The notes beneath the pieces were generated by a model. That model ran no database searches. It was given only the letters and a program-made list of their open reading frames with translations, and had not been told where the DNA came from. From Candidatus Sulfidibacterium hydrothermale (GTDB lineage Bacteria; Bacteroidota; Bacteroidia; Bacteroidales; F082), in contig NZ_CP083760.1 in NCBI RefSeq assembly GCF_020149915.1, positions 3,038,001 to 3,102,000 of the forward strand: 64,000 bases of DNA, given 5' to 3'. Positions 1 to 64,000 of this stretch are shown one piece after another. Each line of letters opens with the position of its first letter. Positions within the stretch are counted from its first letter, which is position 1. The translations under genes were made by a program, and so were the position numbers.

Positions 1-1
1 G

Positions 2-871
2 TACCAGAAAATTGAAAAGCTGATGGTGCTGGCCAAAGAGAGCCTGGAAATCAAACGAAAACTGATTGAGAAATTTACGGAAAACGGTCTGTATCCCTAC
101 TCTCGTTTTTATTTGCGGAACATCAAACTGCGTAACGGGGCTTACTGGGACAACCATTTTTCAACCATCGGACTCATCGGCATGAACGAGTGCCTGTTAA
201 ACTTTTGGGGAACCGACATCACCACCTACGAAGGAAAACGATTTGCCGAGCAGATTATGGATTTTATGCGGGACAAATTACAGGAATTTCAGACGGAAAC
301 AGGCCACATTTACAACCTGGAAGCCACCCCGGCCGAAGGAACAACTTACCGGCTGGCACAAATCGACAAAGCGCAGTATCCCGACATTATTACCGCCAAC
401 GAAAAGCAGGTGAGAGAAAACGGTGCCGCCCCCTACTACACCAATTCCAGCCAGTTGCCGGTAGGCCATACCGATGACATTTTTGAAGCGCTGGAATTGC
501 AGGACAGCCTGCAGACAAAATATACCGGCGGAACGGTTTTTCACACTTTTGTAGGCGAAAGTCAGCTGCCGCCGGCCTCGGTAAAAAAGCTGGTAAAAGT
601 CGTCTGCGAAAATTTCAAACTTCCCTATTTTACGCTGTCGCCCACATTTAGCATTTGCCCCGAACACGGATACATTTACGGCGAACACAAATATTGCCCC
701 AAATGCGAAGAAGAAGGGAAACAAAACCGGTGTGAAGTGTATTCGCGTATTGTGGGGTATCTGCGTCCGGTAGATCAGTGGAACGACGGTAAACAATCGG
801 AATTTGAAGACCGGAAGCTGTTTGACAGCAAAATTGAAACCGGTGTGCCAACAGAATTACAGGAAGCTTAG
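2..871 (+). CDS. nrdD: Anaerobic ribonucleoside-triphosphate reductase, C-terminal part (5' end outside window)
   Basis: Class III ribonucleotide reductase makes deoxyribonucleotides from ribonucleoside triphosphates in anaerobes, using a glycyl radical. The reading frame is open to the left edge, so only about 290 C-terminal residues are visible; the ATG at 23 is internal. The C-terminal part shows the zinc site (CPEHGY, then CPKC and a further Cys) and the glycyl-radical segment RIVGYLRPV, with the radical Gly about 38 residues from the C terminus. NrdG, its activating enzyme, starts 6 bases after the stop, so the two are surely one operon. The presence of this enzyme points to an anaerobic or facultative lifestyle. 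Confidence 0.95.
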   Translation, partial: YQKIEKLMVLAKESLEIKRKLIEKFTENGLYPYSRFYLRNIKLRNGAYWDNHFSTIGLIGMNECLLNFWGTDITTYEGKRFAEQIMDFMRDKLQEFQTETGHIYNLEATPAEGTTYRLAQIDKAQYPDIITANEKQVRENGAAPYYTNSSQLPVGHTDDIFEALELQDSLQTKYTGGTVFHTFVGESQLPPASVKKLVKVVCENFKLPYFTLSPTFSICPEHGYIYGEHKYCPKCEEEGKQNRCEVYSRIVGYLRPVDQWNDGKQSEFEDRKLFDSKIETGVPTELQEA

Positions 872-877
872 GGGGTT

Positions 878-1540
878 ATGAAGATAGCCGGATTTAAAAA
901 ACAGAGCCTGATTGATTTTCCGGGGAACATCAGCACGGTGATTTTTACGCAGGGATGTAATTTCCGCTGTGGGTTTTGCCACAATCCCGACCTGGTGTTG
1001 CCCGAAAAATTCGGGCCTTTGTACAAACAGGAAATGCTGTTTGATTACCTGAACAAATACCGCCATCTGCTGGATGCCGTTTGCATTACCGGCGGCGAGC
1101 CGACACTGCACAACGATTTGCCTGATTTTATCCGGGAAATAAAAAGTTTCGGGCTGAAAGTAAAACTGGACAGTAACGGCACCCGTCCGGATATGCTGGC
1201 TTTGCTCTTCGAACAGAAACTGCTGGATTTTATCGCTATGGACATTAAACAGGTGCTCGATTTTTCGCTGTACAACGCCATTGTCGGCAATACGTTAAAT
1301 CGGACGGTCTTTGACAAGATACTTCGTTCGATAACTCTGATAGAAAATGCGGGTATTGACTACGAATTTCGCACCACCGTCATCAAAGGGGTTCATCAGC
1401 CGGAACAAATAAAGGCATTGCGAAAAAGATTTGGCCGGCATTACAAAATACAGCAATTCAACCCGGAAATAACTTTAAACCCGGATGTGACCGGCGAACC
1501 GTTTTCCGAGAAAGAGTTTCAGGCATTTCAGGCCGGATAG
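878..1540 (+). CDS. nrdG: Anaerobic ribonucleotide reductase activating protein (radical SAM)
   Basis: This is the radical SAM enzyme that uses a 4Fe-4S cluster and S-adenosylmethionine to place the glycyl radical on NrdD. The cluster motif CNFRCGFC (CxxxCxxC) lies near residues 27-34, followed by the SAM-binding ITGGEPTL segment. At 220 residues it has the length of the longer NrdG/pyruvate-formate-lyase-activase-like form. It sits directly behind nrdD with a 6-base gap and is cotranscribed with it. Start ATG at 878 gives the expected N terminus (MKIAGFKKQSLIDFPG). Confidence 0.95.
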   Translation: MKIAGFKKQSLIDFPGNISTVIFTQGCNFRCGFCHNPDLVLPEKFGPLYKQEMLFDYLNKYRHLLDAVCITGGEPTLHNDLPDFIREIKSFGLKVKLDSNGTRPDMLALLFEQKLLDFIAMDIKQVLDFSLYNAIVGNTLNRTVFDKILRSITLIENAGIDYEFRTTVIKGVHQPEQIKALRKRFGRHYKIQQFNPEITLNPDVTGEPFSEKEFQAFQAG

Positions 1541-1901
1541 ACAACCGGTTTTCTTTGTGGTAAGAGAACCCATGAACGCAAAGGCGAAGGGTGAGATGGG
1601 GCGAAATGGCGAAATAAGTGTCAATTTTTTAAAAAAGGCTTCCTTTGTGCCATCCTTTACGCGCCTTGGTGGTAAGAGAAACCACGAAGGAACGCGAAGT
1701 GCATCACGAAGGAACGCAAAGGAGGATCGAGAAAACAGCATCACCTTTCAGGTCGGACCGGACCTGAAAGGTGGAAAGTTATTTCCCAATTCCTGTATTC
1801 AACCTTTCAAGTCCTGTTCGACTTGAAAGGTTACGGAAACCGCTTTCGAGCATTCACACTCAAAGCCATCAATCTTCTTTGAATTTGTGTCAGGAAAGGT
1901 T
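1541..1901. other. Intergenic region with degenerate repeats
   Basis: No convincing gene is seen in these 361 bases. A 17-base direct repeat of the form CACGAAGGAACGC(G/A)AAG occurs at 1683-1699 and 1705-1721, next to further AACGCAAAGG-like words. The paired-hairpin element (separate entry) follows. Short open frames here translate the repeats and have no protein-like character. Confidence 0.6.
1743..1832. repeat. Paired-hairpin intergenic repeat, copy A
   Basis: Two perfect inverted repeats stand 28 bases apart. The first has a 12-bp stem (ACCTTTCAGGTC, 1743-1754 with 1761-1772) and a 6-base loop. The second has a 13-bp stem (AACCTTTCAAGTC, 1801-1813 with 1820-1832) and a 6-base loop. The two stems are related (CTTTCAGGTC versus CTTTCAAGTC). 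A second copy of the whole arrangement lies at 5358-5457. It may be a REP-like mobile palindromic element. Confidence 0.75.
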
Positions 1902-3215
1902 TCACGCCGTCCGCAGCTCAATCAGCGTAATTTCGGGCAAAATGCCGATACGTCCCGGGTAGCCAATGGAACCCAGCCCGCGGTTTACGTAAATCTGCCG
2001 GCCCGAAGCTTTGTCGGTGTACAATCCGGCCCATTCTTTGTACAGATACTGCGCCGGACTCCATTTAAATTCTTTCGACTCGATACCAAACTGAAAACCA
2101 TGTGTGTGCCCCGACAAGGTTAAATCCATATCAAAATGTTGCGGAATGACCACATAATCCCAATGCGTCGGGTCGTGCGACATCAGCAGCTTGAAAATAT
2201 CCGGTTCCAGTCCGTGTGCCGCTTTTTTCAGGTCGCCCCGCTTGGGAAAGCGCGGATGTGCCCCCCAGTTTTCCACGCCCACCAGGGCTATTTGCTGATT
2301 GCCGCGGGTAAACTTCACATGCCGGTTGTTCAGCAGCTTCCACCCCATGCGTTTGTACAGCGCATACAGCTGATTCATATTCCGCTGCTTGGCGGCTTTA
2401 CTGGGCCAGTTCACATAGTTACCGTAATCGTGGTTGCCCAATGTGCAATAAATACCCATGGGCGCTTTTAACTGTCGCAGTACCTTTTCAAAGCGAAAAG
2501 CCTCTTTCGTGGTGTAATTCACCAAATCACCGGTAAACAAAATCATATCCGGATGAAGGGCCTGTATCCGTTTCACCGCTTCTTCCAACGGCTTTTCCGA
2601 TTTCCAGGTTCCCAAATGCAAATCCGAAATCTGAACAATCCGCAACCCGTCAAAAGCTTTCGGCAGTCGCTTGAAACGAAGTCTTTCGTGGACAATGTTA
2701 AACTCATACACCCATTTAAACATGCCGGTGAGCATGGTTCCCAGCACCAGTCCGCCCGAAAGGTATCCCATGTATTGCAAAAATTTACTTCGGCTGATGC
2801 CGTGGCCGTTTCCGTTTACCAAAGCCAGTTCCCTTCGCTGATTTTTGTTTATCATCACCGGCACCTTTTGTATCACCCGCCACAAATCGGCAATCAACAA
2901 AAAAATCAGCGGAAACACTTTAGCCGTGTAAAACACCAGGATAAAACCCACCCAGTACGTCCGGAAAACATCGTTCCAGTCCTGTATGGGTTTAAAAAAC
3001 ATGCCGATAATCATCACGCCGACCATCATCAGCGGAAGCCAAAACAAAAACGAAATCAGGTATTTATGCCAAAAACGATAGTTAAAAATAGATTTCCGTA
3101 ATGCCGACCACAGGTACATATCGGCAAAAAAGAGCACGCCGAGCAGCAGATACTGATGACTGTACAGCGGCAGTTCGTGCCTTACCACAAAATAGCCGGT
3201 AAATATCAGGAGCAA
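1902..3215 (-). CDS. Membrane-anchored metallophosphoesterase
   Basis: This is a calcineurin-like phosphoesterase with an N-terminal membrane domain of about four to five helices (roughly the first 170 residues) followed by a catalytic domain carrying the family motifs DLHLG, GDLVN, GNHDYG, SHDP and GHTHG, which bind two metal ions. Relatives of the YkuE/YaeI/LpxG type act on lipid-linked or other phosphodiesters, including UDP-2,3-diacylglucosamine; the substrate here is unknown. The start is uncertain: TTG at 3215 is the first usable codon, and the frame is open upstream into the preceding gene without an ATG or GTG. It follows the LeuC/LeuD-type gene by 59 bases and is probably cotranscribed. 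Confidence 0.85.
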   Translation of the reverse strand: MLLIFTGYFVVRHELPLYSHQYLLLGVLFFADMYLWSALRKSIFNYRFWHKYLISFLFWLPLMMVGVMIIGMFFKPIQDWNDVFRTYWVGFILVFYTAKVFPLIFLLIADLWRVIQKVPVMINKNQRRELALVNGNGHGISRSKFLQYMGYLSGGLVLGTMLTGMFKWVYEFNIVHERLRFKRLPKAFDGLRIVQISDLHLGTWKSEKPLEEAVKRIQALHPDMILFTGDLVNYTTKEAFRFEKVLRQLKAPMGIYCTLGNHDYGNYVNWPSKAAKQRNMNQLYALYKRMGWKLLNNRHVKFTRGNQQIALVGVENWGAHPRFPKRGDLKKAAHGLEPDIFKLLMSHDPTHWDYVVIPQHFDMDLTLSGHTHGFQFGIESKEFKWSPAQYLYKEWAGLYTDKASGRQIYVNRGLGSIGYPGRIGILPEITLIELRTA

Positions 3216-3274
3216 TCCGGCAAGCGATCCGATTTTAGAATTAAGTAGTTTGATAGCAGAATTTTTTAGTCGTT

Positions 3275-5062
3275 CTAACGGGCATGTTCCCGAATATAGT
3301 TCACCAGTCCGCGGGCTTCAAAAATACCCGTCAGCTTTTCCGGTAACGGAGCAAAATGAAAAGTTTTGTCATTAATTTTTATCACCCCGTTTTTAAAGTC
3401 CACCGAAACCGTGTCGCCCGGCTGATAAGCATCCACCGCTTCCGGCAGCAGGATAATCGGCAGTCCCTGGTTCACCGACGAGCGGTAAAAAATCCGGTTC
3501 ACCGATTTACAAATCACCGCCTGCACGCCGGCGTAAGCCAGTCCCACGGCCGGATGTTCACGCGAGCTGCCACAACCGAAGTTGGAACCCGCTATGATGA
3601 TGTCGCCTTTTTGCACCCGCTCGCTGAAATGCACATCGAAACCTTTAAAAAGGTGCGGCATAATCTTTTCCGGTTCCGAACTCAACACACTGTATGTCAG
3701 GTTTCCGGCAAACATCTGGTCGGTGTTCAGGTCATTCACATCTTTGTAATTCCACACCCCGTTGATGCGGCGGTTATCGTCTTCGGCAATGGTTACCGTA
3801 TTGGTTTGCGGCAACGAATAGGGGAATTTATCGTGATGTTCCGTGCCGCGCGGGTCCACAATTTTGCCGGCCAGTGCCGAATAAGCCACCGTAGCCGGCG
3901 AAGCCAGGTAAATCGAAGCTTCTTTGTTGCCCATGCGTCCTTTAAAGTTCCGGTTGGCCGTCGAAATCACGTTGTAACCATCGGCCGGAATACCCTGCCC
4001 CGTTCCGAGACACGGTCCGCACGATGCCGACAGCACGTTGGCGCCCGCATCCAGAAAAATATCTATCAGCCCTTCTTTCATCGCCTGGCGATAAATTTTC
4101 TGCGAAGCCGGCACAATCACCATCTGGAAATCCTGCGGCAGCTTTTTCCCTTTCATAATTCCGGCCGCCACCCGCAGGTCTTCCAGCCGTCCGTTGGTAC
4201 AGGTTCCCACCATAGCTTCGTGCAACGGTGTGCCTTGCACTTCCGATACCGCTTTTACGTTGTCCACCTGGTGTGGCGCTGCCACCACCGGAAACAGTTC
4301 CGACAAATCAATTTCAATTTCTTTGGCATATTTGGCATCGGCATCGGCCCAAACGCCTTCGCCCGAATAGCTGTCACCGAGATATTCACGCAGCACATCG
4401 TCCAGCGGAAAAACCGCATTTTTGGCCCCCATTTCCGACGCCAGGTTGGCCAGCGTCATGCGTTGCGAAACCGTCAGGTTACGCACCCCGTCGCCGTGGT
4501 ACTCAATGGACATGTAATCGGCCCCGCGGGCACCAATCATCCCGATAATCCACAGCGAAATATCTTTGGCATACACCCCCGGCCGCAGCTTGCCGTGCAG
4601 CGTAATTTTCAGCGATTCCGGCACACGAAACCACGTTTCGCCCTGCCGCCACAGTCCGGCTGTTTCGGTACGATCAATCCCCGCAGCAAAAGCATTAAAA
4701 GCCCCCGCCGTACAGGTATGGCTGTCGCTGCCTACAATCAGCATGCCCGGCTTGGCATAATCGGCCATAATCTGATGGCAGATTCCCTTGCCCGCATCAT
4801 GAAATTTGGTGATGCCCTGCTCGTGCACAATCTCGCGGATACGTTGATACTGGTTAGCCAGTTTGGCCGATGTCGGCGGCGCATTGTGGTCCAGCACAAT
4901 CAACAGTTGCTCAGGATATTTCACCTTCTCGCCGTTCATTTTCCGGAAGGTATTAAAAATCGAAGCCGTATTGTCGTGCGACAAAATAATATCCGGCTTT
5001 TTAAACACAATGCTGCCCGTTTCGGCGCCAAAAATTTTCTCAGCAAATGTTTTTCCGCTCAT
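3275..5062 (-). CDS. Fused LeuC/LeuD-type hydro-lyase (aconitase superfamily)
   Basis: Aconitase-family enzymes isomerise or dehydrate hydroxy-acids with a 4Fe-4S cluster. Residues 1 to about 400 form the large LeuC-like subunit, with cluster-ligand segments GTCTNGR and CGPCLGTGQG; the last 165 or so residues form the swivelling LeuD-like subunit with GSNFGCGSSREHP. So both subunits are fused in one 595-residue chain. No leuA or leuB is adjacent, so isopropylmalate, homoaconitate, citramalate or a related acid are all possible substrates. I start at ATG 5062 (MSGKTFAEKIFG, the usual LeuC N terminus): the longer frame begins at a TTG that is part of a TATCTTTG promoter box. Confidence 0.85.
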   Translation of the reverse strand: MSGKTFAEKIFGAETGSIVFKKPDIILSHDNTASIFNTFRKMNGEKVKYPEQLLIVLDHNAPPTSAKLANQYQRIREIVHEQGITKFHDAGKGICHQIMADYAKPGMLIVGSDSHTCTAGAFNAFAAGIDRTETAGLWRQGETWFRVPESLKITLHGKLRPGVYAKDISLWIIGMIGARGADYMSIEYHGDGVRNLTVSQRMTLANLASEMGAKNAVFPLDDVLREYLGDSYSGEGVWADADAKYAKEIEIDLSELFPVVAAPHQVDNVKAVSEVQGTPLHEAMVGTCTNGRLEDLRVAAGIMKGKKLPQDFQMVIVPASQKIYRQAMKEGLIDIFLDAGANVLSASCGPCLGTGQGIPADGYNVISTANRNFKGRMGNKEASIYLASPATVAYSALAGKIVDPRGTEHHDKFPYSLPQTNTVTIAEDDNRRINGVWNYKDVNDLNTDQMFAGNLTYSVLSSEPEKIMPHLFKGFDVHFSERVQKGDIIIAGSNFGCGSSREHPAVGLAYAGVQAVICKSVNRIFYRSSVNQGLPIILLPEAVDAYQPGDTVSVDFKNGVIKINDKTFHFAPLPEKLTGIFEARGLVNYIREHAR

Positions 5063-5140
5063 GGCCTTCGGTTTTTCGTTTTTCTTTACCAGATGATAAT
5101 TTAAACAGTAATTCACCAATCTTTTCTCATTTTCAGGCTG

Positions 5141-5148
5141 CAAAGATA
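5141..5148 (-). promoter_or_regulatory. -7 promoter box of the LeuC/LeuD-type gene
   Basis: TATCTTTG on the minus strand matches the Bacteroidota -7 consensus TAnnTTTG. It contains the TTG that could be mistaken for the start codon, so it decides the start in favour of the ATG at 5062, leaving a leader of roughly 70 bases. Confidence 0.7.
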
Positions 5149-5189
5149 CAAGCTTTTAACACACATGATTTTATCAGGCTCATGATTTT

Positions 5190-5352
5190 TTGGGCGGGCA
5201 GGCCCACAGGCTTTCACGGGCTGGTTGCTCATAGTCCTCGGCCGGAGACCGTGTCGGCTAAGCGTTGGCGGGGGCTTCCGCTGGTCGCCCCGCCTCCGTA
5301 AGCCTCCAGCCGGCCCCGCCCTGCGGGCTATCCGCACCATCCCTGCCGCAAG
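5190..5352. repeat. GC-rich block, possible dispersed repeat
   Basis: This stretch is much richer in G and C than its surroundings and can form hairpins, for example GGCGGGG (5267-5273) with CCCCGCC (5288-5294). It directly abuts the paired-hairpin repeat. No coding potential was recognised. It looks like a degenerate dispersed repeat or a fragment of foreign DNA. Confidence 0.4.
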
Positions 5353-5357
5353 CATCT

Positions 5358-5457
5358 CTTTTCAGGTCGAACCAGACCTGAAAAGTGAAAACGTGAAACT
5401 CCGGTTAGAAAAGGTTTTTTAACTCAACCTTTCAAGTCTGGTCCGACTTGAAAGGTT
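5358..5457. repeat. Paired-hairpin intergenic repeat, copy B
   Basis: The same two-hairpin arrangement as at 1743-1832. Stem 1 is CTTTTCAGGTC (5358-5368 with 5375-5385), stem 2 is AACCTTTCAAGTC (5426-5438 with 5445-5457), each with a 6-base loop. Stem 2 is identical in both copies. Stem 1 differs by one base from copy A, and the change is compensated on the other arm, so pairing is kept. The spacer between the hairpins and the loop bases have diverged. Confidence 0.75.
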
Positions 5458-5606
5458 AACCAAACCTGCAAGCATTAAACAGACGAGCTAAAGGCAGACC
5501 TACCCAACAAACAATCGTCCAGACAGGCACAAAAACCATTTTTATCGGTTTTACCGGAATCAATAAACCCATCAGATAAAAACCGTTCCGTTTCCCGTGT
5601 AATTTT

Positions 5607-5614
5607 TACCTTTG
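5607..5614 (+). promoter_or_regulatory. -7 promoter box of the M23 peptidase gene
   Basis: TACCTTTG matches TAnnTTTG. It overlaps the TTG at 5612, which would otherwise be taken as the start, and lies 18 bases before the ATG at 5633, predicting a very short leader. Confidence 0.7.
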
Positions 5615-5632
5615 TCCCCACATTGCAAACGA

Positions 5633-6508
5633 ATGGAAACACCACCGAAAAAAGAAAAATGGTTCCGTAAACTCCGCCATAAGTACCGGTTTGTTCTTTT
5701 TAATGAAATTACTTTTGAAGAGCGAATCAGTTTTAAACTAAGCCGGTTTCAGGTGCTGCTGTTTTTAGTGGCTATGGCCATCTCTTTCATTGCCATTACT
5801 TTTCTTGTCATCGCCTATACTCCGTTGAAAGAGTATATTCCGGGATACCCCGACATTGAACAAAAAAAAGAACTCTATCATTTAAACCGGCTGGCCGACT
5901 CACTGATGGCCGATGCCCGGCAAAAGTCGCTTTATATACAAAACATCAAGCGTATTATTGAAAACAAAGAAAACACGGCTCCGCCACCGCCACCGGAAGT
6001 AAAAACCAAAAATTACGACACCATTACCGATCGCAAATCACCTGAAGACAGCCTGTTGCGTGTTTCTTTTGAAAATCAAACCCGTTTCAATCTTTTCCCC
6101 GGGAAAGCCCCATACATAGGAAATGCAGAAATTTACCAACAGAACTTTTTCCTTCCGCTCAACGGAATTATCACTTCCAAATTTGATCCGCTACAAAAAC
6201 ATTACGGAATTGACATTGTTGCCCCACACAACGACGCCGTGAAATCAGTACTGGACGGCACTGTTATTTTTTCCGGGTGGACACTTGAAACTGGTTATGT
6301 CCTGATTATTCAGCATGCCAACAACCTGCTTTCCGTGTATAAACACAATGCGGTTTTACTCAAGCACGAAGGCGATCTGGTAAAAGCCGGCGAACCGGTA
6401 GCCATCGCCGGAAATTCGGGAGAATTAACTACCGGTCCCCATCTCCATTTCGAATTGTGGTACAACGGCAAACCGGTAAACCCGGTCAACTATATCAATT
6501 TTAAATGA
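5633..6508 (+). CDS. Membrane-anchored M23 family metallopeptidase
   Basis: A LytM/M23 peptidase-like protein expected to cut peptidoglycan cross-bridges or to regulate amidases at the envelope. A basic cytoplasmic N terminus (about 35 residues) is followed by one membrane helix, a periplasmic linker with a proline stretch, and a C-terminal M23 domain with the zinc-binding pattern HYGID (HxxxD) and GPHLHFELW (HxH), so it is probably catalytically active. I start at ATG 5633 (291 residues) because the upstream TTG lies in the promoter box. dxr follows after 7 bases, suggesting one operon with dxr and rseP. Confidence 0.88.
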   Translation: METPPKKEKWFRKLRHKYRFVLFNEITFEERISFKLSRFQVLLFLVAMAISFIAITFLVIAYTPLKEYIPGYPDIEQKKELYHLNRLADSLMADARQKSLYIQNIKRIIENKENTAPPPPPEVKTKNYDTITDRKSPEDSLLRVSFENQTRFNLFPGKAPYIGNAEIYQQNFFLPLNGIITSKFDPLQKHYGIDIVAPHNDAVKSVLDGTVIFSGWTLETGYVLIIQHANNLLSVYKHNAVLLKHEGDLVKAGEPVAIAGNSGELTTGPHLHFELWYNGKPVNPVNYINFK

Positions 6509-6515
6509 TTTTTTC

Positions 6516-7679
6516 ATGAAGAAAAAGATTGCCCTTTTCGGTTCAACGGGATCCATCGGCAAACAAACCCTGGAAGTGATTGCAGTACAAAGTAACTTCT
6601 TTGAAATTGAAGTACTTACTGCTAACAACCGTGCCGACCTTCTCATTGAACAAGCCCGGCAATTTACCCCCAACGCGGTTGTTATCGGCAATGAAGATAA
6701 ATACCGATATGTGGCCGATGCGTTGCAACCGGAAGGCATAAAAGTATATGCAGGTGAAGAGGCTATCCGGCAAATTGCGGCTATGGAAAGTATTGACCTG
6801 GCTGTAATGGCCATTCTCGGGTTTCATGCACTCAAACCCCTGCTGGCGATACTGGAAAACAAAAAGCCGGTGGCATTGGCTAATAAAGAAGCACTGGTCA
6901 TTGCCGGTGAGATCGTCATGGAAACCGCCCGGAAAAACCGGGTTCCGGTTATTCCCATCGATTCGGAACATGCGGCCATCTTCCAGTGTCTGATTGGAGA
7001 AACAGGCAATCTGCCCGAAAAAATTATTCTTACCGCTTCAGGAGGCCCTTTTTCAAGAGAAAATCCGGAATCACTGGCAAACATCACTCCGGAACAAGCA
7101 CTGCAACATCCCACATGGGAAATGGGGCCGAAAACCACCATCGATTCTGCTACATTGATGAACAAAGGGCTGGAAGTCATGGAAGCCCGTTGGCTTTTCG
7201 GATTAAAACCGCACCAAATCGAACTCCTGATCCATCCGCAGTCGGTAGTTCATGCCCTGGTTTACTTTCAGGACGGAGCCGTAAAAACATTACTGAGCCA
7301 ACCGGACATGCACATTCCCATTCAATACGCCTTAAGTTTTCCGCAACGGCTTCAGAATCCGTATCCCCGGCTTGATCTGGCTGCCGTGGGACAGCTCACT
7401 TTTACCACGCCGGATATCAAAAAATTTCGTAACCTTGCACTCGCTTTTGAAGCGATGGAAAAAGGCGGGAATATGCCTTGTATTCTTAACGCTGCCAACG
7501 AAATAGCGGTGGAAGCATTCCTTCAAAAAAAGATCGGTTTTATGAACATACCCGATATTATTGAAAAATGCATGCAAACGCTTCCGTATGTAGCTCATCC
7601 CACACTGGAAAATTATTTTTCCACGGATAAAGAATGCAGGATAAAGGCAAAAGAATACATACAAAAAACAAAAAAGTAA
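6516..7679 (+). CDS. dxr: 1-deoxy-D-xylulose 5-phosphate reductoisomerase
   Basis: Second step of the MEP (non-mevalonate) isoprenoid pathway: it converts DXP to 2-C-methyl-D-erythritol 4-phosphate with NADPH. The dinucleotide-binding GSTGSIG is at residues 9-15. The SGGPF, HPTWEMG and IDSATLMNKGLEVMEA segments that form the active site and metal site are all present. At 387 residues it has full family length. The dxr-rseP order, here with an 11-base gap, is common in bacteria. Confidence 0.97.
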   Translation: MKKKIALFGSTGSIGKQTLEVIAVQSNFFEIEVLTANNRADLLIEQARQFTPNAVVIGNEDKYRYVADALQPEGIKVYAGEEAIRQIAAMESIDLAVMAILGFHALKPLLAILENKKPVALANKEALVIAGEIVMETARKNRVPVIPIDSEHAAIFQCLIGETGNLPEKIILTASGGPFSRENPESLANITPEQALQHPTWEMGPKTTIDSATLMNKGLEVMEARWLFGLKPHQIELLIHPQSVVHALVYFQDGAVKTLLSQPDMHIPIQYALSFPQRLQNPYPRLDLAAVGQLTFTTPDIKKFRNLALAFEAMEKGGNMPCILNAANEIAVEAFLQKKIGFMNIPDIIEKCMQTLPYVAHPTLENYFSTDKECRIKAKEYIQKTKK

Positions 7680-7690
7680 CAACGTAAAGC

Positions 7691-9022
7691 ATGGTCGTAC
7701 TCATCAAAATATTACAGTTGCTGTTAAGCTTGTCTATCCTGGTTATCATCCATGAATTCGGGCATTTTGCAGCAGCCAAAATCTTTAAAACCAAAGTAGA
7801 AAAGTTCTATCTGTTTTTCAATCCGTGGTTCTCCATTTTTAAATTCAATTACAAAGGCACCGAATACGGTCTGGGATGGATTCCGCTGGGCGGTTATGTG
7901 AAAATTGCCGGGATGATTGATGAATCCATGGACAAAGAACAAATGAAAAAGCCGCCGCAACCGTGGGAATTTCGTTCAAAACCGGCCTGGCAACGACTCA
8001 TTATCATGCTGGGCGGGGTAACCATGAATGTGGTACTGGCTATCATCATTTACGTTGGTTTACTGGCACATTACGGCGAAGAATATCTGCCTACACAAGA
8101 AGTAAACAAATACGGAATTGTAGCCGACAGCCTGGCCCGGGAAATGGGATTTCGTAACGGGGATAAGATCCTGACCATCGGCGGGAAAAAAGTAACCGAT
8201 TTTCAGAAAATCCCCATGGAAATTGTACTGAACGAAGCCCAAACGGCTACCGTTCTCCGGGACGGAAAAAAGGTGGTTATCCATTTTCCCGAAGGAAGCC
8301 TTCGCCAGCTGATCAAACAGAAATCGCCTTATTTTCTGGCGCCACGTATTCCTTTTGTAGCCGGGAACTTTACAAAAAACTCCGCCGCCAAAAAAGCCGG
8401 GCTGGAAGTCGGCGATACTTTACTCGGTATCAACGGAAAATATTTGAAATATTTTGATGCTTTCCGTCAGGAAGTACAAAAGCATAAGAATCAAACCATT
8501 TTGTTGATTGCCAAAAGAGGGAACGATACCCTCCGGCTAAAAGTTCACCTGGGAAGTGACGGCCTTCTGGGAGTTTATCCCAAAAGCAACTTAAATGACT
8601 TTTTCCATCTGAATCAAAAGAAATATAATCTTATTCAGGCCATTCCGGCCGGTTTCGAACGCACCTGGGCTGGTATCGGAAATTACCTGAAACAGCTGAA
8701 ACTCATCTTTTCGCCGAAAGTAAAAGCATACGAAAATGTAGGAGGATTCATTACCATTGGTAATATTTTTCCGGCCCAGTGGCACTGGGAAAGTTTCTGG
8801 CGACTAACCGCTTTCCTATCCATCATGCTGGCCATTTTGAATGTTTTACCCATTCCGGCACTGGACGGAGGCCATGTGTTATTCCTGCTATACGAGATCA
8901 TTGCCCGGCGTAAACCCAGCGACAAATTTCTGGAATATGCCCAAATCGTGGGAATGGTTATCCTGTTCACCCTGTTAATTTTAGCTAACGGAAACGATAT
9001 CATCAAACTTTTTAAACATTAG
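7691..9022 (+). CDS. rseP: Site-2 protease RseP (M50 zinc metalloprotease)
   Basis: Intramembrane protease that cleaves membrane-bound anti-sigma factors and signal-peptide remnants. The zinc motif HEFGH is at residues 21-25 in the first membrane helix. A PDZ-like region containing AAKKAGLEVGD lies in the middle, and the second zinc-ligand motif PIPALDGGHVLF is in a C-terminal membrane helix. Length 443 residues is normal. It is between dxr and a small HAD protein that starts 5 bases after the stop. Confidence 0.95.
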   Translation: MVVLIKILQLLLSLSILVIIHEFGHFAAAKIFKTKVEKFYLFFNPWFSIFKFNYKGTEYGLGWIPLGGYVKIAGMIDESMDKEQMKKPPQPWEFRSKPAWQRLIIMLGGVTMNVVLAIIIYVGLLAHYGEEYLPTQEVNKYGIVADSLAREMGFRNGDKILTIGGKKVTDFQKIPMEIVLNEAQTATVLRDGKKVVIHFPEGSLRQLIKQKSPYFLAPRIPFVAGNFTKNSAAKKAGLEVGDTLLGINGKYLKYFDAFRQEVQKHKNQTILLIAKRGNDTLRLKVHLGSDGLLGVYPKSNLNDFFHLNQKKYNLIQAIPAGFERTWAGIGNYLKQLKLIFSPKVKAYENVGGFITIGNIFPAQWHWESFWRLTAFLSIMLAILNVLPIPALDGGHVLFLLYEIIARRKPSDKFLEYAQIVGMVILFTLLILANGNDIIKLFKH

Positions 9023-9027
9023 CAACC

Positions 9028-9498
9028 ATGTGGACACTTCAAATTCCCGGATGGAAGAATCTACAAATCGAATACCTCGTTTTTGATTATAACGGTACTC
9101 TGGCCGTAGACGGCAAAAAATTGCCGGGAGTAGATTCCTTGCTGCAAGAACTGGCTCATTTTTTTGAAATTCACGTGGTAACTGCCGACACTTTCGGGCT
9201 GGCAGCAAAAGAACTGGAAAACCTGCCTTGTACATTGAAAATATTACCAAAAGAAAATCAGGCAGAAGCCAAACAGCAATACATTCAAAAATTGGGAGCA
9301 GAAAAAACGGTTGCCATAGGAAACGGACGAAACGACCACCTTATGCTGAAAGAAGCCGCTTTAGGAATTGTTTTGTTACAGGAAGAAGGGGCAGCTTATG
9401 ATACCCTGGCTGCCGCCGATGTCGTTTGCCGGGAAATTACCGATGCCTTACAACTGTTTTTAAACCCCAAACGCCTGATTGCTACCCTGCGCGGATAG
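9028..9498 (+). CDS. Small HAD-superfamily protein with an altered nucleophile motif
   Basis: A 156-residue HAD fold of the kind sometimes labelled soluble P-type ATPase-like. Motif I reads DYNGTL: the nucleophile Asp20 is kept, but the second, acid/base Asp two residues later is Asn22. Motif II is VVTAD, the Lys is in the following helix, and motif IV is GNGRND. There is no cap domain. The Asp-to-Asn change suggests that it is not a standard phosphatase; the substrate is unknown. It is probably the last gene of the dxr-rseP operon. Confidence 0.75.
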   Translation: MWTLQIPGWKNLQIEYLVFDYNGTLAVDGKKLPGVDSLLQELAHFFEIHVVTADTFGLAAKELENLPCTLKILPKENQAEAKQQYIQKLGAEKTVAIGNGRNDHLMLKEAALGIVLLQEEGAAYDTLAAADVVCREITDALQLFLNPKRLIATLRG

Positions 9499-9536
9499 CC
9501 CAAAAGACAACATAATATCTCATTACGGAATTTTCT

Positions 9537-9544
9537 TACCTTTG
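9537..9544 (+). promoter_or_regulatory. -7 promoter box of the DEAD-box helicase gene
   Basis: TACCTTTG, a match to TAnnTTTG, 38 bases before the ATG at 9583. Confidence 0.7.
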
Positions 9545-9582
9545 CCGCCAGGAAATTCCTACATAAATACGAGAATCATTTC

Positions 9583-10866
9583 ATGAAATTTCAAGAACTC
9601 CATTTGTCCGACAATTTGTTGGAAGCCATTTCTTTTATGGGCTTTGAAGAGGCTACACCTATCCAGGAACAAGCCATTCCGGCCATTCAACAGCATAAAG
9701 ATTTAATTGCCTGTGCCCAAACCGGCACAGGAAAAACGGCAGCTTTTATCTTACCGGTTTTAGACGAACTGGCCAAAGACAATACACACGAAACCAAAGT
9801 ACTGGTCATTGTTCCTACCCGCGAACTGGCCTTGCAAATTGACCAGCAAATACAAGGCTTTGCCTATTTTACTCCTGTAGAATCCATGGCGATTTATGGC
9901 GGCGGTACCGGTTCGGAATGGGACCAACAAAAACGGGCACTCACTTCCGGAACGGAAATTATCGTGGCTACGCCCGGCAAACTTATCTCGCATCTGAACA
10001 TGGGCTATGTAAAATTTGACCATGTAAAATACCTGATCCTTGACGAGGCCGACCGTATGCTGGATATGGGATTTTACGATGACATTCAAAAAATCATTAC
10101 CTATTTGCCCAAAGAGCGCCAAACGTTAATGTTTAGCGCCACCATGCCACCCAAAATCAAGCAACTGGCATCCAAAGCATTAAAGAATCCTGTTGAAATT
10201 ACCATCGGGCTGTCAAAACCGGCTGAAGGCGTCCTGCAGGCAGCCTATCTCACGTATGAAAATCAGAAAACGCCATTGATCATTCACCTGCTGGCCGACA
10301 AACCCGATGTAAAAAGCATCCTGATCTTCAGCTCCACCAAAAAAAAGGTGAACGATATTGTAAGAGGCTTACGGGGAAAAGGCTTTCAGGTAGAAGGCAT
10401 CTCCTCCGATTTAGAACAAAATCAACGCGAAGAAGTACTGCGTGGTTTTCGTTCGAAACGGGTACGTGTTTTGGTGGCTACGGATGTTTTGAGCCGGGGC
10501 ATTGATATTAAGGATATTGACATTGTGATTAACTACGATGTCCCGGGCGATGCAGAAGATTATGTGCATCGCGTAGGACGAACAGCAAGAGCTGCCACAT
10601 CCGGTCTGGCCATTACGCTCATTAATGAAAACGACATGCGTAGCTTTCAACAAATTGAAGCCCTGATTGGTTATGACGTAATGAAACTTCCCTTGCCGGC
10701 CGAACTGGGAGAAGGCCCGAAATGGAATCCCAAATCCGCTCCACGGCGTTTTTCACGAAATTCTCCCCGGAAAGGAAAGCAGCATTCACGGAACCATTCC
10801 CATGAAAACCAGAAAAAATTTCATCGCAAAAGCCGGAACAAACCTCCACGGGGAAAGAAAAGTTAA
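9583..10866 (+). CDS. rhlE: DEAD-box ATP-dependent RNA helicase, RhlE type
   Basis: RNA helicase likely to act in ribosome assembly or RNA turnover. All core motifs are visible: Q motif (TPIQEQAIP), AQTGTGKT, PTRELA, DEAD in LILDEADRMLDMGF, SAT, RGIDI and HRVGRTARA. A basic, low-complexity C-terminal tail of about 60 residues rich in Lys, Arg, Ser and His, typical of RhlE-like proteins, probably binds RNA. The gene has its own promoter box upstream and is followed by the tRNA-Leu gene with a separate promoter. Confidence 0.92.
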   Translation: MKFQELHLSDNLLEAISFMGFEEATPIQEQAIPAIQQHKDLIACAQTGTGKTAAFILPVLDELAKDNTHETKVLVIVPTRELALQIDQQIQGFAYFTPVESMAIYGGGTGSEWDQQKRALTSGTEIIVATPGKLISHLNMGYVKFDHVKYLILDEADRMLDMGFYDDIQKIITYLPKERQTLMFSATMPPKIKQLASKALKNPVEITIGLSKPAEGVLQAAYLTYENQKTPLIIHLLADKPDVKSILIFSSTKKKVNDIVRGLRGKGFQVEGISSDLEQNQREEVLRGFRSKRVRVLVATDVLSRGIDIKDIDIVINYDVPGDAEDYVHRVGRTARAATSGLAITLINENDMRSFQQIEALIGYDVMKLPLPAELGEGPKWNPKSAPRRFSRNSPRKGKQHSRNHSHENQKKFHRKSRNKPPRGKKS

Positions 10867-10970
10867 CAACAACATCCGGAACACGCCTGTTTTGCACCAG
10901 GCACAAAAAATTTCATGGAAATTTTCAAAAGGAATGATTTTTCTTTCATGAGTAAGAAAAGATTTTTTTA

Positions 10971-10978
10971 TATCTTTG
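10971..10978 (+). promoter_or_regulatory. -7 promoter box of tRNA-Leu
   Basis: TATCTTTG ends 19 bases before the first tRNA base. It matches the Bacteroidota consensus. Confidence 0.7.
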
Positions 10979-10997
10979 CCGCCCGTTCATATCAAAA

Positions 10998-11081
10998 GCC
11001 CGAGTGGCGGAATTGGTAGACGCGCTGGTCTCAAAAACCAGTGAGGTAACACTCGTGCCGGTTCGACCCCGGCCTCGGGTA
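10998..11081 (+). tRNA. tRNA-Leu (anticodon CAA)
   Basis: An 84-base tRNA with the long variable arm of class II tRNAs. The acceptor arm GCCCGAG pairs with CTCGGGT (first pair is a G-U), the anticodon stem CTGGT/ACCAG holds loop CTCAAAA giving anticodon CAA, and the T arm contains GGTTCGACCCC. The discriminator is A; CCA is not encoded. It reads UUG codons. Confidence 0.95.
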
Positions 11082-11082
11082 C

Positions 11083-11115
11083 AAAAAAGCGCTCTGTTTT
11101 TCGGAGCGCTTTTTT
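11083..11115. terminator. Bidirectional intrinsic terminator
   Basis: Stem AAAAAAGCGCTC (11083-11094) with GAGCGCTTTTTT (11104-11115) followed by T-rich sequence on both strands. It ends the tRNA-Leu transcript and can end the U32 gene on the minus strand. Confidence 0.85.
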
Positions 11116-11128
11116 TATTTTTTAAAAC

Positions 11129-12400
11129 TTAATGCTGAATAAGATTGGGGATAGAAGCATCCGCCTTTACTACTTTATACAATTTATCACCCCGTCGCAG
11201 CAACGTTTTGGCCGGAAAGGAGCAAATATCTCCTTTTTTCACTGCAGTAACCGGTTCCAGCTCCCGTCTGATCTCCGAAAGAGAGTCTTCATAAACACCG
11301 GTGGTGCTGCCGATTACCATAATTTTATCGCCGACTTTTAGCTGACCGGTTTCCATTTTAAGCTCAGCCACCCCGATTTTGCTATAAAAATTGGTAATTT
11401 TTCCGATATACATTTTTCGTTCAGTCGCCTGGTTACCATAATCTTCGGTCCATTCGCCCAATTTTCGACCCAGATAATAACCATCCCAAAAACCACGATT
11501 ATAAACCCGCGAGAGTTGTGCATTCCACCGGGCAACATTTTCCGGAGTATAGTTTCCTTCGAACCAGGCATTTACCGCTTCACGATAAGTCTGCGAAATG
11601 ATTTTTACATATTCCGGCGAACGGCCACGGCCCTCCAGTTTTAACACCCGCACCCCGGCATCCAAGATTTTATCCAGAAAAGCAATGGTATTCAAATCTT
11701 TCGGTGACATGATGTACTTTCCGTCCACCACCAGTTCCAAATCCGATTCGGTATCTTTCACCGTATACTTTCTACGGCAGGGCTGCAAGCAGGCACCACG
11801 GTTCGCCGAAGAATTCAGGTTATCAAGACTCAGGTAACATTTTCCGGAAACAGCCATACACAAAGCACCATGAGCAAAAATCTCAATCTGGACCAACTCT
11901 CCGCGCGGCCCCCGGATATCCTGTTCTCGAATGGCCGTAGTAATGGCCTTTACCTGATCGAGCCGTAATTCGCGGGCCGTAACCATGACATCGGCATAAC
12001 GGGAATAAAATTTTACCGCCTCAATATTGCAGATATTGCTCTGTGTGGAAATATGAATTTCTACTCCTTTCTGGTAAGCGTACTGAATAACAGCCTGATC
12101 TGAAGCAATAACAGCCGTAATTTGATTTTCTTTGGCAGCATCTACAATCTCCCGCATCAGCGAAAGATCTTCATCGTAGATTTCCGTGTTCAGCGTAATA
12201 TAAGACCGGATATTGTTTTCATGACAAATGGCCGAAATCTTTACCAAATCGTCCAGGGTAAAGTTTTTTGATGAACGGGAACGCATATTCAGGTTTCCAA
12301 TGCCAAAATACACGGCATCAGCGCCTCCCTGAATAGCCGCTGTTAGCGACTCGTACGAGCCCACCGGTGCCATAATTTCAATATCCTTTGCCGTCATCAT
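11129..12400 (-). CDS. U32 family protein (TrhP/YegQ-like)
   Basis: Members of this family, once called collagenase-like peptidases, include TrhP (YegQ) and RlhA, which are needed for hydroxylation of tRNA uridine or rRNA cytidine using prephenate-derived units. The N-terminal TIM-barrel-like segment starts IMAPVGSYESLTAAI with GADAVYFG. The conserved cysteine region (HGALCMAVSGKCYLS, NRGACLQPCRRKY) probably holds an iron-sulphur cluster. It is 423 residues long with a C-terminal beta-barrel domain. Two ATGs stand in tandem at the start. It has its own promoter box and a shared terminator. Confidence 0.85.
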   Translation of the reverse strand: MMTAKDIEIMAPVGSYESLTAAIQGGADAVYFGIGNLNMRSRSSKNFTLDDLVKISAICHENNIRSYITLNTEIYDEDLSLMREIVDAAKENQITAVIASDQAVIQYAYQKGVEIHISTQSNICNIEAVKFYSRYADVMVTARELRLDQVKAITTAIREQDIRGPRGELVQIEIFAHGALCMAVSGKCYLSLDNLNSSANRGACLQPCRRKYTVKDTESDLELVVDGKYIMSPKDLNTIAFLDKILDAGVRVLKLEGRGRSPEYVKIISQTYREAVNAWFEGNYTPENVARWNAQLSRVYNRGFWDGYYLGRKLGEWTEDYGNQATERKMYIGKITNFYSKIGVAELKMETGQLKVGDKIMVIGSTTGVYEDSLSEIRRELEPVTAVKKGDICSFPAKTLLRRGDKLYKVVKADASIPNLIQH

Positions 12401-12416
12401 TAAAATAATTGGGCTG

Positions 12417-12424
12417 CAAAAGTA
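12417..12424 (-). promoter_or_regulatory. -7 promoter box of the U32 gene
   Basis: TACTTTTG on the minus strand, 16 bases before the ATG, so the leader is very short. Confidence 0.65.
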
Positions 12425-12477
12425 ATGAAAACCCTGTTTAAAAATGCTTTGCCTCTCCCCGGAAACCGACAGGAAAT

Positions 12478-12503
12478 AAAAAACCCGGCATTCACCGGGT
12501 TTT
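12478..12503 (-). terminator. Intrinsic terminator of queA
   Basis: On the minus strand AACCCGG and CCGGGTT form a stem followed by a run of T, about 20 bases after the queA stop. Confidence 0.8.
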
Positions 12504-12524
12504 CGTTTCTTTAAAAAATCTGAC

Positions 12525-13574
12525 CTAAATAATCAGCATGGCATCACCGTAGGTGAAAAATTTGTATTTGTCTTTGATCGCCTGACGATATACTTCAAAA
12601 GCAAAATCGTATCCGAGGTAAGCCGTTACCATCATAAACATGGGAGAATAGGGCAAATGAAAATTGGTAACCATTGCATGCGCTGTCTTAAACTCATAAG
12701 GCGGAAAGATGAATTTGTTGGTCCATCCTTTGAATGGTTTGATTTTTCCGGTAATGGAAACGGTTGATTCCAGCGCTTTCATACTGGTTGTTCCCACGGC
12801 CACTACTCTTTTTTTGTTTTCGATGGAGCGGTTAATGATTTCAGCTGCTTCAGGGGTAACGATCAATTCTTCGGAATCCACTTTATGTTTGGTAAGATCT
12901 TCCACTTCAATTTCACGGAAGTTCCCCAGACCGGTATGCAACGTGATTTCAGCAAAATTTACCCCGATAATCTCAAGACGTTTCATCAATTCACGCGAGA
13001 AATGCAATCCGGCGGTAGGAGCAGCCACAGCCCCTTCGTGTTTAGCATAAATGGTTTGAAAACGTTCTTCGTCTTCTGGCTCTACCGGCCGGCCATGAAT
13101 TTTCGGCAACGGGGTTTCTCCCAGCCGTTTCAGGGTAGCTTTAAATTCTTCGTAAGGGCCATCAAACAAAAAACGAAGAGTCCGGCCCCGCGAAGTGGTA
13201 TTATCGATAACCTCTGCCACCAGGGTTTCATCTTCACCAAAATACAGTTTATTACCAATTCTTATTTTTCGGGCAGGATCGACCATCACGTCCCACAACC
13301 GGCTTTCCCGGTTCAGCTCACGCAGCAAAAAAACTTCAATTTTTGCTCCTGTTTTTTCCTTTTCACCATACAAACGAGCCGGAAAAACTTTGGTATTATT
13401 TATCACAAACGTATCGCCATCGTCAAAATATTCCAGAATATCTCTGAAATTCCTATGTTCCACCGTCTGTTTTTTTCTATCCACCACCATCATTCGACAA
13501 TCTTCCCGGTCTTTGGGCGGATGACTGGCTATTAATTCTTTTGGTAAATCAAATTTAAATTGTGATAATTTCAT
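12525..13574 (-). CDS. queA: S-adenosylmethionine:tRNA ribosyltransferase-isomerase
   Basis: Queuosine biosynthesis: transfers and rearranges the ribose of SAM onto 7-aminomethyl-7-deazaguanine in tRNA to give epoxyqueuosine. The sequence starts [19 protein letters not shown] and contains the family segments [31 protein letters not shown] and [10 protein letters not shown] start at ATG 13574 (349 residues, normal for QueA); the open frame extends to a GTG at 13640, but a TACTTTTG promoter box lies inside that extension. In Bacteroidota queA commonly follows truB, as here, though 316 bases separate them. Confidence 0.95.
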
Positions 13575-13601
13575 TTGTTTATAATTTTGTATTTCACTAA
13601 T

Positions 13602-13609
13602 CAAAAGTA
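13602..13609 (-). promoter_or_regulatory. Proximal -7 box of queA
   Basis: TACTTTTG on the minus strand, 27 bases before the queA ATG. It lies inside the longer open frame and supports the shorter start. Confidence 0.6.
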
Positions 13610-13824
13610 ACAAGCCCACGATTGAATAACCTTCTCCCACAGGGTTTTCGCGTTATTCATTCATGGACATTTCATGGTAAAATATTTACCTCCTTATTGA
13701 ATGTTTCTTTTTTAACCTCAACAATCACGATTCGCTTTTTTCATTTTTCTAACCTTTGGCAAAAGGTTTTCTTCCTTTATTTTTCCGAAAAAAACGAATC
13801 CCCGCGTCGGGTTTAAAAAGCGTG

Positions 13825-13832
13825 CAAAGGTA
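13825..13832 (-). promoter_or_regulatory. Distal -7 box upstream of queA
   Basis: TACCTTTG on the minus strand, a strong consensus match, about 250 bases before queA. If used it would give a long untranslated leader or a small transcript. Confidence 0.5.
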
Positions 13833-13890
13833 AGCCATTTTAAAGGCGTTGTCAAGAAAAGTTTTTTTCAGCTTTGTGGAAACCAGTTCT

Positions 13891-14607
13891 TTACTTTTCG
13901 GCATCAAAAGAATAACCGGTTTCTTCGAGTACTTTTTTCTTTAAATCGTCAAGCGATAAAGCATCGGAAAGAGAATAATCGCCAATTTGTATACGCTTTA
14001 AAGCAAGCAGGGTGGCTCCGTTCTGAAGGCTCTTTCCAAAATCGTGCACCAGCGACCGGATATACGTTCCTTTACTGCATTGCACATAAAATTCGGCTTG
14101 CGGAGGCTCATAATTCAAGATCTTAAACTGATGAATGGTCACCTTCCGCGGCCGGAGTTTTACCTCTTCTTTTTTCCGGGCAAAATCATACGCTCTTTTT
14201 CCTTTGATCTTAATGGCCGAATAAAGAGGCGGAATCTGTTCTATCTCACCGGTAAAACGGGTTGTATTTTCACGTAGCTTTTCCAGACTTAATCCGGAAA
14301 TATCAAAATGATGATCCGGTTCGGTCTCTTTATCATACGAAGGGGTTGTCATGCCCAGCTGCATGGTTCCGGTATAAACCTTGTCCATTCCCTGAAAACG
14401 GTCAATCTGCTTGGTCATTTTTCCGGTACAAATAATCAGTAACCCACTGGCCAGCGGATCCAGGGTTCCGGCATGTCCCACTTTAATTTTTTTTAACCCG
14501 TATACTCTTTTGATAAAATAACGCAAGGAATTCACCACATCAAAGGAGGTCCATCCCCACGGCTTATCAATCAGTAAAACCTCCCCTTTTACAAAATCAA
14601 AAGCCAT
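13891..14607 (-). CDS. truB: tRNA pseudouridine(55) synthase
   Basis: Makes pseudouridine at position 55 in the T loop of tRNAs. The catalytic segment KVGHAGTLDPLASGLL contains the nucleophile Asp50. LLIDKPWGWTSFDVV and the later SKGTYIRSLVHDFG segment also fit the family. At 238 residues it is the short form without a full C-terminal PUA domain. Its ATG overlaps the uppP stop (TGATG), so the two are translationally coupled. Confidence 0.96.
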   Translation of the reverse strand: MAFDFVKGEVLLIDKPWGWTSFDVVNSLRYFIKRVYGLKKIKVGHAGTLDPLASGLLIICTGKMTKQIDRFQGMDKVYTGTMQLGMTTPSYDKETEPDHHFDISGLSLEKLRENTTRFTGEIEQIPPLYSAIKIKGKRAYDFARKKEEVKLRPRKVTIHQFKILNYEPPQAEFYVQCSKGTYIRSLVHDFGKSLQNGATLLALKRIQIGDYSLSDALSLDDLKKKVLEETGYSFDAEK

Positions 14608-15386
14608 CAGGAAATGCTTAAGTTAACACCAAAAGCATACAAAATCAGAATGATCAGGCCAACCACAATGCGGTAATAACCAAATAATTTAAATCCGTGA
14701 TGCGTTAAAAAACGAATGAATGACTTAATGGCAATCAGGGCTACTATAAAAGCCACCACGTTTCCAAAAATAAGAATTCCGATGTTGTCGTAATGAATGG
14801 CCTTATAGTTTTCGAGCAATTTATATCCTGATGCCGCAAACATGGTAGGAACCGCCAGGAAAAAAGAAAATTCAGCCGCTGTTTTTTTGCTCAGTTTTTG
14901 GGTCATTCCACCAATAATTGTAGCCGCCGAACGCGAAGTTCCCGGAATCATGGCCAACACCTGGTAAAACCCGATAATCAAGGCTTTTTTATAGGTTACT
15001 TCCTGATCTTCAGAAGGGTTCTTAAACCACTTGTCCACAAACACCAAAACAATTCCTCCCAAGATTAACATAACGGCCACCACATACACACTCTCCAGCA
15101 ACTGGTCAATATATTTATTGAGCAACAACCCGAAAAAAGCCGCCGGCAAAAAAGCCACAAATAATTTATAGTAGAAAGTAAGCGACTGGAAAAAACGCTT
15201 CCAGTACAAAACCACTACCGACAAAATGGCTCCAAACTGAATGTTAATGATAAAAGCCTGTATAAAATCATTGCTTTTCATTCCGAGAATTCCCTCGGTA
15301 AGAATCATGTGTCCGGTGGACGAAACCGGTAAAAATTCGGTAAGTCCTTCCACCACCGACAAAATTAAAGCTTGCAGCCAGGTCAT
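14607..15386 (-). CDS. uppP: Undecaprenyl-diphosphate phosphatase
   Basis: Integral membrane enzyme that recycles undecaprenyl diphosphate to the monophosphate for peptidoglycan synthesis; overproduction of the family confers bacitracin resistance. Two family motifs are clear: [15 protein letters not shown] near the N terminus and [10 protein letters not shown] in the middle. At 259 residues with multiple hydrophobic helices it is full length. It lies 12 bases downstream of the DUF3098 gene and overlaps truB. Confidence 0.96.
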
Positions 15387-15398
15387 TTTGAATGGTTT

Positions 15399-15665
15399 TT
15401 ATTTTTCTTTGGGTCTTTTCATGATGGCGTACAACTCCACGCCATAACCGGCCAAAATCAGAATGGGAGCCAGGGTAAGCCGTCGAAAATCAAATATGGA
15501 AGGACTAAATTTTGTAGTCGTATCAGACCCTCCGCCAATCATAATCAAAAAGCCCAAAACCAACAAACCCAATCCGATAAACATATAAATGTAGTTCTCG
15601 CGCTGAAAGGCAAACTGCATGGGAGCATGTCCCTTGTTTTCTTTACCCGGTTTCTTTTGTGCCAT
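15399..15665 (-). CDS. DUF3098 family small membrane protein
   Basis: An 88-residue protein of unknown function, with two membrane helices separated by the GGGSD...FSPSIFDFRRLTLAPI segment that is typical of DUF3098. In Bacteroidota this gene usually sits between ftsX and uppP; here uppP and truB are present downstream but ftsX is not upstream. The open frame extends to 15734, but the ATG at 15665 (MAQKKPGK) is preferred because a promoter box lies just upstream at 15682-15689. Confidence 0.85.
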   Translation of the reverse strand: MAQKKPGKENKGHAPMQFAFQRENYIYMFIGLGLLVLGFLIMIGGGSDTTTKFSPSIFDFRRLTLAPILILAGYGVELYAIMKRPKEK

Positions 15666-15681
15666 GGTTAAAATTTTTTGC

Positions 15682-15689
15682 CAAAAATA
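15682..15689 (-). promoter_or_regulatory. -7 promoter box of the DUF3098-uppP-truB operon
   Basis: TATTTTTG on the minus strand, 16 bases before the ATG. Confidence 0.65.
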
Positions 15690-15788
15690 ATAGAAAAACA
15701 GCAACGCCTGTGCATCGGATACCGAAAACAACATTTTTTCACATAAAGTTAAGGTATCGCCACTAAAAAGGGGACAAAAATAAAATTA

Positions 15789-15816
15789 GGAAACTTTTTT
15801 TGTTAAAATAGTTTCC
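15789..15816. promoter_or_regulatory. Inverted repeat upstream of the efflux operon, candidate TetR operator
   Basis: GGAAACT (15789-15795) is mirrored by AGTTTCC (15810-15816). The right arm lies where the -33 region of the tolC promoter box (15832-15839) is expected. The TetR-type regulator in the same operon is the obvious candidate to bind it; this is inference from position. Confidence 0.4.
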
Positions 15817-15831
15817 GGCGTGTATTTTTTT

Positions 15832-15839
15832 TATTTTTG
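15832..15839 (+). promoter_or_regulatory. -7 promoter box of the efflux operon
   Basis: TATTTTTG, 23 bases before the ATG of the TolC-like gene. Confidence 0.7.
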
Positions 15840-15862
15840 CACCGGAATCAAAAAATCAAACC

Positions 15863-17221
15863 ATGATTAAAAAATATCCAGCGCTTCTTATTTTACTTTA
15901 CTTTTTATCTGGAAATCTGCTGGCCCAAACCAGCGATACAGCAGCTCATCCCGTTAGGCATTTTTCGTTACAACAGGCCGTAAGCTTTGCCATGGTGCAC
16001 AATTGGGGAATAATTAATGCCGGTAAAGACCTGGAAATAGCCAAACAAAAAATCAAAGAACAAATAGCACAGGGCTTACCTCAGATTGACGCTTCCGTTG
16101 ATTACAAAGACAATATTGCCCGGCCGGTATTCATTTTACCGGGCGAAGTAGCCGGACAACCCGGCGAAGGAATTCCCGTTCAATTTGGAACACGATACAG
16201 CGCCGGACTTACCGGAACGCTAAAACAGCTCATTTTTGACGGACGCTATTTTGTTGGCCTGAAAGCGGCAAAAGTTTCGCTTGAGCGAACCGACAAACAG
16301 TTTTTCAAGAACAAACTGGCTGTAAAAGAGCAGGTTTCCAATGCTTATTTCAATGTTCTTTCGGCCGAAGAAAGCCTTCGCATTGTAGATTCTACTTTAC
16401 AGATTACACAAAAATTAGCCAACGAAACCGAACAGATTTACAAAGCCGGAATGGCAGAAGATGTCGATGTAGATCAGCTTAACCTTTTGGTTTCCAACTT
16501 AAAATCATCAAGAACTTTTCTGAAAAACCAAACAGGTGTTGCCCGTGCCTTTCTTAAATTTTATCTGGGACTGGGCGAAAAAGACAGTATCGTTCTTACC
16601 GAAACCCTTCCGGAATTAATCTACAAAAAAACGCATGACCCCCTGCTGTTACAGCATTTTACACTGGCTAATAATGTAGATTATCAAGAAGTAAATAAGG
16701 TAAAAGAGTTACGAAACCTACAAGTAAAACTGGCCAAATCGGAGTTTATTCCATCACTAAACGCCGTACTGAATTATCAAACACAGGCCCAACGTGACCA
16801 ATGGGATTTTTTTCAAAGCGGAAAATGGTTTCAAAGCTCTTTTCTCGGTATCAGTATGAATATTCCCATTTTTTCCAGCGGCGGAAGAGCAGCCCGACTT
16901 AAACAGGCAAAAATTGCTTACGAACAGGCTCAGGTTTTGCAACGCCAGACAGCAGCCCAACTTTCCATTCAGTACCAGACATTAAGAAATGATTTTTACA
17001 ACGCCTTGAGCGTTTATAGAAACAAACTGAAAAACAGGAAAGTAGCTGAAAAAATCTACCGTAAAACAACGACAAAATACACTCACGGGATGGCATCGAG
17101 TCTGGATTTGCTCAATACCCATAACCAATTTCTTAAAGCAGAAAGCGATTATATCACTGCCGGACTTAACCTCCTGCAATCAGCAGAAAAACTGGAAATC
17201 ATTTTAACCAAAGCACAATAA
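15863..17221 (+). CDS. TolC family outer-membrane efflux protein
   Basis: Outer-membrane exit duct of a tripartite efflux pump. A signal peptide (about the first 21 residues, ending in LLAQ) is followed by two long, internally repeated alpha-helical regions typical of outer membrane efflux proteins, with much coiled-coil character. At 452 residues it has the usual length. It is the first gene of an operon with a TetR regulator, a periplasmic adaptor and an RND permease, which together make a complete pump. Confidence 0.9.
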   Translation: MIKKYPALLILLYFLSGNLLAQTSDTAAHPVRHFSLQQAVSFAMVHNWGIINAGKDLEIAKQKIKEQIAQGLPQIDASVDYKDNIARPVFILPGEVAGQPGEGIPVQFGTRYSAGLTGTLKQLIFDGRYFVGLKAAKVSLERTDKQFFKNKLAVKEQVSNAYFNVLSAEESLRIVDSTLQITQKLANETEQIYKAGMAEDVDVDQLNLLVSNLKSSRTFLKNQTGVARAFLKFYLGLGEKDSIVLTETLPELIYKKTHDPLLLQHFTLANNVDYQEVNKVKELRNLQVKLAKSEFIPSLNAVLNYQTQAQRDQWDFFQSGKWFQSSFLGISMNIPIFSSGGRAARLKQAKIAYEQAQVLQRQTAAQLSIQYQTLRNDFYNALSVYRNKLKNRKVAEKIYRKTTTKYTHGMASSLDLLNTHNQFLKAESDYITAGLNLLQSAEKLEIILTKAQ

Positions 17222-17230
17222 TCAAGAATC

Positions 17231-17854
17231 ATGTCAAAACAAAACGAACAGGAAATCATTCAACAGGTTGCCGAACTATACAAAAAATACGGCATCAAAA
17301 GCATTACTATGGACGATGTTTCGCGCGAACTGGGAATCTCTAAAAAAACACTTTACACCCATTTTACCGATAAATCTGCTTTAGTCAATGCCGTAGTGGA
17401 TTATCTGATCAACGTAAAGGTAGCCTATTTCAAGTCGCAAAAAAAAGGACAAAAAAATGCCGTAGACGAACTGTTCTACATCTTCAAATATTATTTAAGC
17501 ATCCTTAAAGAATTCAACCCGTCGCTCGAATTTGACCTCAAAAAATATTACCCCCAAATTTGGGCGTGGGTGAAAAAGAGAAAACGTGAAGGAATCATCG
17601 AAAGTACCCTGGACAACCTGAAACGCGGAAAAAAAGAGGGCTATTTTCGAAAAGACCTCAACGAAGACCTGATTTCGAGATTATACCTTCTCCGTGTAGA
17701 AAGCCTTCCGGAAAGTGATCTTTTCTCGCAGGAAGAAATCTTCTCGCAAGATCTTTTCAAGGAGATGTTCTTTTATCATTTATATGGCGTACTCAGCGAA
17801 AAAGGGCTGGCTTACCTGAAAGAACACATGAACCAGTTGAAAATCTTAAAATAA
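17231..17854 (+). CDS. TetR/AcrR family transcriptional regulator
   Basis: A 207-residue DNA-binding protein. The N-terminal helix-turn-helix is clear (ITMDDVSRELGISKKTLYTHF); the rest is a helical ligand-binding domain. It sits inside the efflux operon, 9 bases after the TolC-like gene, so it is probably an autoregulatory repressor released when a pump substrate binds. The inverted repeat at 15789-15816 is a candidate operator. Confidence 0.9.
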   Translation: MSKQNEQEIIQQVAELYKKYGIKSITMDDVSRELGISKKTLYTHFTDKSALVNAVVDYLINVKVAYFKSQKKGQKNAVDELFYIFKYYLSILKEFNPSLEFDLKKYYPQIWAWVKKRKREGIIESTLDNLKRGKKEGYFRKDLNEDLISRLYLLRVESLPESDLFSQEEIFSQDLFKEMFFYHLYGVLSEKGLAYLKEHMNQLKILK

Positions 17855-17889
17855 AAATTACCGGTAAAAACAACGAAAAAATACAACCC

Positions 17890-19026
17890 ATGAAAAAATA
17901 TGTATTCCTTGCTGTAACACTCCTTTTGTTGGCTGGCTGTACCCACCAAAACAAATCGGAAATCGAGCAACAAATTATAGCTTACCAAAAACAGGTGGCA
18001 GCCATCAATAAAAAAATTATTGCTTTACAGGAAAAATTAGACCGGATAAACCGGGGGAAAATTCTGCATACAGGAAAAAAAATAACCGTTAACGTGATGA
18101 AAGTTGTTCCCACAACTTTTCACCATTATTTTGATGCTTCGGCCGAAATAGAAAGCGTTCACGAAGCCTACATCAGCCCGGAGGTAAACGGACAAGTGGA
18201 AAAAATTATGGTAAACGAGGGAGACCGTGTAAGCAAAGGGCAGCTGCTTGCTGTTTTAAATTCGGATGTCATGCAGGATAACATTCGCGAGCTGAAAGTT
18301 TCGCTGGAATTGGCTTCTTATACTTATCAAAAACAAAAATCGCTGTGGGAAAAACATATTGGCAGCGAGATTCAATACCTTGAAGCCAAAACCAAATACG
18401 AAAGTCTCCGGAACAAACTGGCCACATTGCAAACCCAGTATGAACGTTCTTTTATTAAGTCGCCAATTGACGGCTATGTGGATGCCATCGATATCAAAAC
18501 CGGCGAAATGGCTATTCCGGGTCAGCGGATGTTTCATGTGGTCAACCTTAAGAAACTATATGTCAATGCCCAGATCTCGGAAGCTTATCTTCCTATCCTT
18601 CATGAAGGTGATCCGGTAGATGTCCGGTTTCCGGCCTTTCCTTCCATTGTTCTCCACAAAAAAGTTTATCGCATCGGAAAAGTCATTAATAAACAAAGCC
18701 GAACGTTTAAGATCCAGTTAAAGATTGATAATCCCCGGCAACTTTTAAAACCAAATCTTTTGGCCATTATCCGGATTAAAGACTACACCAACACCAAAGC
18801 GCTGGTGGTTCCTACCTTCATACTCCGACAAGACATTCAGGGATACTACCTGTATGTTACCACAACCGAAAATAACGTACCGGTGGCCCGGAAAAAATAT
18901 GTGAAAATCGGAAAAACTTTTAACCAGGAAACAGAAATTACCAGCGGATTACAACCCGGCGATACAGTAATCACACAAGGATACAACAACGTATCAGACG
19001 GTTCTTTACTCAACATACAAAAATAA
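17890..19026 (+). CDS. RND efflux periplasmic adaptor lipoprotein
   Basis: Membrane-fusion protein linking the RND permease to the TolC-like duct. The signal ends in a lipobox (LAGC, Cys17), so it is lipid-anchored. A coiled-coil segment follows, then a lipoyl/biotinyl-like domain (YISPEVNGQVEKIMVNEGD), a helical hairpin, a barrel segment beginning FIKSPIDGYVDAI, and a C-terminal domain. At 378 residues it has the normal length. It lies between the regulator and the permease in the operon. Confidence 0.92.
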   Translation: MKKYVFLAVTLLLLAGCTHQNKSEIEQQIIAYQKQVAAINKKIIALQEKLDRINRGKILHTGKKITVNVMKVVPTTFHHYFDASAEIESVHEAYISPEVNGQVEKIMVNEGDRVSKGQLLAVLNSDVMQDNIRELKVSLELASYTYQKQKSLWEKHIGSEIQYLEAKTKYESLRNKLATLQTQYERSFIKSPIDGYVDAIDIKTGEMAIPGQRMFHVVNLKKLYVNAQISEAYLPILHEGDPVDVRFPAFPSIVLHKKVYRIGKVINKQSRTFKIQLKIDNPRQLLKPNLLAIIRIKDYTNTKALVVPTFILRQDIQGYYLYVTTTENNVPVARKKYVKIGKTFNQETEITSGLQPGDTVITQGYNNVSDGSLLNIQK

Positions 19027-19073
19027 TGGTTGCCCTATTCTCCTGGCCAACCGGCATTTAAAAAATGTAACCC

Positions 19074-22000
19074 ATGAATACAAAAGAAGATATTTCCAAT
19101 AAAAAAGTAGTCCGTGATTTTAAGCTTTCCACATGGGCGCTAAATAATAAAAACACGGTGTATCTATTTACCGTAGCGACCATCATTTTCGGTTTTATTG
19201 CTTACGTATCGCTCCCAAAAGAACTTTTTCCGGACATCAAGATTCCGACGGTCATGGTGCAAACCATTTATCCCGGAAACCCGCCTATCGACATGGAAAA
19301 TCTGGTTACCCGGCCTCTGGAAAAACAAATTGAGTCGGTAAAAGGAATTAAAAAAATGACTTCTATTTCGTCGCAGGATGCTTCCAGTATTTTTGTGGAA
19401 TTCCATACCAACGTGGATATCCGGAAAGCACTTGACGACATTAAAGATGCGGTGGACAAAGCCAAAAAAGATCTGCCTGACGATTTACCCAGCGACCCGC
19501 AGGTAACCGATATTGATGTTTCGGAATTTCCCGTCATTAACGTAAACCTCTCCGGAAACTTCAGCTTAAGCGAGCTGAAAGGTTTTGCCAACGATTTGAA
19601 AGACGAATTTGAATCAATCTATGAGGTTTCCAAAGTAAACATTACCGGTATTACCGACCGTGAAGTAAAAATTTACCTGAATCCGTTTAAAATGGCAGCC
19701 ATGCAGGTAAGTTTCAACGACGTGGAAAACGCCGTCAAATTTGAAAACATGTCCATTTCCGGCGGGGAAGCCAAAATCGGGAAGATTGACCGGTCGGTAC
19801 GAATTATCGGAGAGTTTAAAGACCCGAAAAAAATTGCCAACATCATCGTAAAACGCGAAAAAGGAAACATTGTCTATCTGCGCGATATTGCCACGGTGGT
19901 TTACGGCTTTAAAGAACGAGACAGCTATTCACATCTTGACCGGCAACCGGTAGTTACTCTACAGATCGTGAAAAAAAGCGGCGAAAACCTGCTGGCCACC
20001 ACAGCCCACGTTTTTCAGGTTCTAAAAGAAGCCCGCAAAACCAAAATGATTCCGGACAACCTGCGTATTACCATCACCAATGACCAGTCAGATATGGTAA
20101 AGAAACAGATTAGCAATCTGGAGAACAGCATTATTATGGGAATTATTTTCGTGGTGGCTGTCCTGTTTCTGTTTCTTGGCACGCGCAACTCTCTCATTGT
20201 TGGTTTTTCCATTCCCATGTCTATGCTCATCGCATTTATGGTAATGGGGATGGCCAATTACAAAATCAACATGATCGTGTTGTTTGCCCTTATTCTTGCA
20301 CTGGGGATGCTGGTAGACAATGCGATTGTGGTTACCGAAAATATTTATCGTTTTGTACAACGGGGTTATCCTGTAAAAGAAGCTGCGCGACAAGGAGTAG
20401 GAGAAGTTGCGATGCCCATTATTTCATCCACAGCCACCACTTTGGCTGCTTTCCTGCCCCTGGTTTTCTGGCACAGCATCATGGGAGAATTTATGAAATA
20501 TCTTCCGGTAACACTTATTGTCGTACTGACCGCTTCGCTTTTCAACGCGTTGGTCATTGTGCCGGTACTGTTTGTTGATTTTTATAAACCCGGCGATAAC
20601 AACCCGTTGCCGAAAACCAAACGAAGTCTCCGGCTGGCCGGTTTATTTTCTATTTTGGCCATAATTGCTTTCATTGCCAAATGGAATGTTGTGGGTTCGT
20701 TACTGGTGTTGGCCGTAATTTTAGGATTACTGAACCTTGCTTTTCTCACCCGGCTGGCTATTTGGTTTCAGAAAGTATTTCTTGTATGGCTCGAAAATAC
20801 CTACTTAAAATTTATCCGTTTTGCCATACGAAAAAACAATGCGTACTGGATGATTGCCGGTACTTTTCTGCTCATGCTGCTCACGGTCGGCTTCTATTTT
20901 GGAAGCAAACCAAAGGTAGATTTTTTCCCGACTTCAGACCCGAAACTAATTAATGTGATGGCAGAAATGCCCATCAGCACCGACATCCGGGTATCCGACT
21001 CCATGATGCAGGTCATTCAGGCCGAAGTGTATCGTTTGATACAACCGGATATGAATATTGTAAAATCGGTTTTAACAGTAACCGGAAAAGGAGCCGTAGG
21101 ACAAAATGAAGGATTTACCAGCCGCGGCGGGGCTCCCAACAAAGGAATCATTACCATTAACTTTGTGGATTTTCAGGACCGGCACGGAATCAATACGTTT
21201 ACGATCATGCGCCGGCTGGCCGACAGCCTGATAGGGCGCTATCCGGGGGTAAACATCTCTCTTGAAAAACAACGCGAAGGACCTCCGGTAGGCTATCCCA
21301 TCAACATCGAAATCAGCGGTAAAGAATTTGGCACACTGCTGGCGGTTACCGACAGTATCAAAGCACTCATTAACCGGAAAAATATTCCCGGTATCGAAGG
21401 ACTGACCATGGACCTGAACACCGGAAAACCGGAGCTCTTAGTGAAAATTAACCGTGACAAAGCCCGGCGTTTTGGCTTATCCACCGGACAAATCGGCGAA
21501 GCCATCCGGACCGCCCTTTTCGGAAAAGATATCTCTGACTTTAAACAAGGCGAAGACGAATACAAAATCCGGATGATGCTGGCCGACAAATACCGGTACA
21601 CCATTTCCGATTTAATGAACCAGCGCATTACTTTCCGTTCGGCTTCCTCCGGAAGAATCATTCAGGTGCCCATTTCGGCAGTAGCCACGTACAAACTGGG
21701 GTCAACTTACGGAGCCATTACCCGGATCGACCGGAAACGGGTAATCACACTCCACTCTAACGTAATCAAAGGATACAATGCCAATGAAATTAATGCCGAA
21801 ATAAAAAAACTGCTGAAAGGTTATCCCATGCCGGCCGGCTATAAATACAGCTTTACAGGAGAACAAAAAGAGCAAAAAGACGCTGCGGATTTCTTAATGA
21901 AAGCCATGCTCATTGCCCTGGCATTGATTATGATCATCCTTGTGGGGCAGTTCAACTCGTTTGTTAAGCCGGCCATTATCATGTTCAGTGTTATTTTAAG

Positions 22001-22508
22001 TACCATCGGCGTATTTGGCGGACTGGCTACTTTTCATATGGATTTTGTGGTGATGATGACCGGAATCGGGCTGGTGTCATTGGCCGGAGTGGTGGTAAAC
22101 AATGCCATTGTGCTCATTGACTACATCGGTCTGGTAAAATTACGGAAGAAAAAAGAATTGGGTATTGCCGAAGAAGACGATTTGCCCATGCCAGTGGCGA
22201 TGGAATGTATTGTGGAAGCCGGAAAAACCCGTTTGCGTCCTGTACTGCTTACAGCCATTACAACTGTATTAGGATTGATTCCGCTGGCAGTGGGATTAAA
22301 TATCAATTTTATTACCCTGATGAAAGATTTTGATCCACAACTGTTTTTTGGCGGTGACAATACCGCTTTTTGGGGTCCCATGTCGTGGACGGTAATCTTT
22401 GGGTTAACCTTTGCCACCTTCCTCACCCTGGTCATTGTGCCTTCGATGTATCATGCTTTATACACCGGGAAAGTGGCTATGAAAAAATGGTTTGGAAAGA
22501 AAAAATAG
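19074..22508 (+). CDS. RND family efflux permease (AcrB/HAE1-like)
   Basis: Proton-driven inner-membrane pump of the resistance-nodulation-division superfamily, 1144 residues, with twelve predicted membrane helices and two large periplasmic loops. The first loop begins after helix 1 with ELFPDIKIPTVMVQT. The proton-relay motif in helix 4 reads LVDNAIVVTEN, so the second of the usual two Asp is Asn, a variation seen in many RND pumps. The later helix has VVVNNAIVLIDY. The substrate cannot be told from the sequence; drugs, bile salts or lipids are typical. It is the last gene of the operon. Confidence 0.92.
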   Translation: MNTKEDISNKKVVRDFKLSTWALNNKNTVYLFTVATIIFGFIAYVSLPKELFPDIKIPTVMVQTIYPGNPPIDMENLVTRPLEKQIESVKGIKKMTSISSQDASSIFVEFHTNVDIRKALDDIKDAVDKAKKDLPDDLPSDPQVTDIDVSEFPVINVNLSGNFSLSELKGFANDLKDEFESIYEVSKVNITGITDREVKIYLNPFKMAAMQVSFNDVENAVKFENMSISGGEAKIGKIDRSVRIIGEFKDPKKIANIIVKREKGNIVYLRDIATVVYGFKERDSYSHLDRQPVVTLQIVKKSGENLLATTAHVFQVLKEARKTKMIPDNLRITITNDQSDMVKKQISNLENSIIMGIIFVVAVLFLFLGTRNSLIVGFSIPMSMLIAFMVMGMANYKINMIVLFALILALGMLVDNAIVVTENIYRFVQRGYPVKEAARQGVGEVAMPIISSTATTLAAFLPLVFWHSIMGEFMKYLPVTLIVVLTASLFNALVIVPVLFVDFYKPGDNNPLPKTKRSLRLAGLFSILAIIAFIAKWNVVGSLLVLAVILGLLNLAFLTRLAIWFQKVFLVWLENTYLKFIRFAIRKNNAYWMIAGTFLLMLLTVGFYFGSKPKVDFFPTSDPKLINVMAEMPISTDIRVSDSMMQVIQAEVYRLIQPDMNIVKSVLTVTGKGAVGQNEGFTSRGGAPNKGIITINFVDFQDRHGINTFTIMRRLADSLIGRYPGVNISLEKQREGPPVGYPINIEISGKEFGTLLAVTDSIKALINRKNIPGIEGLTMDLNTGKPELLVKINRDKARRFGLSTGQIGEAIRTALFGKDISDFKQGEDEYKIRMMLADKYRYTISDLMNQRITFRSASSGRIIQVPISAVATYKLGSTYGAITRIDRKRVITLHSNVIKGYNANEINAEIKKLLKGYPMPAGYKYSFTGEQKEQKDAADFLMKAMLIALALIMIILVGQFNSFVKPAIIMFSVILSTIGVFGGLATFHMDFVVMMTGIGLVSLAGVVVNNAIVLIDYIGLVKLRKKKELGIAEEDDLPMPVAMECIVEAGKTRLRPVLLTAITTVLGLIPLAVGLNINFITLMKDFDPQLFFGGDNTAFWGPMSWTVIFGLTFATFLTLVIVPSMYHALYTGKVAMKKWFGKKK

Positions 22509-22520
22509 GAGTTGACTTGA

Positions 22521-22558
22521 CAACAAAAAAGCCGGATAAAAATCCGGCTTTTTTGTTG
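22521..22558. terminator. Bidirectional intrinsic terminator
   Basis: A perfect 17-bp stem (22521-22537 with 22542-22558) with loop AAAA and poly-A/poly-T flanks. It ends the efflux operon on the plus strand and tRNA-Thr on the minus strand. Confidence 0.9.
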
Positions 22559-22560
22559 AG

Positions 22561-22633
22561 AGCCTCCCATGGGACTCGAACCCACGACCTGCTCATTACG
22601 AGTGAGCTGCTCTACCAGCTGAGCTAAGGAGGC
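22561..22633 (-). tRNA. tRNA-Thr (anticodon CGT)
   Basis: A 73-base tRNA on the minus strand starting GCCTCCTTAGCTCAG. The anticodon stem GCTCA/TGAGC holds loop CTCGTAA, giving CGT, which reads ACG. The T arm has GGTTCGAGTCC. The discriminator base is T (U), as expected for threonine. CCA is not encoded. Confidence 0.95.
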
Positions 22634-22651
22634 CTGTTTTATTTCAGGCTG

Positions 22652-22659
22652 CAAAGATA
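22652..22659 (-). promoter_or_regulatory. -7 promoter box of tRNA-Thr
   Basis: TATCTTTG on the minus strand, ending 18 bases before the first tRNA base. Confidence 0.7.
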
Positions 22660-22793
22660 TAAGAAAGATAGAAATTCAAAACGGCAAAATGACAAAACAC
22701 ACAAATTTTGCTTTAAAATATTTTAACATTTGTAAAACACAGGATTTTATTATCTTGCGGCACTTTTTGTTTTAAATATAAAATCCGTTAAGA

Positions 22794-23762
22794 ATGATGA
22801 AAACAGTTGTAAAATCTACTCTCCTGGTGGGACTTATGATTTTTAGTCTGGGTGTGTATGCCCAATCACTCACCGTTGCCGGCGAAAAATTTAATCAGGG
22901 AACAGCACAATACAAAGCCAGAAACTTTGCCGGCGCAGTAAAATTATACGAAGAAGCATTGAAAATGTGTAAGAGCATTGGTCCCGATGCTGCCGATTTA
23001 CAATCACAAGTAGAAACACAATTAGGCAACTCTTATTTCTGGAACGGGATTTCTTTATACAAAAAAAGAGAATTTGACCAGGCAGTGGCTCAACTGAAAA
23101 AAGCCAAAGCCATGGCTGCTAAAACCAATAACACCAAAATAAAAAATTACGCCCACATCTATATTGCCCGGGTTCATTCATCCAAAGGTCTTTCTTTAAT
23201 CAAAGAAAAAAAGCTGGACGCTGCAGCTGCCCAGTTTGATTTGGCATTGAAAGAAAAACCCGATTGCTACAATGCTTATTATGGAAAAGTTTTCCTGGCC
23301 AAAGAAAAAAATGATATGGCTGCCATGATGGCTGCTACTGATCACCTGGCTCAAATGGCTGCAACAAATCCGAAAGCCGGAAAAAGATATGGTCAGGCAA
23401 AATATATCACCTTTACCTCTTTGTTAAATGCCGGTGCCGAACAACTTCAGAAAATGCATCCGGAAAAAGCATTGGAATATTTGAACGATGCTAAAAAATA
23501 CGGAACATCAAATGCTGATCTGTATTATTACACCGCAGTAGCTAATGTAAGCCTGAAAAAATGGGATGCTGCCATTGCCGCTGCCAAAAAAGCCATTTCG
23601 ATGCAGACTTCTGAGAAATCAGATATTTATTACACTTTAGGACAAGCTTATCAGGGCAAAGGCGACAAAGCCGCTGCTTGTAGTGCATTTAAACATGTTT
23701 TGAAAGGACCTAATGTTAAAGCTGCTCAGTATCAGGTAAAAGAAGTTTTAAAATGTAAATAA
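22794..23762 (+). CDS. Secreted tetratricopeptide-repeat protein
   Basis: A 322-residue protein with a signal peptide (cleavage after VYAQ) and several TPR-like helical pairs, for example in KFNQGTAQYKARNFAGAVKL and in the segment that reads DIYYTLGQAYQGKGDKAAAC. The helices are rich in Lys and Ala. It is expected to act as a protein-interaction scaffold in the periplasm; its partners are unknown. Two ATGs stand in tandem at the start. A possible -7 box TATCTTGC lies at 22751-22758. Confidence 0.75.
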   Translation: MMKTVVKSTLLVGLMIFSLGVYAQSLTVAGEKFNQGTAQYKARNFAGAVKLYEEALKMCKSIGPDAADLQSQVETQLGNSYFWNGISLYKKREFDQAVAQLKKAKAMAAKTNNTKIKNYAHIYIARVHSSKGLSLIKEKKLDAAAAQFDLALKEKPDCYNAYYGKVFLAKEKNDMAAMMAATDHLAQMAATNPKAGKRYGQAKYITFTSLLNAGAEQLQKMHPEKALEYLNDAKKYGTSNADLYYYTAVANVSLKKWDAAIAAAKKAISMQTSEKSDIYYTLGQAYQGKGDKAAACSAFKHVLKGPNVKAAQYQVKEVLKCK

Positions 23763-23781
23763 TTTCTGTTTAAGAATAAAT

Positions 23782-23816
23782 AAAAAAAGGGATGCTTCTC
23801 CAGCATCCCTTTTTTT
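23782..23816. terminator. Bidirectional intrinsic terminator
   Basis: A-rich arm plus GGGATGCT (23782-23796) pairs with AGCATCCC plus T run (23802-23816), loop TCTCC. It separates the convergent TPR and aldolase genes. Confidence 0.9.
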
Positions 23817-23826
23817 ATTCTTACAC

Positions 23827-24492
23827 TTAAGAAAGTTTGTTTTTATCTTTTAACCGGGAATATTTTCGAAGGTAAACTTCATGCATCAATTTGGCAGTCA
23901 CCCGCGATATGGCATGGGAACCTCCAAGAAATTCAGCTTCGATAAATGCTTTACAGGCTTTCTCCAGCACCTCTGCCACAATAAAAGCTTCATCCAGGTC
24001 ACGCCCGACACATACTGCTCCATGATTAGCCAACAAAGCGGCCTGCCTGCCTTTTAAAGCTTTTACCGCATTCCTGGCAAATTTCTTTGTTCCGGCTATG
24101 GTATATTTTGACACCCTCACCGACGGACCAATAATTTGAACCATATCATCAATAATGGGCGGAACTTCGCGTCGTGCCACGGCTACCGTAGTGGCATTCA
24201 TTTGATGGGTGTGAATTACCGCATTAATTTCTTTTCGCTGTTGATAAACAAAAGCATGCAGGTAAAATTCAGAAGAGGGTTGAATCTTTCCTTCATAATC
24301 AAATGTATGGTAATTCATCAAAACAATTTCTTCGGGTTTCAGGCTTTCGTAAGTACGGCCACTGGGAGTAATCAGCATTTCATCATCATTTACACGCACG
24401 CTGATGTTTCCCCAGCTTCGTGTTACAAGATGTTCGTTTACCAGCCGTATTCCGGCATCAATTATTTTTTTTCGTAAAGCGACCTGTTCCAT
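23827..24492 (-). CDS. Class II aldolase/adducin family protein
   Basis: Zinc-dependent aldolases of this family, such as L-fuculose-phosphate aldolase, cut or epimerise sugar phosphates. The 221-residue sequence shows the N-terminal SWGNISVRV, the phosphate-binding TPSGRTYE, and the metal-binding pattern of SSEFYLH with HTHQMN and a further His in LLANHGAVC. The substrate is not known. It starts 11 bases after pabA and is probably cotranscribed with it, which may hint at a role near folate or pterin precursors (dihydroneopterin aldolase is a different family), but this is only inference. Confidence 0.8.
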   Translation of the reverse strand: MEQVALRKKIIDAGIRLVNEHLVTRSWGNISVRVNDDEMLITPSGRTYESLKPEEIVLMNYHTFDYEGKIQPSSEFYLHAFVYQQRKEINAVIHTHQMNATTVAVARREVPPIIDDMVQIIGPSVRVSKYTIAGTKKFARNAVKALKGRQAALLANHGAVCVGRDLDEAFIVAEVLEKACKAFIEAEFLGGSHAISRVTAKLMHEVYLRKYSRLKDKNKLS

Positions 24493-24503
24493 GTTACCTT
24501 GTT

Positions 24504-25070
24504 TTACATTTCGAGCCAGTTTTTTATTATTTCATCTCCTAAAGTGGTCATATACGATTCCGGATGAAACTGCACCCCATAAAGCAAAAATTTCCGGTGC
24601 CGGAAAGCCATGATTCTTCCCGCTTCATCTTTCATCAGAATATCAAAACCGACAGGAAAATCATTTTCTTTCACATACCAGGAGTGATAATGACCAATAT
24701 CAAACGAAACAGGCATATTTTTAAAAAGCCGGTCATTTTTCATCACCAACCCTTTGTTTTGAATACCGTGCAAAGGAGCAGGAAGTAAACTCAGCCTGGC
24801 ACCAAAAAAACTTAAAAGGGCTTCAAACCCCAAACACACGCCGAAAAAAGATTTGGTTTTATAAAAAGCAGCAATGAATTTCATCAAATCGCCGGCTTCT
24901 TCAGCTACACCAGGTCCTGGTGAAATCAATACTTTTTCAAAACTTCCGGAAGAAATTTTCATTAACCGATCGTTTTTCACCACCTGAAAATCGATATTAC
25001 CTGCCTGTTCTACACTTTGCACCAGGTTGTAAGTAAATGAATCGTAATTATCAATAATCAGTAACGACAC
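24504..25070 (-). CDS. pabA: Aminodeoxychorismate/anthranilate synthase glutamine amidotransferase subunit
   Basis: Class I glutamine amidotransferase that feeds ammonia to a chorismate-using partner. Motifs: IIDNYDSFTYNLVQ at the N terminus, SPGPG, the nucleophile Cys in GVCLGFEAL (the usual His after GVCLG is Phe) and the His-Glu pair in GVQFHPES. The divergently transcribed pabB and pabC nearby indicate p-aminobenzoate (folate) rather than tryptophan synthesis. The start codon is GTG. A TACCTTTG box lies 12 bases upstream, so the leader is very short. Confidence 0.88.
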   Translation of the reverse strand: MSLLIIDNYDSFTYNLVQSVEQAGNIDFQVVKNDRLMKISSGSFEKVLISPGPGVAEEAGDLMKFIAAFYKTKSFFGVCLGFEALLSFFGARLSLLPAPLHGIQNKGLVMKNDRLFKNMPVSFDIGHYHSWYVKENDFPVGFDILMKDEAGRIMAFRHRKFLLYGVQFHPESYMTTLGDEIIKNWLEM

Positions 25071-25082
25071 CGTTTTTTATTG

Positions 25083-25090
25083 CAAAGGTA
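25083..25090 (-). promoter_or_regulatory. -7 promoter box of pabA
   Basis: TACCTTTG on the minus strand, 12 bases before the GTG start. Confidence 0.65.
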
Positions 25091-25164
25091 ATCCAAAAAG
25101 CACCATTGAAAAACAGAGGGAATCCACTTTTTCAGGAAAGAATCTTTATAACTCCTGTTTAAAG

Positions 25165-26175
25165 ATGAAATGGTTAATTTTGTTTCCTGTGAAAAAAGAA
25201 TCCATTTCTGCATACGTCCGGGAAAAAATGAACCGGTGGGGAAAAAGCGGCCGGCCTTTTCTGTTTGTCCTGGATTTTGCATTACAACAACCGGAAATTT
25301 TTCCTTTGGATGAAATCAGCAACAAGGATATTCTGTTTGATATACAGGGGGTTAAAAATTTTTCTCCTGCTGCAAATACCAAAATAAAACCGGCTGATTT
25401 TCGCATTTATCCGGTTTCCAAAGATCGCTATTGCCAGGCGTTCAACCAGGTTCAAAAATACATCCGCAGAGGAGATACTTTTTTGCTCAACCTCACCATG
25501 CCCCACCGGATTGATACTCACTTAAACCTGAAACAACTTTTTTTCAACAGTAAGGCAAAATACAAAATATGGTTTCGTGATCGTTTTGTCTGTTTCTCAC
25601 CCGAGATCTTTATCCAAACACAATCAAACCTTATCCGGTCATTTCCCATGAAAGGAACCATCGATGCCCGGATAAAAAATGCCCGCGAAAAATTACTGGC
25701 CAGCCCAAAAGAACGAGCCGAACACTTTACTATTGTTGATCTGATCCGCAACGATTTAAGCATCGTAGCAAAAAATGTGAAAGTAAACCGTTTCCGATAC
25801 ATTGATCACATACAAACACATAAAAACGACATCTTGCAAATGAGTTCTGAAATAGAGGGGACAATACGGCCCGAATTTAAAAAATCGCCCGGGGACCTCT
25901 TATTTGCTCTGTTGCCGGCCGGTTCCATTTCCGGAGCTCCCAAAAAGAAAACACTCGAGATCATCCGGGAGACGGAAAAATATGACCGAGGATTCTACAC
26001 CGGGATTATGGGAATTTTTGACGGACAAAATATCAACAGCGGCGTAATGATTCGCTTTATTGAGAAAACCGAAAAAGGCCTGGTTTACAAAAGCGGAGGC
26101 GGAATTACCGCTTTAAGTAACTGTGAAGAAGAATATAACGAACTAATCGACAAAATCTATGTGCCGTTTCATTGA
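25165..26175 (+). CDS. pabB: Aminodeoxychorismate synthase component I
   Basis: Chorismate-using enzyme that, with PabA, makes 4-amino-4-deoxychorismate for folate. The FPMKGTIDAR segment has Lys where anthranilate synthase has Ala, the accepted mark of PabB. ERAEHFTIVDLIRNDLS, LLPAGSISGAPKKKT and the final YKSGGGITALSNCEEEY are the other family motifs. At 336 residues it is a short form with a reduced N-terminal region. It overlaps pabC by 17 bases. Confidence 0.93.
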   Translation: MKWLILFPVKKESISAYVREKMNRWGKSGRPFLFVLDFALQQPEIFPLDEISNKDILFDIQGVKNFSPAANTKIKPADFRIYPVSKDRYCQAFNQVQKYIRRGDTFLLNLTMPHRIDTHLNLKQLFFNSKAKYKIWFRDRFVCFSPEIFIQTQSNLIRSFPMKGTIDARIKNAREKLLASPKERAEHFTIVDLIRNDLSIVAKNVKVNRFRYIDHIQTHKNDILQMSSEIEGTIRPEFKKSPGDLLFALLPAGSISGAPKKKTLEIIRETEKYDRGFYTGIMGIFDGQNINSGVMIRFIEKTEKGLVYKSGGGITALSNCEEEYNELIDKIYVPFH

Positions 26176-26788
26176 AACTATACGGCTTGAAAACGGCCGG
26201 TTCGAAAACCTTATGTTCCATCAACAACGCCTGGATCATACCCAGAGAATACATTTCGGGACATCTTTTAACATCAACCTGAAAGAAAAATTATCCAAAG
26301 CGCTGAAAGAAAATTTTTCGGACCAGCCTGCCGGATTATTCAAATGCAGAATTGTTTACAGCAAGCAAATACACGAAATTCGGTTCATTCCCTACTCCTT
26401 TCCTTCTATCCAAAGTTTGCAGATGGTAAAAGCAGATACCATCGAATATTCTTCGAAATATGAAAACAGAGAGCAATTAAATAGGCTTTTTGCATTACGG
26501 AAAAATGCCGATGATATTCTGATTGTAAAAAACGGACGGATTACCGACACCTCGTTTTGCAATGTATTATTTTTTAATGGTAAAGACTGGATTACACCCG
26601 AACATCCCCTTTTAAAAGGTACTCAAAGAGCGGCTTTGTTATACCAGGAAAAAATTATAACCGCTTCTATCCGTCCTGAAGATCTGTCGCTTTTTTCTAA
26701 AATCAGGCTTATCAATGCCATGATTCGATTTGAAGACCGGCTGGAGTTTCCTGTGCAAAATATTTCTCAAATCATTGTTGAAGCATAA
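26159..26788 (+). CDS. pabC: Class IV aminotransferase, probable aminodeoxychorismate lyase
   Basis: PLP enzyme likely to release p-aminobenzoate and pyruvate from 4-amino-4-deoxychorismate. It is short (209 residues) for fold-type IV. The probable PLP lysine is in [11 protein letters not shown], and the segment [15 protein letters not shown] matches the family's ETSxxN region with Asp for Glu. A late GTQRAALL corresponds to the phosphate-binding loop. It overlaps pabB, which supports translational coupling and the PabC assignment. Confidence 0.8.
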
Positions 26789-26810
26789 AGACCGGTTTCA
26801 CTTTTTTCAA

Positions 26811-26818
26811 TACTTTTG
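26811..26818 (+). promoter_or_regulatory. -7 promoter box of mce
   Basis: TACTTTTG, 50 bases before the ATG at 26869. Confidence 0.6.
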
Positions 26819-26868
26819 AAAAAGTAAATTCATTATTCGTTTTGAATATTTTTCAATCATCACAAAAG

Positions 26869-27279
26869 ATGAAACTCACACATATTGAACACATTGGCAT
26901 TGCCGTAAAAAATCTTGAAGAGGCTATAACATTTTACGAAGAGGTTTTGGGATTATCCTGTTACCGGGTAGAAGAGGTAAAAGATCAGAAAGTGAAAACC
27001 GCTTTTTTCAAAGTAGGACAAACTAAAATTGAACTTCTTGAAAGTACCGATCCCAATGGTCCCATTGCAAAATTCATCGACAAAAAAGGAGAAGGAATAC
27101 ATCACCTTGCTTTTGCAGTGGAAAATATTGATGAAACATTAAAAGAAGCCGCTGAAAAAGGGGTGAGACTGATTGATACTTCTCCGAGAAAAGGTGCCGA
27201 AGAATTGGAGATTGCTTTTCTTCATCCCCATTCAACATTTGGTGTATTAACCGAATTTTGTGAGAAGAAGTCAAAATAA
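26869..27279 (+). CDS. mce: Methylmalonyl-CoA epimerase
   Basis: Glyoxalase-fold enzyme that interconverts the R and S forms of methylmalonyl-CoA, used in the succinate-propionate pathway of many Bacteroidota. The sequence begins [19 protein letters not shown] and contains [14 protein letters not shown] and [16 protein letters not shown], giving the metal-binding His and Glu residues. At 136 residues it is the normal size. The open frame starts at a TTG 27 bases earlier, but the ATG at 26869 gives the family N terminus. Confidence 0.93.
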
Positions 27280-27314
27280 AAGCAATTATTTATGTCAGAT
27301 CTGTTCGATTTTTT

Positions 27315-27322
27315 TATTTTTG
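27315..27322 (+). promoter_or_regulatory. -7 promoter box of udk
   Basis: TATTTTTG, 26 bases before the ATG at 27349. Confidence 0.65.
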
Positions 27323-27348
27323 AATATATATAATAAAACATTCATTTC

Positions 27349-27975
27349 ATGCTCATTATTGGTATTGCCGGGGGAAGCGGCTCAGGAAAAACAACCGTAG
27401 TAAAAAAAATAGTGGCTTCATTGCCCCAGGATTCGGTAGCCGTGATCTCGCAAGATTCATATTATTATGACAATGGCGACTTAAGTCCTGAAGAAAAGCT
27501 GAAGATCAATTTTGACCATCCTAATTCTATTGAATGGCCGCTTTTAATTCAGCATATCCATGCACTCCAGCAAGGAGAAAACATCGAAATGCCCATTTAT
27601 TCCTATGTTACCTGCGCCCGGGCTAAAGAAACCCAAACGGTAAAACCGAAAGATGTTATTATTGTAGAAGGTATTTTGATCCTCACCCATCCGGAATTAA
27701 GAAAATTACTGGATGTAAAATTGTTTGTTTCTACTGACAGCGACGAGCGACTTATGCGAATTATCCGGCGAGACATTCAGGAACGCGGCCGAAATTACGA
27801 TGATGCTTTAACTCATTATGCCACGTATGTAAAACCGATGCACCAACAGTTTATTGAGCCAACGAAACTATTTGCCGACGTAATTATTCCGGAAGGAGGG
27901 AAAAACAGAGTAGCTATTGATATGGTAGTATCTCAAATAAAATTAAACTTAAAAGAAACAAAGAATGAAACTTGA
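27349..27975 (+). CDS. udk: Uridine kinase
   Basis: Phosphorylates uridine and cytidine in pyrimidine salvage. Walker A is GGSGSGKTT near residues 8-16. SQDSYYYD, FDHPNSIEWPLL, VEGILIL and RRDIQERGR are the family motifs. Length 208 residues is usual. The propeller lipoprotein gene starts inside its last codons (11-base overlap), so they are cotranscribed. Confidence 0.94.
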   Translation: MLIIGIAGGSGSGKTTVVKKIVASLPQDSVAVISQDSYYYDNGDLSPEEKLKINFDHPNSIEWPLLIQHIHALQQGENIEMPIYSYVTCARAKETQTVKPKDVIIVEGILILTHPELRKLLDVKLFVSTDSDERLMRIIRRDIQERGRNYDDALTHYATYVKPMHQQFIEPTKLFADVIIPEGGKNRVAIDMVVSQIKLNLKETKNET

Positions 27976-28954
27976 GCCCAAACGAATATTAGTTTTGGGA
28001 ATCTTTGCCGTTATGCTAACGGTTTTTTTCAGCACAACGTCCTGCAACAAAAATCCGGGACCCGGAGGTGTTGGACAATGGACATATTACTCTTCAGCCA
28101 ATTCCGGTTTAATCAATAACGAAATTACCTGTTTTACCCAGGATCAACGGGGAAACATCTGGATTGGCACCCAATATGGCTTTTCGATGTTTGACGGAAG
28201 CCATTTTACCAATTGGCAGGAAAAAGATGGTTTAATTTATCATAAAATTACTTCCATTGCAGTGGACCAAAATGGAAATGTCTGGTTGGGAACCCCGCTT
28301 GGCGTTTCTAAATTCGACGGAGCCCATTTTACCAATTACACTACGGACAATGGTTTAATTTCTAATGATGTACACTCCATTGCCGTAGATGCTGACAATG
28401 TGATTTGGATTGGAACCGCCGAAGGAGTTTGTGCTTTTGACGGACAACAATGGACATATTACGAAAAAAGCGGAGGAGAAGCGCTGGTAAATAATCATGT
28501 ACGATCGGTTATGGTGGATAAAAACCAACACAAGTGGTTTGGAACCGAGTACGGAGTTTCTGAATTTTATAATGGAACCTGGACTACTTATCTTTCTCCT
28601 AAAGCGCTGGCCAATTATGTTTTTTCTGTTTTTGAAGATTCAAAAGGGAATATTTGGTTTGGCACCATGGCCGGAGCACTACGAATGGACCCCCAGGGAA
28701 ACCAAATTACCCTCACTACGGAAAATGGCTTGGCTTATAATCAGGTAGAATGTATAGCAGAAGATGACCGCGGGGTGATGTGGTTTGGAACACAGTTTGG
28801 CGTTTCTGAATACAATGGAACTTCCATCACAAATTATACAGCAACAAATGGCCTGGCTGCCAACTGGACTACTGCCATTTTAAAAACGGCTACCGGAGAT
28901 CTTTGGTTCGGTTCGGTTAATAAAGGAATATCCGTTCTACATTTTACAGAATAA
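27965..28954 (+). CDS. Two-component-regulator-propeller-like lipoprotein
   Basis: A 329-residue protein with a signal peptide and a lipobox-like TSC, so probably lipid-anchored. The mature part is a beta-propeller of about six or seven blades, each with a GNIWIGTQYGFSMFDGSHF-like Reg_prop motif. The same blades form the sensor part of hybrid two-component systems in Bacteroidota, but no kinase or other domain is attached here. It may sense glycans or simply bind proteins. It overlaps udk at the start. Confidence 0.8.
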   Translation: MKLEPKRILVLGIFAVMLTVFFSTTSCNKNPGPGGVGQWTYYSSANSGLINNEITCFTQDQRGNIWIGTQYGFSMFDGSHFTNWQEKDGLIYHKITSIAVDQNGNVWLGTPLGVSKFDGAHFTNYTTDNGLISNDVHSIAVDADNVIWIGTAEGVCAFDGQQWTYYEKSGGEALVNNHVRSVMVDKNQHKWFGTEYGVSEFYNGTWTTYLSPKALANYVFSVFEDSKGNIWFGTMAGALRMDPQGNQITLTTENGLAYNQVECIAEDDRGVMWFGTQFGVSEYNGTSITNYTATNGLAANWTTAILKTATGDLWFGSVNKGISVLHFTE

Positions 28955-29070
28955 GCTTTCCGAAATCGTATAATCCTCTATGAAAACCATTAACTACAAC
29001 TTGCAAGAAAAACGCGTAAAAAGACGTTTTGCACTGATTAACAATAATATATAAAATAATGCACGGTTTT

Positions 29071-29100
29071 TGCTTTTGTCTTATAACAAAAACAAAAGCA
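29071..29100. repeat. Inverted repeat before the zinc-ribbon gene
   Basis: TGCTTTTGT is mirrored by ACAAAAGCA around an AT-rich loop, ending 1 base before the next ATG. It would hide the start region in a hairpin or act as an operator. Confidence 0.45.
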
Positions 29101-29101
29101 G

Positions 29102-29422
29102 ATGTTGGTCTTAGCAATTGGCGTTTATTTAATCATTACCTTTATACTGACAGCCATTGGTATTGAGCGGCACAGTGAAGGACTGAAGATCTTCATTTTA
29201 AGTTTAGTACTTACCCCGTTATACGGCTTGATTCTTCTTTTTAAGAACAGACACAAAGCGGTTCCGGTTCATTACTACTACTGCTCTGAATGTAACTACA
29301 TTTATCCGGTGAAATTAAAGCACTGCCCTATTTGTCAGGAAAAAGGTAAAAAAGTAAAGTTGGTAAAATTTGAAAACCCTCATAAACTTACAAGGCTCTA
29401 TAAACAACTCACCCTTGCTTAA
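29102..29422 (+). CDS. Small membrane protein with C-terminal zinc ribbon
   Basis: A 106-residue protein of unknown function. Two membrane helices (about residues 2-22 and 30-48) are followed by a basic cytoplasmic tail with a zinc ribbon, YYYCSECNYIYPVKLKHCPIC (two CxxC pairs; this string is split by the aromatic lead-in). No enzyme motif is seen. An inverted repeat abuts the start codon. Confidence 0.65.
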   Translation: MLVLAIGVYLIITFILTAIGIERHSEGLKIFILSLVLTPLYGLILLFKNRHKAVPVHYYYCSECNYIYPVKLKHCPICQEKGKKVKLVKFENPHKLTRLYKQLTLA

Positions 29423-29427
29423 ACACG

Positions 29428-29456
29428 AAGGCTGCCCGGTTGGGGCAGCCTTTTTT
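29428..29456 (+). terminator. Intrinsic terminator
   Basis: AAGGCTGCCC (29428-29437) pairs with GGGCAGCCTT (29443-29452), followed by a T run. Confidence 0.88.
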
Positions 29457-29689
29457 ATTTTCTTTTCTCCTGAATCAATAAAAAATTAAAACCTTTCCCG
29501 TTAGAAAAACCGGGATACTTATTATTATCCCTAATACCAAAACTAATATCTTACATTACTAAAAGTTACTAGCGGATACCAGTTCGCACCAAGAATCAAA
29601 AAGTTATTACGACATGAGGTGTTTTAAACGCCACTTCCCTGCCAGCCGATTCCTTTTCCGGTAACATTTTTTCCGTATTTCCTCGGATA

Positions 29690-29721
29690 AAAAAAGCTGT
29701 CCGAAATAATTCAGACAGCCC
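29690..29721 (-). terminator. Intrinsic terminator of the first T9SS repeat gene
   Basis: On the minus strand GCTGTCTGA pairs with TCGGACAGC (one G-U pair) and a long T run follows. Confidence 0.8.
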
Positions 29722-29744
29722 TTTTCTCTTTTTAAATTCAAATA

Positions 29745-32558
29745 CTAATGCTGAACTACAATTTTCCGTGAAATAATTCCCTTTTCGGAAACCAACCGCA
29801 GGAAATAAATGCCGTTGGGGAGATTTGCCGTATTAATTCTCAACTCCTTCTCAAAAGCTGTATTTACTTTTCGAGAAAATACTTTTAAGTAATAACGATT
29901 GTAAAGCGCCAAGGAATAATTTTCATTATCCTTATTATCAAATTTTAAAGTAAGTTGTGTCGCCACAGGATTCGGATAGGCATCAATAACAGGAGTAGCC
30001 AGCAGGGTGAAACAGGTATCGCTTTCCCCGAATAAAACACCAAACTTTTTATCAAAAATTCTGATCTTATAATCAGAGCCAGGGCCTATCGAAATGCCAT
30101 TTATTGTTGTATCAATTTTCCAGCTCCAGGTTGTTCCCATAACACTATCCGCAAGAACATAATTAGCTGTAGCATCGTTTGCCTTTATAAGATGAATGAC
30201 GAAAGGTCCTGACAGGTTGGTATTCCACGAAATCAGATGAGAAGATCCAATTTGCCATTTTTCACCACCATCAGGTTGAATAACATGAATAAACGAACCC
30301 GGCGGATAAAGTAAAACATGAAAAACACTATCACTTATATCAAAAATATTCGGGTTATCCACACTGCTAACAATAACTTCCAGGTCCCCCTGTATATCAG
30401 GCAAAGTCCAGGCATAAGTTGACCCGGGAACATTGGTGGCAATCGCCGTTAAATCGGATCCTCCTCCAGGTCTTATAATACCAATGTTAAATTTCCCGAG
30501 AACATTACTTTTCCATGAAATCAGATGAGTGGAACCGGCAGCCCACTTTTCACCGCCGTTTGGACTCAGCACGGTAATTGTTCCTTTCACTTTCCGGACT
30601 ATAAAAAGTCCACTTTGACGCACCAGTGTACTATCGCTGTTGCTGATACATATCGCATAGCCATGTGAAATACGCACCGTATCCGGAACCGTCCAACCAA
30701 AAGTAGTACCTGTCGTTGATCCTAAATAAGAAACCCACGGCTTTGCACCTGGCGTAGTAACACTGGAAATATCTACGAGATAAAGTTTAAATTTTCCACG
30801 ATAATTTGTATTCCAGGATATCAGATATTGTGACCCGATCAACAAGGTGTCATAATCTGATGGTTTTATAATAGTTAAAAAAGTTCCTTTTGGCAAGGCA
30901 GTAATCGCAAACGTATTATTGCTCAAGTCGGTTACCGTGGTATCGGAACTGCTGCTCACCCGTATTTTATAATAACCGTAAACCGGATACTTCGTCGCAT
31001 TGGTTATCTCCCAGTCATAAGTACTGCCTAAAATATCCTTGCTAATCAATATCGAATCCTGTGGCTGAGTCTCACTACCATCCGGTTCGCAGTGTATCAG
31101 GTAAAGATCCACTTTCCCGGAAAGATTTGTATTCCACGATATCTTATGCGTCGTCCCTACTGCCCATTCAATATGTTTTACATTCGGCTGAAGTACTTTG
31201 ATAAAACTTCCTTTCGGCAAGGCAGTAATCGCAAACGTATTATTGCTCAAATCGGTTACCGTGGTATCGGAACTGCTGCTCACCCGTATTTTATAATAAC
31301 CGTAAACCGGATACTTCGTCGCATTGGTTATCTCCCAGTCATAAGTGCTGCCTAAAACATCCTTGCTAATCAATATCGAATCCTGTGGCTGAGTCTCACT
31401 ACCATCCGGTTCGCAGTGTATCAGGTAAAGATCCACTTTCCCGGAAAGATTTGTATTCCACGATATCTTATGCGTCGTCCCTACTGCCCATTCAATATGT
31501 TTTACATTCGGCTGAAGTACTTTGATAAAACTTCCTTTCGGCAAGGCAGTAATCGCAAACGTATTATTGCTCAAATCGGTTACCGTGGTATCGGAACTGC
31601 TGCTCACTCGTATTTTATAATAACCGTAAACCGGATACTTCGTCGCATTGGTTATCTCCCAGTCATAAGTGCTGCCTAAAACATCCTTGCTAATCAATAT
31701 CGAATCCTGTGGCTGAGTCTCACTACCATCCGGTTCGCAGTGTATCAGGTAAAGATCCACTTTCCCGGAAAGATTTGTATTCCACGATATCTTATGCGTC
31801 GTCCCTACTGCCCATTCAATATGTTTTACATTCGGCTGAAGTACTTTGATAAAACTTCCTTTCGGCAAGGCAGTAATCGCAAACGTATTATTGCTCAAAT
31901 CGGTTACCGTGGTATCGGAACTGCTGCTCACTCGTATTTTATAATAACCGTAAACCGGATACTTCGTCGCATTGGTTATCTCCCAGTCATAAGTGCTGCC
32001 TAAAACATCCTTGCTAATCAATATCGAATCCTGTGGCTGAGTCTCACTACCATCCGGTTCGCAGTGTATCAGGTAAAGATCCACTTTCCCGGAAAGATTT
32101 GTATTCCACGATATCTTATGCGTCGTCCCTACTGCCCATTCAATGTTCTTTACATTTGGCTGAATAACATGAATCTTACTTTTTTCCGGAACTGCTGTTA
32201 TCGCAAAAGTATAATTGCTTTCGTCGGCATACTGATCATTTACCGTACTTACGACCTTTATTAAGCAGTTTTCCGAGATTTCCTGATTCTTAGAAATCTC
32301 CCAACTCCAGGTAGTTCCTTCTACCGAATTGGCAATCGTCTGATAATGCTGTCCATTATCGGTACTCAACATAATTTTTACCGGTTGGGTAAAATTATCA
32401 TTCCAAGAAATGAGATGTGTTGTCCCAACAGCCCAACTTTCTCCTCCGTTTGGCTGAATCACTTTTATAAATGGCGTTTGCCCCATTAATACGCCATAAA
32501 AAGTCAAAAACAGGACAGACAAAAAGAAAAACCGTAAAACAGATCCTTGTTCTTTCAT
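29745..32558 (-). CDS. T9SS-secreted repeat protein with Ig-like KNH/Kre9-type domains
   Basis: A 937-residue surface or secreted protein. After a signal peptide (ending LMGQ) come repeated domains that each start with a PNGGE.W..GTTH.ISW-type pattern, resembling the Ig-like Kre9/KNH anchoring domain. Four consecutive domains (108 residues each) are nearly identical to one another. The C terminus is a T9SS type A sorting domain (YPNPVATQLTLKF ... LYNR ... LPNGIYFLRLVSEKG), so it is exported by type IX secretion. It is the downstream paralogue of the gene at 32759. Function is unknown; adhesion is plausible. Confidence 0.82.
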   Translation of the reverse strand: MKEQGSVLRFFFLSVLFLTFYGVLMGQTPFIKVIQPNGGESWAVGTTHLISWNDNFTQPVKIMLSTDNGQHYQTIANSVEGTTWSWEISKNQEISENCLIKVVSTVNDQYADESNYTFAITAVPEKSKIHVIQPNVKNIEWAVGTTHKISWNTNLSGKVDLYLIHCEPDGSETQPQDSILISKDVLGSTYDWEITNATKYPVYGYYKIRVSSSSDTTVTDLSNNTFAITALPKGSFIKVLQPNVKHIEWAVGTTHKISWNTNLSGKVDLYLIHCEPDGSETQPQDSILISKDVLGSTYDWEITNATKYPVYGYYKIRVSSSSDTTVTDLSNNTFAITALPKGSFIKVLQPNVKHIEWAVGTTHKISWNTNLSGKVDLYLIHCEPDGSETQPQDSILISKDVLGSTYDWEITNATKYPVYGYYKIRVSSSSDTTVTDLSNNTFAITALPKGSFIKVLQPNVKHIEWAVGTTHKISWNTNLSGKVDLYLIHCEPDGSETQPQDSILISKDILGSTYDWEITNATKYPVYGYYKIRVSSSSDTTVTDLSNNTFAITALPKGTFLTIIKPSDYDTLLIGSQYLISWNTNYRGKFKLYLVDISSVTTPGAKPWVSYLGSTTGTTFGWTVPDTVRISHGYAICISNSDSTLVRQSGLFIVRKVKGTITVLSPNGGEKWAAGSTHLISWKSNVLGKFNIGIIRPGGGSDLTAIATNVPGSTYAWTLPDIQGDLEVIVSSVDNPNIFDISDSVFHVLLYPPGSFIHVIQPDGGEKWQIGSSHLISWNTNLSGPFVIHLIKANDATANYVLADSVMGTTWSWKIDTTINGISIGPGSDYKIRIFDKKFGVLFGESDTCFTLLATPVIDAYPNPVATQLTLKFDNKDNENYSLALYNRYYLKVFSRKVNTAFEKELRINTANLPNGIYFLRLVSEKGIISRKIVVQH
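30884..32142. repeat. Tandem 324-bp repeat array inside a coding region
   Basis: About 3.9 copies of a 324-bp unit (copies begin near 30884, 31208, 31532 and 31856) that differ by only a handful of bases. The unit is an exact multiple of three, so changes in copy number keep the reading frame. Confidence 0.9.
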
Positions 32559-32620
32559 TGCCGTATAATTAAAGTTTTATTACAAAGCCCATCATCTTCA
32601 AGTATTTACCTTCGCCGTTC

Positions 32621-32628
32621 CAAAATTA
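32621..32628 (-). promoter_or_regulatory. Possible -7 box of the first T9SS repeat gene
   Basis: TAATTTTG on the minus strand fits TAnnTTTG, about 60 bases before the ATG at 32558. Confidence 0.45.
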
Positions 32629-32713
32629 AATAAATATTCACCGAAAGTCAATACTTTTTAACAATTTATTTAACAGGACAATAACTGTTAGTTGTTTCAC
32701 TCTGTTTTTCAAT

Positions 32714-32742
32714 AAAAAAGCCGGAATAAATCCGGCTTTTTT
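32714..32742. terminator. Intrinsic terminator of the second T9SS repeat gene
   Basis: AAAAAAGCCGGA (32714-32725) pairs with TCCGGCTTTTTT (32731-32742), loop ATAAA. Confidence 0.88.
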
Positions 32743-32758
32743 TTACTTACAAATCTTA

Positions 32759-35380
32759 TCAATCGTGTTGGACAATAATCTTCTTTGAAATTACTCCATG
32801 AGGAGAACTCAAGCGCAGGAAATAAATTCCATTTGGCAAATCAAAAGTATTAATACGCACCTCTTTCATATAAGTTGTATTGACCACTTTTGACATTACC
32901 CGCATATTAAAACGGTTATATAGAGTAAGTACGTAGTTTTCATTATCCTTTTCATTGAATTTTAAAGTAACAGTTGTCGTCGCAGGATTAGGATAGACAT
33001 CAATTTTAGGCGCAGCCTGAGTAATAGCAAAAGTATTATTGCTCATGTCGAATACTTCGGAAGGATCATCCACACTGCTTACCTGTATGTAGTAATCTCC
33101 AGTAGCTAGATTGCTGGGAATCTCCCAGTCATACGTCGTTCCTTCCACATTATTCTTAATGTTCAGCACATGATAACCGGATCCGTCAGAAACATAAGTC
33201 GTATTGTCGGCATTGTGCGATATCAAATCAATGTTTACTCGCTTATCTCCTAAATTGCTGTCCCAGGAAATCTTATGTGTCGTCCCCACAGCCCACTCGA
33301 TATTTTTCACACTCGGCTGGATTACTTTAATGAAACTTCCTTTCGGTAAAGCAGTTACTTCAAAAGTATTATTGCTCATGTCGAATACTTCGGAAGGATC
33401 ATCCACACTGCTTACCTGTATGTAGTAATCTCCAGTAGCTAGATTGCTGGGAATCTTCCAGTCATACGTCGTTCCTTCCACATTATTCTTAATGTTCAGC
33501 ACATGATAACCGGATCCGTCAGAAACATAAGTCGTATTGTCGGCATTGTGCGATATCAAATCAATGTTTACTCGCTTATCTCCTAAATTGCTGTCCCAGG
33601 AAATCTTATGTGTCGTCCCCACGGCCCATTCGATATTTTTTACATTCGGCTGGATTACTTTAATGAAACTTCCTTTCGGTAAAGCAGTTACTTCAAAAGT
33701 ATTATTGCTCATGTCGAATACTTCGGAAGGATCATCCACACTGCTTACCTGTATGTAATAATCTCCAGTAGCTAGATTGCTGGGAATCTTCCAGTCATAC
33801 GTCGTTCCTTCCACATTATTCTTAATGTTCAGCACATGATAACCGGATCCGTCAGAAACATAAGTCGTATTGTCGGCATTGTGCGATATCAAATCAATGT
33901 TTACTCGCTTATCCCCTAAATTGCTGTTCCAGGAAATCTTATGTGTCGTCCCCACGGCCCATTCAATATGTTTTACATTCGGCTGAAGCACTTTGATGAA
34001 ACTCCCTTTCGGCATTTCTGTAACCGCAAATGTATTATTGCTCATGTCGAATACTTCGGAAGGATCATCCACACTGCTTACCTGTATGTAATAATCTCCA
34101 GTAGCTAGATTGCTGGGAATCTTCCAGTCATACGTCGTTCCTTCCACATTATTCTTAATGTTCAGCACATGATAACCGGATCCGTCAGAAACATAAGTCG
34201 TATTGTCGGCATTGTGCGATATCAAATCAATGTTTACTCGCTTATCCCCTAAATTGCTGTTCCAGGAAATCTTATGTGTCGTCCCCACAGCCCATTCAAT
34301 ATGTTTTACATTCGGCTGAAGCACTTTGATGAAACTCCCTTTCGGCATTTCTGTAACCGCAAATGTATTATTGCTCATGTCGAATACTTCGGAAGGATCA
34401 TCCACACTGCTTACCTGTATGTAGTAATCTCCAGTAGCTAGATTGCTGGGAATCTTCCAGTCATACGTCGTTCCTTCCACATTATTCTTAATGTTCAGCA
34501 CATGATAACCGGATCCGTCAGAAACATAAGTCGTATTGTCGGCATTGTGCGATATCAAATCAATGTTTACTCGCTTATCCCCTAAATTGCTGTTCCAGGA
34601 AATCTTATGTGTCGTCCCCACAGCCCATTCAATATGTTTTACATTCGGCTGAAGCACTTTGATGAAACTCCCTTTCGGCATTTCTGTAACCGCAAATGTA
34701 TTATTGCTCATGTCGAATACTTCGGAAGGATCATCCACACTGCTTACCTGTATGTAGTAATCTCCGGTAGCTAGATTGCTGGGAATCTTCCAGTCATACG
34801 TCGTTCCTTCCACATTATTCTTAATGTTCAGCACATGATAACCGGATCCGTCAGAAACATAAGTCGTATTGTCGGCATTGTGCGATATTAAATCAATGTT
34901 TACTTTCTTATCCCCTAAATTACTTTCCCATGAGATCTTATGCGCTGTCCCGATTGCCCATTCAATATGTTTTACATTTGGCTGGAGAACCCGAATCTTA
35001 CTTTTTGCCGGTACTGCTGTTATCGAGAACGTATGATTGCTCTCATCAGCATATTGATCATTTACAGTACTTACGACCTTTATTTTACACTCATCTGAAG
35101 TCGCCTGATTTTTAGAAATTTTCCAGCTCCAGGTTGTTCCTTCTACCGAATTGGCAATCGTCTGGTAAGACACACCATTATCCGTACTCAACAGAATTTT
35201 TACCGGTTTGGTAAAATTGTCGTTCCAGGAAATTACATGGGTAGTTCCCACGGCCCAACTTTCGCCTCCGTTTGGCTGAACTACTTTGATAAAAGGAGTT
35301 TGCCCCATCACACTCAAACTGAGCGAAAGAATAAAAACGGTCAGGAAACCGGGGGTCAAAAAATGAAATAACTTTTTCAT
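32759..35380 (-). CDS. T9SS-secreted repeat protein, paralogue with 111-residue repeats
   Basis: An 873-residue protein sharing the N-terminal domain (QTPFIKVVQPNGGESWAVGT) and the T9SS type A sorting domain (VYPNPATTTVTLKF to the C terminus) with the gene at 29745. Its middle is made of six nearly identical 111-residue Ig-like KNH/Kre9-type repeats, each carrying HNADNTTYVSDGSGYHVL. Signal peptide ends at SVMGQ. It lies 30 bases after the gene at 35411 and is probably cotranscribed with it. The two repeat proteins look like duplicated genes whose repeats expanded independently. Confidence 0.82.
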   Translation of the reverse strand: MKKLFHFLTPGFLTVFILSLSLSVMGQTPFIKVVQPNGGESWAVGTTHVISWNDNFTKPVKILLSTDNGVSYQTIANSVEGTTWSWKISKNQATSDECKIKVVSTVNDQYADESNHTFSITAVPAKSKIRVLQPNVKHIEWAIGTAHKISWESNLGDKKVNIDLISHNADNTTYVSDGSGYHVLNIKNNVEGTTYDWKIPSNLATGDYYIQVSSVDDPSEVFDMSNNTFAVTEMPKGSFIKVLQPNVKHIEWAVGTTHKISWNSNLGDKRVNIDLISHNADNTTYVSDGSGYHVLNIKNNVEGTTYDWKIPSNLATGDYYIQVSSVDDPSEVFDMSNNTFAVTEMPKGSFIKVLQPNVKHIEWAVGTTHKISWNSNLGDKRVNIDLISHNADNTTYVSDGSGYHVLNIKNNVEGTTYDWKIPSNLATGDYYIQVSSVDDPSEVFDMSNNTFAVTEMPKGSFIKVLQPNVKHIEWAVGTTHKISWNSNLGDKRVNIDLISHNADNTTYVSDGSGYHVLNIKNNVEGTTYDWKIPSNLATGDYYIQVSSVDDPSEVFDMSNNTFEVTALPKGSFIKVIQPNVKNIEWAVGTTHKISWDSNLGDKRVNIDLISHNADNTTYVSDGSGYHVLNIKNNVEGTTYDWKIPSNLATGDYYIQVSSVDDPSEVFDMSNNTFEVTALPKGSFIKVIQPSVKNIEWAVGTTHKISWDSNLGDKRVNIDLISHNADNTTYVSDGSGYHVLNIKNNVEGTTYDWEIPSNLATGDYYIQVSSVDDPSEVFDMSNNTFAITQAAPKIDVYPNPATTTVTLKFNEKDNENYVLTLYNRFNMRVMSKVVNTTYMKEVRINTFDLPNGIYFLRLSSPHGVISKKIIVQHD
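33011..34976. repeat. Tandem 333-bp repeat array inside a coding region
   Basis: Nearly six copies of a 333-bp unit (a shared word recurs at about 33035, 33368, 33701, 34034, 34367 and 34700) with very few differences. The period keeps the reading frame, so slippage or recombination would alter protein length without breaking it. Confidence 0.9.
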
Positions 35381-35410
35381 GATATTGTATTTTAAGCTGT
35401 TAATATTTTC

Positions 35411-36937
35411 TTAATTCATCCATACAATCTTAATTGTTTTGATCGAATAAGCTGTTCCAACAGAGGCAAAATAGATACCTGACGGAAAAGCTTCCAATGA
35501 AAGCGGATAATGATAAGTACCTTTCGGTAAACTTCCTTTATAAATGGTCTTTAATTTTTTACCTGTAATATCAAAAATACTCAGGTTTACATTTGTTTTT
35601 TCATCCAGATTCAGCTGAATCACAGAAGATGTTGATGCCGGATTCGGAATACAGACAAATTTACTTACCGGGCTCTTCAACATTTTTACGGCTTCGGCAA
35701 CCGGGGTAGAATAAGCCGCATCAAAATGATATCCCACAAAATACTTGTAATCAATATTGTAATTATAAGATACCTGGAAGGGGCCGTCTTGATTAATGAC
35801 CCAGGAATTACCATCCCAAGTATAATAATCGCCGCTTATAGCATCTCCATATTTGTCATATACGTATTGTGTTAATGCCGAATCTGCCCAAACACTGTCA
35901 TTCCATCGCTGAACATAATCGGATTCAATTCCTCCATAAAGGTCATGGGTATATTGTGCATTTACATAGTTTACCCATTGGTTATTTACGGTATCCCAAT
36001 TTTGTCCCAACGCATTTGTCAACCACCCATAAGTATCATATGTATACAAATATTGTTCGGAGTTAACCCAGGTACTGTCAGTTTCTCTCCAGGTCTGTCC
36101 GATATAAGAAAGTTTATTATTTGCGGAATCATAAGTATACTCTTCTTTATAAAAGTTCTGCCATTGGAAATTTACCCCATTTTGAATAAGGGCAGTTAAA
36201 ACATTGTGGTTGGTATCGTAAGTATAAAAATATTGTTGCTTTTTAAGCCACCCCAAACTATCATCCCAAACCGTGCTTGTTAAATTCACCAGATTGCCCA
36301 CAGAATCGTAAGTTGCCAAATCAAAAGTATTATCGACCCATGTACTGTCATTCCAAACCTCTTTATAAGAAGACAACAATTTACCGCTGGCATCATAAGT
36401 ATATGTTGTACTGTCTGATTTTTCCCATTCCCCATTATTCCATATTTCTCCCACACAAGTTTCCATTACATTATTAAAACCGTATGTATAAATGTTTTTT
36501 GCGGCATTGACCCAAACCGAATCTTGCCAATTTTCCCAAATTGAAACCAGCTTATTTCCGGAAGTGTCATAAACACAAATATTTACCGTATTATTCTCCC
36601 ACCCATTATTACCTTCTTCCTGTACTAAGGTCATTGTTAAATTACCGGATGAATAGGTGTAAATATATCGTTTAGGATTTTCAAAATAAGAAGTCACACT
36701 TACTGTATCAAGTGTTATATCCTGAACATTAAGCGACTTATTATGTTTATCATGATAAGGAAAGGCCGGGTGAAGACGTTCATGAAAATTTACCGGGAAA
36801 TCCCAAAGCAAAAAAGACGGATTTTTTGCCTGCTCTGGATTTAAAGAGGCATCAAAGCTTTTATTTTGCCCAAAGGCAGAAAAAACAAAAGCAATAGAAG
36901 CTAAAAGGATGAACAATATCCGGGTAAAGGTTTTCAT
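35411..36937 (-). CDS. T9SS-secreted protein with W/YTYD repeats
   Basis: A 508-residue secreted protein not recognised as a known family. After a signal peptide (ending AFGQ) come about eight degenerate repeats of some 35 residues with the pattern W.DS.W.N...Y.YTYD..GN, loosely like YD/RHS repeats but lacking the RHS core. The C terminus is a T9SS type A sorting domain (CIPNPASTSSVIQLN, FDITGKKLKT, FPSGIYFASV). It is the first gene of a minus-strand group with the repeat protein at 32759. Confidence 0.78.
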   Translation of the reverse strand: MKTFTRILFILLASIAFVFSAFGQNKSFDASLNPEQAKNPSFLLWDFPVNFHERLHPAFPYHDKHNKSLNVQDITLDTVSVTSYFENPKRYIYTYSSGNLTMTLVQEEGNNGWENNTVNICVYDTSGNKLVSIWENWQDSVWVNAAKNIYTYGFNNVMETCVGEIWNNGEWEKSDSTTYTYDASGKLLSSYKEVWNDSTWVDNTFDLATYDSVGNLVNLTSTVWDDSLGWLKKQQYFYTYDTNHNVLTALIQNGVNFQWQNFYKEEYTYDSANNKLSYIGQTWRETDSTWVNSEQYLYTYDTYGWLTNALGQNWDTVNNQWVNYVNAQYTHDLYGGIESDYVQRWNDSVWADSALTQYVYDKYGDAISGDYYTWDGNSWVINQDGPFQVSYNYNIDYKYFVGYHFDAAYSTPVAEAVKMLKSPVSKFVCIPNPASTSSVIQLNLDEKTNVNLSIFDITGKKLKTIYKGSLPKGTYHYPLSLEAFPSGIYFASVGTAYSIKTIKIVWMN

Positions 36938-37607
36938 TTTACTGCATTGTAAAGTTTTTACATATAATCTTTTTTCGTTCTACTTATCTCACCTGTTATT
37001 TCATCAACAAGTTTTATTCCAAAATTTTCATTCTGTTCATCTTTCCAGGAATTACAAGCCAAACACTATTATCAGTAAAGAAAAATTTTAGTCCAATTTT
37101 TCCCAAACCGAGACTTTTTTCCCAAAAAGAAAAAATAAGAACATTCCTTTTTCATCCCCACTTTCTTACCAGACATACTCCAACATATTCCCTCTCGAAA
37201 AAGGGATGTAAAAGTACAAAAAGTATCACGAATAATCAAACAAAATAGAACTTTTCTTTTCATCCCCTTTAATTATTAAAATTTAGCCGTTTAATATCCA
37301 TCTTTCTCCACACAAAGAATAATACCTACTTGAGCCAAGGATCCTTACAAATTTTAAACATGATTTATACTTCTTGTTTCTCAACTTTATTTTCTAAACA
37401 AAGAAATTCTCTGTTTCAACGAATTTTCTTTTTCACGAATTTAAAAACACTGTTCGTTGCTAAGTTGATTTTTTTTACATTTGTCGGCCTGTTGGATTTT
37501 CAATCCGTTTTTTTGTTTTTTCAAACGTATGCGGGACAAAATTCAGGCAGGATATTAAGATTACAATAAACGAACAACAACAAAACTATTCGAAAATTTA
37601 AAAGCAT
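36938..37607. other. Intergenic region between divergent T9SS and EF-G2-like genes
   Basis: 670 bases, AT-rich, no believable gene. It includes a small hairpin ATTCCCT...AGGGAT near 37187-37207 and the promoter box of the EF-G-like gene at 37476-37483. A 79-residue open frame at 37330-37569 is hydrophobic and Phe-rich but overlaps that promoter and is not supported. Confidence 0.5.
37476..37483 (+). promoter_or_regulatory. -7 promoter box of the EF-G-like gene
   Basis: TACATTTG fits TAnnTTTG, 124 bases before the ATG, giving a leader of about 115 bases. Confidence 0.55.
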
Positions 37608-39743
37608 ATGAAGGTTTACAAAACAAGCGAGATTAGGAACGTAGCACTTATTGGTGGTGCCAAATCAGGAAAAACCACCATGGCTGAAGCCATGCTGTTT
37701 GAAGGAAAAATCATCAATAGAAAAGGAACCATTGAAGATAAAAATACGGTTTCGGATTATAAACCCATCGAACAGGAAAGAGAACATTCGGTACACTCTG
37801 CTCTGCTTCATACCATTTATGACAATAAAAAAATTAACATTCTCGATGTTCCGGGATTTGCTGATTACGTAGGCGAAACCATTGCCGCATTAAATGTAGC
37901 GGATACCGCTTTGCTCACAGTAAATGCCCAGGCCGGGGTAGAAGCAACCACCGAAACAGCCTGGCGGCAAACCGTAGTGGCTAACAGCCCGGTAGTCTTT
38001 GTCGTTAATCAGCTGGACCACCATAGTGCAAACTTCGACGATGCCGTCAATTCGCTAAGAGATTATTTCGGAGATAAAGTAACTGTCGTACAGTATCCTG
38101 TAAATGCTGGAGAAGGTTTTGACACCATTATTGATTTGGTGTTAATGAAACAATTAAAATTTAAAGACGGCGGCGGCGAACCGGAAGTATCGGATATCCC
38201 GGATAGTGAAAAAGACAAAGCGGAAGAACTGCATCTGAAACTCATTGAAAATGCAGCCGAAGGTGATGAAGCCCTGATGGAAAAATATTTCGAAAACGAC
38301 ACACTTACCATTGAAGAGATGCGTGAGGGGCTCCGACTGGGACTTATTTCGCGGGCAATTTTCCCCGTAATGGTTTCATCAGCCAAACATGGCATTGGCG
38401 TAACCCGCTTACTTGATTTTATCAGCAAATCCTGTCCGGCTCCTAATGACATGCCGGCCCGTAAAACGACTGACGGAAAAGAATACCATTGCTCTACAGA
38501 AGAACCGGCCGCTTTGTTCATTTTCAAAACGTCTATTGAGCAACATCTCGGAGAAGTTTCTTATTTCAAAGTTTATGGCGGTGTGATTTCCGAAGCGATG
38601 GACCTGATCAATCCGCGTACCGATAACAAAGAACGGATCACTCAGTTGTTTGTTTTGAACGGAAAAAACCGTGATAAAGTAGAAAAAGTAGAAGCCGGTG
38701 ACATCGCTGTGACCATCAAGCTGAAAGATGTACAAACCGGAGACTCGCTGATGGATCCGAAAAATGCCGGAGCTGGTTTTGAGCCTTTCCCGTTGCCCGA
38801 TCCGTTGTACACCGTAGCCGTTAAAGCCGTAAATTCTGCCGACGATGAAAAACTGGGAGCATTGCTTAACGAAATGCACAAAACTGACCCCAGCCTGGGT
38901 ATAGAATTTTCACGGGAACTGAAACAGCTGCTGGTAAAAAGCCAGGGAGAATTCCATATCAACACCGTAAAATGGTATCTGACCAAAGCCAACGGAGTAG
39001 AAGTAGAAATCTTTACCCCCAAAGTTCCTTACCGCGAAACCATCACAAAAATTGCCGATGCCAGTTACCGGCATAAAAAACAATCAGGTGGTTCCGGTCA
39101 GTTTGGCGAAGTCCATTTACGGGTTCAACCTTATGTGGAAGATTACAAGAAACCCACTGATTTTCCGGTAAGAGGAACGGAAGAACATGATCTTCCGTGG
39201 GGCGGAAAACTTATTTTCAATAACTGTATTGTTGGTGGGGCTATTGACGCCCGTTTCATGCCTGCCATTCTGAAAGGAATTATGGAACGCATGACCGAAG
39301 GCCCGTTGACCGGATCGTATGCCCGGGATATTATCGTATATGTGTATGATGGGAAAATGCACCCGGTGGACTCTAACGAGATTTCATTTAAACTGGCCGG
39401 AAGAAACGCCTTTAGCATGGCATTTAAAGATGCCGGCCCGAAAATTATGGAGCCCATTTACGATGTGGAAATCATTGTTCCTGAAGATATGATGGGCGCT
39501 GTAATGACCGATTTACAAGGCCGTAGAGGAATGATCATGGGAATGGACAGCAAAGGCAAAAACCAGATTATCCGAGCCAAAGTACCGGGAGCTGAAATGG
39601 CAAGATATGCCACATCTCTTAGCTCCATTACCTCAGGCCGTGGTGTTTTCTCCATGAAATTCGATCAATACCAACAGGTACCAACCGATGTACAGGAACG
39701 CCTGTTGAAAGAATACGAAGAATCACAAAAAGAGGAAGATTAA
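37608..39743 (+). CDS. Elongation factor G paralogue (EF-G2-like) with degraded GTPase motifs
   Basis: A 711-residue translation-factor protein with all EF-G domains. The GTP-binding motifs are unusual. The P loop is GGAKSGKTT instead of the canonical AHxDAGKTT; the switch I RGITI is REHSV; the DTPGH motif is DVPGF (Phe84 replaces the catalytic His); and NKxD is NQLD (residues 134-137). This agrees with the EF-G2 paralogue of Bacteroides, reported to support translation without GTP hydrolysis. It is therefore probably a second EF-G used under starvation or in the host, not the housekeeping fusA. It stands alone with its own promoter and terminator. Confidence 0.85.
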   Translation: MKVYKTSEIRNVALIGGAKSGKTTMAEAMLFEGKIINRKGTIEDKNTVSDYKPIEQEREHSVHSALLHTIYDNKKINILDVPGFADYVGETIAALNVADTALLTVNAQAGVEATTETAWRQTVVANSPVVFVVNQLDHHSANFDDAVNSLRDYFGDKVTVVQYPVNAGEGFDTIIDLVLMKQLKFKDGGGEPEVSDIPDSEKDKAEELHLKLIENAAEGDEALMEKYFENDTLTIEEMREGLRLGLISRAIFPVMVSSAKHGIGVTRLLDFISKSCPAPNDMPARKTTDGKEYHCSTEEPAALFIFKTSIEQHLGEVSYFKVYGGVISEAMDLINPRTDNKERITQLFVLNGKNRDKVEKVEAGDIAVTIKLKDVQTGDSLMDPKNAGAGFEPFPLPDPLYTVAVKAVNSADDEKLGALLNEMHKTDPSLGIEFSRELKQLLVKSQGEFHINTVKWYLTKANGVEVEIFTPKVPYRETITKIADASYRHKKQSGGSGQFGEVHLRVQPYVEDYKKPTDFPVRGTEEHDLPWGGKLIFNNCIVGGAIDARFMPAILKGIMERMTEGPLTGSYARDIIVYVYDGKMHPVDSNEISFKLAGRNAFSMAFKDAGPKIMEPIYDVEIIVPEDMMGAVMTDLQGRRGMIMGMDSKGKNQIIRAKVPGAEMARYATSLSSITSGRGVFSMKFDQYQQVPTDVQERLLKEYEESQKEED

Positions 39744-39766
39744 TCTTTTTCTTTTCCCAAACCTGG

Positions 39767-39801
39767 AAAAGCCGGAGGAAATATTTCCTCCGGCTTTTTT
39801 T
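39767..39801 (+). terminator. Intrinsic terminator of the EF-G-like gene
   Basis: A perfect 16-bp inverted repeat (39767-39782 with 39783-39798) with core GCCGGAGGAA, followed by T residues. Confidence 0.88.
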
Positions 39802-40021
39802 GTTTACATCCCACAGCCCCCGTTTATTTAACAAAACATCCTATTTTACTTAAACAAACAATATATACAGCTTTTTATCCTGCTTTTATCTATAAAATAT
39901 AGAATATTTAATTATAAATATATAAATTTATAGATCTTTTATCTAAAAATAATAACGTACTGGTTTTAAAATATTTACTTTTTCCAAATTTTTTCAGAAA
40001 TTTCAAAGCTGGAGAAAATCC

Positions 40022-40074
40022 ATTTAATTTAGGGTCGACATTATTTCTTAATTAACCCATTAAAAAATTGCCTT
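40022..40074 (+). promoter_or_regulatory. Leader motif shared with the 44021 permease gene
   Basis: TTTAATTTAGGGTCG followed by about 30 A/T-rich bases and a CATTAA...TTGCCTTATG end. The leader of the gene at 44021 has TTTAACTTAGGTCG in the same place with a similar tail. It may be a common promoter or a regulator site of the purine regulon. Confidence 0.4.
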
Positions 40075-40788
40075 ATGAAAAGATTTTTTCTCCTTTTTTT
40101 GGGTTTTGTGCTTAGCCTGACCACTTTTGCACAAACCGACATTCAGCTTCACTGGGTTTTTGGAGCCAAAGACCAACAGGCCCACCTTCTCTCCACCGTC
40201 GAAAGTTTTAATGTGGACAAATGGGGAAGTACTTACTTTTTCATTGACATGAACTATAAGGTAAGTGACAACCTTTATGGGGTGAATACTTCCTATTGGG
40301 AAATTTCACGAAATTTACGATTCTGGAAACCGCCCATTGATTTCCACGTGGAATATAACGGTGGTTTTGGGATGTACGAAGCCACCCCTTACAATGGCGC
40401 CTACGAAATTAAAAATGCCTGGCTGTTCGGGGGGCAATACACCTGGGCAAGTAAAGATTTCAATAAAATCTTTATTCTGGAATTACTTTACAAATACATT
40501 GTTAGAGAAGACTATCCATCCTTTCAGATTACCGGAGTCTGGAAACTGAACTTTTTTAAGAAGAAGCTGACCGTTTCCGGATTTTTCGATTTCTGGCATG
40601 AAAACAAAGACTATACACACAGCGACGGAACAACCAATCACACCAACATGGTTTTCCTCTCCCAACCCCAATTTTGGTATAATTTTGGACAACATTTTTC
40701 CATGGGTTCCGAAATCGATCTGGAAAATAATTTTATTATTGAAAACTTTAGAATTGTAGCTACAGCAGCTGTAAAATGGACTTTTTAA
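40075..40788 (+). CDS. Outer-membrane nucleoside channel-like protein (Tsx-like, DUF5020 type)
   Basis: A 237-residue outer-membrane beta-barrel with a signal peptide (ending TTFAQ). Strands alternate with aromatic residues, and the last residue is Phe, as is typical of outer-membrane proteins. The WGSTYFFIDMNYK start of the barrel resembles Tsx-like nucleoside channels. It stands 41 bases before the AzgA-type purine permease, so uptake of purines or nucleosides across the outer membrane is a reasonable inference. Family assignment is by recall, not by search. Confidence 0.7.
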   Translation: MKRFFLLFLGFVLSLTTFAQTDIQLHWVFGAKDQQAHLLSTVESFNVDKWGSTYFFIDMNYKVSDNLYGVNTSYWEISRNLRFWKPPIDFHVEYNGGFGMYEATPYNGAYEIKNAWLFGGQYTWASKDFNKIFILELLYKYIVREDYPSFQITGVWKLNFFKKKLTVSGFFDFWHENKDYTHSDGTTNHTNMVFLSQPQFWYNFGQHFSMGSEIDLENNFIIENFRIVATAAVKWTF

Positions 40789-40829
40789 TCTGAAAAATTT
40801 TTTTAACTTAATATTTTACGGGAAATGTT

Positions 40830-42122
40830 ATGTTTGAGAATTACTTTCAGTTAAAAAAGCACAACACCGATGTCCGCACTGAATTCATGGCCGGTTTAAC
40901 CACCTTTTTAACCATGGCCTACATTCTCGCTGTAAATCCGGGAATCCTCGGCAAAACCGGAATGGACCCCCATGCCATTTTTACAGCTACGGCTTTGGGG
41001 TCCATTGTAGCTACACTGGTTATGGCTTTATATGCTAATCTTCCTTTTGCTCTGGCTCCCGGAATGGGATTGAATGCTTTTTTTGCATTCACTGTCGTAT
41101 TAGGAATGGGATATTCCTGGGAATTTGCCCTTACAGCCGTTTTTCTTGAAGGGATCATCTTTATCCTGTTAACCTTTTTCAAAATAAGGGAACTGATTGT
41201 AGATGCCATTCCGCTTACCATCAAACATGCTATTTCGGCCGGAATCGGATTGTTTATTGCCTTTATCGGACTTCACGGGGCCGGAATTGTCGTTTCTGAT
41301 AAGGCCACACTGGTTACATTGGGAAACCTGAACAATCCAACAGCCTGGATTGCATTATCCGGACTACTCATCACCGGAATCTTACTGGCGCTGCGGATAA
41401 AAGGAGCTTTGATTTGGGGGATTTTTGCCTCCACCCTTATCGGTATTCCGTTGGGCATTACCCATTTTCCACACGCATCCCTCGTACAGCTTCCCCCTTC
41501 CATTGCTCCTATCTTTTTCAAATTTCAGTGGCACCACATCCTGACAATAAACATGCTAATCATCCTGTTTACCTTTTTGTTTGTGGATATGTTTGATACC
41601 GTAGGTACGCTGGTCGGTGTAGCATCCAAGGCTAATATGTTGACGAAGGAAGGAAAGCTTCCCGGAATTAACAAAGCCCTTCTGGCCGACGCCATCGGAA
41701 CCACTTTCGGCGCCATGGTGGGCACCTCTACCGTAACCACTTACGTGGAAAGCGCAGCCGGGGTCGCCGAAGGTGGAAGAACCGGTTTAACCGCTCTTAC
41801 TACTGCTATACTTTTTATCCTGGCCCTGTTTCTGGCTCCCGTTTTTTTGATGGTTCCGGAAGCAGCTACCGCACCCGTACTGATTGTCGTCGGCTCTTTT
41901 ATGATGAGCCCGGTACAAAAAATCAATTTTGCCGATTATACGGAAAGTATTCCTGCTTTTTTAACCATCATCACAATGCCGCTCGCCTATAGCATTGCTG
42001 ATGGCATTGCCTTTGGCATGATTTCGTATGTTATTTTAAAAGTACTGAGTGGCCGACATAATGATGTCAACTGGATGATGTATATCCTGACCGCTTTGTT
42101 TATTCTCAAATTTATCCTTTAA
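40830..42122 (+). CDS. NCS2 purine permease, AzgA/PbuG type (guanine/hypoxanthine)
   Basis: A 430-residue inner-membrane transporter with about 12 to 14 helices. AzgA-type motifs are visible: LPFALAPGMGLNAFFAF, FLEGIIFILLTFFKIRE, FLFVDMFDTVGTLVGVA and GTSTVTTYVESAAGV. Known members import guanine, hypoxanthine or adenine with protons. The gene lies between a Tsx-like channel and an 8-oxoguanine-deaminase-like enzyme, which supports a purine substrate. A hairpin (42141-42171) follows the stop. Confidence 0.9.
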   Translation: MFENYFQLKKHNTDVRTEFMAGLTTFLTMAYILAVNPGILGKTGMDPHAIFTATALGSIVATLVMALYANLPFALAPGMGLNAFFAFTVVLGMGYSWEFALTAVFLEGIIFILLTFFKIRELIVDAIPLTIKHAISAGIGLFIAFIGLHGAGIVVSDKATLVTLGNLNNPTAWIALSGLLITGILLALRIKGALIWGIFASTLIGIPLGITHFPHASLVQLPPSIAPIFFKFQWHHILTINMLIILFTFLFVDMFDTVGTLVGVASKANMLTKEGKLPGINKALLADAIGTTFGAMVGTSTVTTYVESAAGVAEGGRTGLTALTTAILFILALFLAPVFLMVPEAATAPVLIVVGSFMMSPVQKINFADYTESIPAFLTIITMPLAYSIADGIAFGMISYVILKVLSGRHNDVNWMMYILTALFILKFIL

Positions 42123-42140
42123 GAAAACAACAAATCAAAC

Positions 42141-42171
42141 GAGAAGCTGCCCAAAGAAAGGGTAGCTTCTC
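42141..42171. terminator. Hairpin after the AzgA-type permease gene
   Basis: GAGAAGCTGCCC (42141-42152) pairs with GGGTAGCTTCTC (42160-42171) with one G-U pair. There is no T run, so it may be a processing or stability hairpin instead of an intrinsic terminator. Confidence 0.5.
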
Positions 42172-42303
42172 GTAAAAACAAACATTTGTTATTTATTCTG
42201 ATTTATTAAATAAATATAGGTTTTTTTTCTATAAAAACACCCAACTATCCCATAAATAATATGCTTTTTAGTTGATTTTCCGTAACATTTATTTTATCTT
42301 AGC

Positions 42304-42328
42304 AAAACAGGGATTAAACCTGTTTTTT
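42304..42328 (+). promoter_or_regulatory. Terminator-like hairpin in the leader of the amidohydrolase gene
   Basis: AAAACAGG (42304-42311) pairs with CCTGTTTT (42319-42326), directly followed by T. It lies between a probable -7-like box (TATCTTAG, 42295-42302) and the ATG at 42361, in the position of an attenuator. Confidence 0.4.
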
Positions 42329-42360
42329 CACCAAAAAAAGAACCTTTTAAAAAATACAAA

Positions 42361-43725
42361 ATGGCTGTTTTATTCAAAAACATTTCGACTCTTGTCACTT
42401 TTAATCAACGTGACGAAATTTTATCCAATCAGGATATTTTAGCAGAAACAAACCGGATTGCATCCATCGGAAAAGACCTCACTCCCTCACCTGACACAGA
42501 AATAATAGACTGTTCAGGACTTATTGCCCTGCCGGGTTTTGTAAATACCCATCACCATTTGTATCAGACGCTTTTCAGGGGAATCCGCGAAGTACAGGAA
42601 ATGCCTTTATTCCCCTGGCTTATCGGGCTCTACGAATTTTGGAAACATCTTACTCCCGAAGCCGTTTACTATGGTGCGCTGGTTGGATTTAGCGAATTGT
42701 TACGCACCGGATGCACAACCACCATGGATCACCATTATGTTTTCCCAAAAAACCAACCAGGCACACTCATTGACGAACAAATTAAAGCTGCCGCTCAAAT
42801 TGGTATCCGGTTTCATGCCACCCGGGGCTCCATGTCGCTGGGGAAAAGTCAGGGCGGACTTCCTCCGGATTCTGTGGTACAAAAAGAAGAAATTATTTTG
42901 GAAGACTCCGAACGGTTAATCAACACCTACCATGATAATCGCCGGTTTTCGATGCAACGCATTGCCTTGGCACCATGCTCTCCGTTTTCGGTAACCCCCG
43001 AACTAATGATCGAAACCCGTAAACTGGCCCGGAAAAAAGATGTCATGCTGCACACCCACCTGGCCGAAACAAAAGACGAAGAGAAATTCTGCCTAGAAAA
43101 ATTTGGCCGGCGTCCGGTAGAACTCATGGCCGATATGGGCTGGACCGGTCCGGATGTTTGGTTTGCCCACGTCATTCACCTCAATGAGGCGGAAATGAAG
43201 CTGCTCAATGGTGCCGGAGTAGCCCATTGCCCATCTTCCAACATGAAACTTTCTAGCGGCATTTGTCCTACTACCGAATTACTGGAAGCCGGAGTAAAGC
43301 TCAGTATTGCTGTAGACGGAAGCGCATCCAACGACGGTTCAAACATGTGGGAAGAAATTCGACGGGCTTACCTGCTTAACCACCTGAAATATGGCAGCAA
43401 CGGACTAAATGCCTATCAAATTCTGCGTACAGCCACACGAGGCGGCGCAGAAGTACTGGGCAGAAACGACATCGGAATACTGGAAGAAGGCATGGCCGCC
43501 GATATTATATTCTTTGACCTGAACGACATTGCCTATGCGGGCTCACACGATCCTCTGGTCAGCCTGGTTACCTGCGGAAACAGCAGCCTGGTAAAAATGA
43601 CCATTGTCAACGGACAGATCGTGGTAAAAGACGGAAAGCTCCTGACCATCAACACCGAAAGCATCCGACAAAAGGCCCACAAAGTGGCTGCCGACATTGT
43701 GGAATACCAAAGAAAACACGGATAA
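42361..43725 (+). CDS. Amidohydrolase, probable 8-oxoguanine deaminase
   Basis: A 454-residue amidohydrolase-superfamily zinc deaminase. Metal and catalytic motifs: NTHHHLYQTL, HTHLAETKDEE, WFAHVIHL and VDGSASNDGSN; the CPSSNMKLSSGI segment is typical of the 8-oxoguanine deaminase / hydroxydechloroatrazine-hydrolase branch. 8-oxoguanine deaminase gives uric acid and ammonia, which fits a cluster that seems to consume urate and xanthine. A guanine-deaminase-like activity cannot be excluded. It stands between two purine permeases. Confidence 0.8.
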   Translation: MAVLFKNISTLVTFNQRDEILSNQDILAETNRIASIGKDLTPSPDTEIIDCSGLIALPGFVNTHHHLYQTLFRGIREVQEMPLFPWLIGLYEFWKHLTPEAVYYGALVGFSELLRTGCTTTMDHHYVFPKNQPGTLIDEQIKAAAQIGIRFHATRGSMSLGKSQGGLPPDSVVQKEEIILEDSERLINTYHDNRRFSMQRIALAPCSPFSVTPELMIETRKLARKKDVMLHTHLAETKDEEKFCLEKFGRRPVELMADMGWTGPDVWFAHVIHLNEAEMKLLNGAGVAHCPSSNMKLSSGICPTTELLEAGVKLSIAVDGSASNDGSNMWEEIRRAYLLNHLKYGSNGLNAYQILRTATRGGAEVLGRNDIGILEEGMAADIIFFDLNDIAYAGSHDPLVSLVTCGNSSLVKMTIVNGQIVVKDGKLLTINTESIRQKAHKVAADIVEYQRKHG

Positions 43726-43994
43726 TTTCAATTTATCAACCCAATTTTTCCGTCAAAAGGCACAAAAAACATTTATGAAAAATAATTATTCACCTATAAC
43801 ATTATTCTTTTGTAGGTTTTATCACTATATTTAATTCTCTTCTATAGAATAAATAATCACAAAAACACATATATAATATTGTTTACGTCTAAAATTAAAT
43901 CCGAACAGAATGCAAAAAATAACATTTTCCCAATTTTTAATGGAAGCGACAAAAACCGGATAAAACCTTTTAACTTAGGTCGCTGAAAATTTAA

Positions 43995-44020
43995 TTTTTA
44001 TTCACTTTAACCTTTTACCT
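43995..44020 (+). promoter_or_regulatory. End of the leader motif shared with the 40075 gene
   Basis: This is the AT-rich tail with TTTAACC and TTTACCTATG; the TTTAACTTAGGTCG core lies just upstream at about 43970-43983. Compare the leader at 40022-40074. Confidence 0.35.
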
Positions 44021-45394
44021 ATGAGAAGAAGCAATCACCCTGTTGACGAAATGCTACCGGGAGGCCAACTGTTTGTTTACGGATTACAACACGTTTTGGC
44101 CATGTATGCCGGAGCGGTTGCTGTTCCGCTTATCATTGCCGGCGCAGCACACCTTACCAAAGCCGAAACGGCTTTTCTGATCAATGCCGACTTATTTACC
44201 TGCGGCATTGCCACTTTAATTCAAACCCTGGGAATCTGGAAAATGGGAATTCGCATTCCTGTAATTCAGGGAGTTACTTTTGCTGCCGTTACTCCCATGA
44301 TTCTAATTGCCCAGTCACAGGGAATGGAAACCATTTTTGGAGCCGTTATTGTGGCGGGTTTTTTCACCTTTCTTATTGCCCCGTATTTCAGTAAACTTTT
44401 ACGATTCTTCCCTCCCATCGTTACCGGAAGCATCATTACCATCATCGGGATATCACTGCTTCCTGTAGGAATCGCCTGGTCGGCAGGCGGCTTTGGAAAC
44501 CCGAATTATGCCTCTTTAGAATTTCTGGCTATTGCCGGAATTGTACTCCTAACCATTTTAGCCATTAACAAATATTTTAAAGGTTTTATTGCCAACATCT
44601 CCGTTTTAATCGGATTATTTGTGGGGATGCTTATTGCCTGGCCGTTAGGACTGGTTGATCTTTCCGGCCTCTCCAGCGCCCCCTGGCTAAGAGTAGACAC
44701 TCCTTTTTATTATGGATGGCCAAAATTTGATACCGGCGCCATTTTAGCCATGATTATCGTCATGCTGGTAACCATGGTAGAATCAACCGGCGATTTTCTG
44801 GCTATTGGAGAAATCATTGATCTTCCCATAAAAGAAAAAGACCTTACCCGCGGATTGCGGGCCGACGGCTTTGCCACCATGCTTGGTGGGGCACTGAACG
44901 CCTTTCCTTATACCGCTTTTGCCCAAAATGTAGGGTTGGTGGGATTAACCGGAGTAAAAAGCCGTTTTGTAGTGGCTACATCCGGAGTCATTTTGGTCGT
45001 TTTGGGATTATTCCCCAAATTGGCAACGATTATTGCTTCTTTACCCAATCCGGTTTTGGGGGGTGCCGGAATTGCCATGTTTGGCATTGTGGCAGCCAGC
45101 GGAATCAAAACACTCTCCCGTGTTGATTTTACAAAAAACCAACACAATATTTTTATTGTAGCCATCAGTATTGGTATCGGAATCATCCCATTGGTAGCCC
45201 CTGAATTTTTTAAACATTTTCCCAGCTGGAGCCAAACCATTCTGCATAGCGGAATTACATTGGGTTCCATCACAGCCGTTGCCCTTAACGCCTTCTTTAA
45301 TGGCGGCAAAGGAGCCGGCGAAACTGACGAACCAGTAAAGGAAGCCGAAAAAGAAATTAAAGAAGTAGCCAAAGAATTGATTCAGGAAGTTTAG
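44021..45394 (+). CDS. NCS2/NAT nucleobase permease (xanthine/urate/uracil type)
   Basis: A 457-residue membrane transporter. The signature segment FAQNVGLVGLTGVKSRF matches the nucleobase-ascorbate transporter motif QNxGxxxxT, and QHVLAMYAGAVAVPLI and QGVTFAAVTPMI are typical N-terminal motifs; ESTGDFLAIGEI carries the conserved acidic residue of helix 8. Members transport xanthine, uric acid or uracil with protons. The following catabolic genes suggest xanthine or urate. A charged C-terminal tail rich in Glu and Lys is present. Confidence 0.9.
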   Translation: MRRSNHPVDEMLPGGQLFVYGLQHVLAMYAGAVAVPLIIAGAAHLTKAETAFLINADLFTCGIATLIQTLGIWKMGIRIPVIQGVTFAAVTPMILIAQSQGMETIFGAVIVAGFFTFLIAPYFSKLLRFFPPIVTGSIITIIGISLLPVGIAWSAGGFGNPNYASLEFLAIAGIVLLTILAINKYFKGFIANISVLIGLFVGMLIAWPLGLVDLSGLSSAPWLRVDTPFYYGWPKFDTGAILAMIIVMLVTMVESTGDFLAIGEIIDLPIKEKDLTRGLRADGFATMLGGALNAFPYTAFAQNVGLVGLTGVKSRFVVATSGVILVVLGLFPKLATIIASLPNPVLGGAGIAMFGIVAASGIKTLSRVDFTKNQHNIFIVAISIGIGIIPLVAPEFFKHFPSWSQTILHSGITLGSITAVALNAFFNGGKGAGETDEPVKEAEKEIKEVAKELIQEV

Positions 45395-45420
45395 CTTTTA
45401 CCATTTTTGAAAAAACATCA

Positions 45421-45457
45421 ACAAGGGCGGAAATTCTTCACGAATTTCCGCCCTTGT
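45421..45457. terminator. Bidirectional hairpin between convergent genes
   Basis: A perfect 15-bp stem (45421-45435 with 45443-45457) containing GGGCGGAAATT, loop of 7 bases. The T run is weak on either side, but its place between the permease and the Lrp gene fits a shared terminator. Confidence 0.75.
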
Positions 45458-45513
45458 TATTTTCCGGACACACCTCTAAAATCAAAAATTAATCCAACGT
45501 CCGCAACACAGTA

Positions 45514-45987
45514 TTACAATTTAAAAGTATAGGACAGCTTGGAATTGGTCAGCACAAACGAACTGTAAAACTGTGAGATATTCTCAATAACCGATAGCTT
45601 ATTCGTTAAAAAATCATGATAATCATCCATATCCCTACAATAAACTTTCAATAAGAAATCAAAATTCCCAGAAATGTAATAACACTCACTCACCTCATCA
45701 AGCTTGGCAATAGCATCTTCAAAAGCCTCCACAACTTCTTTGGTATGCCGGGCCAGATTGATGGAAATAAAAACCACCAGATTACGGTCAATTTTCTTAG
45801 GATCAAGCAAGGTAATGTATTGCTTAATCAGACCACTTTTTTCCAGTTTTTTAATTCGTTCATAAATCGGCGTGGTGGAGAGATATAATTTTTCTGATAA
45901 TTTCCGGATAGTAATTCGACTGTTTTCCTGCAATAAATTGAGCAATTTCCGGTCAATCTCATCCATTAGTCTTTTGTTTTTTTCCAT
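45514..45987 (-). CDS. Lrp/AsnC family transcriptional regulator
   Basis: A 157-residue regulator with an N-terminal winged helix-turn-helix (ITIRKLSEKLYLSTTPIYER) and a C-terminal RAM ligand-binding domain (VVFISINLARHTKEVVEAFE and CYYISGNFDFLLKV). Members sense amino acids or related small molecules. It is transcribed away from the PLP enzyme gene at 46216 with a 228-base gap, so it is the best candidate regulator of the catabolic genes; its ligand might be a cluster intermediate such as diaminopropionate. ATG 45987 is used, with an in-frame ATG seven codons later as an alternative. Confidence 0.88.
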   Translation of the reverse strand: MEKNKRLMDEIDRKLLNLLQENSRITIRKLSEKLYLSTTPIYERIKKLEKSGLIKQYITLLDPKKIDRNLVVFISINLARHTKEVVEAFEDAIAKLDEVSECYYISGNFDFLLKVYCRDMDDYHDFLTNKLSVIENISQFYSSFVLTNSKLSYTFKL

Positions 45988-46169
45988 TTTTCCAAGCGTT
46001 TTAAATTGTTTTGAACAAAAATGCAGCTGATTTTTCTACAAGTTAAGGATAAAAATTAATCCAAAATGACAAAATACTACATTTACCGCCAAAAATAATA
46101 TCTTTTTTCTTTATTTCAAAATATTATAAGATGATTTACTTGTTTAAAGCTTGATTTATAAAATATATC

Positions 46170-46177
46170 TATCTTTG
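46170..46177 (+). promoter_or_regulatory. -7 promoter box of the first PLP enzyme gene
   Basis: TATCTTTG, 38 bases before the ATG at 46216, in the space shared with the divergent Lrp/AsnC gene. Confidence 0.7.
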
Positions 46178-46215
46178 CAAAAACAAAAAAGTACAACTAA
46201 AAAAATAATAATGCC

Positions 46216-47697
46216 ATGATACATTTTTCTGACCGGGTAGTAAACGAAGAAGCCCTTGAACACGCTGTTCAGCGTTTTAGAGAACAAAAAATCATTCTGC
46301 CTACATTTGAACAACAACGTCATCCCGAATTAATTCCGGATAAAATAAAAGAAGCTTTAAAAAACGTCGGATTGTGGGATATCAATCCGTTAAACCTGTT
46401 CCGCATCACCTGGAAAAACGAACCCAAAGAAAAGGGAGGATTATTTGGCAAACCGAATTACTTCGAGCTCCCCTCTGAATTTACCGGCGTAAAAGCCCGT
46501 ATTGTTTTGCTGGTGGGAAAATACTTTCCTACGGGAGCCCATAAAGTAGGAGCCGCTTACGGATGTCTTGCTCCGCGAATTATCACCGGCGAATTTGATC
46601 CGACTTATCATAAAGCCGTTTGGCCTTCTACCGGTAATTATTGTCGTGGTGGTGCTTTCGACAGCCGCCTGATGGGTACAGAGCCCATTGCTATCCTGCC
46701 ACAGGAAATGAGCCAGGAACGTTTCGACTGGCTGCGTAACGTAGTAAAATCAACCGTTATCGCCACCCCGGGAAGCGAATCAAACGTAAAAGAAATTTAT
46801 GACAAATGCTGGGAATTGCGCCGTACACGCGACGATATCGTTATCTTCAACCAGTTTGATGAATTCGGAAATGCAGCCTGGCATTACAACGTTACCGGTC
46901 AGGCTATCGAAGAAGTTTTTGAACTGACCAAAAACGAAAAAACCCAGCTGGCGGCTTACGTATCGGCAACCGGATCCGCCGGGACCATTGCTGCCGGTGA
47001 CTACCTGCGCACCATTGCTCCGCACATCAAAGTAGTGGCTTCCGAAGCTTTACAATGCCCCACCCTGCTGCGTAACGGATTTGGCGCACACCGTATCGAA
47101 GGAATTGGCGACAAACATGTTCCGTGGATTCACAACACTAAAAATACCGATGTTGTTTCGGCTATCGACGACGAAGAACCGATGCGTTTGCTGCGTCTCT
47201 TTAACGATCCGGAAGGTCAAAAATATTTGCGCTCTATCGGATTCGACCAGGAACTTATCGACCATCTCCCGTTAATGGGAATTTCTTCCATTGCGAACCT
47301 GCTTACGGCTATCAAAACGGCCAAATATTTTGAAATGACAGAAGATGACATGATCGTCACTGTAGCTACTGACTCGGTAGATATGTATCTGTCGCGACTG
47401 AAAGAACTGGAAGAAGAACGGGGGAAATATACCGCTTACCAGGCCGCTGCCGATTTCTCAGGCTGCCTGACCGGACAAAAAACAGACAATATGCGCGAAC
47501 TGGGATATCAAGACCAGAAAGCCATTCATAATCTGAAATACTTTACCTGGGTAGAACAACAGGCCAAAGAAGTGGAAGACCTGAACACCTTATGGTATGA
47601 CCGTGAAATCTGGCCGAAACTGTTTAACCAGGTAAAAGTCTGGGATCAATTGATTGAAGAATTTAACGACCGTACCGGTTTGTTAAAAGAATTATAA
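46216..47697 (+). CDS. Fold-type II PLP-dependent enzyme of the purine cluster
   Basis: A 493-residue tryptophan-synthase-beta-like PLP enzyme. The Schiff-base lysine is probably Lys110 in PTGAHKVGAAYG; the glycine-rich phosphate loop is ATGSAGTIAAGDYL; a late LPLMGISSIANLL borders the PLP pyridine ring. It is not close in pattern to YgeX (2,3-diaminopropionate ammonia-lyase), yet it occupies the equivalent place. It may cleave diaminopropionate or a ureido-amino acid intermediate. Function is inferred from context only. It is separated from the Lrp gene by a divergent promoter region. Confidence 0.75.
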   Translation: MIHFSDRVVNEEALEHAVQRFREQKIILPTFEQQRHPELIPDKIKEALKNVGLWDINPLNLFRITWKNEPKEKGGLFGKPNYFELPSEFTGVKARIVLLVGKYFPTGAHKVGAAYGCLAPRIITGEFDPTYHKAVWPSTGNYCRGGAFDSRLMGTEPIAILPQEMSQERFDWLRNVVKSTVIATPGSESNVKEIYDKCWELRRTRDDIVIFNQFDEFGNAAWHYNVTGQAIEEVFELTKNEKTQLAAYVSATGSAGTIAAGDYLRTIAPHIKVVASEALQCPTLLRNGFGAHRIEGIGDKHVPWIHNTKNTDVVSAIDDEEPMRLLRLFNDPEGQKYLRSIGFDQELIDHLPLMGISSIANLLTAIKTAKYFEMTEDDMIVTVATDSVDMYLSRLKELEEERGKYTAYQAAADFSGCLTGQKTDNMRELGYQDQKAIHNLKYFTWVEQQAKEVEDLNTLWYDREIWPKLFNQVKVWDQLIEEFNDRTGLLKEL

Positions 47698-47715
47698 AAA
47701 CAACCTTTTCGGGTA

Positions 47716-47750
47716 AATGTCAAAAGACGGAAGATCCGTCTTTTGACATT
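47716..47750. repeat. Perfect hairpin between the two PLP enzyme genes
   Basis: AATGTCAAAAGACGG (47716-47730) pairs with CCGTCTTTTGACATT (47736-47750), loop AAGAT. It ends 4 bases before the -7 box of the next gene. It may be the terminator of the first gene or an operator at the next promoter. Confidence 0.7.
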
Positions 47751-47754
47751 TGCT

Positions 47755-47762
47755 TAACTTTG
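47755..47762 (+). promoter_or_regulatory. -7 promoter box of the second PLP enzyme gene
   Basis: TAACTTTG fits TAnnTTTG. It contains the TTG at 47760 that would give a longer frame, so the ATG at 47787 is preferred. Confidence 0.65.
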
Positions 47763-47786
47763 TTTCCGGTTCAATACAGAAATAAA

Positions 47787-49028
47787 ATGGTACAAACAGA
47801 AAAATTTTATTATCGGTGTGTTAACTGTGGTCGTGAATATCATGACAATGAGGTTCGATACCTGTGTCCTGAATGCAGCCGCAATCAAAGCCTGGAAGAA
47901 GCCCCCGAAGGTGTACTGAAGGTCGTTTATCCTTACGAAAAAATAAAAGAAAAATATCCGGATTTTCAATCGCTTAAAGCATCCGGTTTTTTAGACCTTT
48001 ATCCGGTAAAGAGCCTGGAAAGCTTTCCGCCTCTTCGAGTGGGGCAAACACCGTTTTATTCCATTCACCGCTTAAACGGAACAAACCTGAAAGAAAAACT
48101 GTATTTAAAAGACGACTCCTTAAACCCGACCTATTCTTTTAAAGACAGAGCTTCGGCATTAGTAGCTGCCTTTGCCAAAGAAAGAAATATCCAAACCATT
48201 ATCACCGCATCGACCGGAAACGCCGGATCATCACTGGCCGGTATCTGTGCTTCAACCGGACAAAAAGCCATTGTGCTCGTTCCTGAAAAAGCACCGCTGG
48301 CCAAACTCACCCAGATCGTAATGTATGGTGCGCAAATTGTCCCGGTAAAAGGAACTTATGATGATGCTTTCGACCTGAGTGTAAAGGCCACAGAAAAATT
48401 TGGCTGGTACAACCGGAATACCGCTTTCAACCCCATGACCATTGAAGGGAAAAAAAGCGTAGCATTTGAACTTTTTGACCAGATGAACGAAACGGTTCCT
48501 GACCGGATCTTTGTTCCGGTAGGCGATGGGGTTATCATTTCCGGCGTCTATAAAGGGTTTGAAGATTTGCTGGAACTGGGATTGATCGACCGGATGCCTA
48601 TTATGGTTGCTGTTCAGTCATCTGGCAGTGATAATCTGGTACGGAACGCTTTCTCCTCCACAACGGAATTCCGCAGCAGTAACACCCTCGCCGATTCCAT
48701 TTCCGTGGATATTCCAAGGAATTTCCACATGGCCAAACAGTTTTTACAGAAATATCAGGGTGAAGTACTTGCCGTAGATGACGATGCCATCTTACAGGCA
48801 TCCAAACAATTATCATCCAACACCGGATTGTTTTCCGAGCCGGCTGCAGCCACAGCTTTTGCCGGATACCTGCATTATCACCAACACCACAAACTTGCCC
48901 CGGACAGCAAGAACATCGTATTACTTACCGGCAGCGGATTAAAAGACTTGAATGCCGTGCAAAAAGTTATTACTCTGCCCGCAGCCATCTCCCCTGATTT
49001 ATCCGAACTCCAAAACTTAATATCATGA
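47787..49028 (+). CDS. Threonine synthase-like PLP enzyme with N-terminal zinc ribbon
   Basis: A 413-residue fold-type II PLP enzyme. A zinc ribbon (Cys11, Cys14, Cys27, Cys30) precedes the catalytic core. The Schiff-base Lys119 is in SLNPTYSFKDRAS, and TASTGNAGSSLAGIC is the phosphate-binding turn. This resembles threonine synthase, but thrA/thrB are not adjacent; the gene overlaps the xanthine dehydrogenase gene by 4 bases (ATGA), so it most likely works in purine catabolism, perhaps in place of YgeX or on a ureido-amino acid. The start was moved to ATG 47787 because the longer frame begins in a promoter box. Confidence 0.75.
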   Translation: MVQTEKFYYRCVNCGREYHDNEVRYLCPECSRNQSLEEAPEGVLKVVYPYEKIKEKYPDFQSLKASGFLDLYPVKSLESFPPLRVGQTPFYSIHRLNGTNLKEKLYLKDDSLNPTYSFKDRASALVAAFAKERNIQTIITASTGNAGSSLAGICASTGQKAIVLVPEKAPLAKLTQIVMYGAQIVPVKGTYDDAFDLSVKATEKFGWYNRNTAFNPMTIEGKKSVAFELFDQMNETVPDRIFVPVGDGVIISGVYKGFEDLLELGLIDRMPIMVAVQSSGSDNLVRNAFSSTTEFRSSNTLADSISVDIPRNFHMAKQFLQKYQGEVLAVDDDAILQASKQLSSNTGLFSEPAAATAFAGYLHYHQHHKLAPDSKNIVLLTGSGLKDLNAVQKVITLPAAISPDLSELQNLIS

Positions 49029-51574
49029 TAACCTTCAACCTGAACGGAAAAACGATGACTTACGAAGGGGACGAAAACGTTACCCTTCTGAATTTTTTAC
49101 GAAATGATCTGGGCATCACTTCTGTAAAAGACGGATGTTCCGGACAGGCTGCCTGCGGTGCTTGTACCGTTGAAATTAACGGGAAAGCCAAACTCTCGTG
49201 TGTAACCAAAATGGGCACCCTGCAAGATGCTACCATCCTTACCATGGAAGGTTTCCCCGAATACATCAAAGAAACGATCGCCACAGCCATGGTGAACGAA
49301 GGCGCTGTACAGTGCGGATTTTGTACGCCGGGATTTATCACCACCACAAAAGTTTTGCTCGAAAAGAATCCGAATCCTACAGTTGAAGAACTGCGTAAAG
49401 CTTTTAAACCCCACGTTTGTCGCTGTACAGGCTATAAAAAAATCGAAAAAGGAGCCCTTGCTGCTGCAGAAGCCTTACGAAATCACCAGCATCTCAAGCT
49501 CAGAAAAACATCCGGAAAAATCGGAGAATCGCATCCGAAATACAAAGCCATGGAAGCGGCGCTGGGAATCAAAAAATATGTGGACGATCTGAAAGTAGAC
49601 GGCATGCTGTTTGGAGCGCTGAAGTTAAGCGACTATCCCAAAGCCAAAGTGTTGAAAATTGACACTTCGGAGGCCGAAGCACTGGAAGGTGTAATCCGGG
49701 TGTTCACAGCAAAAGATATTCCGGGCGAGAAAAAGGTTGGCCTTATCCTTCAGGATTGGTCAGTTATGATTGACGAAGGCGAAACCACCCATTATATCGG
49801 CGATGTGATTGCCGGCGTTGTAGCCCAGACAGAAGAGATTGCCCGGAAAGCCGTTGAGCTGATTCATATCGATTACGAAGTACACAAACCCGTAACCGAT
49901 ATTTTTGAAGCCATTGATGGCGAGCGGGTTCATCCTGAACGCCCCAACAATTTCGATACGGTAAAAGTAACCATTGGCGATCCGGAAGAAGCGTTTAAAA
50001 AAGCAAAATATATTTCAAAAGGAAGATACCAAACCCAACGCATTGAACACGGATTCCTGGAAAAAGAATCGGCGCTGGCCCTTCCGGATGACAACGGCGG
50101 AATTTTATTGTACAGCCAAAGCCAGGGAATTTACGAAGACCAACGGCAAGTAGCTATGATCCTGGGGATTCCGGAAGAAAAAGTTCATGTAAAACTGGTT
50201 CCTAACGGCGGCGGATTTGGCGGAAAAGAAGATCTTTCCATTCAGGGACACACGGCTTTGTTTGCACATATCCTGCAAAAGCCGGTCAAAATCACACTTT
50301 CCCGTGAAGAATCCATTCGTTTACATCCTAAACGGCACCCGGTCGTTATGGACATGGAAGTCGGAGCCGATGAGAATGGCAAACTGGTAGCCCTTAAACT
50401 GGAAGCTTATGGCGACACCGGGGCTTACGCTTCAGTAGGGATGAAAGTACTCGAAAGAGTTGCCGGCCATGCCGCCGGCGGATATTACATTCCGTCTGTT
50501 TCCATGACAGCACGCACCATTTATACAAACAATATCCCTTGTGGCGCCATGCGCGGGTTTGGTGCCAATCAGGTCACCTTTGCGCTGGAAGTCTGCGTGG
50601 ACGATATTTGCCGTCAGGGAGGTTTCGACCGGTGGAAATTCCGGTGGGACAATGCATTAACCGACGGATTGACCACATCCACCGGACAACGGGTTTACGG
50701 TGTGGGAATTCGCGCCTGCCTTGAAGCTGTAAAAGATGATTTTTACAAAGCCAAATACGCCGGCCTGGCTACCGGAATAAAGAATTCCGGCGTGGGGAAT
50801 GGAATGATTGATGAATCGAAAGTAAAAATAGAAATCCTCGAGAACGGAAAAGTTCGTCTGAACCATGGATGGACAGAAATGGGGCAAGGCGTGAACAATA
50901 TGGCTTTGCAAACACTCTGTCAGGAAACCGGTATCGATCCTGATGACATTGAAGTGGTCATCGACACCGAGGCCGGCATCAAAACCGGAATGACCACCTC
51001 ATCCAGAGCTACGGCACTGGTAGGACTGGCCATCATCAATGCATCACAGGCGTTAAAAGAAGACCTGAAAAACAAAACCTTACAACAACTGGCCGGAAAA
51101 ACTTATAGCGGACAATATGTTTGTGACTGGACCAATAAACCTTCGGACCAGGTGGAAGACCCGAAAATCCATTACTCGTATGGTTATGCGGCTCAGTTAT
51201 GTATTGTGAATGATGAAGGAAAAGTAGAAAAGCTCATTGCAGCCCACGATGCCGGTAAAATCATGAATCCCATGCTTTTTGAAGGACAAATTGAAGGAGC
51301 TGTAGCCATGGGATTGGGGTATGCCCTTTCGGAAGATTTACCGATGAAAGAAGGTTATCTCGTTCATGAAAAATACCGGAAACTGGGAATTTTACGCGCC
51401 CACGAAACCCCTGAAATTGTGGTTAAAGGCGTAGAAGTACCGGATCCTGTAGGACCTTACGGAGCCAAAGGAATCGGGGAAATCGGACTTGTCCCCACAG
51501 CAGGCGCCGTGGCGAATGCGCTGTGTGCCTACGATGGAAGACAAAGGTTCCGTTTACCTTTAAACAAATATTAA
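49025..51574 (+). CDS. Selenium-dependent-type xanthine dehydrogenase (2Fe-2S plus molybdopterin subunits fused)
   Basis: An 849-residue molybdenum hydroxylase. Residues 1-150 hold two 2Fe-2S clusters (Cys38, Cys44, Cys47, Cys59 and Cys97, Cys100, Cys132, Cys134); the rest is the molybdopterin domain, with NGGGFGGKEDL, GAMRGFGANQ and the late GAKGIGEIGL (catalytic Glu). There is no FAD domain, so an outside electron partner is needed. Length and fusion match the family known as selenium-dependent xanthine dehydrogenase, in which selenium is a cofactor and not selenocysteine. It would interconvert xanthine and urate or hydroxylate other purines. It overlaps the preceding PLP gene, and ssnA follows after 29 bases. 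Confidence 0.88.
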   Translation: MITFNLNGKTMTYEGDENVTLLNFLRNDLGITSVKDGCSGQAACGACTVEINGKAKLSCVTKMGTLQDATILTMEGFPEYIKETIATAMVNEGAVQCGFCTPGFITTTKVLLEKNPNPTVEELRKAFKPHVCRCTGYKKIEKGALAAAEALRNHQHLKLRKTSGKIGESHPKYKAMEAALGIKKYVDDLKVDGMLFGALKLSDYPKAKVLKIDTSEAEALEGVIRVFTAKDIPGEKKVGLILQDWSVMIDEGETTHYIGDVIAGVVAQTEEIARKAVELIHIDYEVHKPVTDIFEAIDGERVHPERPNNFDTVKVTIGDPEEAFKKAKYISKGRYQTQRIEHGFLEKESALALPDDNGGILLYSQSQGIYEDQRQVAMILGIPEEKVHVKLVPNGGGFGGKEDLSIQGHTALFAHILQKPVKITLSREESIRLHPKRHPVVMDMEVGADENGKLVALKLEAYGDTGAYASVGMKVLERVAGHAAGGYYIPSVSMTARTIYTNNIPCGAMRGFGANQVTFALEVCVDDICRQGGFDRWKFRWDNALTDGLTTSTGQRVYGVGIRACLEAVKDDFYKAKYAGLATGIKNSGVGNGMIDESKVKIEILENGKVRLNHGWTEMGQGVNNMALQTLCQETGIDPDDIEVVIDTEAGIKTGMTTSSRATALVGLAIINASQALKEDLKNKTLQQLAGKTYSGQYVCDWTNKPSDQVEDPKIHYSYGYAAQLCIVNDEGKVEKLIAAHDAGKIMNPMLFEGQIEGAVAMGLGYALSEDLPMKEGYLVHEKYRKLGILRAHETPEIVVKGVEVPDPVGPYGAKGIGEIGLVPTAGAVANALCAYDGRQRFRLPLNKY

Positions 51575-51603
51575 AACGAGTTGTTATTTAATCTGAACGA
51601 TCT

Positions 51604-52875
51604 ATGTCGATTCTCTTAAAAAATGCCCGGTTTTTGGATTGGAAAACCTTACGGTTTAAAGAAACCAATTTACTGGTAGAACCGGGATTAGACGGAAAAA
51701 TAACGTTTTTGGAAACAACCCATCCTGTTTCTGAAGATACTGAAGTACTGGACTGCAAGGGAATGATCGTGACCAAATCGTTTGTGGTAGGACACCATCA
51801 TGTTTATTCTGCATTGGCCAGAGGCATGGGTGCTCCTAAAAAAAATCCTGAAAACTTTGTTGAGATTCTGCAATATATCTGGTGGACACTGGACAAGGCG
51901 CTGGACCGTGACATGATCGAAGCCAGTGCTTTATCCACAGCCATTGCCTGTGCCAAAGCCGGTTCTACCTTTGCAATTGACCATCATGCTTCACCCAATG
52001 CAGTACGTGATTCGCTGGAAATTATCGCCAAAGCTTTTGACCAGGTAGGTGTCAGCCATCTGCTCTGCTATGAAATTTCTGACCGTGACGGAAAAGATAT
52101 TGCTGAAGAGGGACTGGAAGAAACCGAAAGTTACCTGCAAAACCATCAGGGGCTGGTGGGACTTCATGCTTCTTTTACCGTGGGAAATGAAACCCTGAAA
52201 AAAGCGGCCATCCTTTCGGAAAAATATAACTCCGGATTTCATATTCATGTGGCAGAAGATGTTTTTGATGAGGAATTTACCAGAAAAGAATTTGGAAAAT
52301 CGGTTGTGGAAAGGCTGAAAGATACTGGAGCCCTCGATTCGTCCAAAACGATCCTGGGACATTGTCTCCACCTCTCGCATGCCGAAAAAGAATGGGTTCA
52401 ACAATCCAAAGCCTGGGTAGTACAAAATCCGGACAGTAACCTGAACAATCATGTGGGATTTTTCAACGGAGAAAACCTGGGTGACCGTATTATGCTGGGC
52501 ACCGACGGGATGCACAGTGATATGATTCGCTCTGCACAACAGGCTTATTTCGTAGGACAAACTTTTGATGATATCGACTTTTCAAAAGCCTATCAAAGAT
52601 TCAGAAATGTTCATCATTATTTAAATGAGAATCATTTTACCGGAGACGGTGAGAATAATCTGGTCATTCTCGATTATAAAAGCCCCACCCCGGTTTCTGA
52701 AGAGAATTTTCTTGGTCATTTTATTTTCGGGCTTCAGGCCTCCGATGTCCGCCATGTCATTTCCAACGGACAACTCATTGTAAAAGACCGCAAGATACAA
52801 ACCATTAACGAAGAAGATGTTTTAACATTTACCAAAAAACAGGCCCTTCGTCTTTGGGAAAGAATGCAACAATAA
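51604..52875 (+). CDS. ssnA: SsnA-type amidohydrolase of the purine cluster
   Basis: A 423-residue amidohydrolase with metal-binding motifs VGHHHVYSALARG, HIHVAED, LGHCLHLSH and LGTDGMHSDM. SsnA is found with xanthine dehydrogenase, YgeW and YgeY in many anaerobes and is thought to open or deaminate a purine-ring intermediate; its exact substrate is not firmly known. It directly follows the xanthine dehydrogenase gene and is likely in the same operon. The usual length is around 420 to 440 residues. Confidence 0.85.
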   Translation: MSILLKNARFLDWKTLRFKETNLLVEPGLDGKITFLETTHPVSEDTEVLDCKGMIVTKSFVVGHHHVYSALARGMGAPKKNPENFVEILQYIWWTLDKALDRDMIEASALSTAIACAKAGSTFAIDHHASPNAVRDSLEIIAKAFDQVGVSHLLCYEISDRDGKDIAEEGLEETESYLQNHQGLVGLHASFTVGNETLKKAAILSEKYNSGFHIHVAEDVFDEEFTRKEFGKSVVERLKDTGALDSSKTILGHCLHLSHAEKEWVQQSKAWVVQNPDSNLNNHVGFFNGENLGDRIMLGTDGMHSDMIRSAQQAYFVGQTFDDIDFSKAYQRFRNVHHYLNENHFTGDGENNLVILDYKSPTPVSEENFLGHFIFGLQASDVRHVISNGQLIVKDRKIQTINEEDVLTFTKKQALRLWERMQQ

Positions 52876-53034
52876 ATCTGCGGGAGATCGCTGGTGTTTC
52901 TCCCTAAAGCAGAATTCTACTCAAATCAAGAACTAAAAAATGCAAACATCGTTTGCAGGGTGGGTTATTGATTTATTGCTAATAAAAAATTTTTATCTAT
53001 GATTTTGATTTATAATTATTTAAAAATATAAAAC

Positions 53035-53976
53035 ATGAAAAAATTAGCCGTTGTAGCTTTCGGTGGAAATGCATTACTGAGAGCCGGACAAAAAGGAACG
53101 ATTGAGGAACAAACGGCCAATGCAGCCGAAGCCAGTAAAAAATTATTGACACTCGTTAAAAAGTACAATCTGGTTTTAACCCACGGAAACGGTCCACAGG
53201 TAGGAAACATTTTGCTGGCCAACAGTGCCGGACAAAAGCTGTATGGGATTCCGGAAATGCCAATGGATGTGTGTGGTGCCTATTCACAGGGATTTATTGG
53301 CTACGTGCTGGAACAACAGCTCCGGAATGTATTAATGAAACGAAATAAAGTTCGCGATATCATTACCCTGATCACCCAGGTTTTGGTTGATAAAAACGAT
53401 CCGGCTTTTCAAAACCCGACAAAACCTATCGGCCCCTATTATTCCAAAGAAGAGGCTGAGGACATCATGAAAAAAACAGGTGCTGTCTTTAAAGAAGATG
53501 CCCGCGGAAGAGGGTGGCGAAAAGTTGTGGCTTCTCCGGAACCGCTGGTAATATTCAATCAAAAAACCATTGAAAAAATTGCCCGCGAAGGACATATTGT
53601 AATTACGGTGGGCGGCGGCGGCATTCCTTGTTATTACGAAGCCGAAAAAACACTGAAAGGAATTGAAGCTGTTATTGATAAAGACCTGGCATCCTCACGA
53701 TTAGCCATTGGCATCCGGGCCGATAAATTCTTTATTCTGACCGATATCGCCAAAGTGTTTATCAACTTTAACACCCCTCAGGAAAAAGCCATCGACAAAA
53801 TGACCATCCTGCAGGCAGAACAATACCTGCGTGAAGGACAATTCGGAGAAGGCAGTATGAAGCCAAAAGTCAGAGCAGCTATAAATTTTGTAAAAAATAC
53901 CGGGAAAGATGCCATCATTACCGATACGGAAAAATTAGGAATCGACAATGGAGGTACCCGGATCACCATGGTTTAA
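53035..53976 (+). CDS. arcC: Carbamate kinase
   Basis: Converts carbamoyl phosphate and ADP to ATP, carbon dioxide and ammonia, the energy-yielding last step of ureido-compound fermentation. The 313-residue sequence has the family motifs FGGNALLRAGQKGT, THGNGPQVGN, VGGGGIPCYY, DKDLASSRLA and the late IDNGGTRI. In the purine cluster it would use carbamoyl phosphate made by YgeW. A short hairpin (GGGAGA...TCTCCC, about 52885-52905) stands in the 159-base gap after ssnA. Confidence 0.93.
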   Translation: MKKLAVVAFGGNALLRAGQKGTIEEQTANAAEASKKLLTLVKKYNLVLTHGNGPQVGNILLANSAGQKLYGIPEMPMDVCGAYSQGFIGYVLEQQLRNVLMKRNKVRDIITLITQVLVDKNDPAFQNPTKPIGPYYSKEEAEDIMKKTGAVFKEDARGRGWRKVVASPEPLVIFNQKTIEKIAREGHIVITVGGGGIPCYYEAEKTLKGIEAVIDKDLASSRLAIGIRADKFFILTDIAKVFINFNTPQEKAIDKMTILQAEQYLREGQFGEGSMKPKVRAAINFVKNTGKDAIITDTEKLGIDNGGTRITMV

Positions 53977-54072
53977 CTGTAACAGGAACTTTGAAGGAAT
54001 AACTGATTAAAAACGTTTAGCATAACACGACCTTTAAATGTTCCATTTTACTTATTCTTTGTAATAAGTAAT

Positions 54073-54107
54073 AAAAAAGCCCCGCAAATTCGCGGGGCCT
54101 TTTTTTT
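54073..54107. terminator. Bidirectional intrinsic terminator
   Basis: GCCCCGC (54079-54085) pairs with GCGGGGC (54092-54098), with A and T runs on the two sides. It separates the convergent arcC and ygeW genes. Confidence 0.88.
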
Positions 54108-54134
54108 ATGGAACAGTTAAATAAATAATGAGTT

Positions 54135-55322
54135 CTAATACAAAACCCTTTTTTGGTTGCTGTCCAGAATTTTCTGTAATACTTCCGGTGTATTTTTAAA
54201 CCGGTTGGTAAACATCATGGCAGCAATAATATAGGGTTTAAAACCAGCTTCCACATAAGTAGGAATACGGTATTTTTCAAACACATCTTTGCTGACTTCT
54301 CCGGCTTTACACGAAACATCAGTAATGTCTGCCGGCAGGCAGTGCATATACAATGCATCCTGTCCTTTGGTGAGTTGCATTTTGTGTTCGTTGTATTCCC
54401 AGTCTTTGTGTTTGGCATTTTCGGCCAGAGCTGCTTTTTCCAGTTCATCCAAGGCTTGGGTATCGCCTTTTTTCAATAGCTCGGTACGTTGTACCATCAC
54501 ATGGAACGGCGCCCAGCTTTTGGGATAAACAATATCTGCATCCTTCACCGCTTCTTCCATCGAATGGCTGATATGGAAACTTCCCCCGCTGTTTTTAGCA
54601 TTCTCACGGGCAATATCCACAATTTCAGGAATCAACTCATAGCCTTCAGGATAAGCCAGCTCCACATTCATTCCGAACCGTGTCATCAACGTGATGATAC
54701 CCTGCGGAACAGAAAGCGGTTTACCGTAACTCGGCGAATAAGCCCAGCTCATCACGATTTTCTTTCCTTTAAGCGCTTCGAGCGAACCATAATGCTGTTT
54801 CAAATGCAGCAAATCAGCCATCGACTGGGTAGGATGATCCTGGTCGCATTGCAGGTTTACGATACCCGGACGTACCGGCAACACGCCATTTTTATATCCA
54901 TCGTCAAGCGCCTGACCCACTTCCAACATGTATTTGTGTCCTTCGCCAATGAACATGTCATCGCGAATGCCGATAAAATCACTTAAAAAAGAGATCATAT
55001 TGGCGGTTTCACGTACGGTTTCTCCGTGGGCAATTTGCGATTTCTTTTCATCCAAGTCCTGTACTTCCAGTCCGAGCAAATTGGCTGCCGAAGCATAAGA
55101 AAAGCGGGTACGGGTAGAGTTATCCCGAAAAATGGAAATCGCCAATCCTGATTCAAACACTTTCGGTGAGATATTATTTTCCCGCATCTTTTTTAGAATG
55201 GCAGCTGTTTCCAGCACCATTTTCAGTTCTTCTTCGCTTTTCTCCCAAGTCAGCAGGAAATCATTCTGATATAAATTTGTTTTTAATGCTTTTAGTTGTT
55301 CTATCTGTTGTTTCAGCTCCAT
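54135..55322 (-). CDS. ygeW: Knotted carbamoyltransferase YgeW
   Basis: A 395-residue member of the aspartate/ornithine carbamoyltransferase fold. Carbamoyl-phosphate motifs NSTRTRF and DHPTQS are present, and the HCLPADITD segment binds the second substrate. YgeW is a knotted transcarbamylase whose substrate in anaerobic purine degradation is thought to be a ureido-propionate compound, run in the direction that makes carbamoyl phosphate for carbamate kinase. It follows ygeY by 69 bases on the same strand. Confidence 0.92.
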   Translation of the reverse strand: MELKQQIEQLKALKTNLYQNDFLLTWEKSEEELKMVLETAAILKKMRENNISPKVFESGLAISIFRDNSTRTRFSYASAANLLGLEVQDLDEKKSQIAHGETVRETANMISFLSDFIGIRDDMFIGEGHKYMLEVGQALDDGYKNGVLPVRPGIVNLQCDQDHPTQSMADLLHLKQHYGSLEALKGKKIVMSWAYSPSYGKPLSVPQGIITLMTRFGMNVELAYPEGYELIPEIVDIARENAKNSGGSFHISHSMEEAVKDADIVYPKSWAPFHVMVQRTELLKKGDTQALDELEKAALAENAKHKDWEYNEHKMQLTKGQDALYMHCLPADITDVSCKAGEVSKDVFEKYRIPTYVEAGFKPYIIAAMMFTNRFKNTPEVLQKILDSNQKRVLY

Positions 55323-55391
55323 ATTGATTTTTTGTTTTTGTGTTTCTTTTGCTTTTTTCTTGTGTCTTGTATCTTTTTTCTTGATTCTTAT

Positions 55392-56591
55392 TTACTTTTC
55401 ATCAGCAAACTTATAGGCATAAGCGGCATAGAAAGCGCTGGCTACTACGAGATGTTCCACCGGTGTTTTTTCGTTAGGAGCATGCGCCAGCTCTTCGTTA
55501 CCCGGGCCAAAACCAATGGTCGGGATACCATAAATACCATTGATCACCACGCCGTTGGTAGAGAAAGTCCATTTGTCTACTTTCGGCGCTTTTCCGTACA
55601 AGGCCGAATAAGCACTGACACCGGTTTGTACCACCGGATGATCTTCCGGCATTTTCCAGGTAGGATAGTATTTTTCCATACCGTATTCCAAGCCGGTGTA
55701 TGCTTTTTCTTTATACTGCAGAACCTCCACTTTGGCGTTCATGTCTTTTACGATTTCTTCAATCTCTTTTACGGCTGATTCTTTGGTTTCTCCCCAAGTA
55801 AGCCGTCTGTCGAGATGAAATTTTGCAAAATCGGCAACCGAACACAGCGAAGGACTTCCGGTAACCATTTCCGAAATCGTTACACTTCCTTTTCCAAGAA
55901 ATTCATCATAAGCCAGCCGTTCGTTCAGTTTTTCAATCTCCAGTGCTGCTTTTGAAGCCATATAAATGGCATTCTTTCCCCTTTCGGGAGCAGAACCGTG
56001 GGCCGACAAACCGTAAAAGCTCACTTCAATCTCCATCCGTCCGCGGTGACCCCGATAGATGTTCAAATTGGTCGGTTCGGTACTAATGGCAAAATCAGGA
56101 CGAATTTTATCTTCTTCCACAATGTATTTCCAGGGCAATCCATCCGAATCTTCTTCCATCACACTACCCACAAAATAGATGGTAATATCTTTGTCGAAAC
56201 CCAACTCTTTCAGAATACGTCCGGAGGTAACAAAAGATGCCGGACCACCTTCCTGGTCAGCCGTTCCACGGCCCAAAACATAACCATCTTTGATTTCTCC
56301 ACTTAAAGGATCAAATTCCCAGGCATCCAAATCGCCGAAATCCACGGTATCCATGTGTCCGTCAATGGCCAAAATGCGTTTTCCGTTGCCGATGCGGCCA
56401 ATCACATTACCCAGTCCGTCAATGAAAACTTCGTCAAATCCGGCTTCTTCCATCTGACGTTTCAGCTCTTGCTGAACCTCTTTTTCCTGAGTACTTAATG
56501 ATTTTATCTTTACCAGTTTTGACAGGTTTTGTGCCGTATAATCGCGGTACTTTTCCGAAAGCTCCTTGATTTTTGAAAATATTTCTTCCAT
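55392..56591 (-). CDS. ygeY: YgeY family M20 hydrolase
   Basis: A 399-residue M20-type metallopeptidase/deacylase. Metal-binding motifs: IDGHMDTVDFGD, GRGTADQEGG and VMEEDSDG; dimerisation-domain segment GHRGRMEIEV. YgeY homologues sit next to ygeW and selenium-related purine genes and probably hydrolyse a ureido or amide bond of an open-ring intermediate. It has its own promoter box upstream and is the first gene of a ygeY-ygeW minus-strand pair. Confidence 0.9.
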   Translation of the reverse strand: MEEIFSKIKELSEKYRDYTAQNLSKLVKIKSLSTQEKEVQQELKRQMEEAGFDEVFIDGLGNVIGRIGNGKRILAIDGHMDTVDFGDLDAWEFDPLSGEIKDGYVLGRGTADQEGGPASFVTSGRILKELGFDKDITIYFVGSVMEEDSDGLPWKYIVEEDKIRPDFAISTEPTNLNIYRGHRGRMEIEVSFYGLSAHGSAPERGKNAIYMASKAALEIEKLNERLAYDEFLGKGSVTISEMVTGSPSLCSVADFAKFHLDRRLTWGETKESAVKEIEEIVKDMNAKVEVLQYKEKAYTGLEYGMEKYYPTWKMPEDHPVVQTGVSAYSALYGKAPKVDKWTFSTNGVVINGIYGIPTIGFGPGNEELAHAPNEKTPVEHLVVASAFYAAYAYKFADEK

Positions 56592-56915
56592 GATCTATAT
56601 TTTTAATTAACGATTAATAATTTCTTTTTGAGAGGGTTCCGTCTCTCCAACACCCCTGCTTTCCACGCTGAAAAACCCTCAAAAAATTCTTTACAAAATT
56701 AAATCTTATTCTTCAATTAATTCTATTTTATGGTTAAATAAAATTAAGTTTATCTAAAAAATGGTAAATTCTACTAAATAGCTGCCAAATAAAGGAAAAT
56801 GAATCTAAAATAATTCCTATTTTCAATTTCAGACAGAGAAATAAACGCCAAAAGAGAAAAAAAGGCAAATTCATCCTCTACAAAAAAGGATATTTTCAGG
56901 CTTTTTAACTTTGGA
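56592..56915. other. Intergenic region upstream of ygeY
   Basis: 324 AT-rich bases. The ygeY promoter box lies at 56694-56701. No gene, clear terminator or other repeat was seen. Confidence 0.55.
56694..56701 (-). promoter_or_regulatory. -7 promoter box of ygeY-ygeW
   Basis: TAATTTTG on the minus strand fits TAnnTTTG, about 100 bases before the ygeY ATG. Confidence 0.5.
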
Positions 56916-58625
56916 TTATTTTGTTTGTTTTGGGTAAGACAACGACTCTGCACTTTTCCGGTTAATGGTGTTTATACTGGGCAACATCGTTGCTTTCATC
57001 CCGCTATAGAGTGTTTTCCACAAAAAGTTTCCAAATCCTTTTTCAATATCACGCTGAAAAAACATGGAGGCGGTTTTCGCCCCTTTTTGGTCTCCTTTTC
57101 GCGGATTATTTTTACGAACCATTGTATTTACCCCCCAGCTCATGAATTTATTAGACGCTTTGCGGTCTTTTTTCTTTGTTGCTACCAGCTCCATATCATG
57201 ATAAAGCATGGTCATGGTTCCGGTTCCATAACGCGGACTACCACTTCCTTTAAAGGTCATCTTGTCCAAAATACCTGATTTAAATTTCAATCCCGAAGCC
57301 GGATAAATGGCCGGATTAAAAACCCGGAAAGCAACCGGTCCGTGTACTGCTCCACTAAAGTAAAACGTGTCTTTCACCGACGCCAGCGGAAAAGAAAACC
57401 GAAGATAAAAAGGAGCTTTATTCATCATCCGGCCGGTAAGATTAATCTTCATGTTGCTTTTTTGCCAAAGAGAGGGGACATTTGTCACGTGAGTAATGGT
57501 TCCCGAAAGATCAGAGAAATAAACAATAAGCGGGGTAGAAATAACCGGCGACGATTCGCTGTATTGAAACCGGCTGTTTAAAATCTGTATGGTGTCAATG
57601 GTTATTTTTCCCGGTATTTTTTTCAACGACTGCTGGGGAAACAGAGGCCGCTGTTTATGGTTAAAGGGAACTTTTTTATCCCGGTAAAGATCGATCAGGG
57701 CATGGGATATTCCTATTTTTCGAATATATACTTTCCCCTTTGTGAGATAAAGATAAAAGTTTGCTCCGTCAAAAGAAATTTTATCAGTCCTCATGTCAAA
57801 ACGCTCTTTCTGAAAACGAATGTGTTTTGAGAAATCTTTTTTAGAATACAACGGTTTATAACGAAATCCGTCAATATAAAGTTCGTTACCCTTAAGGTCG
57901 ACAAAAAGTTTATCAAATTGAATATCGTACAATTGATTTCCCAGCTGAATGTAATTGTCTTTTGCTGTCAGAAAAGCTTCTTTTAAGGACGGATAAAAAT
58001 ACTGGTTTTGATGCCCGCTGTTTTTAAGCATCAGATCATTGATTTCCAACGAAATATTATTACTTACCAGTGTATATTTATGCCGTTTGTAATTATAGAT
58101 TTCCCATTTACTCTTTTTAAAACGGATGGTTCGGATAAAAACGCCATGAAGCAAAACAAGCCGAACAGAATCTTTAAAAGAAACCTTTTGTTTTTTGGCC
58201 GGAGTTACCGGTTTTTTAATGCCGTTAAACTTGTACATTTTAATCACCGGATTTTTTACGGTTATTTTCCGAATGATTAACTTTTTCTCTTTCAAAAGCG
58301 TTTTAAACTGAATGCCGGCTACCGTAAGCCGTCCCAAACTGAGTTCCGGAACCATCATGTCCACATTGGCTTTGGCCAAACTGTCCAAATACAGAGAATC
58401 CGGCTGATAATGCAATCCAATCAGGCTTACCGAACGGTTCATAAAATTAAAACCCACCCTGGAATAGGTAATATGATAATTTTTGAGTTTTTCTAAATGC
58501 ACGAAATCATCAATTTTATTCTTTATAATTCCGGCTACAATGCTGTTAAAACTAATAATCAGCACAATGATCAGAGAAAGAACACTTCCGGTAATAATCC
58601 AAATTTTCTTTTTTCGTCCGGGCAT
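56916..58625 (-). CDS. AsmA-like membrane-anchored envelope protein
   Basis: A 569-residue protein with one N-terminal membrane helix (about residues 9-31) and a large periplasmic part rich in beta-strands with many basic residues. It resembles the AsmA/DUF748-type proteins of Bacteroidota, which have roles in outer-membrane lipid traffic; no catalytic motif is visible. The assignment is by general pattern. It is preceded by the secreted nuclease gene on the same strand, with a 118-base gap. Confidence 0.55.
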   Translation of the reverse strand: MPGRKKKIWIITGSVLSLIIVLIISFNSIVAGIIKNKIDDFVHLEKLKNYHITYSRVGFNFMNRSVSLIGLHYQPDSLYLDSLAKANVDMMVPELSLGRLTVAGIQFKTLLKEKKLIIRKITVKNPVIKMYKFNGIKKPVTPAKKQKVSFKDSVRLVLLHGVFIRTIRFKKSKWEIYNYKRHKYTLVSNNISLEINDLMLKNSGHQNQYFYPSLKEAFLTAKDNYIQLGNQLYDIQFDKLFVDLKGNELYIDGFRYKPLYSKKDFSKHIRFQKERFDMRTDKISFDGANFYLYLTKGKVYIRKIGISHALIDLYRDKKVPFNHKQRPLFPQQSLKKIPGKITIDTIQILNSRFQYSESSPVISTPLIVYFSDLSGTITHVTNVPSLWQKSNMKINLTGRMMNKAPFYLRFSFPLASVKDTFYFSGAVHGPVAFRVFNPAIYPASGLKFKSGILDKMTFKGSGSPRYGTGTMTMLYHDMELVATKKKDRKASNKFMSWGVNTMVRKNNPRKGDQKGAKTASMFFQRDIEKGFGNFLWKTLYSGMKATMLPSINTINRKSAESLSYPKQTK

Positions 58626-58743
58626 AAAACAAAATATCGCTATTGTTGACTGCTTAAAAATACAAAATATCCGGATATACCCTTTTTTTCAGTATCCGGG
58701 GACCATAATTTATGAAAGAAAACAGGCAAAAAGAAGAAGGAAA

Positions 58744-60033
58744 TCAATACTTCAGCAGTTTACGGCTAAAGCTTGCCCCGTTCGATTCAGTAAATCTCAA
58801 AATATAAAGGCCTTTCGGAAGATCGCTCACGTCCATGGTTTGTCTTGAGAAACCCTGGGACAACGAGAACTGCTCTTGCATCACTTTTTTCCCCACCAGC
58901 GAAAAAACTTCAACTTTCAGGCTTAATGGCTTGGAAGCATGAACCGAAAAATTCAATACATCTTTCACCGGATTGGAAAATTTCAGCTCACTGATATCAG
59001 AAGGAATTTGCCGTATTCCTGCCGCTGTGGGCTGGTCAACAGAAACTTTCAATGTTACCGGAAGGTGATCGGAATTGTAATAAAGGGCATTCAAAACGTT
59101 GGAAGGAACAGTCGTATTTTCAGGATCATCCAACAGGGCTTTGTTAAAATGTTTTCCATCTTGCCCTACTACATGAAAACTTCCCGGCACATATTTTACT
59201 TTTTTTGTTCCGTTTTTTACGTTGTTTGAGATCAAAATAAAATCAAACCGGTCATCCAGTCCGCCGCCGGCAGGACAACCACTGGTGTAAGAATGCGTAC
59301 TCTGCGACTGGTACAAGGCATAAGACGCATTGTTGTGCCAGTCACCCACTGCATCTACCGGATCGTGAAACCGGATGGCTTCATTTTTATAATTAATAAA
59401 TTCCTGAAAAGCAGGTTCCTGGTCAGTATAAACATTAAAATCGCCCATGAGCAGATAATTTTCATCCGGATCATGTGCGGCAATATAGTTCATGGTATTG
59501 GTAGCCATCACTTTCCGGGCATTCTGATCATCAATACCGGCTTTCAGGTGGGCCACAACACAATAGATAAATGTTGTATCGGCACCTTCGTTTAGATCGG
59601 GCGATTTGTAATACAATTTAAAAATGTCCACATCGCGGATATAGGTCTGCGCCACCACGTGAGAAGCCTCTCCCAGTTTATTCTTATTGTAATACAAAAC
59701 ATTGACCAAATAAGCATCTTTTGGTGCCAGGGTATCCGAAGCCTTAACATATTCGGTTACACCATCGGTATTCAAACCGTTATTCAACAAATAATCATGA
59801 TAAGACCGTATTCCGGTCATTTCGTTTACCGTCAGAATATCCGGTTTAACATAGTGTACGATCGTACTGATATATCCCGTTTTTCGGGCAACATTATTAT
59901 TACTTGATGTACAATAGCTTGTGAAATTACCGTAATTCAACAAGTTATATTGCATAAAAGTAATGGTATCTTGTCCTTTGGCAAGAAAAGATAAAAAGAC
60001 AAAATATAATATGATAGGTAAAACTTTCTTCAT
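58744..60033 (-). CDS. Secreted endonuclease/exonuclease/phosphatase-family protein with T9SS signal
   Basis: A 429-residue protein with a signal peptide (ending LAKGQ), an EEP-superfamily catalytic domain (residues about 25-320) and a C-terminal T9SS type A sorting domain (SNPVKDVLNFSV, VFSLVGKKVM, LPKGLYILRFTE). The catalytic domain shows MQYNLLNYG, VNEMTG, LMGDFNVY and the terminal NSDHLPVTL that carries metal-binding and catalytic residues. It is expected to be exported to the cell surface and to cut nucleic acids or other phosphodiesters. It could feed the purine genes. Confidence 0.82.
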   Translation of the reverse strand: MKKVLPIILYFVFLSFLAKGQDTITFMQYNLLNYGNFTSYCTSSNNNVARKTGYISTIVHYVKPDILTVNEMTGIRSYHDYLLNNGLNTDGVTEYVKASDTLAPKDAYLVNVLYYNKNKLGEASHVVAQTYIRDVDIFKLYYKSPDLNEGADTTFIYCVVAHLKAGIDDQNARKVMATNTMNYIAAHDPDENYLLMGDFNVYTDQEPAFQEFINYKNEAIRFHDPVDAVGDWHNNASYALYQSQSTHSYTSGCPAGGGLDDRFDFILISNNVKNGTKKVKYVPGSFHVVGQDGKHFNKALLDDPENTTVPSNVLNALYYNSDHLPVTLKVSVDQPTAAGIRQIPSDISELKFSNPVKDVLNFSVHASKPLSLKVEVFSLVGKKVMQEQFSLSQGFSRQTMDVSDLPKGLYILRFTESNGASFSRKLLKY

Positions 60034-60049
60034 ACGATAAAATTTTCTG

Positions 60050-60057
60050 CAAAATTA
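60050..60057 (-). promoter_or_regulatory. -7 promoter box of the secreted nuclease gene
   Basis: TAATTTTG on the minus strand, 16 bases before the ATG at 60033. Confidence 0.5.
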
Positions 60058-60167
60058 AAGAATACCGCGTGAATCCGGTTGGCTGACCGGCTGTTTTTCA
60101 GCTTTTTTAACAGAATTTTAAGAAAAAAAACAGTAAAAGCTGTTCTGAATTTAATCGCAGAGGCTGG

Positions 60168-60449
60168 TTATTGCGATTCCGTTTGTGCCGCCCGGGCTTT
60201 TCTTTTTTTATAATAACGGGCTCCCACATATTGTCCCAGGAAAAAAGCACCGACCAAAAAAGGATAAGTATAAAGCTGAAAGCCGAGTTCAAAGTAATAC
60301 CGCAAGAAAATAATAACCGGTATGGGGAGATGAACGGCCAAAAACCATTGCCAGGAGAATTTTTTCACTGAACCGCGCCAGTATCCCCAGGGCATATTAA
60401 AGAAAAATGTAATCAGCGTAACGATTCCCAAATGGATGTATTCCTGCAT
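60168..60449 (-). CDS. Small membrane protein of unknown function
   Basis: A 93-residue protein with three probable membrane helices (starts MQEYIHLGIVTLITFFFNMP) and a basic C-terminal tail (ARYYKKRKARAAQTESQ). It contains an aromatic GYWRGSVKKFSWQWF loop. It resembles small conserved membrane proteins of Bacteroidota, but I do not recognise a named family. A promoter box (TAGTTTTG, minus strand) lies just upstream at 60469-60476. Confidence 0.6.
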   Translation of the reverse strand: MQEYIHLGIVTLITFFFNMPWGYWRGSVKKFSWQWFLAVHLPIPVIIFLRYYFELGFQLYTYPFLVGAFFLGQYVGARYYKKRKARAAQTESQ

Positions 60450-60886
60450 GTGCTTAATTTTTGGTTGGCAAAACTAAGAAGAAATATTCTAAATAATGGC
60501 ATGCTTAGAAATTTCTTTGGGTAATTCCCTTTTTGATGTGATTGGGTTTTGATAAGAATAAAGTCTGTTTTGTATTGATAATTGTAGCTTTTTCTCTTTT
60601 CCAAATAGTTTTGCAGAAATCTCGAAGGGATGAAATACCAGCCACCTCTGAATAAATTCAGCGTCAATGATAATAAGAGTCGTCCCTGCGGGACTCCAAT
60701 ACACCACGTCTTATCGGCGCTTCGCGTTTAGGGTTTAGGATTTTTGTCTTTTGGTTTTTTGTTTTTTGGGGGTTCAATCCGGGTCATTGGGAAACGACAA
60801 ACGATAAATATTGAGTGCTGAATGGTGAATAGCGAATGGTGAATCGTTGATTTTCAAGATTTTACCTGTATTTTCACTGTCATCCT
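60450..60886. repeat. Degenerate repeat-rich region left of the IS element
   Basis: About 437 bases without a gene. It holds a hairpin GTCCC TGC GGGAC at 60682-60694, GC-rich stretches and tandem-like words (GAATGGTGAATAGCGAATGGTGAATC). Its open frames translate repeats. The last ten bases, CTGTCATCCT, form the left half of the IS target site. Confidence 0.5.
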
Positions 60887-60949
60887 ATGTTTGCAAAAAG
60901 AAATAATTACAGGAAGTGTTAAGTTTGAAAATTATTAACCAATCAGAAG

Positions 60950-61085
60950 AGAAAAAGGAGAAAGATAAAGACTAATGGTTGTCATTAGGCTAAAAAAGCC
61001 CGTTCAGGATGATAGTCCCTTTCTCCTTTCTACTCAATCTTGAACAGTTCGTTAGGCATGAAAGCCTGTATTTAGGATTGAAAAG
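60950..61085 (+). ncRNA. Predicted bridge RNA of the IS110 element
   Basis: In IS110-type elements the noncoding left end encodes a bridge RNA with a target-binding and a donor-binding loop. Here loop 1 has outer stem AAAGGAGAAAG (60954-60964) with CTTTCTCCTTT (61019-61029) and inner hairpin GGCT/AGCC (60988-61000). Loop 2 has outer stem CAATC (61035-61039) with GATTG (61076-61080) and inner hairpin AGGC/GCCT (61054-61067). Loop 1 contains TGTCAT and CCGTTCAGGATGATAG, which match the reconstructed target. Loop 2 contains ACAGTTC and TAGGAT, which match the joined element ends. All folding was done by eye. Confidence 0.65.
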
Positions 61086-61121
61086 ACAAAGTAGAATCCC
61101 TTCTGATAAAAACATCTTGTC

Positions 61122-62093
61122 ATGTGCAAAGTTATAGGAATTGATGTATCAAAATTAACTTTTGATGTTGCTTTTCAAAAAAAAGATGAAAAGTTCTCTT
61201 TTTTCAAATACAGTAATGATGCCAAAGGGTTTACAAAGTTTATGAAGATTATTGATAAAGAGGATCTCTGTGTAATGGAAGCAACAGGCCCTTATTATCT
61301 GTTTTTAGCCCGGTTTCTTTTTAAACAAGGGGTAAAAGTATCCGTAGTTAATCCATTGCAGATTAAACACTTCGTAAGAATGCGAATGGTAAAAGCCAAA
61401 ACGGATAAAAAAGATGCCCTGATGATCGCTTTATATGGCCAATCAGAACAACCCGTTTTGTGGCAACCCGATGAGCCGGTGATTATGCAGGTTCAGCAAA
61501 TTCATTCTGCCATTGAAGGTTTGCAAAAACAGGCAACCATGCTTCATAATCAACTGGAAGCATTTTCCCGGTTTCCTGATTGCGACAAGAAAGTAATGCG
61601 TGAGTTAAGAGCATTGTTAAAAACGATTAAACTGAAAATAGCTAAACTGGAAGCCGGAATACTTGAAAAAATAAAAATACATTATGCCAATACATTTAAT
61701 GCGCTGACATCTATTCCGGGTATTGGACCAAAAACAGCGGCCATCCTGATAGCAATTACCAATAACTTTCAAAAATTTGACAATGCTAAGAGATTATCTT
61801 CTTACGTAGGGTTGGTTCCCAGGATATTTTCATCAGGGACAAGTATAAACGGAAAAGGACACATTACAAAAATGGGGAACAGATATATACGCAAGCTATT
61901 GTATTTATGTTCATGGTCAGCAAAAAAACACAATAGTCAATGTATAGCACTCTATGATAGATTATCAGAAAAAGGAAAGCCCGAAAGAGTTATAAAAATT
62001 GCAATTGCAAATAAGTTGTTAAGACAGGCCTATGCTATTGGAACAAAATTGAATAAATACGAAGAAAATTATGAAAAAATATTTGCTTTTTAA
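61122..62093 (+). CDS. IS110-family transposase (bridge-RNA-guided recombinase type)
   Basis: A 323-residue DEDD transposase. The N-terminal RuvC-like part begins MCKVIGIDVSKLTFDVAF (Asp8), with Glu in VMEATGPYY and Asp residues in AKTDKKDALM. The C-terminal part has SIPGIGPKTAAIL and SSGTSINGKGHITKMGN, the latter carrying the probable catalytic Ser. No frameshift or truncation is visible, so it is likely functional. The noncoding region upstream can encode the guide RNA. Confidence 0.93.
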   Translation: MCKVIGIDVSKLTFDVAFQKKDEKFSFFKYSNDAKGFTKFMKIIDKEDLCVMEATGPYYLFLARFLFKQGVKVSVVNPLQIKHFVRMRMVKAKTDKKDALMIALYGQSEQPVLWQPDEPVIMQVQQIHSAIEGLQKQATMLHNQLEAFSRFPDCDKKVMRELRALLKTIKLKIAKLEAGILEKIKIHYANTFNALTSIPGIGPKTAAILIAITNNFQKFDNAKRLSSYVGLVPRIFSSGTSINGKGHITKMGNRYIRKLLYLCSWSAKKHNSQCIALYDRLSEKGKPERVIKIAIANKLLRQAYAIGTKLNKYEENYEKIFAF

Positions 62094-62100
62094 CACAGTT

Positions 62101-62184
62101 CATCCTGAACGGAGCGAAGCGTAGTGAAGGATCTCAAAAAACTGGCAGTGGTTAAAATAGATTCTTCGCTACGCTCAGAAGGAC
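62101..62184. repeat. REP-like palindromic repeat carrying the IS insertion site
   Basis: GAGCG...GTAGTGAAGGATCT (about 62112-62133) is mirrored by AGATTCTTCGCTACGCTC (62159-62176). Together with CATCCTGAACGG it is a GC-richer palindromic repeat of the dispersed type, interrupted by the IS110 element on its left side. Confidence 0.65.
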
Positions 62185-62313
62185 AAAAGAAGTTGATTTT
62201 TGGGATTTGTCTTTTTGTCTTTTGTGATTTCGTTTGTCATTGGCATCTTGTCTTGAGCACCGTCTTTTTGCTTTCAAAATATTGTCCTTCTCGGATTTCA
62301 TCTCCTTTTTCTT

Positions 62314-62321
62314 TACCTTTG
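62314..62321 (+). promoter_or_regulatory. -7 promoter box of the patatin gene
   Basis: TACCTTTG, 27 bases before the ATG at 62349. Confidence 0.65.
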
Positions 62322-62348
62322 AAAGATTATAATCTATAATTACCAAAC

Positions 62349-63200
62349 ATGAAAAAGCGGCCTATGTACGGACTGGCATTAAGCGGCGGCGGCGCCCGGG
62401 GCATTGCCCACCTGGGCGTACTTACCGCACTGGAAGAAAACGGTTTTCGCCCTTCGGCCATTTCAGGAACCAGCATGGGAGCTATGGTAGCCGTGGGCTA
62501 TGCCTTAGGAATTCCGGCCCGCGATATGCTGCGGCTGATCAAAAAAGAGATAAAACCGCTGCATGTTAGTAATATCAACTGGCAAAAACAGGGCATTTTC
62601 AGCTTGCGGAAAGTTGAAGATCTTTTCCGGTCACTGGCCATAAAAGATGATTTCAGCATCCTGAAAGTCCCGGTATTTCTATCGGTTACCAATTTAAATT
62701 CCGGACAAAACGAAATCATCTCTAAAGGAAAATTCATCCAGTACACGCTGGCTTCTGCGTCCATTCCGCTACTGTTCCATCCCGTGGTGATCAACGGCAT
62801 TTACTACGTGGACGGCGGACTCACTAAAAATATGGCTGCAGCCGTTTTAAAAAACCAATGCAATAAGATCATCGGCGTTCATGTTAACCACATTGCCGAA
62901 AAAAGCGAATTCAAACGCATGAAAGACATCCTGTCCCGTTCGTACCATCTTGCCATCTACAATACCATCCGTAACGAACTGGGATATTGCGATTACATTG
63001 TTGATCCGCCCGGAACACGACGTTACACCACGCTTGATTTTAACAAAGCCGACGAAATTTTTGATGTGGGATACGAAGAAGGCCAGAAACTGGCTCTCCG
63101 GCTTAAAGCTGATGAACAAGCTGCCCGCTCACGGTTTTCTGCCGGTTTTAAAAAATCTTACCAAAAAATATCGCGTCTGATAAAACCGGAACAGAATTAA
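62349..63200 (+). CDS. Patatin-like phospholipase
   Basis: A 283-residue serine hydrolase of the RssA/patatin type. The oxyanion segment SGGGARGIAHLGVL is near the N terminus, the nucleophile Ser is in GTSMG, and the catalytic Asp is in VDGGLTKNM. It probably acts on phospholipids or lysophospholipids at the inner membrane; no signal peptide or outer-membrane domain is seen. DUF3109 follows after 25 bases but has its own promoter. Confidence 0.9.
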   Translation: MKKRPMYGLALSGGGARGIAHLGVLTALEENGFRPSAISGTSMGAMVAVGYALGIPARDMLRLIKKEIKPLHVSNINWQKQGIFSLRKVEDLFRSLAIKDDFSILKVPVFLSVTNLNSGQNEIISKGKFIQYTLASASIPLLFHPVVINGIYYVDGGLTKNMAAAVLKNQCNKIIGVHVNHIAEKSEFKRMKDILSRSYHLAIYNTIRNELGYCDYIVDPPGTRRYTTLDFNKADEIFDVGYEEGQKLALRLKADEQAARSRFSAGFKKSYQKISRLIKPEQN

Positions 63201-63213
63201 TGCTCCGAATACT

Positions 63214-63221
63214 TATTTTTG
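63214..63221 (+). promoter_or_regulatory. -7 promoter box almost touching the DUF3109 start
   Basis: TATTTTTG ends only 4 bases before the ATG at 63226, so a transcript from it would begin at or next to the start codon. Confidence 0.55.
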
Positions 63222-63225
63222 CCGC

Positions 63226-63792
63226 ATGATAGTGATTGAAAATACGCTCGTTTCGGACGAGTTAAGAACGGTTCAGTTTTCCTGTGATCTGGCACAATGT
63301 CATGGCGATTGTTGTGTGGAAGGAGATGCCGGTGCCCCGTTGGAAGAAGACGAAATTGCCCTGCTCGAAGAAATTATTGAAACCATAAAACCTTACATGA
63401 CCCCGGAGGGACGCAAAGTCATTGAAAAAAACGGGGTTTTCGACTATGATATTGATGGGGAATATGTTACGCCGCTGGTTAACGACCGCGAATGCGCTTT
63501 TGTCGTTTTTGAAAACGGCATCAGCTACTGTGCTATTGAAAAAGCCTGGCTAGAAGGAAAAATTCATTTCCAGAAACCGGTTTCCTGCCATTTATATCCT
63601 GTACGACTATCAAAGCTAAAACAACACATCGCCGTTAATTATGATCGCTGGGATATTTGCAAAACCGCTTTGATAAAGGGGAAAAAAGAAAACATTCCGC
63701 TCTACAAATACCTGAAAACTCCATTGATCAGACGATTCGGGGAAAAATGGTATCAGCAACTGGAACAAGCCTTTCAAAAGCAAGAACCATAA
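63226..63792 (+). CDS. DUF3109 family cysteine-rich protein
   Basis: A 188-residue protein of unknown function, common in Bacteroidota. It has an N-terminal cysteine cluster (CDLAQCHGDCCVEGDAGAPL) and later conserved Cys in RECAFVV, ISYCAIE, VSCHLYPVR and WDICKTA. The Cys pattern suggests bound zinc or an iron-sulphur cluster. The promoter box lies 4 bases before the ATG, so the messenger may be leaderless. Confidence 0.85.
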   Translation: MIVIENTLVSDELRTVQFSCDLAQCHGDCCVEGDAGAPLEEDEIALLEEIIETIKPYMTPEGRKVIEKNGVFDYDIDGEYVTPLVNDRECAFVVFENGISYCAIEKAWLEGKIHFQKPVSCHLYPVRLSKLKQHIAVNYDRWDICKTALIKGKKENIPLYKYLKTPLIRRFGEKWYQQLEQAFQKQEP

Positions 63793-63840
63793 ACTTCTCT
63801 ACATCAAGCCTTTTCCGTTTGCCTTTCCCGTATACCGGCT

Positions 63841-64000
63841 TTATTCTTCAAACAAACGGAAATGTTGTTTTTTGCGGATGTACTCCGGAGCAATTTTGTA
63901 ATGATCATATTTTTTCAGATGGCTGGTTCGGATTACTTTCGCCAGATCCTGCACATACGAATCTCGCCGCTCTGAATACATTTTCAAGTATTGAATCAAA
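63841..64000 (-). CDS. C-terminal end of an unrecognised protein (continues past the window)
   Basis: On the minus strand a frame open from the right edge ends at TAA 63841. The visible 52 residues start LIQYLKMYSERRDSYVQDLA and end IRKKQHFRLFEE. The sequence is charged and helical and has no recognised motif. Only the end is present, so the product cannot be named. Confidence 0.55.
   Translation of the reverse strand, partial: LIQYLKMYSERRDSYVQDLAKVIRTSHLKKYDHYKIAPEYIRKKQHFRLFEE

Follow-up and report, generated by a model that had tools for sequence, protein, structure and literature searches.

A probable bridge RNA encoded at the left end of an IS110 element of Bacteroidota that inserts into palindromic repeats

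The left end of an IS110 element in the analysed window, a stretch of 64,000 nucleotides from Candidatus Sulfidibacterium hydrothermale, very probably encodes a bridge RNA that steers the element through the cycle outlined below, in which the transcription and activity steps are predicted. Judged by its guides, this RNA most likely targets the element to a single class of short palindromic repeats. At the level of sequence, support comes from the ends of the element, five identical insertions, a conserved fold, and four guides that co-vary with the DNA they face. RNA binding, strand exchange and the circular form are proposed by homology to IS621.

In the proposed cycle, the element would leave its site as a circle, and the joining of its ends would build a promoter from which the left end is transcribed. 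The recombinase would bind the resulting RNA. The first loop of this molecule would pair with both target strands around AT, with UUGUC-AU reading the left side and UCAGGAU pairing with AT-CCTGA on the right, while the second loop would pair likewise with the joined ends ACAGTTC-AT-CCTA. Strand exchange at AT would thereby leave the element inserted at the foot of a palindromic repeat that carries the TGTC tag, and no target bases would be duplicated.

The element and its insertion site

The element occupies positions 60884 to 62103 of the plus strand, as delimited by identical copies and by relatives, and measures 1220 bp including one core AT. Five full copies are present in the genome; they show zero base differences over 1220 bp, and their outer flanks differ. 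All five lie in the site TGTC-AT followed by CCTGAACG, each inside a different palindromic repeat, with TGTCAT directly before every copy. The same loops are therefore found with the same site in 5/5 copies, which answers the check set by the earlier note, namely whether other copies would combine identical loops with unrelated flanks. Uninterrupted GTCATCCTGAACG sites were found at 19 more places in the genome (reversed-pattern control, 0). In the window, the left target CTGTC (60877–60881, plus strand) is followed by the left core AT (60882–60883), and the right core AT (62102–62103) opens the right part of the target repeat, ATCCTGAACG...AGGATCTC (62102–62137, plus strand), which is uninterrupted at the 19 sites. 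The target sequence for the window element reads TGTCATCCTGAACG. Comparison of the five copies with uninterrupted repeats indicates that insertion is site-specific and duplicates nothing of the target beyond the core.

The split point is unreadable from the window copy because TCATCCT, a target–donor identity, is common to both sides. Both copies of the core AT were placed from the relatives, since those with other targets put the core at AT; the junction after CCT, suggested earlier, is thus replaced. A CT core was considered as well and ruled out, as the left guide reads UGUCAUUAG and not UGUCAUCCU and the relatives split at AT. Among the nearer relatives, the core is AT and in a few cases GT.

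The target repeat is itself part of a larger composite unit (60850–60886 and 62102–62140 in the window; elsewhere in the genome, for example, at 762–763 kb and 2993–3002 kb). The query that located the five copies also matches 66 other places in the genome over 34–46 bases, some of them in tandem clusters in which left and right parts adjoin.

The recombinase and its relatives

The recombinase gene (61122–62093, plus strand) encodes 323 aa with the domains DEDD_Tnp_IS110 (PF01548) and Transposase_20 (PF02371), both above cut-off. A profile of nine relatives matches IS621 (8wt6) at E 1.3e-58 and ISCro4 (9t56) at E 3e-58. Residues D8, E53, D95, D98, S238 and G239, which we take to have catalytic roles, are invariant in these nine relatives and aligned with IS621. 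The non-coding ends are unequal, with 238 bases from 60884 to the start codon vs 10 from the stop codon to 62103. A DEDD RuvC-like domain, PF02371 with its SG motif, a long left non-coding end and site-specific insertion place the element in the IS110 group. Membership of the IS1111 group was rejected, because there the RNA-coding region would be downstream, whereas here the RNA lies upstream and 10 bases follow the stop codon.

Genome searches for relatives covered 100, 393, 395 and 395 genomes, with differing thresholds and overlapping sets. A search with the single recombinase protein returned no relatives, but an alignment-based scan found 565, of which 80 were kept. The relatives stand at 26–52% identity. 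By record title, 75 of the 80 kept records belong to Bacteroidota; the others are assigned to Methylophaga, Proteobacteria, Gammaproteobacteria, Parcubacteria and Balneolales, and all of these are metagenome bins.

A conserved RNA with two arms

The predicted bridge RNA, by the extent of its covariance-model match (model R1, 160.5 bits, E 3.6e-32, the window copy being one of the 23 sequences in the model), spans positions 60943 to 61108; it and all its parts lie on the plus strand. Its inferred architecture is a three-way junction in which a terminal stem (60943–60949 with 61100–61106) closes a target arm and a donor arm, each with a small hairpin on top of an internal loop. The target arm (60957–61026) comprises the stem GGAGAAAG/CTTTCTCC, the outer stem GACTA/TAGTC and the cap hairpin GGC/GCC (60988–61000). 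The donor arm (61028–61096) comprises TTCTAC/GTAGAA, TCTT/AAGA and the cap hairpin TAGGC/GCCTG (61053–61068). The earlier note had placed two successive stem-loops of one design within 60950–61085. Covariation supports both arms; the RNA does lie there, but it is longer than this span and includes the terminal stem. Rfam, searched at gathering thresholds over the 64-kb window, reports only two tRNAs.

The fold of the 166-nt RNA has a predicted energy of -51.1 kcal/mol (z -5.04), and 0/200 shuffles were as stable. This single-sequence fold recovers the terminal stem and the base of each arm; inside the target loop, its pairs differ from those of the covariation structure. The latter comes from an alignment of left ends for which 24 of 30 were taken, the six more divergent ones being dropped by eye, and from which L076 was then removed to leave 23. 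On these 23 sequences, the seven-helix structure pairs 85.6% of cells, and 33/38 pairs changed on both sides; of the five measures, four are reached by 0/500 shuffles and one by 1/500. When the partner is slid by 1–3 columns, paired cells drop to 39–52%. In the target arm, helices 2–4 are paired in 94–100% of cells with changes on both sides; in the donor arm, helices 5–7 are paired in 79–98%, again with changes on both sides. An alignment of 82 distinct rows gives 88.3% of cells paired, 37/37 pairs changed on both sides and 0/500 shuffles in all measures, although it was fitted to the structure and so leans towards it.

The terminal stem pairs in 52% of cells in the 23-sequence alignment and 62% in the 82-row alignment. 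As this stem aligns poorly, it was tested alignment-free in 81 of the 82 loci: its halves pair better within than between elements, with 0/20,000 permutations reaching the observed value (n=81), and the result was obtained again with 34 nearer elements.

The model was searched against 94 homologous loci, made up of 79 of 81 representatives of 151 loci, seven with a short upstream region and eight distant ones. At E up to 0.001, it matches 82/94 of them, so that the two-loop fold, whose conservation in homologues had been named as a check, recurs with strong covariation. The search gave 83 matches in total, all 83 on the strand of the gene, with the 3' end lying from 31 bases inside the assumed start codon to 201 before it. 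No R1 match was found in 12/94 loci, eight of them at 29–33% identity and four at 38–43%. The additional match (L121, 1146–1299) breaks off within the donor loop, and the left end of another element comes next; the RNA gene of one copy was apparently hit by insertion of, or recombination with, a second copy.

Guides that follow the target

The longest complementary run between the left end and the target, with at most one G-U, is 17 nt; among 1500 dinucleotide shuffles, the mean was 6.9 and the maximum 12. The putative left target guide UUGUC-AU (60979–60985, with U 60979 opposite a bottom-strand G) faces positions -5 to -1, and the putative right target guide UCAGGAU (61004–61010) pairs with AT-CCTGA at positions +1 to +5. 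Both were compared with their own flanks in 25 relatives. This set was drawn from the 82 RNA-bearing loci and consists of those with a readable left end starting CC or CG, a readable right end, and a right flank starting AT, CT, AC or GT.

Against the left flank of its own element, the left guide agrees at 6.84/9 positions, and against those of other elements at 5.18; the right guide scores 7.48/10 on its own right flank and 5.17 on those of others (25 relatives; 0/20,000 permutations in each case, descent uncorrected). Guide and flank share GCCGT + ATTGTTG in L124, GAGTCGT + ATCCCGA in L052, and TATACAAT + ATGTTAG in L164. A poor fit is seen in L190, which at fixed register reaches 3/9 on the left and 5/10 on the right.

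Position by position, own matches exceed other matches at -5 to -1 on the left and at +1 to +5 on the right, with no clear excess beyond (n=26; this test includes L129, whose right end was misfound and which the flank filter had dropped from the set of 25). The functional guide would therefore cover about 12 target bases, that is, five bases, the core AT, and five bases. The earlier note had described CCGTTCAGGATGATAG (61000–61015) as complementary to CTGTCATCCTGAACGG with one G-U pair; this complementarity is real, but only about 12 target bases co-vary. The match is longer in the window copy because the repeat happens to go on with GAACG and so resembles the constant RNA segment. Beyond the core, GATAG (61011–61015) overlaps the outer stem TAGTC (61013–61017). 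Additionally, this extension into the left target shows no tracking of the left flank among 33 relatives, where own matches numbered 95 and the permuted mean was 99.6, with 19,054/20,000 permutations at or above the own value. A right guide of 16 nt was rejected on the per-position test, the remainder being constant RNA and outer stem.

These results bear on another reading, in which the left end would be a structured leader of the recombinase mRNA serving regulation and would owe its likeness to the target to a captured piece of repeat. The RNA does lie directly before the gene on the same strand, and transposase-regulating small RNAs are reported for ISPpu9. A captured repeat, however, would not give a left half and a right half, each from a different strand, in two loops, would neither follow each relative's flanks nor match the element's own ends, and is hard to reconcile with a match limited to five bases, AT and five bases, so that a leader of this kind is very improbable.

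Guides that follow the element ends

The second loop carries the putative left donor guide ACAGUUC-GU (61044–61052) and the putative right donor guide UAGGAU (61073–61078). The guides of the window RNA come together at AT/AU, except for GU in the left donor guide. The strings reported earlier stand at their coordinates, namely TGTCAT at 60980–60985, ACAGTTC at 61044–61050 equal to 62095–62101, and TAGGAT at 61073–61078 complementary to ATCCTA across the joined ends. In the window copy itself, the longest run to the joined ends is 8, which is no better than chance when gauged by the shuffle mean of 6.9 for a target of equal length, and the donor claim therefore rests on relatives.

Donor ends could be compared in 36 of the 82 loci. 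The left donor guide tracks the element's own right end (6.42 own vs 6.07 other, of 7), and the right donor guide tracks its own left end (4.03 vs 3.62, of 5), each with 0/20,000 permutations and descent uncorrected; the differences are small because the ends of the elements are conserved. Variants of guide and end go together, as in ACAGATC, in ACAGTAC, and in CGTAAG with ACGAT. L076 is an exception, having the guide ACCGTTC and the end ACAGTTC. Taken together, a conserved RNA has two internal loops that pair and co-vary with the target (n 25 and 26) and with the donor (n 36, small effect). The arrangement of target loop plus donor loop proposed earlier is borne out in this way, as the guides follow the flanks in 25 relatives and the ends in 36.

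A putative promoter at the circle junction

The joined ends probably resemble a Bacteroidota-type promoter, to judge by motif and spacing. They read TTG-N20-TAnnTTTG, with a proposed -33 box, TTTG, at 62082–62085 and a proposed -7 box, TATGTTTG, at 60886–60893 (both on the plus strand). In the same 36 of 82 loci, 30/36 elements have TTG at a single, constant spacing from the right end, with every other offset at 2 or fewer, and exact TAnnTTTG occurs in 22/36 left ends. Only the position of TTG counts as independent, because the pattern used to locate left ends already held part of TAnnTTTG. This position is no by-product of the protein, since TTG falls beyond the coding sequence wherever the right end is longer. 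The Bacteroides fragilis consensus is given as TTTG near -33 and TAnnTTTG at -7, and for Flavobacterium johnsoniae the -7 motif only is given (PMC7366714). A junction promoter is also described for IS621 (PMC11208160).

In L127 and L128, both binned as Proteobacteria, the sigma-70-like TTGACY-N17-TATGCT (hand-counted) stands where Bacteroidota relatives have TTG...TAnnTTTG. It looks as if the junction promoter had changed with the host, whose assignment is uncertain because these are metagenome bins.

The class of target repeats

Target flanks were collected as 61 distinct right flanks, with AT required after the right-end motif; several copies come from single genomes. Insertion occurred after GTCAT in 41/61 cases. 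In 30 of these 41, the first 5-mer recurs in inverted form within 12–70 bases, vs a shuffle expectation of 3.2, copies from the same genome not being independent.

This excess also fits recognition of the foot of palindromic repeats by the recombinase, through protein or shape readout, with the likeness of the RNA being secondary. Among the other 20 insertions, however, only 7 have an inverted 5-mer (1.4 expected), yet the guides match the flanks there, as in L124, L053 and L164; moreover, IS621 and ISEc21 are described as RNA-guided (PMC11208160, PMC11187229). Readout by protein or shape is accordingly given little credence, and guidance by the RNA is retained.

The target repeat is like the CGTC-tagged REPs, which have a CGTC or TGTC tag and then AT as the first bases of the stem (PMC3733652); the comparison with that survey, which has four families, covered the tag and AT. 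The window element interrupts CGTC-type repeats, which does not imply that it mobilises them. The 2013 survey reports no dedicated transposase for repeats of this type (PMC3733652). Genome G000 contains six Y1_Tnp (PF01797) matches above cut-off, for example at C1:1656425-1656769, and these proteins could be REP-associated transposases for the targeted repeat.

A sister group with the left end CTTAAGTTTA includes L082, L093, L096, L100 and L106 (G636, 111–139 kb), and L092, L153, L172 and L205 are similar. Its flanks are TTTGTT and then mostly RRRY-like bases on the right, and sequences such as TATACAC on the left, which recalls integron attC sites. In G636, a 28-kb stretch holds 5/6 copies of the group, with the best integron-integrase match at 146.6–147.4 kb. 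As this match scores under the curated cut-off, and as all 14 genomes gave a match in the control, the link to integrons is a lead only.

Whether AT-core three-way-junction bridge RNAs form a Bacteroidota lineage of their own, with a host-type junction promoter, specialised on CGTC/TGTC-tagged repeats and with elements following repeat divergence between hosts, is in our view evenly balanced. If so, the core AT would be the constant first stem dinucleotide of the repeats, and the left guide would read the tag. The right guide would track the repeat subfamily (CCTGA, TGCGA, TCCGA), and the elements would thereby follow a repeat as it diverges between hosts.

Comparison with known systems

The guide-RNA system of bridge type was described in 2024. 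The window element offers a compact predicted recombinase/guide pair from Bacteroidota (323 aa and about 166 nt), together with a natural panel of relatives in which guides and targets change together and which defines the guide as about five bases, AT and five bases. It also adds a set of relatives whose core is not CT, and it links guide-RNA elements with CGTC-type repeats, a class without a dedicated transposase in the 2013 survey (PMC3733652). Natural re-targeting among the relatives, considered with the published work on IS621 and ISEc21, suggests that the pair may be programmable.

As in the published accounts of IS621 (PMC11208160, PMC11208158), the RNA would be encoded at the left end, with the target arm before the donor arm and guides that include the core; the 5' side of the loop would read the bottom strand and the 3' side the top strand. 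IS621 likewise has a short recombinase of 315–330 aa and palindromic-repeat targets. The two differ in the core, which is AT here and CT in IS621, and in the outline of the RNA, with a terminal stem here vs a 5' stem-loop in IS621 according to the published text (PMC11208160, PMC11208158). In the 206-base fold of the IS621 left end, an outer closure is also predicted, but with its 5' half ahead of the probable RNA start as reckoned from the 177-nt length. The proposed junction promoter is of Bacteroidota type here and sigma-70 in IS621 (PMC11208160). Although the IS621 core is CT with an almost invariant T, AT is reported as functional (PMC11208158), and an AT core therefore fits the enzyme family.

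Model R1 gave no match at the IS621 locus at E up to 10, and membership of the IS621 RNA in the same RNA sequence family was set aside on this ground. The element is also not IS621-type in the narrow sense, as it has neither the CT core, nor the 5' stem-loop, nor similarity to the IS621 RNA in sequence and structure. ISCro4 (PDB 9t56) is related in recombinase sequence (E 3e-58), a likeness at the protein level. The seekRNAs of IS1111/IS110 types, such as that of ISEc21, are similar in being upstream non-coding RNAs with short matches to both target strands (PMC11187229). ISEc21 belongs to another cluster with longer transposases (345–385 aa), and the likeness drawn here follows its published description (PMC11187229).

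In titles and the openings of abstracts, with subscription papers mostly outside this coverage, no paper was found that deals with bridge RNAs from Bacteroidota elements or with CGTC repeats targeted by them. The clade of the window element may be among the supplementary data of PMC11208160, because thousands of IS110s are covered there. Overall, the element and its predicted RNA represent a well-supported further example of a known guide-RNA system, one that appears to differ from the described members in its core, RNA outline, probable promoter type and target class.
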